52,738 nt of DNA from Desulfuromonadales bacterium (GTDB lineage Bacteria > Desulfobacterota > Desulfuromonadia > Desulfuromonadales > JAAXQG01). The notes under the pieces are model-generated. The model saw nothing but the letters and a program-made list of their open reading frames with translations, did no database searches and was not told where the DNA came from. This document shows positions 1-52,738 of the stretch, piece by piece. The position numbers and the translations under genes are program-made. Within the stretch, counting starts at the first letter, position 1; each line of letters opens with the position of its first letter. The stretch is taken from positions 1-52,738 of the forward strand of contig JAAXQG010000313.1 in assembly GCA_012974445.1 (NCBI GenBank). Direction: 5' to 3'.

Positions 1-571
1 CCTCTTCACCCTCGACCTTCAGGGGAACGGAGAAGTGCCGCAGAGTTACCTTGGGCTTCTGACGATAGTTTTCTATATTTTCTTTGAAGTACTCGCGGAT
101 CTCGGCGGTGGTCACATCTACCTTGCTGCGCACCTCCCGGGCGATGAGGCGGAACTGGAGAATCTGCTTGCGGAGGTTTTCCTGATAGCGCTCAAAACTC
201 ATCCCCTGAGCTTCGAGGGCGGCGGTGAGCTGCTCGCGGGTGATTTTATTCTGACGCTGCACGTCACGGATAGCCGCTTCGACCTCGGCATCCTGAACCT
301 TCAGACCCAGCTCGTCGATGCGCTGTTCGACCAGGGATTCTTCGATGAGCCCCTCAAGAACGCGGGCTCGCAGGGCCGCAAGGCGCTCTCCGGAAGGCAT
401 GGGCAACCCCTTTTCCTTCAGGAAGCCGTCGACCTTTTGCTCAAGCTGCCAGGTGGTGACGATGTTGTTTTCCACCACGGCGGCCACGCGGTTAACCACC
501 TCGGCCTGAGCGGAGACGGTCAATAGAAGCAGGAATGAAAGGAGAAAGATAAGACGGGAAATCGAAGTCAT
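1..571 (-). CDS. SurA-like periplasmic foldase / peptidyl-prolyl isomerase, N-terminal part
   Basis: The reading frame opens with ATG at 571 on the minus strand and runs off the left edge, so only the first ~190 residues are visible. Residues 1-23 form a signal peptide (MTSISR, a hydrophobic run, then AQA before EVVNRV). The mature start, with the pattern VVNRVAAVVENNIVTTWQLEQK, followed by helices with LRARVLEGLIEESLVEQ and a region like ITREQLTAALEAQGMSFERY, is typical of the SurA N-terminal chaperone domain. The parvulin (rotamase) domain would lie beyond the window. SurA-type proteins escort outer-membrane proteins through the periplasm. It lies 61 bases downstream of mfd on the same strand and may be co-transcribed. 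A PpiC/PrsA-type foldase is the alternative. Confidence 0.82.
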   Translation of the reverse strand, partial: MTSISRLIFLLSFLLLLTVSAQAEVVNRVAAVVENNIVTTWQLEQKVDGFLKEKGLPMPSGERLAALRARVLEGLIEESLVEQRIDELGLKVQDAEVEAAIRDVQRQNKITREQLTAALEAQGMSFERYQENLRKQILQFRLIAREVRSKVDVTTAEIREYFKENIENYRQKPKVTLRHFSVPLKVEGEE

Positions 572-632
572 GGAAGGGTTATCTCTTTCGGAGGGCCTGC
601 CCTCAAAAGGGTATAAATCCAAGCTATCACAG

Positions 633-4109
<3,477 letters not shown>

Positions 4110-4123
4110 GGCCGGAAAGAACG

Positions 4124-4146
4124 AGGGGCCTGCAAGACAGGCCCCT
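4124..4146 (-). promoter_or_regulatory. Perfect hairpin in the mfd leader
   Basis: The 9-base arms AGGGGCCTG and CAGGCCCCT enclose a 5-base loop. The hairpin ends 14 bases before the mfd start codon, where a ribosome binding site would normally be. It has no clear T-run on the minus strand, so it is a poor intrinsic terminator. It could modulate mfd translation or mark the end of the nadA transcript. Both readings are inference. Confidence 0.45.
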
Positions 4147-4154
4147 GTGGATAA
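4146..4154 (-). other. DnaA-box match outside the origin
   Basis: TGTGGATAA on the plus strand is the exact complement of TTATCCACA, the strongest DnaA box form. It lies between nadA and mfd, about 23 kb from the origin. It overlaps the last base of the mfd leader hairpin. A single 9-mer can occur by chance, so a role in transcription control or DnaA titration is only a possibility. Confidence 0.4.
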
Positions 4155-4230
4155 AATTCATTTTCGGTAAGCCTTTGCACGCTGCTTAAACAACTGTGGA
4201 GTCCAGGGAGGGACTTTTTCAACAACTCAA

Positions 4231-5145
4231 TTAATCCCGTGGAATGGCCAGCATCCGGTCCAGAGACCCCTTAGCCTTGAGTCGGATATCCTCAGGGACG
4301 GTGATGCGGGGACTCATGGTCTGCAGGCTCTTGAGCACATCTTCCAGCGAGGTCAGCTTCATGTTGGGACAGATAAGCCGCGGGCTGGGAAGGATGAATT
4401 CTTTATCCGGGTTTTCCTTGCGAAGTCGGTAGAGAATGCCCATCTCAGTGCCGATGATGTACTTGGAGCTGGAATCAGAGCGGGCAAACTCGTACATGCC
4501 GCTGGTGGAGCAGATATGGTCGGCCAGCTCCAGAATCGCGGGGGGGCACTCGGGGTGCGCCATGAACAGGGCATCGGGGTGCTCCTGCTTGGCCCGCAAC
4601 ACCTCCTCGGGCTTGAGGCGATGATGGGTGGGACAGAACCCCTTCCAGAAATGGCAGGTTTTGTCGGTGTGGCTGGCGATATAGCGCCCCAGGTTCTCGT
4701 CTGGAACCAGGATAACCTCATGGGCCTCCAGGGAATTGACGACCTTGACGGCATTGGCGCTGGTACAGCAGATGTCGCTTTCGGCCTTGACGGCAGCGCT
4801 GGAGTTGACATAGGTAACCACGACGGCCCCGGGATGCTGCGCCTTCATCTGCCGCAACCCCTCGGCGGTGACCATGTCGGCCATGGGGCAGCCTGCATCC
4901 TCGCGGGGCAGCAGGATGGTCTTCTCCGGAGAGAGAATCGCCGCACTCTCGGCCATGAAATGAACACCACAATAGACGACGACGTTCTTGTCGGTGCGCT
5001 GGGCCTCGATGGCCAGAGCCAGGGAGTCTCCGGTGATATCGGCCAACTCCTGGATCTCGTCGCGCTGGTAATTGTGTGCCAGCAAAATGGCATCGCGCTC
5101 GTCGAGAAGAGCACGGATCTGCTTTTTAATCTCGTCCTGGGTCAT
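4231..5145 (-). CDS. nadA: Quinolinate synthase NadA
   Basis: This cytosolic [4Fe-4S] enzyme condenses iminoaspartate with dihydroxyacetone phosphate to quinolinate in de novo NAD synthesis. The 304-residue product has the short bacterial form. The three cluster cysteines are recognisable in [15 protein letters not shown] and LICPNMKL; substrate-site motifs LAHNYQ and [14 protein letters not shown] are present. I chose the ATG at 5145 because a longer in-frame ATG at 5184 falls inside the apparent -10 box of the promoter at 5183-5211, so it cannot be in the transcript. No nadB or nadC is adjacent in this window; mfd follows downstream. Confidence 0.96.
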
Positions 5146-5182
5146 GACGTCACTCGATTTCAGAAGGATATAAAACTGGCGC

Positions 5183-5211
5183 ATTCTATTTCAAAACCCC
5201 ATATATGTCAA
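5183..5211 (-). promoter_or_regulatory. Sigma-70-type promoter of nadA
   Basis: On the minus strand TTGACA (5211-5206) and TAGAAT (5188-5183) are separated by exactly 17 bases. Transcription would start near 5176, about 30 bases before the nadA ATG at 5145. It is arranged back to back with the tatB promoter at 5232-5260. Confidence 0.75.
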
Positions 5212-5231
5212 ACCCTTATCCCCCTGCGTTA

Positions 5232-5260
5232 TTGACAGCCTTACGGGAAGAAGCTATTCT
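5232..5260 (+). promoter_or_regulatory. Sigma-70-type promoter of the tat/ABC operon
   Basis: TTGACA at 5232-5237 and TATTCT at 5255-5260 are 17 bases apart, a near-consensus housekeeping promoter. Predicted start near 5267 gives a leader of about 108 bases before tatB, containing the palindrome at 5316-5342. Confidence 0.72.
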
Positions 5261-5315
5261 TCGCTCTGCCGTCCACCGGGACAGATTCTTCCTTTTCATG
5301 ATCGCATTTACACCG

Positions 5316-5342
5316 AAAAAGGTTCGTAATTACGATCTTTTT
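5316..5342. repeat. Near-palindrome in the tatB leader
   Basis: A 27-base inverted repeat is centred on CGTAATTACG (5325-5334), with A-rich left and T-rich right flanks that pair except for one mismatch and one G-T pair. It lies between the predicted start of transcription and the tatB start. It may be an operator or an RNA hairpin followed by U residues (attenuator-like). No regulator can be assigned from the sequence. Confidence 0.5.
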
Positions 5343-5374
5343 CCCTTCACTCTTTCCTGAGGCACTAAATTAAT

Positions 5375-5758
5375 ATGTTTGGAATCGGCATGACCGAATT
5401 GCTGCTCATCGCCGGGCTGGCTCTGATCGTTATCGGCCCCAAGAAACTCCCGCACCTGGCCAAATCCCTCGGAAAAGGGCTGGCGGAATTCAAGCGTGCC
5501 ACCCAGGACCTCAAGGATTCCATCGAGCTGGAATCACGGCAGATGGATACCCAGGTCAAAGAAAAGGACCTGGCCGACAAGGGCTCCCTGGTACCCCCGC
5601 AGACCGGTGAACAAGCCGCCGCTGAGCCGCAGGTGCAGCCAGAAACGAAACCGGCGACCTGGATGACCGATACCGATCCTTCGCTGACGCCCACAGCCGA
5701 GCCCGTAGAGGAAACCGACTACACAAAAGCCGCCCAGGACAAGCGCCATGACGGCTAA
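5375..5758 (+). CDS. tatB: Twin-arginine translocation protein TatB (TatA/B family)
   Basis: The 127-residue protein has the family layout: a short N-terminal membrane helix ([20 protein letters not shown]), the conserved GPKKLP hinge, an amphipathic helix ([20 protein letters not shown]), and a low-complexity, charged and proline-rich tail. TatB forms the receptor complex with TatC for folded proteins carrying twin-arginine signals. Some lineages use one TatA-type protein for both roles, and the glutamate-containing N-terminus favours TatB without proving it. The stop codon overlaps tatC by 11 bases, which implies translational coupling. No other tatA copy lies in the window. Confidence 0.9.
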
Positions 5759-6551
5759 GCAGGAGGACAAACAGGAGGATATCCACCAGCTTCCCTTGAC
5801 GGGACATCTGGATGACCTGCGAAAGTGTCTCATTCGTTCGGCCATCGCCTTCGCCATCGCCTTTGCGGGTTGCTACAGCTTTGCCGAGCAGCTCTTTCAG
5901 TTCATCTCCGAGCCGGTCAGGGCCGCCCTTCCCCAGGGCAGCTCCCTGGTATTTATCAGCGCCACGGAACCTTTCTTCACCTACCTCAAGGTGGGTGCCA
6001 TCGCTGCGCTGATGGTTTCGCTTCCGGTAATTCTCTGGCAGATCTGGTCCTTTGTGGCCCCGGGGCTTTATCCGGGAGAGAAGAAGTTCGCCTTTCCCTT
6101 CGTGTTCTCGAGCTGCCTCTGTTTCGGAGCCGGCACCTATTTCGGCTTCGTCTACGTCTTCCCCATGATCTTCACCTTCCTGATCGAGTTCGGAACCTCC
6201 ACCGGAGAGATGAATGCCATGCTCTCCATGGGCTCTTACCTCACCCTCTCCTCTCGGCTGCTGCTGGCCTTCGGACTGGTCTTTGAGCTGCCTATCGTGA
6301 TTTTCTTTCTCTCGCGCATGGGGGTGGTTGATCACCATTGGCTCACCAAAAACCGTAAGTTTGCCCTGCTGCTGGCTTTTGTCCTGGGAGCCGTACTGAC
6401 GCCGCCGGATATCGTCTCTCAGGCCTCCATCGCCCTGCCTTTCATCATCCTGTACGAGGTGGGTATCTGGGTTTCGCGACTCTTCGGAAAGAAAAAGAAG
6501 ACCTCCGACGACGAAGACGAGGCGGCAGACGAGCTAAAAGAAACCCCCTAG
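5748..6551 (+). CDS. tatC: Sec-independent protein translocase TatC
   Basis: This six-helix inner-membrane protein is the twin-arginine signal receptor. The 267-residue product shows the N-terminal HLDDLRKCL motif that binds the signal, followed by the first membrane helix; the central [15 protein letters not shown] stretch appears as [17 protein letters not shown]. The C-terminal helices carry [16 protein letters not shown] and LTPPDIVSQ, as usual for the family. The C-terminus ends in an acidic, lysine-rich cytosolic tail. The start lies inside the end of tatB, and the ABC transporter genes follow after only 15 bases. Confidence 0.97.
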
Positions 6552-6566
6552 GATCGGCTGCGAATC

Positions 6567-7496
6567 ATGATCTCTGCCCTGAAGATCGACAACCTCTGGA
6601 AGCACTACGGAAAAACTCCGGTGGTCAAGGGATTGTCCCTTTCCATCGAACCGGGGGAGATCTTCGGGCTGCTCGGCCCCAACGGCGCTGGCAAGAGCAC
6701 CAGCATCAACCTGATTTCAGGCGTCGGCCAGATGGAGAAGGGGACCATCGAGGTCTTTGGTCTCGATAATCGCACCCAGTATCGCCAGTGCCGCCAGATC
6801 GTGGGGGTAATGCATCAGGAGATCGTGGTCGACTCCTTTTTCACCATTGACAAGGCCCTGAAGATCCACAGCGGCTACTACGGTATCCCCGATGACCCCA
6901 AATGGCGCCATCTGCTCATCGAACGTCTCGGCCTGGGGCCCCACCTTCACAAGCACATGCTCAAACTCTCAGGAGGGCTCAAGCGCCGCTTCATGGTCGC
7001 CAAAGCCCTGATCCACAAACCCCGCCTGCTCATACTCGATGAGCCCACGGCAGGAGTCGATGTGGAACTGCGCCGCGGCCTCTGGGAACTGGTCCGGGAG
7101 ATAAACAGCCAGGGAACCACCGTGCTACTGACCACCCACTATCTCGAAGAGGCCCAGTCCATGTGCGGACGCATCGCAATCATGAACCACGGCGACCTGG
7201 TGGCCCTGGAGGAGACCTCGAAGCTCTTGTCCCGGATGCCCCTGCGCAAGGTGACGGTGGAGCTCGACCAACCGGCGAAGCAGATCCCCCCCGGCCTTAC
7301 CCACTTCACCCCCCTGATCGAGAACGACGGCACCCGAATCATCTTCAATCTCTCGGCGCAGCAGAAGAGCCTGGATCTTTTTCGCGCCCTGGAGGCCAGC
7401 GACCTCCAGGTCGCGGACATGCTCACCGAGAAACCGGGACTGGAGGAGGTCTTCATCCACCTCACGGGGCTGGGGCAGAAGCAGGATAACTCATGA
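6567..7496 (+). CDS. ABC-2 type exporter, ATP-binding subunit
   Basis: The 309-residue cytosolic ATPase has Walker A GPNGAGKST near residue 36, a variant signature LSGGLKRR near residue 134 (the family usually has LSGGQ or LSGGM), Walker B LLILDEPTAGVD and the H-loop TTHYLEEA. About 80 residues follow the nucleotide-binding domain, as in NodI/YadG-type ATPases that pair with a single ABC-2 permease. The next gene supplies that permease and overlaps by 4 bases (ATGA). The substrate cannot be told; YadGH-like exporters and drug or polysaccharide exporters are possible. The position directly behind tatC suggests one operon from the promoter at 5232. Confidence 0.92.
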   Translation: MISALKIDNLWKHYGKTPVVKGLSLSIEPGEIFGLLGPNGAGKSTSINLISGVGQMEKGTIEVFGLDNRTQYRQCRQIVGVMHQEIVVDSFFTIDKALKIHSGYYGIPDDPKWRHLLIERLGLGPHLHKHMLKLSGGLKRRFMVAKALIHKPRLLILDEPTAGVDVELRRGLWELVREINSQGTTVLLTTHYLEEAQSMCGRIAIMNHGDLVALEETSKLLSRMPLRKVTVELDQPAKQIPPGLTHFTPLIENDGTRIIFNLSAQQKSLDLFRALEASDLQVADMLTEKPGLEEVFIHLTGLGQKQDNS

Positions 7497-8275
7497 ATGA
7501 TTCCCGCCCCTTTGTGCGCTGGCTCCCCTTCTACACCCTGTTCAAAAAAGAGGTACTGCGCTTTCATCGGGTATTTGCCCAGACGCTGGTGACCCCCATC
7601 ATCACGGCCTCGCTCTACCTGTTTGTCTTCGGTGCAACCCTGGGAGAGAGAATCTCGGTGCTGGAGGGGTTCAGCTATGCCCAGTTCGTGATCCCCGGAC
7701 TGGTCCTGATGGGCGTGATCAGCAACAGCTTCGCCAACACCTCCACATCCCTGTTCATGTCCCGCTACCTGGGCAACATCGTCGACCTGCTTGTCACCCC
7801 CCTGTCCACCACCCAGTTCATCTTCGCCTACACACTGGCGGCCATGCTTCGGGGACTACTGGTTGGTGCGGCCGTAATGCTCATCTCCTGCGCTTTTGCC
7901 ACCCTGCCCTGGGCTTACCCCTCATGGGCAATACTGATGCTGGTGATGGCCAGTTTTCTCTTCTCACAGTTCGGCATCATCGCCGCCATCTATTCCTCCG
8001 ACTTCGACAATCTCTCCATGTTTAACAACTTCCTGATCCTGCCCCTGATCTACCTGGGTGGCGTCTTCTACCCCATCTCCATCCTGCCACCTTTCTGGGG
8101 GGGGCTCTCCCATCTCAATCCAATCTTCTACCTTATCGACGGCTTCCGATTTGCCCTGCTCGGCGTAGGCGACGCCCCCATTGCGCTCTCCTTCGGCATA
8201 ACCGCCGCCATGGCGCTGGGGCTCTTTATCTGGGCCACCGCCCTGATCCGCAGCGGCTACCGGCTCAGACAATAA
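7493..8275 (+). CDS. ABC-2 type exporter, permease subunit
   Basis: The 260-residue integral membrane protein has about six hydrophobic segments. It begins with a cytosolic YTLFKKEVLRFHRVF stretch, as in NodJ/YadH-type permeases, and contains the ABC-2 signature region SLSHLNPIFYLIDGFR near the C-terminus. It is the partner of the ATPase encoded just upstream, with which it overlaps by 4 bases. No substrate-specific feature is visible. A hairpin at 8274-8310 follows, mostly useful to the convergent gene. Confidence 0.9.
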   Translation: MNDSRPFVRWLPFYTLFKKEVLRFHRVFAQTLVTPIITASLYLFVFGATLGERISVLEGFSYAQFVIPGLVLMGVISNSFANTSTSLFMSRYLGNIVDLLVTPLSTTQFIFAYTLAAMLRGLLVGAAVMLISCAFATLPWAYPSWAILMLVMASFLFSQFGIIAAIYSSDFDNLSMFNNFLILPLIYLGGVFYPISILPPFWGGLSHLNPIFYLIDGFRFALLGVGDAPIALSFGITAAMALGLFIWATALIRSGYRLRQ

Positions 8276-8310
8276 AAAAACGGCGCCTCCCCGATGGGGA
8301 AACGCCGCCT
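8274..8310 (-). terminator. Intrinsic terminator for the YfaZ-like gene
   Basis: CGGCG (8281-8285) pairs with CGCCG (8303-8307), with an inner CCCC/GGGG stem. On the minus strand the hairpin is followed by seven T residues. It therefore best serves the minus-strand gene ending at 8335. It may also stop plus-strand reads from the ABC operon, but without a plus-strand T-run. Confidence 0.75.
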
Positions 8311-8334
8311 ATCTATCAACTGAGGGCAGGTTTT

Positions 8335-8898
8335 CTAGAAGCTGACCCGGGCACCGAGAACAACGCCGCTGTCGACGCTGCGGTACTTGGAATCATCAAA
8401 GTCGACCCTCAAGCTGCGATAGCCCACAAAAACCCGGGCTCTAGGCATGAGCTGATAGCCAAGACTGATCGAAGACTCCAGGAGACGGTCGCTGTCGGCA
8501 AAGGAAATAATGTTGGGCGCATAGAAAACCTGGGTCGCCACATCCACCCCCCCAAAGGCGGGAGGAAGATAACGCACCAGAGCTCCGAGCCCCAGAGCCA
8601 GCACGTCCCGGTCATGAGCATCGGCTGCGTAGAATTGGCCACCGATACCGAACTTCAACCCTGGAACGTTCCCGAGCTCACCCAGAACGTTATAGCCCAC
8701 AGAACCCAGCAGGGTATCGTGCGGATCATTATAGAGCAGGCGGACCGTCCCCTCAGAAGAACCATAGCCATCTCCCTGAAGGGTCTGATTGATCTGAATC
8801 TGAACACTGTCGTCATTGAGACCCAGCTCCAGAGAGCCCGCCAGGGCCGGGGAAGCCAGGGCCAGAATCAGACCCAGTGTAAGTAATCCTTTTTTCAT
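8335..8898 (-). CDS. YfaZ-like outer-membrane beta-barrel protein
   Basis: The 187-residue product starts with a clear signal peptide (MKKGLLTLGLILALASPALA) and continues with alternating polar and hydrophobic beta strands ending in a terminal phenylalanine (VVLGARVSF), the usual end of an outer-membrane barrel. Phrases such as VRLLYNDPHDTLLGSVGYNV, KFGIGGQFYAAD and VFVGYRSLRVDFDD resemble the YfaZ family, whose function is not established. The ATG at 8898 has a strong AAGGAG ribosome binding site 8 bases upstream, so the longer frame from 8925 was rejected. The gene appears monocistronic, with its own terminator at 8274-8310. Confidence 0.8.
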   Translation of the reverse strand: MKKGLLTLGLILALASPALAGSLELGLNDDSVQIQINQTLQGDGYGSSEGTVRLLYNDPHDTLLGSVGYNVLGELGNVPGLKFGIGGQFYAADAHDRDVLALGLGALVRYLPPAFGGVDVATQVFYAPNIISFADSDRLLESSISLGYQLMPRARVFVGYRSLRVDFDDSKYRSVDSGVVLGARVSF

Positions 8899-9013
8899 CG
8901 AAGACTCCTTTTTTACGAATATCAAAATAGAGAAGCGACTTACATAACATCAGTCCGTCCCGGAAACAAGGTCCTCCCTGATCCCCAGCCGCAACAGATG
9001 GCATCAGCTCACA

Positions 9014-9724
9014 TCAAATATCTATCTCCTGAAGCAGGATTGAATCTTCAACCTTGCGCCCCTCTTTGCGCGCGAGGCTCTGAATCAACAGCTTCCCCCC
9101 GATGGCTGCCGTGCGCTTAACCAGATAGTCGGCATTATCCCCATCATGCTTGCGGAAGGCCTCGATAAGCTTTTTATGCTCTTCCACCGAGATATGCATG
9201 CGCCCCTCGATAGAAAGCGATGTCAGACGAGAGCGGGTAAATTTACGAACCAGCTGATTGATGAGTTCGTGCAGCTTCTCGTTCCCCGCCGCCTTGATGA
9301 ACAGATCGTGAAACTCATTGTGAACCTTGAAGAAGGTCTTGACGTCTCCCGAAACGGCGAACTGCTCGAGGCGCTCGTTGATCCCCTCGAGGCGTTCAAT
9401 ATCCTTCTCGGTCAGGTTTTCAGCCGCCATACGGGCCGCATAACCTTCCAGAACACTCTTGATGGCATAGAACTCCTCGACTTCGCGTTCGGAGAGCTCG
9501 GCCACCACTGCCCCCTTTCGGGGAATGACCGTCAGATAACCTTCGGATTCAAGTTGCCGGAAAGCTTCTCGAATCGGGGTTCGGCTGATACCGAAACGCT
9601 CGGCCAGTTCGGGCTCGGCAACCTTTTCACCCGGCTTGAGTGCACCGCTGAGAATCGCTTCACGGATTGTCTCCAGTATTTTTTCTCTGAGGGTCTGATG
9701 TCTTTCGATGGGCCTGGACTTCAC
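9014..9724 (-). CDS. GntR-family regulator with FCD ligand domain
   Basis: The 236-residue product has an N-terminal winged helix-turn-helix (about residues 12-75: REKILETIREAILSG, AERFGISRTPIREAFRQLESEG) and an all-helical C-terminal FCD domain (about 85-220) of the FadR subfamily, with EFHDLF and EEHKKLIEA carrying likely metal or ligand residues. Such proteins respond to organic acids or similar metabolites. It starts with GTG at 9724 behind a good GGGAGGT site. It is divergent from the potassium channel gene, and the imperfect palindrome at 9764-9778 between them is a probable self-operator. A matching palindrome precedes the ATP synthase operon (18840-18852), which suggests a wider role. 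The effector is unknown. Confidence 0.93.
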   Translation of the reverse strand: MKSRPIERHQTLREKILETIREAILSGALKPGEKVAEPELAERFGISRTPIREAFRQLESEGYLTVIPRKGAVVAELSEREVEEFYAIKSVLEGYAARMAAENLTEKDIERLEGINERLEQFAVSGDVKTFFKVHNEFHDLFIKAAGNEKLHELINQLVRKFTRSRLTSLSIEGRMHISVEEHKKLIEAFRKHDGDNADYLVKRTAAIGGKLLIQSLARKEGRKVEDSILLQEIDI

Positions 9725-9763
9725 TATCTCTACCTCCCGAAAGGGGGAAAATTACATTTTAAA

Positions 9764-9778
9764 TGTATGCAGTATACA
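9764..9778. promoter_or_regulatory. Probable GntR-family operator (gntR / channel intergenic)
   Basis: TGTATGC-A-GTATACA is a 15-base pseudo-palindrome with one mismatched pair. It lies 40 bases before the gntR start and overlaps a possible gntR -35 box (TTGTAT, 17 bases from TGTAAT on the minus strand). GTATAC-type half sites are common among GntR/FCD regulators. The same motif recurs at 18840-18852. Confidence 0.6.
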
Positions 9779-9810
9779 ATAATCCACCTACCAACTCCAG
9801 CGCCAAATAC

Positions 9811-9839
9811 TTGTTTTTCGCCATAAATATCGATATAAT
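9811..9839 (+). promoter_or_regulatory. Sigma-70-type promoter of the channel gene
   Basis: TTGTTT (9811-9816) and a perfect TATAAT (9834-9839) are 17 bases apart. The predicted start near 9846 gives a leader of about 19 bases with the GGAG site before the ATG at 9865. The GntR-type palindrome lies upstream of this promoter. Confidence 0.72.
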
Positions 9840-9864
9840 TGCCTTTTTTCAAACGGAGACATTA

Positions 9865-10872
9865 ATGGATACAGTCCTCCGCATCCGCATCTCACTTCTT
9901 ACCCTTCTTGGTATTTCATTTGGCGGAACCCTGGGCTACCATTTGATTGAGGGATGGTCCCTATTTGACGCCTTCTACATGACCGTTATCACGCTGGCCA
10001 CCGTTGGTTTTCACGAGGTCAGGTCCATGTCGGACGCCGGTCGTGTTTTCACCATCCTGCTGATCGTCTTCGGTACGGGTACCGTGGCCTATGTTGCGGG
10101 AAACGGCATCCAGCTCATGCTGGAGGGGCAACTTAGACGAATGCTGGGAAGGATCAAGTTGGAGAAGAAAATCAACAAACTTAAGGCACACTATATCGTC
10201 TGCGGCTACGGACGCATCGGCCAGCTGATCTGCCGTGAATTCATGGCCCACCCCGTGCCCTTTGTGGTGGTGGAACGTAACCCCGAACTCTGGGAAAAAC
10301 TCCAGTCAGAAAACATCCTGTTTGTCCGGGGCAATGCCACCGATGACGAGGTACTTCATCAGGCAGGCATCGAACGGGCCAGCGGCCTGATTACCGCCTG
10401 CACCTCCGATTCGGAAAACGTCTATATCACCCTGACGGCCCGGGGTCTGAACCCGGAGCTGTTCATCATGGCCCGCTCCGGAGAAGAAACCTCGGAGAAG
10501 AAGTTGTTACGGGCCGGAGCCAATAAGGTCATCTCTCCGTACAATATCGGGGCAGCCCGTATGGCTCAGGGAATACTGCGCCCCTCGGTGGTGGATTTCA
10601 TCGAAATCGCTACCGCAGGGCACAATCTCGAACTGCAGCTGGAGGAAATCGCCGTTCAGGAGCGCTCCTGTCTGGCGGGGCACAGTCTGGTAGACTCAGA
10701 GATCCGCAAGAATCACGGTGTCATCATCGTCTGTATCAAGAAAAGGGACGGGCGGATGATTTTCAATCCAGCCTCGGAGACTGCCATGGAAGCCGGTGAC
10801 ATCCTCATCACCCTGGGCAAGCCTCAGGCCATAGAGAGGCTTGAAACCCTGGCTTGTGGGGCTGCGCTATGA
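9865..10872 (+). CDS. RCK-gated potassium channel family protein with altered filter
   Basis: The 335-residue product has two membrane helices (about residues 9-27 and 61-80) flanking a pore loop, then an RCK/TrkA-N Rossmann domain (YIVCGYGRIGQLICREF near residue 112, ERNPELWEKL, GNATDDEVL) and a TrkA-C domain at the end. This is the MthK/Kch layout for ligand-gated potassium flux. The pore loop reads TLATVGFHEV (filter at residues 46-50), where potassium channels usually have TVGYG or TVGFG; histidine replaces the second filter glycine. The start at 9865 has GGAG upstream and fits the promoter at 9811-9839. The stop overlaps the next gene by 4 bases (ATGA), so the two are coupled. Confidence 0.9.
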   Translation: MDTVLRIRISLLTLLGISFGGTLGYHLIEGWSLFDAFYMTVITLATVGFHEVRSMSDAGRVFTILLIVFGTGTVAYVAGNGIQLMLEGQLRRMLGRIKLEKKINKLKAHYIVCGYGRIGQLICREFMAHPVPFVVVERNPELWEKLQSENILFVRGNATDDEVLHQAGIERASGLITACTSDSENVYITLTARGLNPELFIMARSGEETSEKKLLRAGANKVISPYNIGAARMAQGILRPSVVDFIEIATAGHNLELQLEEIAVQERSCLAGHSLVDSEIRKNHGVIIVCIKKRDGRMIFNPASETAMEAGDILITLGKPQAIERLETLACGAAL

Positions 10873-11642
10873 AAGATCGTCTCTTCGTCCATCTACCCTA
10901 CTCCCAGGCAACCAGACGCCTTCCAGAACTGCTTGAAGCAGGCCTTCAGCCCGAGATTGCCCTCAGAGGACAGGATCTGGATCAAATCAACTCCCACGAG
11001 CTCAGGAATCTGGCCGCGCTGATCAGGCAGGCGGGAGTCTCATCAACCCTCCATGCTCCCTTTCACGACCTGAATCCCGGCGCCCTGGACCCTCTGGTCA
11101 GCTCGGTGACTCGGCTACGCTTTGAACAGTGCTTCGAAGTCGCCGAAAATCTCGGATCGAGGCTCATCGTCTTTCACCCGGGATACGAACGGTGGCGCTA
11201 TGGCCATCGATGGGCCCTTTGGCTTGAGGAATCGCTGAAATTCTGGCCTCCCCTGATCGAGCGGGCCACTGCATCGGGGATACGTATCGCCCTGGAAAAT
11301 GTCTTTGATCACGAGCCCACCCCCCTTTGCCAGCTTCTGGATCGGCTGGGCGGCCCCTTTTTCGGCCACTGCTTCGACCTTGGGCACTGGAATCTCTTTG
11401 ACCGCCAGGGGATTGAGCACTGGTTTAGCGCGCTAGGTCGTCACATGATTCATGTTCACCTTCATGACAACGATGGTTCGGCAGATCAGCATCTCGGTCT
11501 GGGAGCTGGAACCATCGAACTCTCCGGGCTGATCCAGAGACTTTATGAGCAACCCAGGGCTCCAAGCATGACCCTGGAGGCACACGAGGAGTCTGCCCTG
11601 AACCTTTCCCTGGCCTATCTCGAAAAGCTAGGGCTGATCTGA
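10869..11642 (+). CDS. Sugar phosphate isomerase/epimerase-like TIM-barrel protein
   Basis: The 257-residue protein has the layout of the xylose-isomerase-like / AP-endonuclease-2 TIM barrel. Metal-ligand candidates are seen in STLHAPFHDLNPG, RLIVFHPGY, IALENVFDHEP, GHCFDLGHWNLF, MIHVHLHDNDG and MTLEAHEES. The substrate is not evident; the family includes sugar isomerases, epimerases and endonuclease IV. It overlaps the channel gene by 4 bases (ATGA), so it is translated with it, although no functional link is obvious. Its stop codon abuts the stop of the convergent dinB with no gap, and I see no terminator between them. Confidence 0.82.
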   Translation: MKDRLFVHLPYSQATRRLPELLEAGLQPEIALRGQDLDQINSHELRNLAALIRQAGVSSTLHAPFHDLNPGALDPLVSSVTRLRFEQCFEVAENLGSRLIVFHPGYERWRYGHRWALWLEESLKFWPPLIERATASGIRIALENVFDHEPTPLCQLLDRLGGPFFGHCFDLGHWNLFDRQGIEHWFSALGRHMIHVHLHDNDGSADQHLGLGAGTIELSGLIQRLYEQPRAPSMTLEAHEESALNLSLAYLEKLGLI

Positions 11643-12818
11643 TCAGGACTTTTCTTCATCCTGCTCCAGCAAGGTTCCCCTTACCAGACTCTTGCGCCCG
11701 AAACGCCCCCATACCTCATCCAGCACCCCGTCAAGCTCCGGCTTTTTCTCCTGCTCATCAAAGAGCGAAGGCTGAGCCGAACCCGGTGACTGAAAGTCCG
11801 AAACACCTATACCGATCAACCGCACCGGTCTTTGTCCTGCCTGGGTAGTTTTCAACAGCTCCATCCCCAGTCTGTGGATTTCCATTCCCCCACACAGAGG
11901 TGCATCCAGGGTCCGACTGCGACTCAGGGTACTGAAGTCGTCGTAACGTAATTTCAAACTTACACATCGGCCCTGCAGGCCGCTCTTTCGCAGTCTAAAG
12001 CCCACTTTCTCCGAGAGTCTCAGTAGAATTTTCAACAACATATCCACACTGTGGATATCTTCTTCGAAGGTTTGCTCCTGACTGACGGACAGGGCAGCGC
12101 GACGGGCAACCACGACACGATCATCCCGCCCTCTGCACAGCTGGTAATACAGCTCTGCCTGCCTTCCAAATATCCGCGATAGGGTTGTCCTGTCCAGAGC
12201 CTGGAGCTCACCTATGGTCCTGACTCCCCATTGCCCCAGACGCTTTTCCATGACCTCACCCACTCCCCAGATCTTCCGCACCGCCAGGGGGGCAAGAAAG
12301 GCCTCGACTCCCTCGCTGTTCACCAGGGTGAAACCATCAGGTTTATCCAGGTCAGAGGCCAGCTTGGCCAGAAACTTGTTATGCGCAACCCCTGCGCTGA
12401 CCACCAGAGTAGTCTCGACAAAAACCTCGCGGCGAATCCGCATCGCGATGTCCCGCGCCTCCCCCCAGAGCCGCCTGGATCCGGTGACATCGAGAAACGC
12501 CTCATCGAGAGAAAGGGGCTCTACCAGATCGGTATATCTTGCATAGATGGCAAAAACCGCTCGGGAAAGCTCCTGATAGCGCTCCATACGGGGGGACTGC
12601 ACCTTGAGACAGGGGCAGAGTCTCAACGCCTGCCTCATGGGCATGGCCGAACGCACCCCGTAGCTGCGTGCCTCGTAGGAAGCCGCAGCTACTACACCGC
12701 GGCTGGATCTTGAGCCCACAGCCACAGCAGTGCCTCGCAGCTCGGGGAAGTCAAGCTGCTCAACCGAAGCGAAGAAGGCGTCCAGATCCAGATGAATAAT
12801 CGAGCGAAGTGACGACAT
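11643..12818 (-). CDS. dinB: DNA polymerase IV (Y-family translesion polymerase)
   Basis: The 391-residue product has all Y-family landmarks: HLDLDAFFASVEQ with the first catalytic aspartates, YEARSYGVRSAMP, SLDEAFLDVT with the second Asp-Glu pair, the helix-hairpin-helix KIWGVGEVMEKRLGQWG, and a C-terminal little-finger domain. It copies damaged DNA at the cost of accuracy. The ATG at 12818 has a weak ribosome binding site. No LexA-type box was recognised upstream. Inside the gene, 12040-12058 is a perfect 19-base palindrome of two DnaA-box-like halves (see findings). The gene sits downstream of the ATP synthase terminator on the same strand. Confidence 0.96.
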   Translation of the reverse strand: MSSLRSIIHLDLDAFFASVEQLDFPELRGTAVAVGSRSSRGVVAAASYEARSYGVRSAMPMRQALRLCPCLKVQSPRMERYQELSRAVFAIYARYTDLVEPLSLDEAFLDVTGSRRLWGEARDIAMRIRREVFVETTLVVSAGVAHNKFLAKLASDLDKPDGFTLVNSEGVEAFLAPLAVRKIWGVGEVMEKRLGQWGVRTIGELQALDRTTLSRIFGRQAELYYQLCRGRDDRVVVARRAALSVSQEQTFEEDIHSVDMLLKILLRLSEKVGFRLRKSGLQGRCVSLKLRYDDFSTLSRSRTLDAPLCGGMEIHRLGMELLKTTQAGQRPVRLIGIGVSDFQSPGSAQPSLFDEQEKKPELDGVLDEVWGRFGRKSLVRGTLLEQDEEKS

Positions 12819-12841
12819 GATGGCCAGCTGAAAGGTTAACG

Positions 12842-12876
12842 AAAAAAGGGCGACTCAATGCGAGTCGCCCTTTTTT
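12842..12876. terminator. Strong bidirectional intrinsic terminator after atpC
   Basis: A perfect 9-base stem GGGCGACTC / GAGTCGCCC with loop AATGC is flanked by six A residues on the left and six T residues on the right. On the minus strand it ends the atp operon 18 bases after the atpC stop, and it separates that operon from dinB. Confidence 0.93.
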
Positions 12877-12894
12877 CACGTTGAAACTAAAGAT

Positions 12895-13311
12895 CTATTT
12901 TACTGCTTTTTTCTGTGCAACCTGAATCCGGACAAGAGCCCGATCCAAAGCAGCCTTCATGATAGTGAAATCCTTCTGCTCGGAACTCAGGGTCTTGAGT
13001 GCTTGCTCGGCTCTGCCCAGGGCAGCCTCGGCGCGGTTGAGATCGATATCATCAGCAGGTTCTGCCGTCTCGACCAGCACAGAGACCTTGTTCTCCTCAA
13101 CTTCCAGGTAGCCCCAGTTAACGGCCACATGAAAAATCTCGGTTCCCTTCTTGTAGGTCAGTTCCCCTACATTCAGGGTGGTGAGCAGGGGGGTGTGACC
13201 GGGAAGAATTCCCAGTTCCCCGATGACACCCGGGGCGATAACCTCGTCCACAGTGTCGGACAGGACCATCTTATACGGTGTTACCAATTCTAAAATAAGT
13301 TTATCTGCCAT
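12895..13311 (-). CDS. atpC: F1Fo ATP synthase epsilon subunit
   Basis: This is the small F1 central-stalk subunit that couples rotation and restrains ATP hydrolysis. The 138-residue product shows the N-terminal beta-sandwich (MADKLILELVTPYKMVLSDTVDEVIAPGVIGELGILPGHTPLLTTL) and a C-terminal helical hairpin rich in Ala, Glu and Lys (RAEAALGRAEQAL). It is the last gene of the atp operon, followed by the terminator at 12842-12876. Confidence 0.97.
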   Translation of the reverse strand: MADKLILELVTPYKMVLSDTVDEVIAPGVIGELGILPGHTPLLTTLNVGELTYKKGTEIFHVAVNWGYLEVEENKVSVLVETAEPADDIDLNRAEAALGRAEQALKTLSSEQKDFTIMKAALDRALVRIQVAQKKAVK

Positions 13312-13365
13312 TCCCTTGGTCCTTTTCAGGAAGCACGAGCGATAAGCCCGTCAACAATCCTATTC

Positions 13366-14814
<1,449 letters not shown>

Positions 14815-14821
14815 TCAATGT

Positions 14822-15697
14822 CTACTTAATCGATTCAGAGCCGGAAATGATCTCCATCAGCTCTTTGGTGATAGCAGCCTGACGCGCTCGGTTGTACTGA
14901 AGCGTCAGCTTTCCGATCATATCCTTGGCATTACGGGACGCACTGTCCATGGCGCTCATTCTGGCTCCATGCTCCGAAGCCACGGACTCCAGCAGCGAAC
15001 TGAAAATCTGAACCTCGATGAACTTGGGAAGGATCAGCTCCAGCACACCACCCCGACTAGGCTCATAGATATAATCGATCTTGGCATCGCCGGCGCTTTC
15101 CTCGGTGGGAATGGACGGCTTGATCGGCAGAATTTGCTCGGTGGTCACAATCTGAGTCATGGCGCTCTGAAAGGCGTTGTAGATGACGAAAACGCCATCG
15201 TACTTCTCCTCGTTGTACAGATCCACCACTTCCTGGCCCAGCAGCGATGCCGTGCTGTAGTTGATGCTGCCGGTGATATTTTCGTAGACCTTGGCGATGC
15301 TCAGCCCCTCGCGGCGCTTGAGATAATCATTGCCCTTGCGACCTACGATCATCAGATCGATATCGGAGAACCCTTCCGGATTCTCGCGAACGAAACGCTC
15401 GGCCCCTTTGGAGACGTTGGCGTTAAAACCGCCGCAGAGTCCACGGTCCGCTGTGAGTACGATAAGCAGGGCACGGCGTTTTTCACGCTGAACAAGCAGG
15501 TCATGGCCCTCGGTTCCCTCGCGACTGGCGAGATTTCCGAGAACAGACGAGAGCTTTTCAGCGTAGGGCCGTGCCTGTACGGCGGCATCCTGAGCCCGAC
15601 GAAGCTTAGCAGCAGCGACCATTTTCATGGCCTTGGTAATCTGCTGGGTGTTCTTCACCGAGCTGATGCGCTTTTTTATATCCTTAAGACTTGGCAT
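14822..15697 (-). CDS. atpG: F1Fo ATP synthase gamma subunit
   Basis: This is the rotating central shaft of F1. The 291-residue product has the two long terminal helices that form the coiled coil: N-terminal [36 protein letters not shown] and C-terminal [40 protein letters not shown]. The central Rossmann-like part includes [12 protein letters not shown]. It lies between atpA and atpD in the usual order. Confidence 0.97.
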
Positions 15698-15716
15698 CGG
15701 TCGAGACCTTATCCTT

Positions 15717-17237
<1,521 letters not shown>

Positions 17238-17780
17238 TCACCCCTTCTTCAAGGTATCTGCAATTCTCTTCAATTGAGTCTTGACTGTTCCGTCGTAAAT
17301 TTTTCCGCCAATTTCGACTTGAAGCCCGCCGAGCTGTTCGGCATTGCTCAAGGCTTCAATAATGACCTTCTTGCCGGTCTGTTGCTCCAGCACGGAGCAG
17401 ATTGTAGCAATCTGATCATCACCCAAAGCTTCGGCCGATATAATCCGGGCACGAACAATACCGGAGAGTTCATCAGAAAGATCCTGATAGCTCTGCCGGA
17501 TAGTGTCGATAAACTTGAGTCTGTTTTTTTCAAGAAGAAGTCCGATAAAACTGCTCATACCCTCGGAGAGTTTGAGCTGACTCAGAACTTCATTAAGAAG
17601 AGAAACCTTCATCTCCCTGGGAAAAGTGGGGCTCTCAAGGGCAACAGAGAAATCCTTGTGGCCCATATACAGAGTGCTCACCCTGCCCATCTCCTCGCCA
17701 AACTGCTCAACGCAATTTTTCTCGACCCCAATCTGAACCAGGGCACGGGCGTATCTTCTGGATATAGCGCTGGTACTCAA
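17238..17780 (-). CDS. atpH: F1Fo ATP synthase delta subunit
   Basis: This peripheral-stalk subunit joins the b dimer to the top of F1. The 180-residue product shows the family start SAISRRYARALVQIG and the C-terminal GGLQVEIGGKIYDGTVKTQLKRI (the conserved 'GG..' plus 'D.S...L..L' region, here DGTVKTQL). The start codon is TTG at 17780, overlapping the atpF stop by 4 bases (TTGA), behind a GGGAG site 7-8 bases away. The overlap implies coupled translation. Confidence 0.95.
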   Translation of the reverse strand: MSTSAISRRYARALVQIGVEKNCVEQFGEEMGRVSTLYMGHKDFSVALESPTFPREMKVSLLNEVLSQLKLSEGMSSFIGLLLEKNRLKFIDTIRQSYQDLSDELSGIVRARIISAEALGDDQIATICSVLEQQTGKKVIIEALSNAEQLGGLQVEIGGKIYDGTVKTQLKRIADTLKKG

Positions 17781-18346
17781 CGTAAGTCTCCCAAGCTCTT
17801 GATATATTCACCGACCAGACGACTTTGATCGGCAGCGGTAACATTCTTCTTTATCAGGTCTTCAGCCAGCTCAATTGCAAGCTTGGACGCCTCTTCACGA
17901 AGTTGCATCTTGGCCTTACGCACTTCTTCGGCAGCGCACTTCTGAGCATCATCCTTCAGGCGCGAAGCTGCAGCGTTGGCATTTTCAATAATCCGATCCC
18001 TCTCAAGCTCGCCTTCTTTCTTGATAGAGGAATATATTTCGTCGATCTCGTCCGTGGCTGCCTGGAGCTTGCGATCGTACTCTGCAAACTTGGCCTCAGC
18101 ATCAGCCTTCATCTTTTCGGCATCGCTGAGCGCCTTCTCGATCCCCTCACGACGACCGGACATCCCCTTGCGAAAAGGCTTAGTCACAAAATAGCCGATA
18201 ATAGCAATCATGAGAGTGAAATTGAAGACCCGATACAGAAAGTCTTTCAAATACACACTGCTATCCACCCCCTCGGCAGCTTGAGCAGCCACTGCGAGAG
18301 AAAGAAAAGCCAGAGTGGCTACACAAATATTAATGGATTTTTTCAT
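17777..18346 (-). CDS. atpF: F1Fo ATP synthase b subunit
   Basis: The peripheral-stalk b subunit, 189 residues from ATG 18346 (AAGGG site 8 bases away; the longer frame from 18367 was rejected). It is odd in having two N-terminal hydrophobic segments: a signal-peptide-like MKKSINICVATLAFLSLAVAAQAAEG, then the membrane anchor FLYRVFNFTLMIAIIGYFVT. The remainder is a long charged coiled coil (KALSDAEKMKADAEAKFAEY and further). It lies 24 bases downstream of the b'-type gene, so the complex probably uses a b/b' heterodimer. A cleaved N-terminal peptide is inference. Confidence 0.93.
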   Translation of the reverse strand: MKKSINICVATLAFLSLAVAAQAAEGVDSSVYLKDFLYRVFNFTLMIAIIGYFVTKPFRKGMSGRREGIEKALSDAEKMKADAEAKFAEYDRKLQAATDEIDEIYSSIKKEGELERDRIIENANAAASRLKDDAQKCAAEEVRKAKMQLREEASKLAIELAEDLIKKNVTAADQSRLVGEYIKSLGDLR

Positions 18347-18370
18347 CTGAGAACCCTTGAAATTCATTAT

Positions 18371-18796
18371 TTACAGGCTCCTTCCCAGGACTTTACCTGC
18401 AACCATGGAAGCCATCGCCTCAATATCAGCCTTCAGGGATACCCTTGCACTATCGGCATCCTGACCAACCTGCTTCTTGACCCCCTCAACCTGGGTGGCA
18501 GCCATATTCCGTGCAGCCTCGACGATTTCGGCCTCCTGCTTGGCGGCCTCTGACTTCATCTGAAGTCTCTCCGCACCGGCCTTATGCTTGGCCTGGTCAA
18601 GCTGCTCCTGGTAACGGGCCATTTTTTCCTGAATCTGTGCCTCAAGGCCCTTTGCCCTACTCTGGGCACCGTCTATTTTTTCACGACGCTGCTCCATCAT
18701 CGCACGCAAGGGCCGATACAAAACGGCGTTCATAATAAGCAGGAGCACAATAAATTGTGCCATTTGAAGAAACAGGGTCCAGTCAACACTGATCAC
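18371..18796 (-). CDS. atpX: F1Fo ATP synthase b' subunit
   Basis: The 141-residue protein has an N-terminal membrane helix (MISVDWTLFLQMAQFIVLLLIMNAVLYRPLRAMMEQRREKI) with the typical PL-R-M--RR motif, followed by a continuous coiled coil. This matches the b'-type (second b) subunit. It is the first gene of the operon, starting with GTG at 18796 behind a GAGGTG site. The palindrome at 18840-18852 lies 44 bases upstream of this start and probably controls the operon. The membrane a and c subunits (atpB, atpE) are not encoded in this cluster. Confidence 0.93.
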   Translation of the reverse strand: MISVDWTLFLQMAQFIVLLLIMNAVLYRPLRAMMEQRREKIDGAQSRAKGLEAQIQEKMARYQEQLDQAKHKAGAERLQMKSEAAKQEAEIVEAARNMAATQVEGVKKQVGQDADSARVSLKADIEAMASMVAGKVLGRSL

Positions 18797-18839
18797 AGTA
18801 ACACCTCATCATTTCAAGGTTTTTTTTCGCTTTACATCC

Positions 18840-18852
18840 GTATACTGTATAC
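18840..18852. promoter_or_regulatory. Probable GntR-type operator upstream of the atp operon
   Basis: GTATAC-T-GTATAC is a perfect 13-base palindrome around a single central base, flanked by CG/AA. Its sequence matches the palindrome between gntR and the channel gene at all but one base of the core. It lies 44 bases before the atpX start, where it could block RNA polymerase. I see no convincing -35 box, so the exact promoter is not assigned. Confidence 0.6.
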
Positions 18853-18944
18853 AAATAAAACGTGCTAAAAAAAACAGCTCTTTTGAAGCCGCGCGATTGT
18901 TAACACAGCACAGCGATCCATGTCAAGGCAGTTTTCCCTTGATT

Positions 18945-19352
18945 TTAAGAGACTTTGCCCGCTTTTTTCTTTTCGGGAGGTTTCTCCGATGAGGGCTTAT
19001 CGGGTTCAGACATCCTGATACTACCGTTGATCTGCACCCCTTCCTCGATAGAGATGGAGGGAGTATAGATATTTCCCTCAACCTGTGCCGGAACCCTCAA
19101 CTCCACTTTCAGGGAGGCCCTTATGTCCCCCTTGAACTTTCCGCTCAGCACCAGATGCCCCACATCGATATCCGCATTAATATGGGCGTCAGGTCCGATG
19201 ATCAAGGCATCTTTGGAAGTAATTTTTCCGGTAAATATGCCATCAAGTCGAACTATTTCCTCAAAATTAAGGGTTCCCTCAAACTGACAACCCGACCCGA
19301 GAAAAGCCTTGATATCTCCCCTGTCGATGGCTCTGGTTTTTTTTCGCAGCAT
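18945..19352 (-). CDS. Bactofilin (polymer-forming cytoskeletal protein)
   Basis: The 135-residue product is a compact right-handed beta-helix protein with repeats of hydrophobic residues at fixed spacing (FLGSGCQFEGTLNFEEIVRLDGIFTGKI, ALIIGPDAHINADIDVGHLVLSGKFKGDI, VEGNIYTPSISIEEGVQINGSI), and short disordered ends with a basic C-terminus. Bactofilins form nucleotide-free filaments. The ATG follows the parB stop directly, behind AAGGGGG, so it is in the parAB operon. In myxobacteria bactofilins organise ParAB and origin regions; the same link here is inference from gene order. Confidence 0.92.
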   Translation of the reverse strand: MLRKKTRAIDRGDIKAFLGSGCQFEGTLNFEEIVRLDGIFTGKITSKDALIIGPDAHINADIDVGHLVLSGKFKGDIRASLKVELRVPAQVEGNIYTPSISIEEGVQINGSIRMSEPDKPSSEKPPEKKKAGKVS

Positions 19353-20213
19353 TCAACCCCCTTGAGGCAAATCAAGAAGCTTCATCAGAGCTTCAAGCTG
19401 CTGCCTGGATTTGAAGTTCAACTCAACGCGCCCCCCCTGCCCCTGAGACCTTATTTTAACCCTGGTTCCCAGACGCTGCGCAAGATCCTGCTCCCAGCCG
19501 CTGAAATCCTCAACAGGCGCGGTTGGTTTGTTTTTAGGGGGCGCAGCACCGAACTGCTTGATCTTCCTTACCAGCTCCTCCGTATCACGTACCGAGAGGT
19601 TTCGCGCAATAATTTCGGTGCGTGCCTCCTGCATATCCTCTTCCTGCTCCAGAGACAGTAGTGCACGTGCATGGCCCATGCTGAGAGTATTCTGAACTAC
19701 ATCATGCAAAATATTCTCAGGCAACCTCAGCAGACGCAGGGAGTTTGCTATGGTCGAGCGACTCTTGCCCACCCTTTTTGCAACTTCATCTTGGGAGAGG
19801 TCAAAGGAATCAATCAGGTTCCTGTAAGCAACGGCCTCTTCAATCGGGTTTAGATCTTCACGTTGTATATTCTCTATTAACGCAATTTCATAAGCCCAGT
19901 CTTCGGTCACATCCTGGATAACAACAGGAACTTCTTTAAGCCCCGCCTCCCGGGCAGCACGCCAACGTCTCTCGCCGGCAATAATCTGATATTGATCACC
20001 CCGCTGCCTGACTACCAGGGGCTGAATAATGCCCTTTTCCTTGATCGACTCAACCAGCTCCCCAAGTTTTTCAGAATCGAAATTTTTCCTGGGCTGGTTA
20101 TCCAGAGGCTGGAGCACGTCGACGGGACATAAAAAGAATTTATTGCTTTCAGATTGAACTGCAGAGCCCAAGAGGGCGCCCATGCCTTTTCCAAGGGCAG
20201 GTCTTTTAGCCAT
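19353..20213 (-). CDS. parB: Chromosome partitioning protein ParB
   Basis: This CTPase DNA-binding protein loads on parS and spreads along the origin region. The 286-residue product starts with MAKRPALGKGMGALLG, then the nuclease-like CTP domain with LVVRQRGDQYQIIAGERRWRAAREAG (GERR box), EIALIENIQREDLNPIEEAVAY, the helix-turn-helix QDEVAKRVGKSRSTIANSLRLLRLP, and a C-terminal dimer domain (GGRVELNFKSRQQLEALMKLL). A matching perfect parS lies at 23589-23604. It overlaps the parA stop by 8 bases. Confidence 0.97.
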   Translation of the reverse strand: MAKRPALGKGMGALLGSAVQSESNKFFLCPVDVLQPLDNQPRKNFDSEKLGELVESIKEKGIIQPLVVRQRGDQYQIIAGERRWRAAREAGLKEVPVVIQDVTEDWAYEIALIENIQREDLNPIEEAVAYRNLIDSFDLSQDEVAKRVGKSRSTIANSLRLLRLPENILHDVVQNTLSMGHARALLSLEQEEDMQEARTEIIARNLSVRDTEELVRKIKQFGAAPPKNKPTAPVEDFSGWEQDLAQRLGTRVKIRSQGQGGRVELNFKSRQQLEALMKLLDLPQGG

Positions 20214-20982
20214 GATGAACCGCTCCTGTTTTTATTATTTCCTTGGCCAGATCGAGGTAAGCCTTAGCTCCTCGGGAGGAGATATCGTAAAGCGCGACGG
20301 GAAGCCCGTGGCTTGGCGATTCGGACAATCTTACATTTCTGGGAATGACAGTCTCAAAAACCTTGTCGGAAAAATGGTTACGGATTTCCTCGCTAACAAG
20401 ATGGGAGAGATTATTGCGACTGTCAAACATGGTCAGAAGCACGCCATGAATTTTAAGAGATGGATTGAGATTCTTCTGAATAATACTGACGGTACGAAGC
20501 AACTGACTGAGTCCCTCCATAGCATAAAATTCACACTGAAGGGGCACCAGAACGGAATCGGATGCAGTCAGGGCATTGACGGTGAGAAGACCCAGAGACG
20601 GGGGGCAATCGATGACGATGTAATCGTATTGATCGCGAACCTGATTCAGGGCATTTTTCAATTTAGTCTCCCTGGAAATAAGAGAAACCAATTCAACTTC
20701 AGCGCCGGTCAGATCGGTATTTGCAGGGAAAATATCAAGAAAATCAAGGATAGTTGAGCGAACGATTTCACTCGTCGGCACTTCATCTAATAACGCATTA
20801 TAAATGGTGTATTCCAGCTCAGCCTTATCCACCCCCAAGCCGGTACTTGCATTGCCCTGGGGATCCATATCGACCAGCAGGGTTTTCTTCTCGGCTATTG
20901 CTAGTGAAGCAGCAAGATTGACTGATGTCGTCGTTTTTCCGACCCCACCCTTCTGGTTGGCAATCGCGATTATCTGACCCAT
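20206..20982 (-). CDS. parA: Chromosome partitioning ATPase ParA (Soj)
   Basis: This Walker-type ATPase moves ParB-parS complexes across the nucleoid. The 258-residue product begins MGQIIAIANQKGGVGKTTT with the deviant Walker A, then LVDMDPQGNASTGLG (Walker A' aspartate) and YIVIDCPPSLGLLT (Walker B). It lacks the N-terminal DNA-binding extension of plasmid ParA proteins, as usual for chromosomal Soj. I start at ATG 20982 with GGAGG upstream rather than at 21015, which adds residues outside the fold. Its end overlaps parB. Confidence 0.97.
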   Translation of the reverse strand: MGQIIAIANQKGGVGKTTTSVNLAASLAIAEKKTLLVDMDPQGNASTGLGVDKAELEYTIYNALLDEVPTSEIVRSTILDFLDIFPANTDLTGAEVELVSLISRETKLKNALNQVRDQYDYIVIDCPPSLGLLTVNALTASDSVLVPLQCEFYAMEGLSQLLRTVSIIQKNLNPSLKIHGVLLTMFDSRNNLSHLVSEEIRNHFSDKVFETVIPRNVRLSESPSHGLPVALYDISSRGAKAYLDLAKEIIKTGAVHHG

Positions 20983-21022
20983 AAACCCATTCCTCCAACA
21001 AAAAATCGAAGGCACGAGATTA

Positions 21023-21715
21023 TCATAGTTGCCCTGAATCCTGAAGTTTAATCGCCGACTCGCCCAGGTAACGAAAAGAGAGAATTACCCGCCTCGAACC
21101 ACTTAGCGGCAACTCAAGCCGCTGGATTCTATCCAGCTCAAATCCGGAATTTTCGACCAGATCTTTGCACCGTAAATAATCCTCTTCCCCGTCCGGACCC
21201 CTCATCGCCAGGAGAGTTCCTCCCGGTTTGAGAAGACCTCGGGTCAACTCAATAAAAAGAGCCAGAGATGAAAAAGCTCTGGAACAGATACAATCAAAGG
21301 TATTCCCATTGCCCGCTTCTTCGATCAGGGATTCCACCCGGCCATGAAAAGGAATCAGGTTTTCAAGGGACAGGGTTCGAACAACATGATTCTGAAATCT
21401 TATTTTTTTACCCGCAGAATCAATACTCGTCACACCCAGTTCGGGACGACATATGGCAAGAGGGATAGCCGGAAACCCTGCACCAGATCCGACATCGAGC
21501 AATCGTCCCCTTTCGGGAACAAAACCGAGAAGAGTCAAGGAGTCCAGCACATGCTTTTCAGCTATGGCCTCCTCCTCGGAAATAGAGGTCAGATTATAGG
21601 CCCTATTCCACTTCATGAGTTCAGCGACGAACAGTACCAGCCTGTCAACTTCAGAATCCGACAGACCCAGAGAATAAGACTTTAGAGAATGAAGCATACA
21701 GGCACGGAAACTCAT
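21023..21715 (-). CDS. rsmG: 16S rRNA m7G527 methyltransferase RsmG
   Basis: The 230-residue product is a class I SAM methyltransferase with the SAM motif LLDVGSGAGFPAIPLAI near residue 73, the N-terminal MKWNRAYNLTSISEEEAIAEKHVLDSL, and FDCICSRAFSSLALFIELTRGLLKPGG. RsmG methylates G527 of 16S rRNA. Its start overlaps the mnmG stop by 4 bases (ATGA). The neighbourhood mnmG-rsmG-parA-parB is the common order near bacterial origins. Confidence 0.96.
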   Translation of the reverse strand: MSFRACMLHSLKSYSLGLSDSEVDRLVLFVAELMKWNRAYNLTSISEEEAIAEKHVLDSLTLLGFVPERGRLLDVGSGAGFPAIPLAICRPELGVTSIDSAGKKIRFQNHVVRTLSLENLIPFHGRVESLIEEAGNGNTFDCICSRAFSSLALFIELTRGLLKPGGTLLAMRGPDGEEDYLRCKDLVENSGFELDRIQRLELPLSGSRRVILSFRYLGESAIKLQDSGQL

Positions 21716-23571
21716 TTCCTGCCCAGCAAAACAGAAAGTACAGATATGGCTGCCGGTGTCACACCCGGCACTCGAGAGGCTTGCCCCAGAGTGGATGGAC
21801 GAACCTTGTCCAGTTTTTCCCTTACCTCTGCAGACAATCCTCTCAAATCCTCATACGTAAAAGAATCAGGAATTTTCATGGTCTCCAGGCCCTTGAACCG
21901 TGCAACCTGTTCAATCTGTCGCTGAATGTACCCCTGGTATTTGATTTCAATTTCCAACTGCTCCATAACTGCTGAAGTAAATTCTTTATCCAGACCGGAA
22001 TACTCCGCCAACTCCGCAACGGAAATCTCAGGCCTCTTCATCAGATCGACAAGGGAAATTCCATTTTTCAGACCAAACAAACCAAAACGTTCGATCCAAC
22101 CCTGACTGGACGAAGTGATTCTAAATTCCTCCACCCTTTTCTGCGCAGCGCTGATCTGCTCTCGTTTCTGCTCAAAAGCATCCCACCTGCCATCATCCAC
22201 AAGGCCCACCGACCGGCCAACAGGGGTCAGTCGTAAATCGGCATTATCCTCCCGTAGCAGCAAACGATATTCCGCCCTGGAAGTAAACATCCTGTAGGGC
22301 TCTGAAGTGCCCAGGGTAACCAGGTCATCAATCAGCACACCGATATAGCCCTGATCGCGCCTCAATACCAGAGGCTCCCCTCCCCTGCATTTCTGAACGG
22401 CATTGATTCCGGCCATCAACCCTTGAGCCGCAGCCTCCTCATAGCCAGAAGTTCCATTGATCTGACCGGCCAGAAAGACTCCTTCTACAGACTTCATCTC
22501 CAAAGATGATTTCAACTGTCGGGGCTCTATATAGTCATATTCGATAGCGTAACCAGGACGGATAATTTCCACATTTTCCAGCCCGACGATAGAGCGCAAA
22601 AAACGAACCTGAACATCAGGGGGTAATGAGGTAGATACCCCGTTGGGATAAACCTCGGTTGTCGTCAACCCTTCAGGTTCCAGAAATATCTGATGTTGAT
22701 CTTTCTCGGGAAAACGTACAATTTTATCCTCGATTGAAGGGCAATAACGGGGGCCCACCCCCTCAATAACCCCACTATAAAGTGGCGACCGGGACAAACC
22801 CTCACGAATAATTCGATGAGTGTTCTCGTTGGTATAGGTAATATGACAGGATATCTGCGGCAACTTGATGCCGCCGGAAACAAAAGAGAAAGGCTTAGGA
22901 TCCACATCTCCCTGCTGCTGCTCAAGCCGGGTAAAATCAATGGAGCGGCTATCGAGTCGGGCCGGGGTTCCGGTTTTGAGCCGACCAACCTCAACTCCTA
23001 ACGCTCTCAACTGCTCCGAAATCCCGAAAGAAGCAGGCTCTCCCGAGCGCCCGCCTTCATAATTATTGAGACCGACATGAATCAGCCCCCCCATAAAGGT
23101 GCCGGTTGTCAGGATTACCGATCTGGAAGAAAACACATACCCTTCTCTGGTTTCCAAACCCTTAACGACCCCGGAATCGATAATCAGCCGACTGACAACC
23201 AACTGCTTGAGATGGAGGTTATCCTGATTCTGTATCACCCTCAACATCCGACGGCGATACAAATCGCGATCAGCCTGCGCCCTGGACGCACGCACCGCCG
23301 GGCCCTTCTTGGTATTAAGAATGCGAAACTGAATGCCGGTCTCATCAATATTGAGACCCATCTCCCCACCCAGCGCATCAATTTCCTTGACCAGATGCCC
23401 CTTGGCCAAACCACCGATGGCAGGATTGCAAGACATAAGTCCGACATTATCTACATTCAAAGTCAATAGAAGGGTTTTACAACCCATGCGCGCCGCAGCA
23501 AGAGAAGCCTCACACCCGGCATGGCCACCCCCTACAACGATGACATCATAATAAAATTCAGCCATTTCCAT
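21712..23571 (-). CDS. mnmG: tRNA uridine-5-carboxymethylaminomethyl enzyme MnmG (GidA)
   Basis: This FAD protein works with MnmE to place the cmnm5 group on wobble uridine of certain tRNAs. It shows the dinucleotide motif DVIVVGGGHAGCEAS, SCNPAIGGLAKGHLVKEIDALGG, the FAD-domain KTGTPARLD, and GYEEAAAQGLMAGINA. Four in-frame ATG codons crowd the start (23589, 23583, 23571, 23565); I choose 23571 because GGAG sits 6 bases before it, giving 619 residues. The earliest one abuts the parS site. The product length is normal for the family. Confidence 0.96.
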   Translation of the reverse strand: MEMAEFYYDVIVVGGGHAGCEASLAAARMGCKTLLLTLNVDNVGLMSCNPAIGGLAKGHLVKEIDALGGEMGLNIDETGIQFRILNTKKGPAVRASRAQADRDLYRRRMLRVIQNQDNLHLKQLVVSRLIIDSGVVKGLETREGYVFSSRSVILTTGTFMGGLIHVGLNNYEGGRSGEPASFGISEQLRALGVEVGRLKTGTPARLDSRSIDFTRLEQQQGDVDPKPFSFVSGGIKLPQISCHITYTNENTHRIIREGLSRSPLYSGVIEGVGPRYCPSIEDKIVRFPEKDQHQIFLEPEGLTTTEVYPNGVSTSLPPDVQVRFLRSIVGLENVEIIRPGYAIEYDYIEPRQLKSSLEMKSVEGVFLAGQINGTSGYEEAAAQGLMAGINAVQKCRGGEPLVLRRDQGYIGVLIDDLVTLGTSEPYRMFTSRAEYRLLLREDNADLRLTPVGRSVGLVDDGRWDAFEQKREQISAAQKRVEEFRITSSSQGWIERFGLFGLKNGISLVDLMKRPEISVAELAEYSGLDKEFTSAVMEQLEIEIKYQGYIQRQIEQVARFKGLETMKIPDSFTYEDLRGLSAEVREKLDKVRPSTLGQASRVPGVTPAAISVLSVLLGRK

Positions 23572-23588
23572 CGCCAACTCCATAAACA

Positions 23589-23604
23589 TGTTTCACGTGA
23601 AACA
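23589..23604. other. parS centromere site
   Basis: TGTTTCACGTGAAACA is a perfect 16-base palindrome identical to the widely conserved parS consensus. It lies in the 36-base gap between mnmG and mnmE, about 4 kb from the origin, and ParB and ParA are encoded just downstream. It is the only full match I found in the window. Confidence 0.95.
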
Positions 23605-23607
23605 CTG

Positions 23608-24969
23608 CTATTTACCTATACAGAACTTCGAGAAAATACGGTCAAGTATGTCGTCAGGCGTTGTTTCTCCGGTAATCTCACCAATAGAACTAAGAGCATC
23701 ACCAAGGTGAGTGGCAAGAAATTCCTCGGACTGGCCAATGGAATCCAGAAAAAGTTTGAGGTGCTGACTGCACTGGTTGAGAAGCTCAAAGTGCCTGTAC
23801 TCGGAAATAAAACCTGCCGATTCCATATCCAGAATTTCATCTGATTCAAAAAACCCACAGATACGGGATTTAAGTATATCCATACCCTCCCCCGTGTGGG
23901 TTGAAACTGAAACTGGAGTACTTTCCACAAAAGGCAATTCAGGAAAAGAATCAAAGAGGTCTGATTTATTTACAACAACCAGAGAAGGAATATCGGCAAT
24001 ATACTTAAAAATAGCCAAATCCTCGTCATCGATAGGACGACTTCCATCACAGAGAAAAAGAACGAGGTCTACAGAGGAAATTTTATTTTGTGATTTTTCA
24101 ACTCCGACCTTTTCAACGGGATCATCTGTTTGTCGAATACCGGCAGAATCAATTATATTGATACTGAGACCGTTTATCTGAATTTTTTCCTCAATAAGGT
24201 CCCGCGTTGTTCCTGGAACGTCGGTAACGATTGCCCTGTCGCTGGACAACAGAAAATTTAAGAGGGAACTCTTTCCGACGTTGGGTTTGCCAAGCACAAG
24301 AACGGATATACCCTCCTTGTAGATACGGCCGGAGCGGTAAGTATCCACGAGGGAGTCAATAAGGGCTAAAGCTGAATCAATAGAAGATCTGAAGGTATTT
24401 ATATGGGAAATATCGATATCTTCGTCCGGGAAGTCAATATAGGCTTCAACGAGAGATAAAATTGAAAGGATATGCTCCTTAATTGAGGAAAACCTCTCAG
24501 ACAAATATCCATCAAGTTGCTTTACTGCGGTACGCCTACCAAGTTCGGATTTTGAATTTATCAGATCAACAATTGCCTCCGCTTGAGGCAAATCGATACG
24601 ACCATTAAGAAAAGCTCTTTTTGTAAATTCACCGGCTTCTGCGGATCTGAAACCAAGAGTGGAAAACTCTGCAAGAATTTTTGATACTACAAATCGATTG
24701 GAATGACAATGTATCTCAACGACGTCATCAGCAGTATAAGAACGAGGTCCTTGCATATAAACAGCAAGGACCTCATCAATAACTTCACCATCGGAACCGG
24801 TTATATTACCCCGGTAAAAAAAATGAGATTTAAAACATGTCTTGTTATGCAAGGAACTGAAGAGTTCGTTTAATACCCGAAGTGAATCAGGCCCGGAAAC
24901 TCTTATAATGGTTATACCACCCTCTCCAGGCACAGTCACTGGAGCATATATAGTATCTTTAATAGACAA
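23608..24969 (-). CDS. mnmE: tRNA modification GTPase MnmE (TrmE)
   Basis: The 453-residue product has the N-terminal tetrahydrofolate-binding domain (DTIYAPVTVPGEGGITIIRVSG), a helical domain, an inserted Ras-like G domain (GKPNVGKSSLLN, DVPGTTRD, DSAGIRQTDDPVE, VVNKSDL), and the C-terminal FCIGK with the conserved cysteine. It partners MnmG. The start codon is TTG at 24969 with no clear ribosome binding site, so translation may depend on coupling with yidC, which ends 14 bases upstream. The codon usage is more AT-rich than in mnmG. No jag gene separates it from yidC. Confidence 0.95.
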   Translation of the reverse strand: MSIKDTIYAPVTVPGEGGITIIRVSGPDSLRVLNELFSSLHNKTCFKSHFFYRGNITGSDGEVIDEVLAVYMQGPRSYTADDVVEIHCHSNRFVVSKILAEFSTLGFRSAEAGEFTKRAFLNGRIDLPQAEAIVDLINSKSELGRRTAVKQLDGYLSERFSSIKEHILSILSLVEAYIDFPDEDIDISHINTFRSSIDSALALIDSLVDTYRSGRIYKEGISVLVLGKPNVGKSSLLNFLLSSDRAIVTDVPGTTRDLIEEKIQINGLSINIIDSAGIRQTDDPVEKVGVEKSQNKISSVDLVLFLCDGSRPIDDEDLAIFKYIADIPSLVVVNKSDLFDSFPELPFVESTPVSVSTHTGEGMDILKSRICGFFESDEILDMESAGFISEYRHFELLNQCSQHLKLFLDSIGQSEEFLATHLGDALSSIGEITGETTPDDILDRIFSKFCIGK

Positions 24970-24983
24970 AACTAGACCATTTA

Positions 24984-26540
24984 TCAGATAGTTAGAGGCG
25001 TTTTCTTTTTATTGACGAGATACTGCTGAAGTATAGTTAGAAGATTATTTACAAGCCAGTAGAGAACAAGTCCTGACGGAAAATTCAAAAACATAAAAGT
25101 AAAAACAACAGGCATAGCCATCATAACTTTAGCCTGTACTGGATCCAGGGTCGTAGGTGACATTTTCATCTGGAAAAACATCGTAATGCCCATAATAACT
25201 GGAGTTATATAATACGGGTCTTTCAAGGAAAGGTCATTTATATAGAATATAAAGGGTGCATGCCTGAGTTCTATAGCAACATAAAGTACTTTATAAAGAG
25301 CAAAAAATACTGGTATTTGAACCAGCATAGGCAAGCAACCACCTAAAGGATTAACTCTATTTGTTTTATAGAGTTGCATTATTTCTTTATTCAGTTTTTC
25401 CTTATCTGTTTTATATTTTTCTCTTATTTTCTGCATCTGAGGTTGAAGAACCTGCATTGCCTTCATTGAAGAGTAGCTCTTGTTTGTCAATGGCCAAAAG
25501 ATAAGCTTTATAAGGACAGTAACCAGTATAATAGATAAACCATAATTACCTACAACTGAATAAATCATTTTAAGAGCGTAGAGTACAGGAACAGCCAGTA
25601 CAGCAAAAAATCCAAAATCTATATTTTTTTCGAAGTCTCCAGTTACAGACTTAAGGATGTCTATATCTTTAGGACCAAAAAACAAAATATTATTCAATGA
25701 AATGTTGCTATTAGCATTTAAATTAAAATTCTGACTTCCTGCTATAAAATCAATATTATTACCTTTTGAACTTAATTTTATAGATTCAAAAGGAAACTCT
25801 GGAATAAGACCAGATACAAAATATTTTGTTTGATAGGAAATCCAATTAACAGAGTCAGATAGGATTTGTTGCTCTTCAATTACGTCTTCAATTTTCACAT
25901 TTTCAATTTTTTCATTTTTAAAATAAGAAGGGCCAACAAAAAATAAACTCTGATCCTTCATTTCCTCTGTAAAAGGCGCTCTAATTGAAGATAATAATCT
26001 AGATGTTATTGTGTTTGAACTTTTATTCTCAATATTTATAACTGTGTCAATTTTATATGATGAAGGATCTATTTTGAAAATATAAGAAACTAAAATACCA
26101 TCTGATTCAGATTTATATATAACTTCGGTAATTTTTCCATCTGAAATATAAACATCTGATTCGGTATTTACTTCAAATTTATCAAACTCAACATTTTCTA
26201 GAGTTGGAGTAAATGCATAATTATTCGGGTCCGAGATTAAAACGATCTTATCGCCGTTTTCATCAGTATAGTTATTTAAAATAACCTCTTGTATGGAAGG
26301 GGTATTTTTTGAAAATTTCACATTTAATAGATCGGTAGAAACTTTAAAAAAGGAGTCTTTTATAGGTTCGGATGAGTGAACTTGATTGTCAGAAAAAGCA
26401 TTTTCAGTGGAAGTTACTTTTACAGTGTCTGATAATGATTTTTCACTTTTAAGATCTTCTGCCGGCGGGAAAAGAATATTATAACCAGACCAGATAGAAA
26501 TCATTAATAATAAGGCAATTATTATTCTTTTATTTTCCAT
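24984..26540 (-). CDS. yidC: Membrane protein insertase YidC
   Basis: The 518-residue inner-membrane insertase has the Gram-negative layout: an N-terminal membrane helix ([20 protein letters not shown]), a large periplasmic domain rich in Asn, Ser and Lys, and a C-terminal five-helix core ([71 protein letters not shown]). I start at ATG 26540, behind GTGGAGTC; the frame could extend to a GTG at 26552. It overlaps the yidD end by 11 bases. The gene is very AT-rich compared with the window flanks. Confidence 0.95.
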
Positions 26541-26772
26541 TATTGACTCCACTAATTTCTACGGGGACTGGATCATATCCACCAGGATGAAATGGATGAC
26601 ATTTAGATATCCTTGATATGGATAATCTCATAGCTTTGAATACGTTGAATGTTTGAAAAGCGAGAAGTGAGTATGAAGAACAAGTAGGATAAAATCTACA
26701 GCATGGGGGTTTAATTGGGGAAATAAAAATTTTATAAAACTTTATGATATATATAATAAATATATTAAACAT
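26530..26772 (-). CDS. yidD: Membrane protein insertion efficiency factor YidD
   Basis: The 80-residue protein carries the whole family signature: an N-terminal hydrophobic helix ([17 protein letters not shown]), [15 protein letters not shown], and [14 protein letters not shown]. It is a small inner-membrane-associated helper of YidC and Sec insertion. Its start overlaps the rnpA end by 8 bases and its stop overlaps yidC by 11 bases, so the three genes are tightly coupled. Confidence 0.95.
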
Positions 26773-27139
26773 AAAGTATTTTCTCCACCATTTTGAGATT
26801 TTCAGTAAGTGTATTTTGTTTCTTTGTGTATGAATTTTTTACTATTATAGAAATGTCTAAATTTAAATTTTTAGAAGTAATATTCAATCTGAACCATTCA
26901 CGAATGACTCTTCTAATATAATTTCTATAGGGTGAGTTACCGACTTTTTTTGTAACAGTAATACCCAATCTGGAATATTCAAGTTCATTTTCCAGGAAGT
27001 AAAAAATTAAAAAAGGGGTGACTTTTTTCTTACCTGAATGTTTCAGAGTAAGAAAATCACCCCTTTTTTTTATTCTTTGTTGCTGTGAAAATTTTGAGTT
27101 TATATCAATACCAATTTTATTTGGATGGAGTACAAACAC
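26765..27139 (-). CDS. rnpA: Ribonuclease P protein component
   Basis: The protein subunit of RNase P, which trims tRNA 5' ends. The conserved core starts at [17 protein letters not shown] and includes [28 protein letters not shown], the RNR-type motif that contacts RNase P RNA. No ATG lies just before the core. I take the GTG at 27139, giving 124 residues (normal length) and a 23-base overlap with the end of rpmH. The same frame stays open through rpmH up to an ATG at 27220, which would give 151 residues, so the start is unsure. A terminator-like hairpin (27009-27070) lies inside the coding region. Confidence 0.88.
27009..27070 (-). promoter_or_regulatory. Terminator-like long hairpin inside rnpA
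   Basis: Read on either strand, six A residues and GGGGTGA (27009-27021) pair with TCACCCC and a T-run (27057-27069). TTTTCTTAC (27025-27033) pairs with GTAAGAAAA (27048-27056), and CTGAA pairs with TTCAG around a TGT loop. About 27 base pairs form, with only a 3-base and a 1-base bulge. The flanking A and T runs make it terminator-like on both strands. On the minus strand it lies about 70-130 bases into rnpA, so it could attenuate transcription after rpmH. Confidence 0.65.
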
Positions 27140-27269
27140 TGAGTCTTTTTCTACCTTTAGCTCTTTTGCGGGCAATGATGTTACGACCACTGCTGGTTTG
27201 CATGAGGTTGCGAAATCCATGCTTTCTACGGCGTTTAATGTTGCTGGGCTGATATGTTCTTTTAGACAT
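27117..27269 (-). CDS. rpmH: 50S ribosomal protein L34
   Basis: This small basic protein of the large ribosomal subunit has 50 residues, starting [20 protein letters not shown] and continuing with [25 protein letters not shown], the L34 hallmark. A short C-terminal addition (CTPSK) makes it a few residues longer than the usual 44-46. The ATG at 27269 follows GGAGTT. It is transcribed from the promoter at 27308-27336 and is the first gene of the rpmH-rnpA-yidD-yidC-mnmE-mnmG series on the left of the origin. The 3' end overlaps rnpA. Confidence 0.96.
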
Positions 27270-27307
27270 GTTTAACTCCTGGTCTGGCTAGAAATCGGAA
27301 AAACAAA

Positions 27308-27336
27308 CTGATAACGAATAATCAAGCTTCTGTCAA
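27308..27336 (-). promoter_or_regulatory. Sigma-70-type promoter of rpmH
   Basis: On the minus strand TTGACA (27336-27331) and TATCAG (27313-27308) are exactly 17 bases apart. Predicted start lies about 30 bases before the rpmH ATG, consistent with a strong ribosomal-protein promoter. Confidence 0.75.
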
Positions 27337-27430
27337 TAAAAAAAATACGGCCATGTTGAACTTATACCCTTTTGTCCAGCGCACTATCTTTTAGTTTTTA
27401 AAAGTCTTTTATAGCAGTAGTAGTAGGGCC

Positions 27431-27759
27431 TGTGTATAAGTTAGAAACCATAAAAAGTATTAAAAATTATGAGGTTATAGCGTATTTGTCCTGTTGGCGC
27501 CCAAACCACTTTTAGGGGTCATTTGTGGATGAATCCGTTATGCACAGTATCCCCCGGTGATATCCACAGAAAAATGGGGAGAAGAAATAAACATTAAGAT
27601 ATTTTGAATTCACATGTTGACAAAATATTTGTAAATACCGTGGATATTTGCTAGCTTGAATCCACGTTGAACTGTAAATTTCTTCTTTTATTTCAATTAG
27701 TTGTTTAGTTGCAGATTGTGATAATTTTCTGTGTATAATTATGTTGATTGTGTGGATAA
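27431..27759. other. Chromosomal replication origin oriC
   Basis: The AT-rich, gene-free stretch between rpmH and dnaA (27270-27783) holds clustered DnaA boxes. Exact TTATNCACA matches occur at 27431-27439 (minus), 27538-27546 (plus), 27730-27738 (minus) and 27751-27759 (minus, the strong TTATCCACA form). One-mismatch boxes lie at 27524-27532 and 27560-27568. A T-rich block at 27671-27710 is a candidate unwinding element. Genes diverge from this point. Position next to dnaA and the boxes make the call strong; exact borders are approximate. Confidence 0.9.
27709..27739 (+). promoter_or_regulatory. Probable dnaA promoter overlapped by a DnaA box
   Basis: A perfect TATAAT at 27734-27739 is preceded by a poor -35 (TTGCAG, 27709-27714, spacing 19). 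The -10 overlaps the DnaA box at 27730-27738, and the consensus box at 27751-27759 lies just downstream. This arrangement fits self-repression by DnaA, which is known in other bacteria; here it is inference. Confidence 0.5.
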
Positions 27760-27783
27760 GTGATCTAGGGATATATATAAACA

Positions 27784-29130
27784 ATGTCAGATAATAAACT
27801 CTGGATACTGACGCTTGAAAATCTTGAAAAAAAAATAAGTCCTCAACATTTCAATACATGGATAAAGCCCATCAAGTATGAGGCAATCAATAAAGATGTT
27901 GTCCATCTGCAGGTACCGAACAAGTTTGTCCTCGATTGGATTAAAAATAATTATATAGAAACTATAAAAAATACACTTTCAGATATAAGTGCAATTGATT
28001 ATCAAGTGGATATAAGTATAGGTTCAGTTGATACTGAGCCACAAAACACAAATAAAATAGAACAGATTAAAAGCGATAATCTTTTAGTAAAATCAAAAAA
28101 AATTGAGTCTACATACAATTTAAATCCAAAATATACCTTTGATGAATTTGTTCAGGGATCTTCAAATCAATTTTGCTTTGCAGCTGCAAAGGCTGTAGCG
28201 GAAAATCCTGCCACAACCTATAATCCGCTATTTATATATGGTGGGGTTGGTCTTGGAAAAACTCATATAATACATGCTATTGGTAATGAGATAATAAAGA
28301 AAAACAGCTCTATGCGTGTTTGTTATTATGCATCTGAAAAATTCATGAATGAACTTATAAATTCAATTCGTTATGGGAAAATGGATGAATTTAGAAATAA
28401 ATTCAGATCAATGGATGTTTTAATTATAGATGACGTTCAATTTATTGCCGGCAAAGAGCGTACCCAGGAAGAGTTTTTTCACACTTTTAATGCACTTTAT
28501 GAATCTCACAAGCAAATCATAGTTACTTCTGATAAATTCCCGAAGGAAATTCCAGGGCTTGAAGAAAGACTAAGATCAAGATTTGAGTGGGGCCTCATTG
28601 CTGATATTCAACCACCTGATGTTGAAACTAAGCAGGCAATTTTGAATATGAAGGCTGAACAAAATTGTATTGAACTGCCGGAGGAGGTTTGCCTCTATTT
28701 GGCTGTTTCCGTGAGTCATAATGTGAGGGAACTTGAAGGTTATCTTATAAGACTTGGAGCTTATGCAAGTCTTACCTCTACAAAAATAACATTAAGTATG
28801 GCAAAAGAAGTTTTAAAAAATCTTATCCCAGATAGAAATAGAGATATAAATGTTGAGGAAATACAAAAAATTGTATGTAATCATTTTTCTATAAAGCTAT
28901 CAGAAATAAAATCAAGAAAAAGAAGTAAAAACTTGGTTTTACCAAGGCAAATTGCAATGTATTTGTCACGAAGTTTAACAGATCTTTCGTTACCTGTAAT
29001 AGGTGAAAAGTTTGGTGGTAAGGATCATTCAACAATTATCCATGCTATTAAAAAAATAGAAAAACTTATTGAAGAAGATAAAAATATAAAAGATTCGGTT
29101 GAAAATTTGAGGGAATTGATAGTTCAATAA
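27784..29130 (+). CDS. dnaA: Replication initiator DnaA
   Basis: The 448-residue AAA+ protein binds DnaA boxes and melts oriC. It shows the N-terminal domain I (LWILTLENLEKKISPQHFNTWIKP), a short variable linker, Walker A YGGVGLGKTH near residue 157, Walker B VLIIDDVQFIAGKE, sensor regions, and the C-terminal DNA-binding signature FGGKDHSTIIHAI. Its length is normal. The gene is strongly AT-rich and lysine/isoleucine-rich compared with gyrA and mfd in the same window. It is followed by dnaN after 12 bases. Confidence 0.98.
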   Translation: MSDNKLWILTLENLEKKISPQHFNTWIKPIKYEAINKDVVHLQVPNKFVLDWIKNNYIETIKNTLSDISAIDYQVDISIGSVDTEPQNTNKIEQIKSDNLLVKSKKIESTYNLNPKYTFDEFVQGSSNQFCFAAAKAVAENPATTYNPLFIYGGVGLGKTHIIHAIGNEIIKKNSSMRVCYYASEKFMNELINSIRYGKMDEFRNKFRSMDVLIIDDVQFIAGKERTQEEFFHTFNALYESHKQIIVTSDKFPKEIPGLEERLRSRFEWGLIADIQPPDVETKQAILNMKAEQNCIELPEEVCLYLAVSVSHNVRELEGYLIRLGAYASLTSTKITLSMAKEVLKNLIPDRNRDINVEEIQKIVCNHFSIKLSEIKSRKRSKNLVLPRQIAMYLSRSLTDLSLPVIGEKFGGKDHSTIIHAIKKIEKLIEEDKNIKDSVENLRELIVQ

Positions 29131-29142
29131 TAAGGGGTTATT

Positions 29143-30258
29143 ATGAGATTTATTGTCGAAAAAGAAATACTTCTTAAGTCTCTTTCCAGGGTTCAAAGTG
29201 TTGTTGAAAAGCGAAACACTATCCCTATTCTTTCTAATATTTTAATTTCCGCAAATGGTGACTCAGTATATCTCACAGCTACAGATCTTGAAGTTGCATC
29301 AAAGATCCATTTTAATTCAGAAGTTCAAGCTGATGGAGATATCACTGTAAATGCCAAGAAATTTTTTGAAATTATTAAAGAGTTGCCGGAAGGTGAAATT
29401 TCAATAATATCAAAAGATAACTGTTGGATAGAAATAAGAAGTGGGAAGTCAGTTTTCAATATAGTTGGACTTTCTTCGGATGAATTTCCTTTTTTTCCTG
29501 ATTTTAAACAGGCTTCATTCTTTTCTATTTCTGGGTCAACTCTTAAAAAACTTATAGATAAGACGATACTTTCTACATCAAATGATGAGTCAAAATATAA
29601 TCTAAACGGAATATATGTAAAGCTTGTCAGCGAAGAAGATAAGGAATATTTGAGATTCGTAGCTACTGATGGCCATAGACTTTCTTTGGCAAATTCACTG
29701 CTGAGTGAATCGGTGGAAGGTGCTCTTTCTTCGGGCGTTATTTTGCCTAAAAAAGGCCTTTTAGAACTGAAAAAAATAAGTGAAGAGAACGAAACTATCA
29801 GCTTAGGTTTTTTTGATAATAATGCTGTTGTAAGGACAGAGTCATCAACTCTTGTTATGCGCTTGATTGATGGTGATTTTCCTGATTATGAGCGTGTCAT
29901 TCCAAAATGCGTAGAGCAGTCTATGGTTGTTTCAAAAAATCTTTTTGTTCATGCACTCAAGAGAATTTCCATACTTTCCAGCGATGGTTCTAGAGGGGTG
30001 AAAATACATCTTTCTCCAGACAGTATGGAAATATCTTCTTCTAATCCCGAGTATGGTGAAGCCAAGGAGCAGGTCGATATTAAATATGATGGAGATGAGG
30101 TTTCTGTAGGTTTCAACGCTCGTTTTCTTATCGATATTTTGAACGTTATTGACTCGGATCAGGTTTCACTTGCCATCAAGGATCAACTCTCTCCTGGAGT
30201 TTTGACTCCTCATAATGATACGGATTTTCTTGCCGTGGTCATGCCGATGAGGCTTTAA
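29143..30258 (+). CDS. dnaN: DNA polymerase III beta sliding clamp
   Basis: The 371-residue product forms the ring that tethers DNA polymerase III. It begins MRFIVEKEILLKSLSRVQSVVEKRNTIPILSNILI and ends in the conserved DFLAVVMPMRL. Three clamp domains are apparent from the repeated strand patterns (KRISILSSDGSRGVKI, FNARFLIDILNVI). An AGGGG site precedes the ATG. Like dnaA it is AT-rich. recF follows after 9 bases. Confidence 0.98.
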   Translation: MRFIVEKEILLKSLSRVQSVVEKRNTIPILSNILISANGDSVYLTATDLEVASKIHFNSEVQADGDITVNAKKFFEIIKELPEGEISIISKDNCWIEIRSGKSVFNIVGLSSDEFPFFPDFKQASFFSISGSTLKKLIDKTILSTSNDESKYNLNGIYVKLVSEEDKEYLRFVATDGHRLSLANSLLSESVEGALSSGVILPKKGLLELKKISEENETISLGFFDNNAVVRTESSTLVMRLIDGDFPDYERVIPKCVEQSMVVSKNLFVHALKRISILSSDGSRGVKIHLSPDSMEISSSNPEYGEAKEQVDIKYDGDEVSVGFNARFLIDILNVIDSDQVSLAIKDQLSPGVLTPHNDTDFLAVVMPMRL

Positions 30259-30267
30259 TTCTTCGCA

Positions 30268-33760
<3,493 letters not shown>

Positions 33761-33803
33761 CAGATACCTAATAGTCACGATTTATTCCCTCGGAGGGAGC
33801 TAG

Positions 33804-36314
33804 ATGCAACAGCCCGAACAGAACAAAATAAGCGTCAATATCGAAGAGGAAATGCGCAAGTCCTACATGGACTATGCCATGAGTGTTATCGTCGGCCGGG
33901 CACTGCCTGACGTGCGCGACGGTCTCAAGCCGGTGCATCGCCGGGTACTTTTCGCCATGCACGATCTTGGCAATGAATACAATAAGCCCTACAAGAAGTC
34001 GGCGCGCGTGGTCGGCGACGTCATCGGTAAGTATCATCCCCATGGTGATACGGCGGTGTATGACACCATCGTACGAATGGCGCAGGATTTCTCCATGCGC
34101 TACACCCTGGTTGACGGGCAGGGGAACTTCGGTTCCGTCGACGGAGATTCGGCAGCGGCCATGCGTTACACCGAGATCCGCATGGACAAGTTGTCTCATG
34201 AGCTTCTGGCCGACATCGAGAAGGAAACCGTCGATTACGGCACCAACTACGACGATTCGCTTCGTGAGCCTCTGGTTCTGCCCTGTAAATACCCGAACCT
34301 GCTGGTCAACGGCTCCGAAGGCATTGCCGTCGGCATGGCGACCAAGATCCCCCCCCACAACCTGGGGGAGGTTATCGATGCACTGATCACCGTCATCGAC
34401 AATCCCCGTACCGACTTCGAGGAGCTGATCAGCATCATTCCCGGCCCCGATTTTCCCACCGCAGGCTTTATTTTCGGCCGCGAGGGTATTCGGGAGGCCT
34501 ACAGAACAGGACGTGGAATTGTCCACATGCGTGCCCGGGCGATGGTGGAGAAGGACAAGCGCACCGGACGCGAAAGCATCATCATCAACGAAATCCCTTA
34601 CCAGGTGAACAAGGCCAGACTCATCGAGAAGATCGCCGATCTGGTCAAGGAAAAGAAGCTCGAAGGCATCAGCGACCTGCGCGATGAATCGGATCGCGAC
34701 GGGATGCGCATCGTCATCGAGCTCAAAAGAGATACGGTCCCTGGCATCCTGATCAACCAGCTCTACAAGATGACCGCCATGCAGAGTTCCTTCGGAATTA
34801 TCATGCTGGCCATCGTCGGGGGGCAGCCCCGGGTGCTGACCCTGCGTGAAGTGCTGGACCTGTTCATCGATCACCGCAAGGAGATCGTTGTCCGCCGCTG
34901 CATTTTCGAACTCAAGAAGGCCGAAGCCCGGGCCCATCTGCTCGAAGGTTTCAAGATTGCCCTGGATAATCTCGATGAGGTCATCCAGATCATCAAGACC
35001 TCGGGCAGTCCCGCTGAAGCTAAGGAGCGGCTGATGGCACGTTTCAGCTTCTCCGAGAAGCAGGCCCAGGCCATTCTGGAACTGCGATTGCACCGCCTCA
35101 CCGGGATGGAGCAGGAGAAAATTCTCGAGGAATACCGCGAGATCATGGCCCTTATTTCCCGTCTGAAGGAAATTCTGGCCAGCGAGGTGGAAATACTCAA
35201 TATCATCAAGACCGAGCTTCTGGATATTCGTGCACGCTTTGCCGACGCGCGTCGCACGGAGATCGTGGACAGGACCGGAGATCTCACCATCGAGGATCTC
35301 ATCGTCGAAGAAGACATGGTGGTGACCGTCTCCCACAGCGGTTACATCAAGCGTAACGCCGTCTCCCTTTACCGGGCACAGCGCCGCGGCGGCAAGGGCA
35401 AGACGGGAATGAAGCCCAAGGAAGAGGATTTTGTCGAGAAGCTCTTTATCGCCTCGACCCACTCCTACATTCTGGTTTTCACGGACCTGGGCAAGGTGTA
35501 CTGGCTCAAGGTTCACGAGATTCCTCAAGGGGGACGTGCTTCCCGGGGCAAGGCCATTGTTAACCTGCTTCAGATCTCGTCCGAAGAGAATGTTACGACC
35601 ATATTGCCGGTGAAGAGCTTCGAAGAGGGGCGCTACATTGTCATGGCGACCCGTTACGGAGTCATCAAGAAGACTGAACTCAAGGCCTATTCCAACCCCA
35701 GGGCCGGCGGAATCATCGCCCTGAATGTCGACGAGGGGGACCGTTTGATTTCCACTCGTCTCACGGATGGGGAAATGGATATTCTTCTGGCGACCCGGGA
35801 CGGAAAGTCCATCCGCTTCCCTGAGAGTGCGGCTCGCTCCATGGGACGGGTTTCCCGTGGTGTCCGGGGCATGTCCCTAGAAGGCGACGACTGCGTTATC
35901 GGCATGGAAGTGGTCACCGAAGCCCTTTCAGCAACCCTGGTGACCGTGACGGAAAATGGTTACGGCAAGCGTACCGATCTGAGTGAATACAGACTCCAGA
36001 ATCGGGGGGGCAAGGGGATTATCACCATCAAGACCTCCGATCGTAACGGCAAAGTTGTGGATATCAAGCTGGTTACCGACGAGGACGACCTGATGTTTAT
36101 CACCGACCGGGGCAAGGTCCTGCGTACTTCGGTGGCTCCCCTCTCTGTGATCGGACGAAACACTCAAGGGGTGCGTCTGATGGTGCTTGAGAGCAGCGAG
36201 CGCATTGTTGCCGTGGTGAAGCTGGCCGAGAAGGATGAGGATGAAGATGAGCTCTCAGCTGAGGAAGCTGAAGAAGCGTCTGCTGAGGGATCCGACGAGG
36301 AGTCGCAAGACTAA
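33804..36314 (+). CDS. gyrA: DNA gyrase subunit A
   Basis: The 836-residue cleavage subunit shows the N-terminal [24 protein letters not shown], the quinolone-region [22 protein letters not shown], and the catalytic Tyr122 in AAMRYTEIR. The GyrA box QRRGGKG that permits DNA wrapping is present in [13 protein letters not shown], so this is gyrase rather than topoisomerase IV. The C-terminal beta-pinwheel ends in a strongly acidic tail ([16 protein letters not shown]). The sequence coding this tail overlaps the next gene out of frame by about 80 bases. Confidence 0.98.
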
Positions 36315-37104
36315 GATACGGGTCTTTACCGCCGCTCTGCTGGTGGCCGGTTGCCTGAGCTTCACCCTGACGGGGACCTTCGATAACTATCTGGAGAGTC
36401 GCCAGTGGAAGCGGGTGGAGCGGCTGATTCTGAAGGGGGAGTATGAGGGCGCTCACAGCGCTCTGAATGCCCCCTGGATTCAGCGCCCCCACCGGGTGTC
36501 AGCTTTCTTTCGCAGGGGGCAGCTCGAAGAGCTCTATCTCGGTCGCCCGCAAGAGGCTCTGATCTCCTATCTGAGCTTGATCCGGGACTATCCAGGGGAC
36601 AGGCAGGCGCAGGAGGCCAGGAGACGCATTGTCGCCATTTATCTTGAGCGCCTTTACGACCTCGATCAGGCAGCGCTTCATCTGGAACTGCTTATCGCAC
36701 AGGAGCCCGCAGATGCTGAGCTGCTGCGTGAGCAACTGGCAGACATTTATTTTCGCCAGGACGACTACGATCGCTCCAGAGCTCAATACGCATTACTGGC
36801 CCGGGATACCTCAGACGAGCAGCGTAATCGCCGTAGCCGGCTCAGGTGGGCCGCGACGCTTCATCTTATGGAGCACTATGATCAGTCCGTCGCAATTTAT
36901 CTGGAGCTGTTGAACGAGGATCCGGCAACCCCGGTTGCTCTCGAAGCGGTCCTTGGCCTGTCCAGGATCGCCGAGGATCTGAACCTGCTTCGACAGGCTG
37001 CTGAATATCTTGAGCTTTACAAGGGAGATGACTCTTCTGGGCGCATCAGGGCACGGGGAGAGTTGCTGGACCGGTTAATCAATCAAAAGGGGGAGGCTCT
37101 CTGA
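36235..37104 (+). CDS. TPR-repeat protein with N-terminal membrane anchor
   Basis: The product of up to 289 residues has a basic N-terminus, one hydrophobic helix ([18 protein letters not shown]), then helical repeats with TPR spacing ([77 protein letters not shown]). It is probably a membrane-anchored TPR protein facing the periplasm. I do not recognise a specific function. Three start codons (36235, 36241, 36247) all lie inside the gyrA tail, each with a plausible purine-rich site, so the overlap with gyrA is 68-80 bases. The terminator at 37087-37123 covers its 3' end. Confidence 0.8.
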
Positions 37105-37123
37105 CCGGGCTCCCCCCTTTTTT
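37087..37123 (+). terminator. Intrinsic terminator after the gyrA-TPR unit
   Basis: AAGGGGGAG (37087-37095) pairs with CTCCCCCCTT (37110-37119) and is followed by a T-run. The left arm lies inside the last codons of the TPR gene. Confidence 0.85.
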
Positions 37124-37141
37124 AAAGCAAATCGCTTCAGA

Positions 37142-37177
37142 AGTTATCAACAGGTATGCGGTATATTGTTGATAACT
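37142..37177. repeat. Inverted repeat upstream of gpsA
   Basis: Arms AGTTATCAACA (37142-37152) and TGTTGATAACT (37167-37177) match perfectly over 11 bases around a 14-base centre. Each arm holds TTATCAACA, one base from a DnaA box. The centre contains GTATGC-G-GTATAT, resembling the GntR-type palindromes at 9764 and 18840. It ends 21 bases before the gpsA start and so may regulate it. Confidence 0.6.
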
Positions 37178-37198
37178 ATTTCTCCAGGATAGGTAAAC

Positions 37199-38203
37199 AT
37201 GAGAAAAATCGCAGTATTGGGTGCTGGTAGCTGGGGAACTAGTCTCGCTGGTCTGTTAGCGGATAAAGGGTATGAGGTGAGTCTGTGGGCCCGCAACCCC
37301 GAGCTCTGTGAGCAGATTCGGACCCATCATGAAAACCTGACCTATCTTCCCGGCTTTACCCTGTCAACCAATCTGACAGCTACCAGCGACCTTGAGCTGG
37401 CCTGTAAGGACAGGGAGGTGGTTCTGCTTGTTCCACCGTCTCAGGCTTTGCGTCATATTCTCGAAGGTGCCAGAGCTCATATAAGTAAGAATGCCCTAGT
37501 GATTTCGGCTTCAAAGGGGATCGAAAATGGTACTTTGCTTCCAATGTCTGAGGTTCTGCAGCAGGCCCTGCCCCATATGGACCCTAGGCAGTTCTGCTAT
37601 CTCTCGGGCCCCTCATTCGCCCGGGAGGTTTCTGCGGGGATGCCCACGGCTGTCGTAGCAGCTTCAACGAGCAATCAGGTGGCTCAGCAGGTTCAGGATC
37701 TGTTCAGTACCGAAGCTTTTCGCGTCTATACCAGTGACGATGTCATGGGGGTAGAGCTGGGCGGTGCGCTCAAGAATGTCATTGCTTTGGCGGCCGGGGT
37801 CTGCGAGGGGCTGGGGTTCGGTTCCAACAGCCAGGCAGCCCTGATCACGCGGGGGCTTGCGGAAATTACCCGCCTGGGCTGTGCCATGGGTGCGCAGGCC
37901 ACAACTTTTGCGGGGCTCGCCGGGATGGGGGATCTGGTTTTAACCTGTACCGGAAGCCTCTCCCGAAACCGCAGCGTCGGAATCGAGCTGGGCCGCGGGC
38001 GGAGCCTGGAGTCTATACTCGGCGAAATGCAGATGGTGGCCGAGGGGGTCAAGACCTCCCTTTCTGCCTACCAGCTCGCACAGAAGCAGGCTGTGGATGT
38101 GCCGATCATCAATCAGATTTACCGTATTCTTTATGAAAAAAAGGATCCGCGTCAGGCCGTTATCGATCTGATGCAGAGAGAACTCAAGGCCGAAGGGGCC
38201 TGA
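37199..38203 (+). CDS. gpsA: Glycerol-3-phosphate dehydrogenase [NAD(P)+]
   Basis: The 334-residue cytosolic enzyme reduces dihydroxyacetone phosphate to sn-glycerol-3-phosphate for phospholipid synthesis. It shows the Rossmann motif KIAVLGAGSWGTSLA, the substrate-site SASKGIENGTLLPMSEVL, YLSGPSFAREV, the catalytic lysine in GVELGGALKNVIALAAG, and GLAGMGDLVLTC. The ATG at 37199 is preceded by AGGATAGGTAAAC. The inverted repeat at 37142-37177 lies in its leader or promoter. Confidence 0.97.
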   Translation: MRKIAVLGAGSWGTSLAGLLADKGYEVSLWARNPELCEQIRTHHENLTYLPGFTLSTNLTATSDLELACKDREVVLLVPPSQALRHILEGARAHISKNALVISASKGIENGTLLPMSEVLQQALPHMDPRQFCYLSGPSFAREVSAGMPTAVVAASTSNQVAQQVQDLFSTEAFRVYTSDDVMGVELGGALKNVIALAAGVCEGLGFGSNSQAALITRGLAEITRLGCAMGAQATTFAGLAGMGDLVLTCTGSLSRNRSVGIELGRGRSLESILGEMQMVAEGVKTSLSAYQLAQKQAVDVPIINQIYRILYEKKDPRQAVIDLMQRELKAEGA

Positions 38204-38236
38204 TCACCTTAAAACCGGATCAAAGGAGAATTGTCG

Positions 38237-38664
38237 ATGAAAAAACTGTTGATGCTGCTCGTTATGTTCACCGCAATGGCGACCTGGGCTCAGGCGGCGG
38301 AAGTTGCCATCATCTCAACCAACATGGGCGATATGAAAATTGAGCTTTCGGACAAGGCTCCGATTACTGTGGCCAATTTCAAGAGCTATGCGCAGAAGAA
38401 CTATTACGATGGTACCGTATTTCACCGGGTTATCCCCGGCTTCATGATTCAAGGCGGGGGGTTTGATCAGGAAATGAAGAAAAAGCCCACCGATGCTCCT
38501 ATCAAAATCAGCCCAGCAATTTCGGTTATGCGGTCTTTGGCAAGGTCATCGAGGGGATGAACGTGCTCGATGCGATCTCCAAAGTGGCGACTTACAAAAA
38601 AAATGCAGTGATGAAGAACGTTCCCAAGGAGGCTGTGATCATCAAATCGGTGACCATCGAGTAA
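38237..38664 (+). pseudogene. Cyclophilin-type peptidyl-prolyl isomerase, broken by internal deletion
   Basis: From ATG 38237 (AAAGGAG 8 bases upstream) the product starts with a signal peptide ([20 protein letters not shown]) and a normal cyclophilin N-half: [38 protein letters not shown]. After APIK near 38505 the frame shifts. The cyclophilin C-terminus resumes in another frame at about 38506 ([24 protein letters not shown], ending IKSVTIE at 38664). About 40 residues are missing, including the GTIAMAR and ATSQFFIN active-site segments. The deletion is not a multiple of three, so the read frame ends early at 38560. A sequencing or assembly error is possible, but the missing segment points to a real deletion or a collapse. 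Confidence 0.85.
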
Positions 38665-38687
38665 CCTGGAACCATGGATCTTGTTCG

Positions 38688-38722
38688 CAAAAGGGCCGCT
38701 CATTGAGTGGCCCTTTTTTTTT
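38688..38722 (+). terminator. Intrinsic terminator after the cyclophilin remnant
   Basis: AAGGGCCGCTCA and TGAGTGGCCCTT pair with one G-U pair around a tiny loop and are followed by a run of at least seven T residues. A-residues precede the stem, so it may work both ways. Confidence 0.85.
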
Positions 38723-38805
38723 CTGCAAAAAATAAGGTCGTGGTAAACTGAGCGCAGTATTTACGAGGTTTAAGGAAATGGATTCATTGCTTGCCAGGTG
38801 AGCCT

Positions 38806-39543
38806 ATGCGGACTTTTCGCATCATGACATATAATATCCACTGTTGCCTCGGAGCCGATGGACTGATCGACCCTGAACGCATTGCCGGGGTGATCCGCAA
38901 GGGGCAGCCCGATATCGTGGCCCTTCAGGATGTGGATGCCGCATCGGGGGCCGATCAGCTTAACCGTCTGGCTTCTCTGGTGGGACTTGGCGCTTACGGA
39001 AGCGCTACCCGCAGCGGATGCAGCGGCTTTCTCTCGCGTTTCCCCATAACGGGGCTCAGAAGCTTCGATCTGGGAGAGGGGGGGAGCTGTCTTCGTGCCG
39101 ATCTAAAGCTGGGCGGCTCGCGTTTGCACCTCTTTAACGTTCATCTCGATACGGATCCCGGAAAAAGAGCAAAGCAGTTTTCGGCCCTGCTGGGGGAGGA
39201 TCTTCTGGGCTCGCCCGCACTGGTCTGTCCTACCATTGTGCTGGGGGACTTTGCCCATCGCCTGTTCGAAAACCTTGGACCCCGGCTTCCTCACGAACTG
39301 AGGAAGTCCCGGCGGATTCTGTGGCAGGGGACCTATCCGGCGCGCTTTCCCCTTTCAGGCCGGGACAAGGTCTATTTCAGCGGCTCGATTCGTGAGTTGG
39401 GTACCCATGTGGACCGCTGCGGACTGGCTCGCAGTGCATCGAATCATCTGCCGCTGATGTTGAGTTTTGAGCTTGCCGATTCGCGTTGCTATATTTCGCT
39501 TAAAGAGGCAAAAAAAAGCGGTCTTGAGGTGGTTGCCGGGTGA
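38806..39543 (+). CDS. Endonuclease/exonuclease/phosphatase (EEP) family protein, catalytic motifs altered
   Basis: The 245-residue product follows the EEP fold: MTYNIHC (metal-site Asn10), DIVALQDVD, LFNVHLDT, IVLGDFA, and SNHLPLML. The normal residues are Glu in LQEVD, Asn in GDFN, and Asp in SDH; here they are Asp42, Ala and Asn. The fold is likely kept but phosphodiesterase activity is doubtful. I start at ATG 38806 behind AGGTGA; a TTG at 38791 is less likely. The stop overlaps nth by 4 bases (GTGA). Its substrate is unknown; family members act on nucleic acids, phospholipids or inositol phosphates. Confidence 0.82.
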   Translation: MRTFRIMTYNIHCCLGADGLIDPERIAGVIRKGQPDIVALQDVDAASGADQLNRLASLVGLGAYGSATRSGCSGFLSRFPITGLRSFDLGEGGSCLRADLKLGGSRLHLFNVHLDTDPGKRAKQFSALLGEDLLGSPALVCPTIVLGDFAHRLFENLGPRLPHELRKSRRILWQGTYPARFPLSGRDKVYFSGSIRELGTHVDRCGLARSASNHLPLMLSFELADSRCYISLKEAKKSGLEVVAG

Positions 39544-40199
39544 AACGGGCGTCTTGTTCTTCCCGGGTTCGCAAGGCAGCCGAGATCCTTGCCATTCTTG
39601 AACGAAGCTATCCTGATGCGCACTGCGCACTGAATTACGAAAATCCTTACCAGCTGCTGGTGGCCACGGTGCTTTCGGCTCAATGCACCGATGTTCGGGT
39701 CAATCTGGTGACACCAGCTCTTTTTTCCCGATACCCCGATCCTGCCGCCCTGTCCTTGGCCGCATTGCCGGAGCTCGAGGCTCTGGTGCGCTCTACCGGC
39801 TTTTATCACCATAAGGCCAGAAATCTTATCGAATCCGCACGCAGGCTCTGTGGCGCTTATCGGGGAGAGATTCCCCGCGAACTCGATGCGCTGGTGAGTC
39901 TTCCCGGAGTCGGTCGCAAGACGGCCAATGTGGTCCTAGGCAATGCCTTTGGCCTGCCATCGATGGTGGTTGATACCCATGTAAAGCGGATTTCAAATCG
40001 TTTGGGCTGGACTTGCCAGAGTGATCCAGTGAAGATTGAAACCGAACTTAGCGCGCTGATCCCCCAGGAAAAATGGACCCAGGCGGGCCACCTTCTTATC
40101 GCCCATGGAAGGAGTCTGTGCAAGGCCCCGACACCCCTTTGTTCCCGATGTCCTCTGAGCCCCCTCTGTCCCCGAACCGGCGTCGACAGGGCTCGGTAG
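39540..40199 (+). CDS. nth: Endonuclease III
   Basis: This base-excision DNA glycosylase/lyase removes oxidised pyrimidines. The 219-residue product has the helix-hairpin-helix SLPGVGRKTANVVLG with the catalytic lysine, the catalytic aspartate in VVDTHVKRIS, and the four-cysteine [4Fe-4S] pattern C-X6-C-X2-C-X5-C at the C-terminus (CKAPTPLCSRCPLSPLC). The start is GTG at 39540 overlapping the previous stop, with GAGGTGG upstream. It converges on the penicillin-binding protein gene after 34 bases with no clear terminator. Confidence 0.96.
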   Translation: MKRASCSSRVRKAAEILAILERSYPDAHCALNYENPYQLLVATVLSAQCTDVRVNLVTPALFSRYPDPAALSLAALPELEALVRSTGFYHHKARNLIESARRLCGAYRGEIPRELDALVSLPGVGRKTANVVLGNAFGLPSMVVDTHVKRISNRLGWTCQSDPVKIETELSALIPQEKWTQAGHLLIAHGRSLCKAPTPLCSRCPLSPLCPRTGVDRAR

Positions 40200-40233
40200 G
40201 ACCGCTAGAGGAGACGCTTTACTTAAAGGGGGG

Positions 40234-42636
40234 CTATAAATCCTGAAGATCCAACTTGAAGAAGTCTCTGGCCTGAGACTTGAACTGATCTGGGCTGAAT
40301 TGGGATGGCGCCGTTCCCGGGGCAAAAGCCTCGATGAGGTAGTCCCTGGTGTCCTCGTCGGAGAGCAGTCCAGTCTGAGGGACTATGGGGTGAAACTCGA
40401 TGCTGTCGGGGACAGGAAATTCAACGGCCGGACTCTTCTTGAGAGCTTCCTTCATAAAAGAAACCCAGGCCGGAGCCGCAGCCCGGGACCCCGTTTCCTT
40501 GTCTCCCAGAGGGCGCTCCTGGTCAAATCCGGTCCATGAGACGGTCACCAGAGAAGGGGTGTAGCCGACGAACCAGGCGTCCTTGAGATCGTTGGTCGTG
40601 CCTGTCTTGCCCGCGACGGGGCGTCCCAGGGCCTTGGCCCTCCATCCCGTACCCTTCTGAACCGCGCTTTCCAGAATGTTGGTGATCAGATAGGCTGTCT
40701 CCGGGCTGATCACCCGCGCCGCCGCCTGGGTCAACAGGGTCTGGTCTTCGGCGGGCCCTTCAGGAAAGTCGGCGGGATCCACCGATTCCAGGATCCGCCC
40801 TTCGCGGTCGAGAATCCGGGTAATGGTAGTGGGGGCGATACGGATGCCACCGTTGGCGAATACGGCGTAGGAGGTAGCCAGCTCCATGGGAGTGACGGCG
40901 GAAGAGCCCAGAGCCAGGGTCAGATCACGATTCATGGGGGAGTCGATCCCCAGTTTCCGGGCGTAGGATATGGCGTAACCGATGCCTATGTCCTCGAGGA
41001 TGCGAACCGTAACCACGTTACGGGAATGGGCCAGGGCATCGCGAAGGCTGGTCGGCCCGTAGAACTTCTCACCGTAGTTTCTGGGCTTCCAGGTGAATTC
41101 GCGCCCCTGGGCATCGGTTTCCTCGAAAATCAGCGGCGTGTCCAGCAGCACACTGGCAGCTGTATAGCCCTTGTCCAGAGCCGCGGCGTAGATCAGCGGC
41201 TTGATGGCTGAGCCGGGAAGCCGACTGGACTGAAGCACCCGGTTAAACTGGCTCTGGAAAAAATCATAGCCCCCAACCATGGAGCGTATTTCTCCCGTGT
41301 GCGGGTCCAGAGCCACCAGGGCCCCCTGGGCCTTGGGGGTCTGATCAAGAAGCAGCCTCAAGGGGGCGCCAGGGGTAATCTCTTCGATACGCACCAGCAC
41401 CACCGACCCTGCAGGCAGAGCGTTCGGGGAGGGCTCCTGTGTTGAATTATCCTGAACATCAACCAGTCTCAGTGACCCGGCCCAGCGAGCCGTGGCAGGA
41501 TCGATCCGACCCTCGAAGGGGCCCAGGCGAAGCAGCAGCTCATCCTGTTCTTCGCCGACGACCAGCGCCTTGACCAGATCTCCCGTCTTCAGGGGGGTGC
41601 GTTTAAAAGTTTTTTCCTGCTCGGCCAGAAAGGTTTCGATCTGCCCTGGGCTCTCCAGGACCCGAATCGCCCCCCGGAAGCCCTGGCGTTTGTCCAGGCT
41701 GTGCAGATTGCGACGAACCGCATCATAGGCGGCTTTTTGCATATCCAGATCCACACTGGTATGGACCTGCAGTCCTTCCTTATAGAGCCGCTCCTCGCCG
41801 TACTTGCCCACCAGATAGCGTCTTACCTGTTCCACAAAATAGGCGGCCTCAGGGATCTGGTTTCGAGCCCTGGGGTGGATGGTCAGCTCCTGCTGCCGGG
41901 CGGAATCAGCCTGCTGCTGAGTAATGAAGCCTTCAATTACCATGCGCTCCAGAACATAGCGCTGACGATCCCGGGCACGTTCGTAGTGACGGTAGGGGGA
42001 ATAGCGGCTGGGAGCCTGGGGCAACCCGGCCAGCATGGCGCTCTGGGCCAGGTTCAGTTCCCGCACGTCCTTGTCGAAATAGTTCTCTGCTGCGGCCTGA
42101 ACGCCGTAAGCGCCATGGCCCAGGTAGATCTGGTTCAGGTAAAGGTAGAGAATTTCATTTTTTGACAGTGCGTTCTCCATACGCCAGGCCAGAATGGCTT
42201 CCTTGAACTTGCGGGAGAACTTGCGCTCCGGGGTCAGCAGCAGACTCTTGGCCACCTGCTGGGTGATGGTGCTGCCCCCCTGAACGATGCCTCCGGCCAT
42301 GATGTTTTTCAGAGCGGCGCGGAAGATGGAAACGAAGTCAATGCCACGATGTTCGAAGAAGTTGGAGTCTTCGGCGGCGATAAAGGCGTACATCAGCAGG
42401 GGGGGGATTTCTTCGACGGGTACCACGGTGCGCTGTTCGCGGAAATAGCGTGCTACCTGGGTGCCGTCATTGCTGTAGACCTGGGTGATCACAGGGGGGC
42501 GGTAATCGGAGAGGGTTTCGACCCGAGGCAGGGTGCGGCTGACGTAAACGTAGGCTCCCGTCAAACACAGAACACTCAGCAGGGCAAGGGTCAGGGTGGC
42601 GAGGGCGGCGTACTTGACATTAGATCGAAGGGACAT
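40234..42636 (-). CDS. Class A penicillin-binding protein 1A (transglycosylase/transpeptidase)
   Basis: This inner-membrane peptidoglycan synthase has 800 residues from ATG 42636. It shows a membrane helix (YAALATLTLALLSVLCLTGAYVYV), the GT51 transglycosylase motifs (AAEDSNFFEHRGIDF, GGSTITQQVAKSL, KNEILYLYLNQIYLG), an OB-like insert (about residues 300-440), and the transpeptidase motifs SAIK (active serine in LPGSAIKPL), SRN and KTGT. The layout fits PBP1A (mrcA-like). A TTG at 42705 is in frame but gives an unusual N-terminus. Neither start has a good ribosome binding site. It is divergent from the cytochrome gene. Confidence 0.94.
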   Translation of the reverse strand: MSLRSNVKYAALATLTLALLSVLCLTGAYVYVSRTLPRVETLSDYRPPVITQVYSNDGTQVARYFREQRTVVPVEEIPPLLMYAFIAAEDSNFFEHRGIDFVSIFRAALKNIMAGGIVQGGSTITQQVAKSLLLTPERKFSRKFKEAILAWRMENALSKNEILYLYLNQIYLGHGAYGVQAAAENYFDKDVRELNLAQSAMLAGLPQAPSRYSPYRHYERARDRQRYVLERMVIEGFITQQQADSARQQELTIHPRARNQIPEAAYFVEQVRRYLVGKYGEERLYKEGLQVHTSVDLDMQKAAYDAVRRNLHSLDKRQGFRGAIRVLESPGQIETFLAEQEKTFKRTPLKTGDLVKALVVGEEQDELLLRLGPFEGRIDPATARWAGSLRLVDVQDNSTQEPSPNALPAGSVVLVRIEEITPGAPLRLLLDQTPKAQGALVALDPHTGEIRSMVGGYDFFQSQFNRVLQSSRLPGSAIKPLIYAAALDKGYTAASVLLDTPLIFEETDAQGREFTWKPRNYGEKFYGPTSLRDALAHSRNVVTVRILEDIGIGYAISYARKLGIDSPMNRDLTLALGSSAVTPMELATSYAVFANGGIRIAPTTITRILDREGRILESVDPADFPEGPAEDQTLLTQAAARVISPETAYLITNILESAVQKGTGWRAKALGRPVAGKTGTTNDLKDAWFVGYTPSLVTVSWTGFDQERPLGDKETGSRAAAPAWVSFMKEALKKSPAVEFPVPDSIEFHPIVPQTGLLSDEDTRDYLIEAFAPGTAPSQFSPDQFKSQARDFFKLDLQDL

Positions 42637-42717
42637 GAGGAGGGATGGGTCTCCATGAGGGCCTGAACAAGGCTCTTTGGTAGCACATCGGCGGGGGGGC
42701 CGCAACCGTTTTGCCGT

Positions 42718-42745
42718 TTGCCTGTCCCGGAGGCTGTGTTATAGT
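42718..42745 (+). promoter_or_regulatory. Sigma-70-type promoter of the cytochrome gene
   Basis: TTGCCT (42718-42723) and TATAGT (42740-42745) are 16 bases apart, placing a start near 42752, about 30 bases before the ATG at 42782. Confidence 0.6.
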
Positions 42746-42781
42746 TCGAGCTGGTTTTTTGCTCATAAAAGGGAAATACCG

Positions 42782-43108
42782 ATGATGAAAAAAATCCTTT
42801 TTGTCATACTTTGCCTGACTCTGATCCTTTCGGGCTGCGCCATGATCAAGGCATGGAAATCCATCCCTCCTCCTGGCGGCTGTGATCAATGTCACTTCGT
42901 CGAGATCGGCAGCGACTGGCGTGCGATCAACAGGCCCGTGACAATCAACGACGAGATGGGCCGCTATAGCTGGCAGAAACCTCAATCGGTACTTCCCCCC
43001 GAAAACTCTCCCATGGACGATCGAAAAGTTCAGGAGCTCAGATGTTTTCGCTGCCATAAGGGGCCCGACAGAAAGCATATCGATTATCAGGGCATGTATC
43101 ACCACTGA
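42782..43108 (+). CDS. Small diheme c-type cytochrome lipoprotein
   Basis: The 108-residue product begins with a lipoprotein signal (MMKKILFVILCLTLILSGC; lipid-bearing cysteine at 19). It has two CXXCH heme-binding sites, CDQCH at residues 34-38 and CFRCH at 88-92, about 50 residues apart. The two covalent hemes would sit in the periplasm or at the outer membrane, anchored by the lipid. The sequence between the sites and the C-terminus (YQGMYHH) is not one I recognise. The gene has its own promoter and a terminator, so it is a single unit. Extra His residues near the end could be distal heme ligands. It probably carries electrons, but the partner is unknown. Confidence 0.85.
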   Translation: MMKKILFVILCLTLILSGCAMIKAWKSIPPPGGCDQCHFVEIGSDWRAINRPVTINDEMGRYSWQKPQSVLPPENSPMDDRKVQELRCFRCHKGPDRKHIDYQGMYHH

Positions 43109-43133
43109 TACCTGCTCAATCAGAAACATCAGA

Positions 43134-43178
43134 CAGCAAACGACTCTCTCCTGGCGGAGCAGGGTCGTTTGCTGTTTC
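43134..43178 (+). terminator. Intrinsic terminator after the cytochrome gene
   Basis: CAGCAAACGAC (43134-43144) pairs perfectly with GTCGTTTGCTG (43164-43174), with a smaller inner CTCC/GGAG hairpin, and is followed by TTT. The T-run is short, so efficiency may be moderate. Confidence 0.7.
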
Positions 43179-43204
43179 CCGCATCGCATCATAAGAGGGG
43201 ATCT

Positions 43205-44662
43205 ATGCAACGACATAACAGACATACGAAAATTGTTGCCACTGTCGGACCGTCCAGTGAGTCACCGGAGATGCTTCGTGCCCTGATGGAAGCGGGGGCC
43301 GATGTCTTTCGCCTGAACTTTTCCCACGGAGACCATGAAGGCAAGACGGATATGATCCGGCGCATCCGGGAGATTTCCGCCGAGCGACGCTGGGCAGTGG
43401 CTATTCTGGCCGATCTTCAGGGACCGAAGATTCGCGCCGGGAAAATGGAATCCGGCGCCGTGAGCCTGAAAGATGGCGACGAGGTGGTCATTACCACCGA
43501 AGAGGTATTGGGAACCAGCGCGCTTTTCTCCACGGTCTACCAGCACCTGCCTCAGGACGTCGTCCCGGGTGACTGCATACTGCTGGATGATGGTTTGATC
43601 GAGCTCAAAGTCCTGAGCAGCGATGAGAAATCCGTTCGCTGCAAGATCGTTGTGGGGGGGATGCTTAAGGACCGCAAGGGGATTAATCTGCCCGGAGTTC
43701 AAGTCTCGGTCCCGGCCTTGACCGAAAAGGACATCGAAGATCTCGAGTTCTGCCTCAATCAGGAAATTGACTATATCGCCCTGTCTTTCGTTCGAAGCGC
43801 CGATGACGTGATCCAGCTCAAGGAGCGGCTCTACAAGGCTGGTTCCCAGATGCAGGTTATCGCCAAAATCGAGAAGCCCGAAGCTGTGGATAACTTTGAT
43901 GCCATTCTGGAGGTCTCCGACGGTATCATGGTGGCCCGGGGAGATCTGGGTGTGGAGGTTCAGCCCGAGAAGGTCCCCCTGATACAGAAGCAGATTATCC
44001 GCAAGTGCAATGCCGTGGGCAAGCCGGTCATCACCGCGACCCAGATGCTCGAGAGCATGATCGGCAACCCCCGCCCCACCCGCGCCGAAACCTCGGATGT
44101 GGCCAACGCCATTCTCGACGGTACCGATGCCATAATGCTTTCGGGGGAGACGGCCGCAGGAAAATATCCCGTCGAAGCGGTAAAGCTGATGGTCCGTGTC
44201 GCTCTCGACGTCGAGGGCGACCCCGTTCTCAAAGAGCAGGTCTTTCATCCCATCCCCGAGGTGCGCGGTTGCCAGCAGCTCTCCGAGGCCATCGGCCAGG
44301 CGGCCTGTCGGGTGGCCGAGCAACTGGGCTGTGCGGCTATCCTGGCCTTTACCCAGACGGGCACGACGGCCATTCTGGTCGCCAAGTATCGCCCCCGGGT
44401 CACTATCTTTGCCGTGACCCCGTCACAGCAGGTGCGGCGGAGAATGGTTCTTTACCGGGGAGTTTATTCTATCCGGGTTCCCATCGCCGGGGATACGGAG
44501 TCGCAGATCCGTTCGGTGGAAGAGGCGGTGCTCTCGGGCGATATGCTCAATACCGGTGATACCGTGGTCATTACCATGGGTTCTCCGGTTTCCGATCCCG
44601 GCACCACGAACCTGATGAAGGTGCATCGGTTGGGCACCGGAAAATTTTTTGAAGTTTACTAA
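43205..44662 (+). CDS. pyk: Pyruvate kinase
   Basis: The 485-residue glycolytic enzyme transfers phosphate from phosphoenolpyruvate to ADP. Motifs in order: [45 protein letters not shown], the B-domain, [15 protein letters not shown], the catalytic [17 protein letters not shown] and [20 protein letters not shown], and [12 protein letters not shown]. The C-terminal regulatory domain follows ([19 protein letters not shown]). The ATG at 43205 has GAGGGG upstream; the longer frame from 43169 falls into the terminator hairpin. queC follows after 37 bases. Confidence 0.97.
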
Positions 44663-44699
44663 CTTCCCTGTTGACCCGGGAAAGGCAAGGATAAGAAGC

Positions 44700-45386
44700 A
44701 TGAGCAAGAAAGCGGTTGTTCTCTACAGCGGCGGGCTCGATTCCACCACCTGCATGGCTATAGCCCGTTCCGAAGGGTTCGAGCCCTACGCCATGAGTTT
44801 CGCCTACGGACAGAGACACTCGGTGGAGCTGGAGAAAGCCAGAGACTATGCCCCGAAGGTCGGTGCGGTGGATCATATGGTGGTGGATATCGACCTGCGC
44901 CCCATGGGGGGCAGCGCCCTGACCTCCGATCAGGAGGTCCCCAAGGGACGGGAAATCGACGATGAGATTCCCGTCACCTATGTTCCCGCCCGCAATACCA
45001 TTTTCCTGAGTTTCGCCCTGGGTTGGGCCGAGGTGCTGGGCGCTTTCGATATTTTCATCGGCGTCAACGCCCTAGATTACTCGGGCTATCCCGACTGCCG
45101 CCCCGAGTACATCGCTGCCTTTGAGAATATGGCCAATCTGGCCACCAAGGCCGGTGTTCTGGGGCAGGGGCCGTACCGCATTCACACCCCCCTCATTGAT
45201 CAGACCAAGGCCCAGATCATCAAGCGCGGACTGGCGCTGGACGTTGATTACGCCATGACCCATTCCTGCTATGATCCCAGCCCCCAGGGGCTCTCCTGCG
45301 CTCAGTGCGACAGCTGCCTGCTGCGGCTCAAGGGTTTTGCCGAGGCCGGATTGAAAGATCCCGTCGCTTACCAGGAGGCGCCATGA
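44700..45386 (+). CDS. queC: 7-cyano-7-deazaguanine synthase QueC
   Basis: The 228-residue enzyme converts 7-carboxy-7-deazaguanine to preQ0 using ATP and ammonia on the way to queuosine. It has the PP-loop [13 protein letters not shown] at the N-terminus, [20 protein letters not shown], and the zinc-binding cysteines near the C-terminus ([25 protein letters not shown]). The start is behind an AAGGA stretch. It overlaps folE2 by 4 bases (ATGA). queD, queE and queF are not in the window. Confidence 0.97.
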
Positions 45387-46162
45387 GCTCCATGCCCGAT
45401 CTGCAGAATTCTCCCGACAGCCGCAACATCGCCATCGACAAGGTGGGGGTAAAGGATATCCGCTATCCCATCGTGGTGATGGACAAGAGCCGCGAGCGTC
45501 AGCACACCGTGGCCCGGGTGAACATGTATGTGGATCTGCCCCACCATTTCAAGGGTACCCACATGAGCCGGTTCATCGAGGTGCTCAACCGCTATCACGG
45601 CGAGATCCGTATCGACAATCTCACTCACGTTCTGGCTCAGATGAAAGAGCGCCTCGAGGCCAGCAGCGCCCACATGGAGCTGGAATTTCCCTATTTCATC
45701 GAGAAGACGGCGCCGGTTTCCGGGGCCCGAAGTCTGATGGAATACCAGTGCCGTATGTGCGGAACCCTGGGGGAGACCGAGGATTTCGTCCTTGGGGTGA
45801 CTGTGCCCGTGACCTCCCTGTGCCCCTGCTCCAAGGAGATCAGCCAGCACGGCGCCCACAACCAGCGCAGCGCCGTGACGGTGGAAATTCGATACAAAGA
45901 TCACATCTGGCTGGAAGATCTCATCGAATGGATCGAGCAGTGCGGCAGCTCCCCGGTTTATTCCCTGCTTAAGCGTGAAGATGAGAAGGCCGTTACCGAG
46001 CAGGCCTATGAACATCCCATGTTCGTGGAAGACATTGTGCGGGCGGTGACTGAGAAACTCGAGGCGCAGGAGAACGTCAGCTGGTTTCGGGTGGAGTGCG
46101 AGAATTTCGAGTCGATCCACAATCACAGTGCCTATGCCACCCTGGAGCGAGATAAGCGCTGA
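45383..46162 (+). CDS. folE2: GTP cyclohydrolase FolE2 (type IB)
   Basis: The 259-residue enzyme converts GTP to 7,8-dihydroneopterin triphosphate, the shared first step of folate and queuosine synthesis, using a metal other than obligatory zinc. Family marks are [64 protein letters not shown] with the metal cysteine, GAHNQRS, and [18 protein letters not shown]. It lies downstream of queC with a GGAGG site and a 4-base overlap, so it probably feeds the queuosine branch. The next gene begins inside its stop codon. Confidence 0.96.
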
Positions 46163-46854
46163 TGATCGAGCCGCACCGTCTGGGGGTTTTTGCCAAGGAG
46201 CCCCTGCCGGGTAAAGTCAAGACCCGCCTCTGCCCTCCCCTTTGTGCCGAGGAGGCAGCCCGGTTTTACGAGCTGTGCCTTCATGAGACGCTGGAGCGTA
46301 CTGGTGCTGCCGGTCTCGAGCCGGTCATTTTTTTTAGTGGGGACGAGGAGTACTTTAGTCGGCATTTTCCCGACCATTCACGATTTGAGCAGCGTGGAGA
46401 GGATCTCGGGGCCCGCATCCGCAACGCCTTTACCGACCTTTTTGGTCTTTCATCAAGCCCTGCCGCTCTGATCGGTACCGACAGCCCCGATCTGCCTCTG
46501 GAGCTGATCAGTCGCTCCTTCGAACAGCTCGGCGGGGTCGAGGCCCTGTGCGTTCCCGCCCGCGATGGTGGCTACGTGCTTGTGGGGCTGAGCCGGGAGC
46601 TGCCGGAGCTCTTTGAGCAGATTCCCTGGAGTACGGCCGGGGTGCTTGCAGCGACCCGCAGCAGGTGCCAGCAGCAGAACCTGACATGGCAGGAGCTGGG
46701 TGAATGGGAAGATGTGGATGATCTGGAGAGCCTCAGGCGTCTCGTGCTTCGCTCTCCCTGGAGTCTGAGCGCGCGCTACGCCAGCGAGATGTTTGCCGGG
46801 GTTATCAGCGCGAGACGTTCAGGCAATAGCCGTTCTCTTCCAGGCGTTCAATAA
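46162..46854 (+). CDS. DUF2064 / TIGR04282-type glycosyltransferase-like protein
   Basis: The 230-residue product has a nucleotidyl-/glycosyltransferase A fold with LGVFAKEPLPGKVKTRLCPPL at the N-terminus (nucleotide site), RGEDLGARIRNAF, LIGTDSPDLP, and CVPARDGGYVLVGLS. This matches the TIGR04282 / DUF2064 family of uncertain substrate (CofC-like in fold). The ATG shares a base with the folE2 stop (TGATG), so it is part of the queC-folE2 operon by position only. Its 3' end overlaps the convergent ilvA by 50 bases, an unusual amount, and the last ~20 residues are poorly conserved in appearance. Confidence 0.85.
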   Translation: MIEPHRLGVFAKEPLPGKVKTRLCPPLCAEEAARFYELCLHETLERTGAAGLEPVIFFSGDEEYFSRHFPDHSRFEQRGEDLGARIRNAFTDLFGLSSSPAALIGTDSPDLPLELISRSFEQLGGVEALCVPARDGGYVLVGLSRELPELFEQIPWSTAGVLAATRSRCQQQNLTWQELGEWEDVDDLESLRRLVLRSPWSLSARYASEMFAGVISARRSGNSRSLPGVQ

Positions 46855-48010
46855 GGGTTCGGATATGGTCGAACCCCCGGGTTTCCAGTTCCAGTTGGAC
46901 CAGGGTCTGTTCCAGGGCGATGCGTTCGTTGCGACGATCATGGGAGATCTGATAGATGTTCGCCCGCTCGCGCTCCAGCAGAGCTGTCAGCCGGGCCAGG
47001 GCACCCGGACTGTCCGGCAGCTCCACCTGGACCTTGAGGTAGCGTCCCTCGGCGACCAGTCCCCGGCGGATAACACGATCGAGGGTCTGAAGGTCCACAT
47101 TCCCCCCCGACAGCAGGCAGACGCTTGCGCCGCAACGCAGCTCCCGGCGGTAAAGCAGGGCCGCCAGGCTCACGGCGCCCGCCCCTTCTACCAGCAGGCG
47201 GCTCGACTCCATCAGGGCCAGCATGGCCCGGGAAATTTCATCCTCGGTTACCGTAATAATTTCGTCCACATAGCGCTGCATGATCTCAAAACAGAGCACC
47301 CCGGGCCTCTTGATGGCGATACCGTCGGCCAGGGAGTGGACTCTGGCAAGGCTGACAAGCTCCCCCTTCTGGCGGGAAAGACGCGCTGCATCGGCTCCTT
47401 CGACTTGCACCCCGATGAGCCGGACGGCGGGTTTGAGGGTCTTGATGGCGACGGCGATCCCGGAGATCAGCCCTCCTCCACCGATGGGTACGATAAGGGA
47501 GGCGGCTGCGGGGAGCTGTTCAAGAATCTCGAGCCCCAGAGTGCCCTGCCCCGCCATGATCAGCGGATGGTCGAAGGCAGGCACGAAGAGCTGACCCTGT
47601 GTTTCGGACAGCTCTTTGGCGCGCACAAGGGCGTCGTCGAAGTTCTCACCGAAGAGCATGATCTCGGCCCCCAGAGCCTGGCAGGCATTGATCTTGGTCA
47701 GCGGTGTTGATTCGGGCATCACGACCCTGACCCTGATCCCCAGATGGCGCCCCGCATAGGCGAGCCCTTGGGCGTGGTTGCCCGCCGAGGCGGCGATCAG
47801 TCCCTGCTGGAGTTCGTCGGTGCTGTGGCGCAGTACAAAGTTCAGCGCTCCGCGCACCTTGAAGGACCCGGTGTGCTGGAGATTTTCACATTTAAGATAG
47901 ACGGGAACGCCGCAGCGCTTGCTGAGGGGGGCGCAGGGCAGCAGCGGGGTGCGTATCACTCGGGAACGGATCAGGGCCTCGGCCCTTCGGATATCATCGA
48001 GACTCAGCAT
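46805..48010 (-). CDS. ilvA: Threonine ammonia-lyase with C-terminal ACT domain
   Basis: The 401-residue PLP enzyme deaminates threonine to 2-oxobutanoate, the first step to isoleucine. The PLP lysine is in CENLQHTGSFKVRGALNF, the serine/threonine phosphate-binding motif is GGGGLISGI, and the AGNHAQGLAYA region is present. The last ~75 residues form one ACT domain (KVQVELPDSPGALARLTALLERERANIYQI), as in the short single-ACT class rather than the long two-ACT biosynthetic form. It may be catabolic or biosynthetic. It ends inside the convergent DUF2064 gene with a 50-base overlap. Confidence 0.94.
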   Translation of the reverse strand: MLSLDDIRRAEALIRSRVIRTPLLPCAPLSKRCGVPVYLKCENLQHTGSFKVRGALNFVLRHSTDELQQGLIAASAGNHAQGLAYAGRHLGIRVRVVMPESTPLTKINACQALGAEIMLFGENFDDALVRAKELSETQGQLFVPAFDHPLIMAGQGTLGLEILEQLPAAASLIVPIGGGGLISGIAVAIKTLKPAVRLIGVQVEGADAARLSRQKGELVSLARVHSLADGIAIKRPGVLCFEIMQRYVDEIITVTEDEISRAMLALMESSRLLVEGAGAVSLAALLYRRELRCGASVCLLSGGNVDLQTLDRVIRRGLVAEGRYLKVQVELPDSPGALARLTALLERERANIYQISHDRRNERIALEQTLVQLELETRGFDHIRTLIERLEENGYCLNVSR

Positions 48011-48332
48011 CTGGACCTCCCACCGATCTAGAGAAAGTCTAACAGAGAGGAACTTTTCAGCATGCTGCTGCCACTACAATCCCTGGCTGATATCCCCTGC
48101 CCACTCTTCGCCTCGAGTGAGCACAGCGAACGGGCGTGAGAAAGGGTTTGCCTTTTACGCGCCTGTAAATTTTACAAAGGCTAACAAAGGCGGCATCACG
48201 CGCAGGCGCAGAGAACGCAGAGAAAGGCAAGAGGGGGGCTTCACGGGGAAAGCGGTTGACTTGCTCCAGCAGCGGGGTCAATAATCGGGTTTTCATTCGA
48301 CACCTGATTCGAAACGATAGGAGGACAGATTC
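48011..48332. other. 322-base intergenic region between ilvA and tolQ
   Basis: No supported gene lies here. It holds an imperfect repeat at 48197-48230 and a weak promoter-like pair (TTGACT 48256-48261 and AATAAT 48280-48285, 18 apart) that could drive tolQ. A clear AGGAGG site (48319-48324) precedes the tolQ start. Confidence 0.6.
48197..48230. repeat. Short imperfect tandem repeat of CGCAGAGA-type units
   Basis: The stretch has three imperfect 9-base units of the form GCGCAG / GCGCAGAGA / ACGCAGAGA. It resembles remnants of purine-rich CGCAGAG repeats that are dispersed in many environmental bacterial genomes. Recognised only by eye; no copy was seen elsewhere in the window. Confidence 0.4.
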
Positions 48333-49001
48333 TTGGACATGATTCTGGGTGCAGGACTGGTGGTTAAGCTGGTCATGCTGGTGCTGCTTTATTTTTCCGT
48401 GGTTTCCTGGGCGATCATCTTTCTCAAATTTCGCACTGTTCACAGGGCGACCGTTGAATCCCGGGCTTTCCTGGATTTTTTCTGGCAGAAAAAGCGTTTC
48501 GACCTCATCGGGCAGGGGCTCAAGTCCTATCCCAACTCCCCTCTGGCCACCCTCTTTCGGGATGGCTATCAGGAGCTGGTCAAGTTCAGGACTCAGGATC
48601 TTATTGACGAAGATGAGTTTTCCACCGATCTGGGGGTGACGGAAAATGTTGCCCGCGCCCTGCGTCGGGCTACCACCAACGAGATTCACCGCCTGGAGAA
48701 GTTTCTGACCTTCCTGGCTACTACCGGATCCATCTCCCCCTTTATCGGTCTGTTCGGTACCGTCTGGGGGATCATGTCGTCCTTTCACAGCATCGGCCAG
48801 ACCGGCAGCGCATCTCTTGCCGTAGTGGCACCGGGGCTCGCCGAGGCGCTGGTGGTCACGGCCATCGGCCTGGTGGCGGCAATCCCCGCGGTCATTGCCT
48901 ACAACCATTTTTTGAACAAGGTCAAAGTGCTCATCGGCGAGATGGACAATTTTCAGCAGGAGTTCCTCAATATCGTGGAACACAAGGTTCGGAGGCGCTA
49001 G
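48333..49001 (+). CDS. tolQ: Tol-Pal system proton-channel protein TolQ
   Basis: The 222-residue inner-membrane protein has three membrane segments (GLVVKLVMLVLLYFSVVSWAIIFL, then LTFLATTGSISPFIGLFGTVWGIM, and LAEALVVTAIGLVAAIPAVIAYNHF), the TolQ/ExbB/MotA pattern. It forms the energy-converting motor with TolR. The start is TTG at 48333, chosen because AGGAGG lies 8 bases before it; the ATG at 48339 is 14 bases away. tolR begins one base after its stop codon. Confidence 0.95.
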   Translation: MDMILGAGLVVKLVMLVLLYFSVVSWAIIFLKFRTVHRATVESRAFLDFFWQKKRFDLIGQGLKSYPNSPLATLFRDGYQELVKFRTQDLIDEDEFSTDLGVTENVARALRRATTNEIHRLEKFLTFLATTGSISPFIGLFGTVWGIMSSFHSIGQTGSASLAVVAPGLAEALVVTAIGLVAAIPAVIAYNHFLNKVKVLIGEMDNFQQEFLNIVEHKVRRR

Positions 49002-49427
49002 ATGGAGGTAGGTCAGCGCAGCAGCGGTAGCACCGGCAGCAGCCTTTCTCAGATCAACGTCACCCCCTTTGTGGACGTGATGCTGGTGCTTCTGGTTATC
49101 TTCATGGTGACCGCGCCCATGATGGACAAGGGAGTGGAGGTGGAGCTGCCCCAGGTCGAACAAGCCCCGAATCTGGAGTCCGGCAAGGAGCCCCTGATCG
49201 TTACTCTTGATCGTGCGGGCAACATCTTCGTGGGCAAATCGAAGGTATCCGGCCTCGACCAGGTCGGTCCCGTGCTTCAGCAGGTACTCAAGGGGCGAAA
49301 AGACACCGAGGTCTATCTCGAGGCCGATAACCTCGTGCCTTACGGTAAGGTGGTACAGCTGATGGCTGCCATCAAGAAGTCAGGCGTCGAGAGGCTTGGA
49401 ATGGTTGCTGAGGAGCCCAGCCCCTGA
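49002..49427 (+). CDS. tolR: Tol-Pal system protein TolR
   Basis: The 141-residue protein has a single membrane helix (FVDVMLVLLVIFMVTAPMM) with the proton-carrying aspartate of VDVMLVLL, and a periplasmic domain ending in the KSGVERLGMVAEE pattern. The N-terminal SQINVTPFVDVMLVLL motif is shared by TolR/ExbD. It follows tolQ directly with a GGAGG site. The tolA start lies 10 bases past its stop. Confidence 0.96.
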   Translation: MEVGQRSSGSTGSSLSQINVTPFVDVMLVLLVIFMVTAPMMDKGVEVELPQVEQAPNLESGKEPLIVTLDRAGNIFVGKSKVSGLDQVGPVLQQVLKGRKDTEVYLEADNLVPYGKVVQLMAAIKKSGVERLGMVAEEPSP

Positions 49428-49437
49428 GCGGGGCCCG

Positions 49438-50307
49438 ATGCTCATGAGACCTAACGCCACCAAAACCGTCAGAACCCCTGCAACCTCAAGGCAGCCCAAG
49501 CTGGGCCGACTGGTCGTACTGTCCCTGGCCTTGCATCTGCTGATCTTCGGGCTGATGAGCGGCGTCATTCTCCCCCCCCGTAAAGAGCCCCCTCGTCCTG
49601 TTTATCGGGTCAATCTGGTTCACCGACCGGTGAAGGATCCACAGGCCGGGCGACCGGACGCGGCAGTCTCCCGAAAAAAACCGCCCCAAAAACCGAAAAC
49701 CGCCCCCAAAGCCGCGATTGTCCCCAAAAAAGCTCCCGTAAAGAAGGCCCCGGTGAAAAAAGCCCCGCCTGCCACAAAGAAGGCTCCAGTGGTGACAAAA
49801 AAAGCACCCGCTGCCGACCCGGGCCCCAGTTATGAGGAGATCCTGAGCCGTATTGAGAAGACCCGACCCAAGGAGAAACCGAGCATCGATGCGACCCAGA
49901 GTCGCATCGATGAGCTGCGAAATGAGCTTGCGGCTCTGGCTACCTCGGAGCTGGCCGTAGAGCAGTCCACGATCTCTCCGGTCCCCGAGGCCCCGGCGGG
50001 AATGCCCCAGGGGCGTGGAACCCAAGCCGGTGTCTCCGAGGAGCTCTGGCTCGGTGAACATCTTAAGCGCAACTGGAGTCTCTCGCGTTACCAGCTCTCT
50101 CGTCTCGATCTTGTGGCTACGGTGAAGGTGGTTTACGATGCCGGCGGCAATCTGCTCGACTATCGGTTTCTGACCCCGTCCGGCAACAGGCTTTTTGACG
50201 ACTCGGTAAAAAAAGCCATTTTGAAGGACAAGAAGCTGCCCGTGGAGTTCGCCGGGAGGATGGAAGTCGATGTGGAATTTAACCTCAAGGAACTGGCGGA
50301 GCGATAA
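49438..50307 (+). CDS. tolA: TolA-type energy transducer (TonB-like C-terminus)
   Basis: The 289-residue product has a basic N-terminus, one membrane helix (LVVLSLALHLLIFGLMSGVIL), a long periplasmic linker with repeated KKAP / KKPPQKP units (about residues 75-130), a coiled region, and a TonB/TolA-type C-terminal domain (LVATVKVVYDAGGNLLDYRFLTPSGNRLFDDSVKKAIL). In Tol clusters this protein links the TolQR motor to Pal and TolB. The start is uncertain between ATG 49438 and ATG 49444; an earlier ATG at 49396 is inside tolR. Position identifies it as TolA rather than TonB. Confidence 0.88.
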   Translation: MLMRPNATKTVRTPATSRQPKLGRLVVLSLALHLLIFGLMSGVILPPRKEPPRPVYRVNLVHRPVKDPQAGRPDAAVSRKKPPQKPKTAPKAAIVPKKAPVKKAPVKKAPPATKKAPVVTKKAPAADPGPSYEEILSRIEKTRPKEKPSIDATQSRIDELRNELAALATSELAVEQSTISPVPEAPAGMPQGRGTQAGVSEELWLGEHLKRNWSLSRYQLSRLDLVATVKVVYDAGGNLLDYRFLTPSGNRLFDDSVKKAILKDKKLPVEFAGRMEVDVEFNLKELAER

Positions 50308-51618
50308 ATGAACCGTATTGGACAGCTACTCATACTGCTAAGCCTGTTGCTGGTGCTGAGTCCCGCAGCTCTGGCGGCCCGTATCGAGATTTCCTCGCCG
50401 GGGCAGCAAAGCATCCCCCTGGCTCTGACGAGTTTTTTGCCCGCCAAAGGCAGCAAGACGATGCCTGAGCTGGCCTTGGAGATCCGGCAGGTTCTTGAGG
50501 CCGATCTGGATCTCTCCGGGCTCTTTGATCTCATCGATCCCAAGGCCTTTCTCGCCGACGCCCGTCGTTCCGGACTGCTGAGCAGCCAGGTGGATTTTGC
50601 TGAATGGCGACTTCTGGGGGCCGAAGCCCTGGTCAAGGGGAGCTACAGGGTCGAGGGGGACAGGGTTCAGGTGGATGTGCGGCTGTTCGACACCCTTGGC
50701 AGGCGCATGCTCACCGGGCGGCGCTATGCGGGGAAGATCAAGGATGTGCGCCGCATAGCTCATACTTTTGCCGATCAGGTACTCAAGGAGCTGACCGAAG
50801 AGTCCGGCCCCTTTAATGCGAAAATCGCCTTCATCTCCAACCGCAGCGGCCGCAAGGAACTCTATCTCAGCGATGTGGACGGCAAAGATGTCGTTCGTCT
50901 CACGGATCATCGTTCCATCGTTCTTAATCCTGATTTTTCCCCCATCGGTAAAGAGCTGATCTATACCTCATACAAAAACGGAGAACCTCACCTCTACCGC
51001 AAGGAGATCTACACCGGCAAAGAGGCCCGCATCTCCCGACAGAAGGGGCTCAACATCGGTGGACGTTATCGCTTCGATGGCCGGGAGATCGCTTTGTCCC
51101 TGTCGCGCGATGGCAACTCGGAGCTCTACCTCATCGGTGCCAGCGGTTCGATCCATCGCCGGCTGACCAACAGCTCGGCCATCGACGTTGACCCGAGCTG
51201 GAGCCCCGACGGGGATCAGATCGTCTTCGTTTCCAATCGCCAGGGTAATCCCCATCTCTTTATCATCGACACAGCAGGTGGGAAAAAGATCCGTCGCCTG
51301 AGTTTCCGGGGGACTTACAACGCTTCGCCCTCCTGGAGTCCAAAAGGGGACCGTATTCTTTTTTCCCGCCTTGAAGGCAACCGCTTTGACCTTTTCAGCA
51401 TTCGTCCCGATGGCAGCGACGAGCAGCGCCTCACCTTCGGTGCCGGCAGCAAGGAGCACCCGCGCTGGAGCCCCGATGGACGTTTCGTGACCTATACTTC
51501 GGATCAGGACGGCAAGAAGGCTATCTTCGTCATGCGCGCCGACGGCACCGGAAACCGCCGCATCACCGATGCCGGAGTCGACTCTATTCACCCGGTCTGG
51601 TCCGGCCCCTGGAAATAA
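50308..51618 (+). CDS. tolB: Tol-Pal system protein TolB
   Basis: The 436-residue periplasmic protein has a signal peptide (MNRIGQLLILLSLLLVLSPAALAA), an N-terminal domain (PELALEIRQVLEADLDLSGLFDLID), and a six-bladed beta-propeller built of repeats such as IAFISNRSGRKELYLSDVDGKD, DPSWSPDGDQIVFVSNRQGNPHLFIID and HPRWSPDGRFVTYTSDQDGKK. TolB binds Pal. The ATG directly follows the tolA stop, with GGAG 8 bases upstream. It is followed by the promoter of pal. Confidence 0.97.
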   Translation: MNRIGQLLILLSLLLVLSPAALAARIEISSPGQQSIPLALTSFLPAKGSKTMPELALEIRQVLEADLDLSGLFDLIDPKAFLADARRSGLLSSQVDFAEWRLLGAEALVKGSYRVEGDRVQVDVRLFDTLGRRMLTGRRYAGKIKDVRRIAHTFADQVLKELTEESGPFNAKIAFISNRSGRKELYLSDVDGKDVVRLTDHRSIVLNPDFSPIGKELIYTSYKNGEPHLYRKEIYTGKEARISRQKGLNIGGRYRFDGREIALSLSRDGNSELYLIGASGSIHRRLTNSSAIDVDPSWSPDGDQIVFVSNRQGNPHLFIIDTAGGKKIRRLSFRGTYNASPSWSPKGDRILFSRLEGNRFDLFSIRPDGSDEQRLTFGAGSKEHPRWSPDGRFVTYTSDQDGKKAIFVMRADGTGNRRITDAGVDSIHPVWSGPWK

Positions 51619-51625
51619 AGACATA

Positions 51626-51653
51626 TTGTGTTTTGATGCTCATTTTGTATAAT
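51626..51653 (+). promoter_or_regulatory. Sigma-70-type promoter of pal
   Basis: TTGTGT (51626-51631) and a perfect TATAAT (51648-51653) are 16 bases apart in the tolB-pal gap. It would give pal its own transcript with a leader of about 60 bases, consistent with a high demand for Pal. Confidence 0.65.
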
Positions 51654-51721
51654 GGGCTCATTTTTCGCCGTTTCCGATTCAATTGTCTGATCGTTTACAA
51701 TCCCACAAGGAGAAAAATACA

Positions 51722-52279
51722 ATGAAAAGACTGACCCTGACGCGTTTTGCGGTTTGTGCCGCGATGATAGTACTGCTGGCTTCGGGCTGCGCCAAGAAGC
51801 CGGTAGCCGAAGAATTGACCACCCCCGCAACCCAAGGCGTTACTGCTTCGGAAACTACCAGCGATGCCGATACTGGTATTGTTGAAGAGTCCATCAGCGA
51901 TTCGACCATTGCCGAGCCCGAGGTACGCGGCGACGACAAGCTGGCGATCACCGGTCTTGAGCGTATTTATTTTTCTTTTGACAGTTTCGTGCTCGGCCCC
52001 GAGGCCAAGCAGACCCTGGAGAACAACGCCCTCTACCTCAAGGCCAATTCTTCGGTCAAGGTGCGTATCGAAGGCCATTGCGATGATCGTGGCTCCGACA
52101 GCTACAACCTGGCCCTGGGTGAAAAGCGCGCCCGGGTTGCTCAGGATTACCTGACCTCTCTGGGGGTTGCGGCCGAGCGTCAGAGTATTATCTCTTTTGG
52201 CGAAGAGATGCCTCTGGACTCTTCCGGCACCGAAGCCGCCTGGAGCAAGAACCGTCGCTCCGAATTCGTAGCGTACTGA
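51722..52279 (+). CDS. pal: Peptidoglycan-associated lipoprotein Pal
   Basis: The 185-residue product begins with a lipoprotein signal (MKRLTLTRFAVCAAMIVLLASGC; lipid cysteine at 23), an acidic Thr/Ser-rich linker, and an OmpA-like domain that binds peptidoglycan (IYFSFDSFVLGPEAKQTLENNALYL, KVRIEGHCDDRGSDSYNLALGEKRARVAQDYL, SFGEEMPLDS, NRRSEFV). It anchors the outer membrane to peptidoglycan during division. AAGGAG lies about 10 bases before the ATG at 51722. Confidence 0.97.
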   Translation: MKRLTLTRFAVCAAMIVLLASGCAKKPVAEELTTPATQGVTASETTSDADTGIVEESISDSTIAEPEVRGDDKLAITGLERIYFSFDSFVLGPEAKQTLENNALYLKANSSVKVRIEGHCDDRGSDSYNLALGEKRARVAQDYLTSLGVAAERQSIISFGEEMPLDSSGTEAAWSKNRRSEFVAY

Positions 52280-52294
52280 TAATTCTTTATCCGA

Positions 52295-52330
52295 CAAAAG
52301 AGGCCGCGTATATCGCGGCCTCTTTTGTTT
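52295..52330 (+). terminator. Intrinsic terminator after pal
   Basis: CAAAAGAGGCCGCG and CGCGGCCTCTTTTG form a perfect 14-base stem with loop TATAT and end in a T-rich run. It can act on both strands and separates pal from cpoB in the transcript. Confidence 0.92.
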
Positions 52331-52344
52331 AAAGAGGGGGTTTC

Positions 52345-52738
52345 GTGAACAGACTCAAGACAGCAGTATTGGCCGCCGCCGTTCTGAGCGCCGCCTGTGT
52401 CCCCGGTCAGATGCAGACCCGTACCGATCTGGACCTGGAAGAGATGAAGAGGCGCCTGGCCTCGGTGGAGCGCACGGTGCAGTCGCTGAAAGGTTCGCAA
52501 GGCGCAGCCGAGCGCCTCGATGTACTGGGGCGCGCCAGCGCGGAGTTGAGAGCCGATCTCGATGCCGTCCGCGTCGATCTCCAGTCCCTGAGCGGGCAGC
52601 TTGAGGAAAAAAGCTACGCAACCTCCGATCTTCGTTCTCAGATCGATATGCTCCAGGATGAATTCGGAATTAAAATATCGGCCTTGGAGCAGCGCCTGGA
52701 TAAGGTGGAGCTAAAAACAGCTCAGCCTGTCCCTGCTC
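52345..52738 (+). CDS. cpoB: CpoB/YbgF-like protein, N-terminal part
   Basis: Only the first ~131 residues are visible before the right edge. The GTG at 52345 has AGAGGGGG just upstream. A signal peptide with a possible lipid cysteine (MNRLKTAVLAAAVLSAAC) is followed by a long helix of charged heptads (LEEMKRRLASVERTVQSLKGSQ, DAVRVDLQSLSGQLEEK), the coiled-coil of CpoB. The TPR domain would lie beyond the window. CpoB coordinates peptidoglycan synthesis by PBP1B with Tol-Pal. The lipobox is not classical, so whether it is lipidated is open. It sits after the terminator of pal, so its promoter is unclear. Confidence 0.85.
   Translation, partial: MNRLKTAVLAAAVLSAACVPGQMQTRTDLDLEEMKRRLASVERTVQSLKGSQGAAERLDVLGRASAELRADLDAVRVDLQSLSGQLEEKSYATSDLRSQIDMLQDEFGIKISALEQRLDKVELKTAQPVPA

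Follow-up and report, generated by a model that had tools for sequence, protein, structure and literature searches.

What role does a perfect inverted repeat with DnaA-like arms play directly upstream of gpsA in a Desulfuromonadales bacterium? An earlier note on the stretch of DNA analysed here (the window, 52,738 nucleotides) had described two perfect 11-base arms ending 21 bases from gpsA. Direct reading of positions 37142-37177 verified both statements: the arms AGTTATCAACA (37142-37152) and TGTTGATAACT (37167-37177) flank the spacer GGTATGCGGTATAT, and the repeat ends 21 bp before the gpsA ATG at 37199. The description of the arms as one base from a DnaA box is also right, the altered base being position 6, the invariant C of the E. 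coli consensus. The features under consideration are collected in Table 1; protein families were scanned for 56 of the 146 window open reading frames of at least 80 aa.

Table 1. Positions of the repeat before gpsA, its parts, and the genes and sites compared with it (window coordinates).
Feature	Position	Strand	Basis or remark
GntR/FCD-family regulator	9014..9724	-	PF00392 and PF07729 above cut-off
GntR-type operator GTATGCAGTATAC, in front of the regulator gene	9765..9777	.	Perfect copies at the equal place in relatives
GntR-type operator GTATACTGTATAC, in front of the ATP-synthase b-subunit genes	18840..18852	.	Copies at the equal place in relatives
Own dnaA-promoter boxes, tandem TGTGTATAA-TTA-TGTTGATTG-TGTGGATAA	27730..27759	-	Three boxes
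dnaA	27784..29130	+	TIGR00362, E 1.4e-176
TPR-repeat gene upstream of gpsA	36235..37104	+	Pfam TPR matches below cut-off
Terminator-like hairpin AAAAGGGGG...CCCCCTTTT with a T6 tail; overlaps the TPR stop codon	37085..37123	+	Repeat with 9-bp arms
Perfect inverted repeat AGTTATCAACA-N14-TGTTGATAACT	37142..37177	.	Read directly; one copy in own genome
DnaA-type box I, TTATCAACA	37144..37152	+	Box and relative position recur in the phylum's dnaA promoters
Spacer GTATGCGGTATAT	37154..37166	.	2 of 12 bases off the GntR/FCD operator GTATACNGTATAC; occupies the place of the middle box of the dnaA element
DnaA-type box III, TTATCAACA	37167..37175	-	23 bp start to start from box I, the spacing of the dnaA-promoter element
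gpsA, NAD(P)H-dependent glycerol-3-phosphate dehydrogenase	37199..38203	+	NCBIfam NF000941 and NF000942 above cut-off

The repeat stands out from its surroundings. Six perfect repeats with arms of at least 11 bases and loops of 3-30 are present in the window; 100 block-shuffled windows contained 0.54 on average and never more than 4. A perfect repeat with 12-bp arms and a 19-bp loop is located where the pyruvate kinase reading frame begins (43133-43175). The 9-mer TTATCAACA occurs three times in the window, at 31510 and in both arms, where 0.27 occurrences are expected. When the 9-base arms with N14 were searched in the source genome (85.5% complete), allowing up to 3 mismatches in 18, a single match was found, and this single copy lends no support to a repeat-element reading. 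An intrinsic terminator at the repeat was rejected as neither arm is followed by a T-run.

Within the origin cluster the gene order is dnaA-dnaN-recF-gyrB-gyrA-TPR-gpsA, and the interval in front of gpsA is unusual. The upstream gene ends 94 bp before gpsA, while this distance does not exceed 43 bp in 28 of the 29 relatives compared and is 86 bp in the remaining one; the TPR gene usually runs almost into gpsA in relatives, whereas here the terminator-like hairpin parts the two. This hairpin is absent from the output of the terminator scan, which accepts loops of 3-8 only. The region before gpsA contains no good sigma-70 promoter: one scan listed none, and the best candidate in another agrees at 8 of 12 positions. 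To place the repeat among relatives, 57 were searched and 56 gave a match, of which 29 gpsA upstreams, all from outside the family and genus of the source, were compared. The box pair was found upstream of gpsA in none of these 29. Single boxes near gpsA in two of the relatives (L013 and L024) were discarded, both being unpaired and inside the upstream gene. The gpsA position of the box pair is private to the source genome among those compared. The check on conservation in relatives' gpsA promoters proposed in the earlier note hence gave a divided answer: the position is not kept at gpsA, yet the arrangement of the arms is kept elsewhere, at dnaA.

Assignment of the arms to DnaA was initially doubted because arm position 6 is not C. 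Both the E. coli consensus TTWTNCACA and the wider HHMTHCWVH require C at this position, according to passages of PMC12371093; with A there, the arms are not E. coli-type boxes. A scan of the phylum reversed this doubt. The pattern TTATCAACA-N14-TGTTGATAA, with at most one mismatch, matched in 13 of 395 phylum genomes, with no match for the reversed control. The 12 matches outside the source genome all fall where dnaA begins (each gene exceeding the TIGR00362 cut-off), three of them in the same class. Both arms are exact in two of the 12, and nine carry a further box (at most one mismatch) within the spacer. In one genus, box III reads TTATCAACA in L161 and L163 and TTATCCACA in L162. TTATCAACA is hence used as an outer box at dnaA. 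Its use is rarer within the order: among 29 dnaA elements, an arm with TCAACA occurs once in each of three and two TTATCAACA arms occur in none; single TTATCAACA arms are found at L220 (G062) and L230 (G110). The DnaA signature GGKDHSTIIHA of the source genome is common to 13 of 18 aligned relatives (L213 and L214 were left out, being too short in the stretches used). Outside the phylum, TTATCAACA is given as a box in the predicted origin of the Cyanothece linear chromosome in a passage of PMC4674748. Taken together, the use in the phylum and the Cyanothece listing support TTATCAACA as a putative DnaA box in the host lineage.

The geometry of the pair was then compared across the order. The strict pattern WTATCMACA-N14-TGTKGATAW is present in 36 of 136 order genomes, including the source genome, at one place in each, and the reversed control gave none. 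All 35 matches in other genomes are located upstream of dnaA, about 49-112 bp before the gene, with start codons estimated by alignment; in L233 and L234 contig ends cut the locus, so that the distances are off, but dnaA is adjacent in both. This placement was established for 29 loci by one comparison and for six (G025, G034, G001, G031, G013 and G040) by further stretches. At gpsA, box I starts at -55, within the range seen at dnaA. Of 20 dnaA promoters examined in the order, 11 have two outer boxes at the 23-bp distance, neither with more than one mismatch, while in seven the best 23-bp pair carries at least four mismatches in all. The dnaA element is common but not universal in the order, the strict pattern occurring in 35 of the 135 other genomes. 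In the window and the stretches of about 12 kb from 20 relatives, every convergent N14 pair except the gpsA one lies at dnaA. Two order genomes have exact TTATCAACA pairs with a different spacer (6-30 were allowed) away from dnaA: G048 with a spacer of 7 and G003 with one of 25.

The full element upstream of dnaA (L196-L213 and L215-L243) contains three boxes in a DARS-like orientation, with start distances of 11 and 23 compared with 14 and 26 in the E. coli triple boxes upstream of uvrB and mutH, which were taken as DARS1 and DARS2. The gpsA copy shares with it the convergent outer boxes I and III, their spacing of 23 bp start to start and a comparable distance to the start codon. It differs in lying before gpsA, in having TTATCAACA in both arms, in a lower matrix score and in the absence of the middle box: the best fit in the gpsA spacer has 5 mismatches in 9 and a core score of -8.8, while the dnaA elements have at most two mismatches in 27 of 29 cases and six in the other two. 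The matrix of all 29 dnaA elements gives the gpsA copy 16.3, with 31.9 for the lowest real element, and the outer boxes alone give 25.0, with 27.5 for the lowest real one; the next best score in the window on the dnaA-element matrix is 0.3. In addition, E. coli DnaA favours boxes 2-3 bp apart, and one inserted base pair reduces binding (passages of PMC11317965). Given the missing middle box, the low matrix scores and the different spacing preference in E. coli, the gpsA copy is, by sequence comparison, a reduced element and not a full member.

The dnaA promoter of the source genome itself carries tandem boxes with no opposing box I, the best pair showing 5 mismatches; box I may have been lost there. 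The surrounding DNA forms a deep, roughly symmetric GC trough (window about 23000-31000, 0.29-0.36 per kb compared with 0.56 near gyrA). In relatives, the GC content of dnaA is below 0.40 in 10 of 20 stretches, and gyrA regions have 0.44-0.65.

We consider that the repeat is probably a DnaA-responsive operator for gpsA, re-used from the dnaA-promoter element, in this one genome. DnaA would bind the convergent pair before gpsA, and such binding would most likely lower gpsA transcription when DnaA is abundant. We infer both the promoter position and the sign of this effect, the latter from the fact that the pair takes up much of the room available to a promoter between the end of the T-run (37123) and the ATG (37199). 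Phospholipid synthesis would then receive glycerol 3-phosphate in step with the level of free DnaA over the cell cycle. DnaA likewise represses its own promoter in E. coli, as described in passages of a review of DnaA as a transcription factor (PMC8203912), in which gpsA, lipid and phospholipid receive no mention. No link between DnaA and gpsA was found among the title matches listed or the open-licence passages compared. The DnaA-regulated E. coli promoters named in passages of PMC11317965 are dnaA, nrdA, mioC and uvrB; gpsA is not among the named targets, and glpD, once claimed, was unbound in ChIP-seq. These promoters resemble the gpsA locus in having DnaA boxes in the promoter, and differ in spacing, the gpsA boxes being 14 bp apart rather than 2-3. 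Like gpsA, glpD concerns glycerol 3-phosphate.

The boxes might instead bind DnaA in order to titrate it or to control replication close to the origin, leaving gpsA unaffected. The site lies 9.4 kb from the start of dnaA, and passages of PMC12371093 describe E. coli DnaA boxes as clustered near the origin, with titration proposed there. The full dnaA element moreover displays the order of the E. coli DARS cores: these follow an orientation rule in which box I is opposed to II and III (passages of PMC5742627), and the dnaA element of the order shares this opposition as well as the 3-bp spacer between II and III. The gpsA copy is less easily accommodated. It has no middle box, so that the box opposing box I in DARS is missing, and it consists of two boxes at 23 bp rather than three with start distances of 14 and 26. 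Furthermore, it sits in the promoter gap, 21 bp before a start codon, while the cumulative GC skew minimum is elsewhere, near 24-26 kb of the window. A titration site with no effect on gpsA thus appears unlikely.

Less likely again is a joint operator, in which the spacer between the DnaA boxes would itself be an operator of the GntR/FCD regulator. That regulator and its site are well anchored in relatives. A close homologue (71-77% identity) is present in 11 of 19 relatives' stretches, with a perfect GTATACNGTATAC beside the gene in all 11; upstream of the ATP-synthase b-subunit gene, GTATACNGTATAC is found in 10 of the 14 stretches that contain this gene and is absent from there in four. The near-invariant operator GTATACWGTATAC is thus located at the conserved regulator's own gene as well as upstream of the ATP-synthase b-subunit gene, and no earlier description of the string was found by title among the open-licence literature matches listed.

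The statement that the core resembles the GntR-type sites of the window is literally true, with 2 of 12 bases changed. Allowing two mismatches, GTATACNGTATAC occurs in the window at 9765, 18840 and 37154 only, where 0.28 occurrences are expected, and the other two are real operators; only 47 of 400,000 random cores come equally close. However, 37154 is the weakest of the three. Its weight-matrix score of 1.6 (rank 6 of 52,719 in the window) compares with 23.0-29.6 at 21 relatives' sites and with 23.1 and 26.7 at 9765 and 18840. The 21 operators behind the matrix were hand-picked beside gntR or atp genes with zero mismatches, and two further sites beside the L254 operator, with one and two mismatches, were left out. 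Each half of the gpsA core carries one altered base and the A/T centre is replaced by G. Nor is the core GTATGCGGTATAT itself enriched in the window, with 7 matches at up to three mismatches against 5.8 expected. The resemblance is odd enough to test, but by the standard of the relatives' sites the core is not an operator. Hence, of the joint control point suggested in the earlier note, the comparative geometry argues for the DnaA half, while the GntR half is weak. A composite switch, in which DnaA on the outer boxes would compete at gpsA with a spacer-bound GntR/FCD regulator, the one of the ATP-synthase operon, is unlikely; were it to operate, replication state and energy state would jointly set the supply of phospholipid precursor.

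The simpler option raised in the earlier note, an RNA hairpin in the gpsA leader or in a read-through transcript, holds for the repeat in isolation and fades in its context. The isolated 47-nt fold reaches -13.5 kcal/mol (z -4.46), and none of 200 shuffles was as good; in 116 nt of context the z value is an ordinary -0.40. There was no window match in Rfam at the gathering threshold. The two arms of the dnaA elements match each other in 18 of 29 cases in the order and in two of 12 in the phylum, and differ in 11 of 29 and 10 of 12, respectively. Arms that differ fit protein-binding boxes better than a stem, and we regard the hairpin as improbable.

An operator for the biotin repressor BirA was the first alternative to be considered, on account of the N14 spacing. 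Passages of PMC545781 give the BirA operator as TTGTAAACC-N14/15-GGTTTACAA, known from delta-proteobacteria, and the repeat, sharing the N14 inverted architecture, is the best BirA-like N14 site in the window. The source genome also encodes a BirA protein whose N-terminus carries a repressor domain (TIGR00121 exceeds its cut-off, and TIGR00122 reaches 60.6 bits where 70 is required). Its canonical operators are located at bioB and bioW, and these retain G3 and C9. Both positions are nearly fixed in real half-sites (43 and 40 of 44, respectively), and both are altered in both gpsA arms, which do not read as the half-site TGTYAACC. A matrix built from 22 bioB operators (three of 25 bioB upstreams, having no 13/18 site, were left out) gives the gpsA repeat 12.2, compared with 25.2-33.2 for 21 of the 22 real sites and 13.4 for the remaining one. 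The alternative was put aside on this basis as very improbable. In L112, the BirA operator upstream of bioB lies inside a longer inverted repeat with outer arms of 19 bp, whose transcript would fold into a strong hairpin.

A chance repeat could account for its presence in one genome and its absence at gpsA in the relatives compared, but is hardly credible given that, when the 94-bp gap was shuffled 20,000 times, any such repeat arose in only 18 cases, and that the strict pattern finds no pair away from dnaA in the other 135 genomes.

A DnaA-responsive operator at gpsA would bear on the long-standing question of how membrane synthesis is coordinated with replication initiation. Passages of PMC3645759 describe an action of acidic phospholipids on DnaA and also note a proposal that DnaA regulates fatty-acid genes. 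With only two boxes, the gpsA site offers a small target for testing, for which the dnaA-promoter element of relatives provides a reference. If true, a DnaA operator at gpsA would constitute a return path from DnaA to the phospholipid supply.
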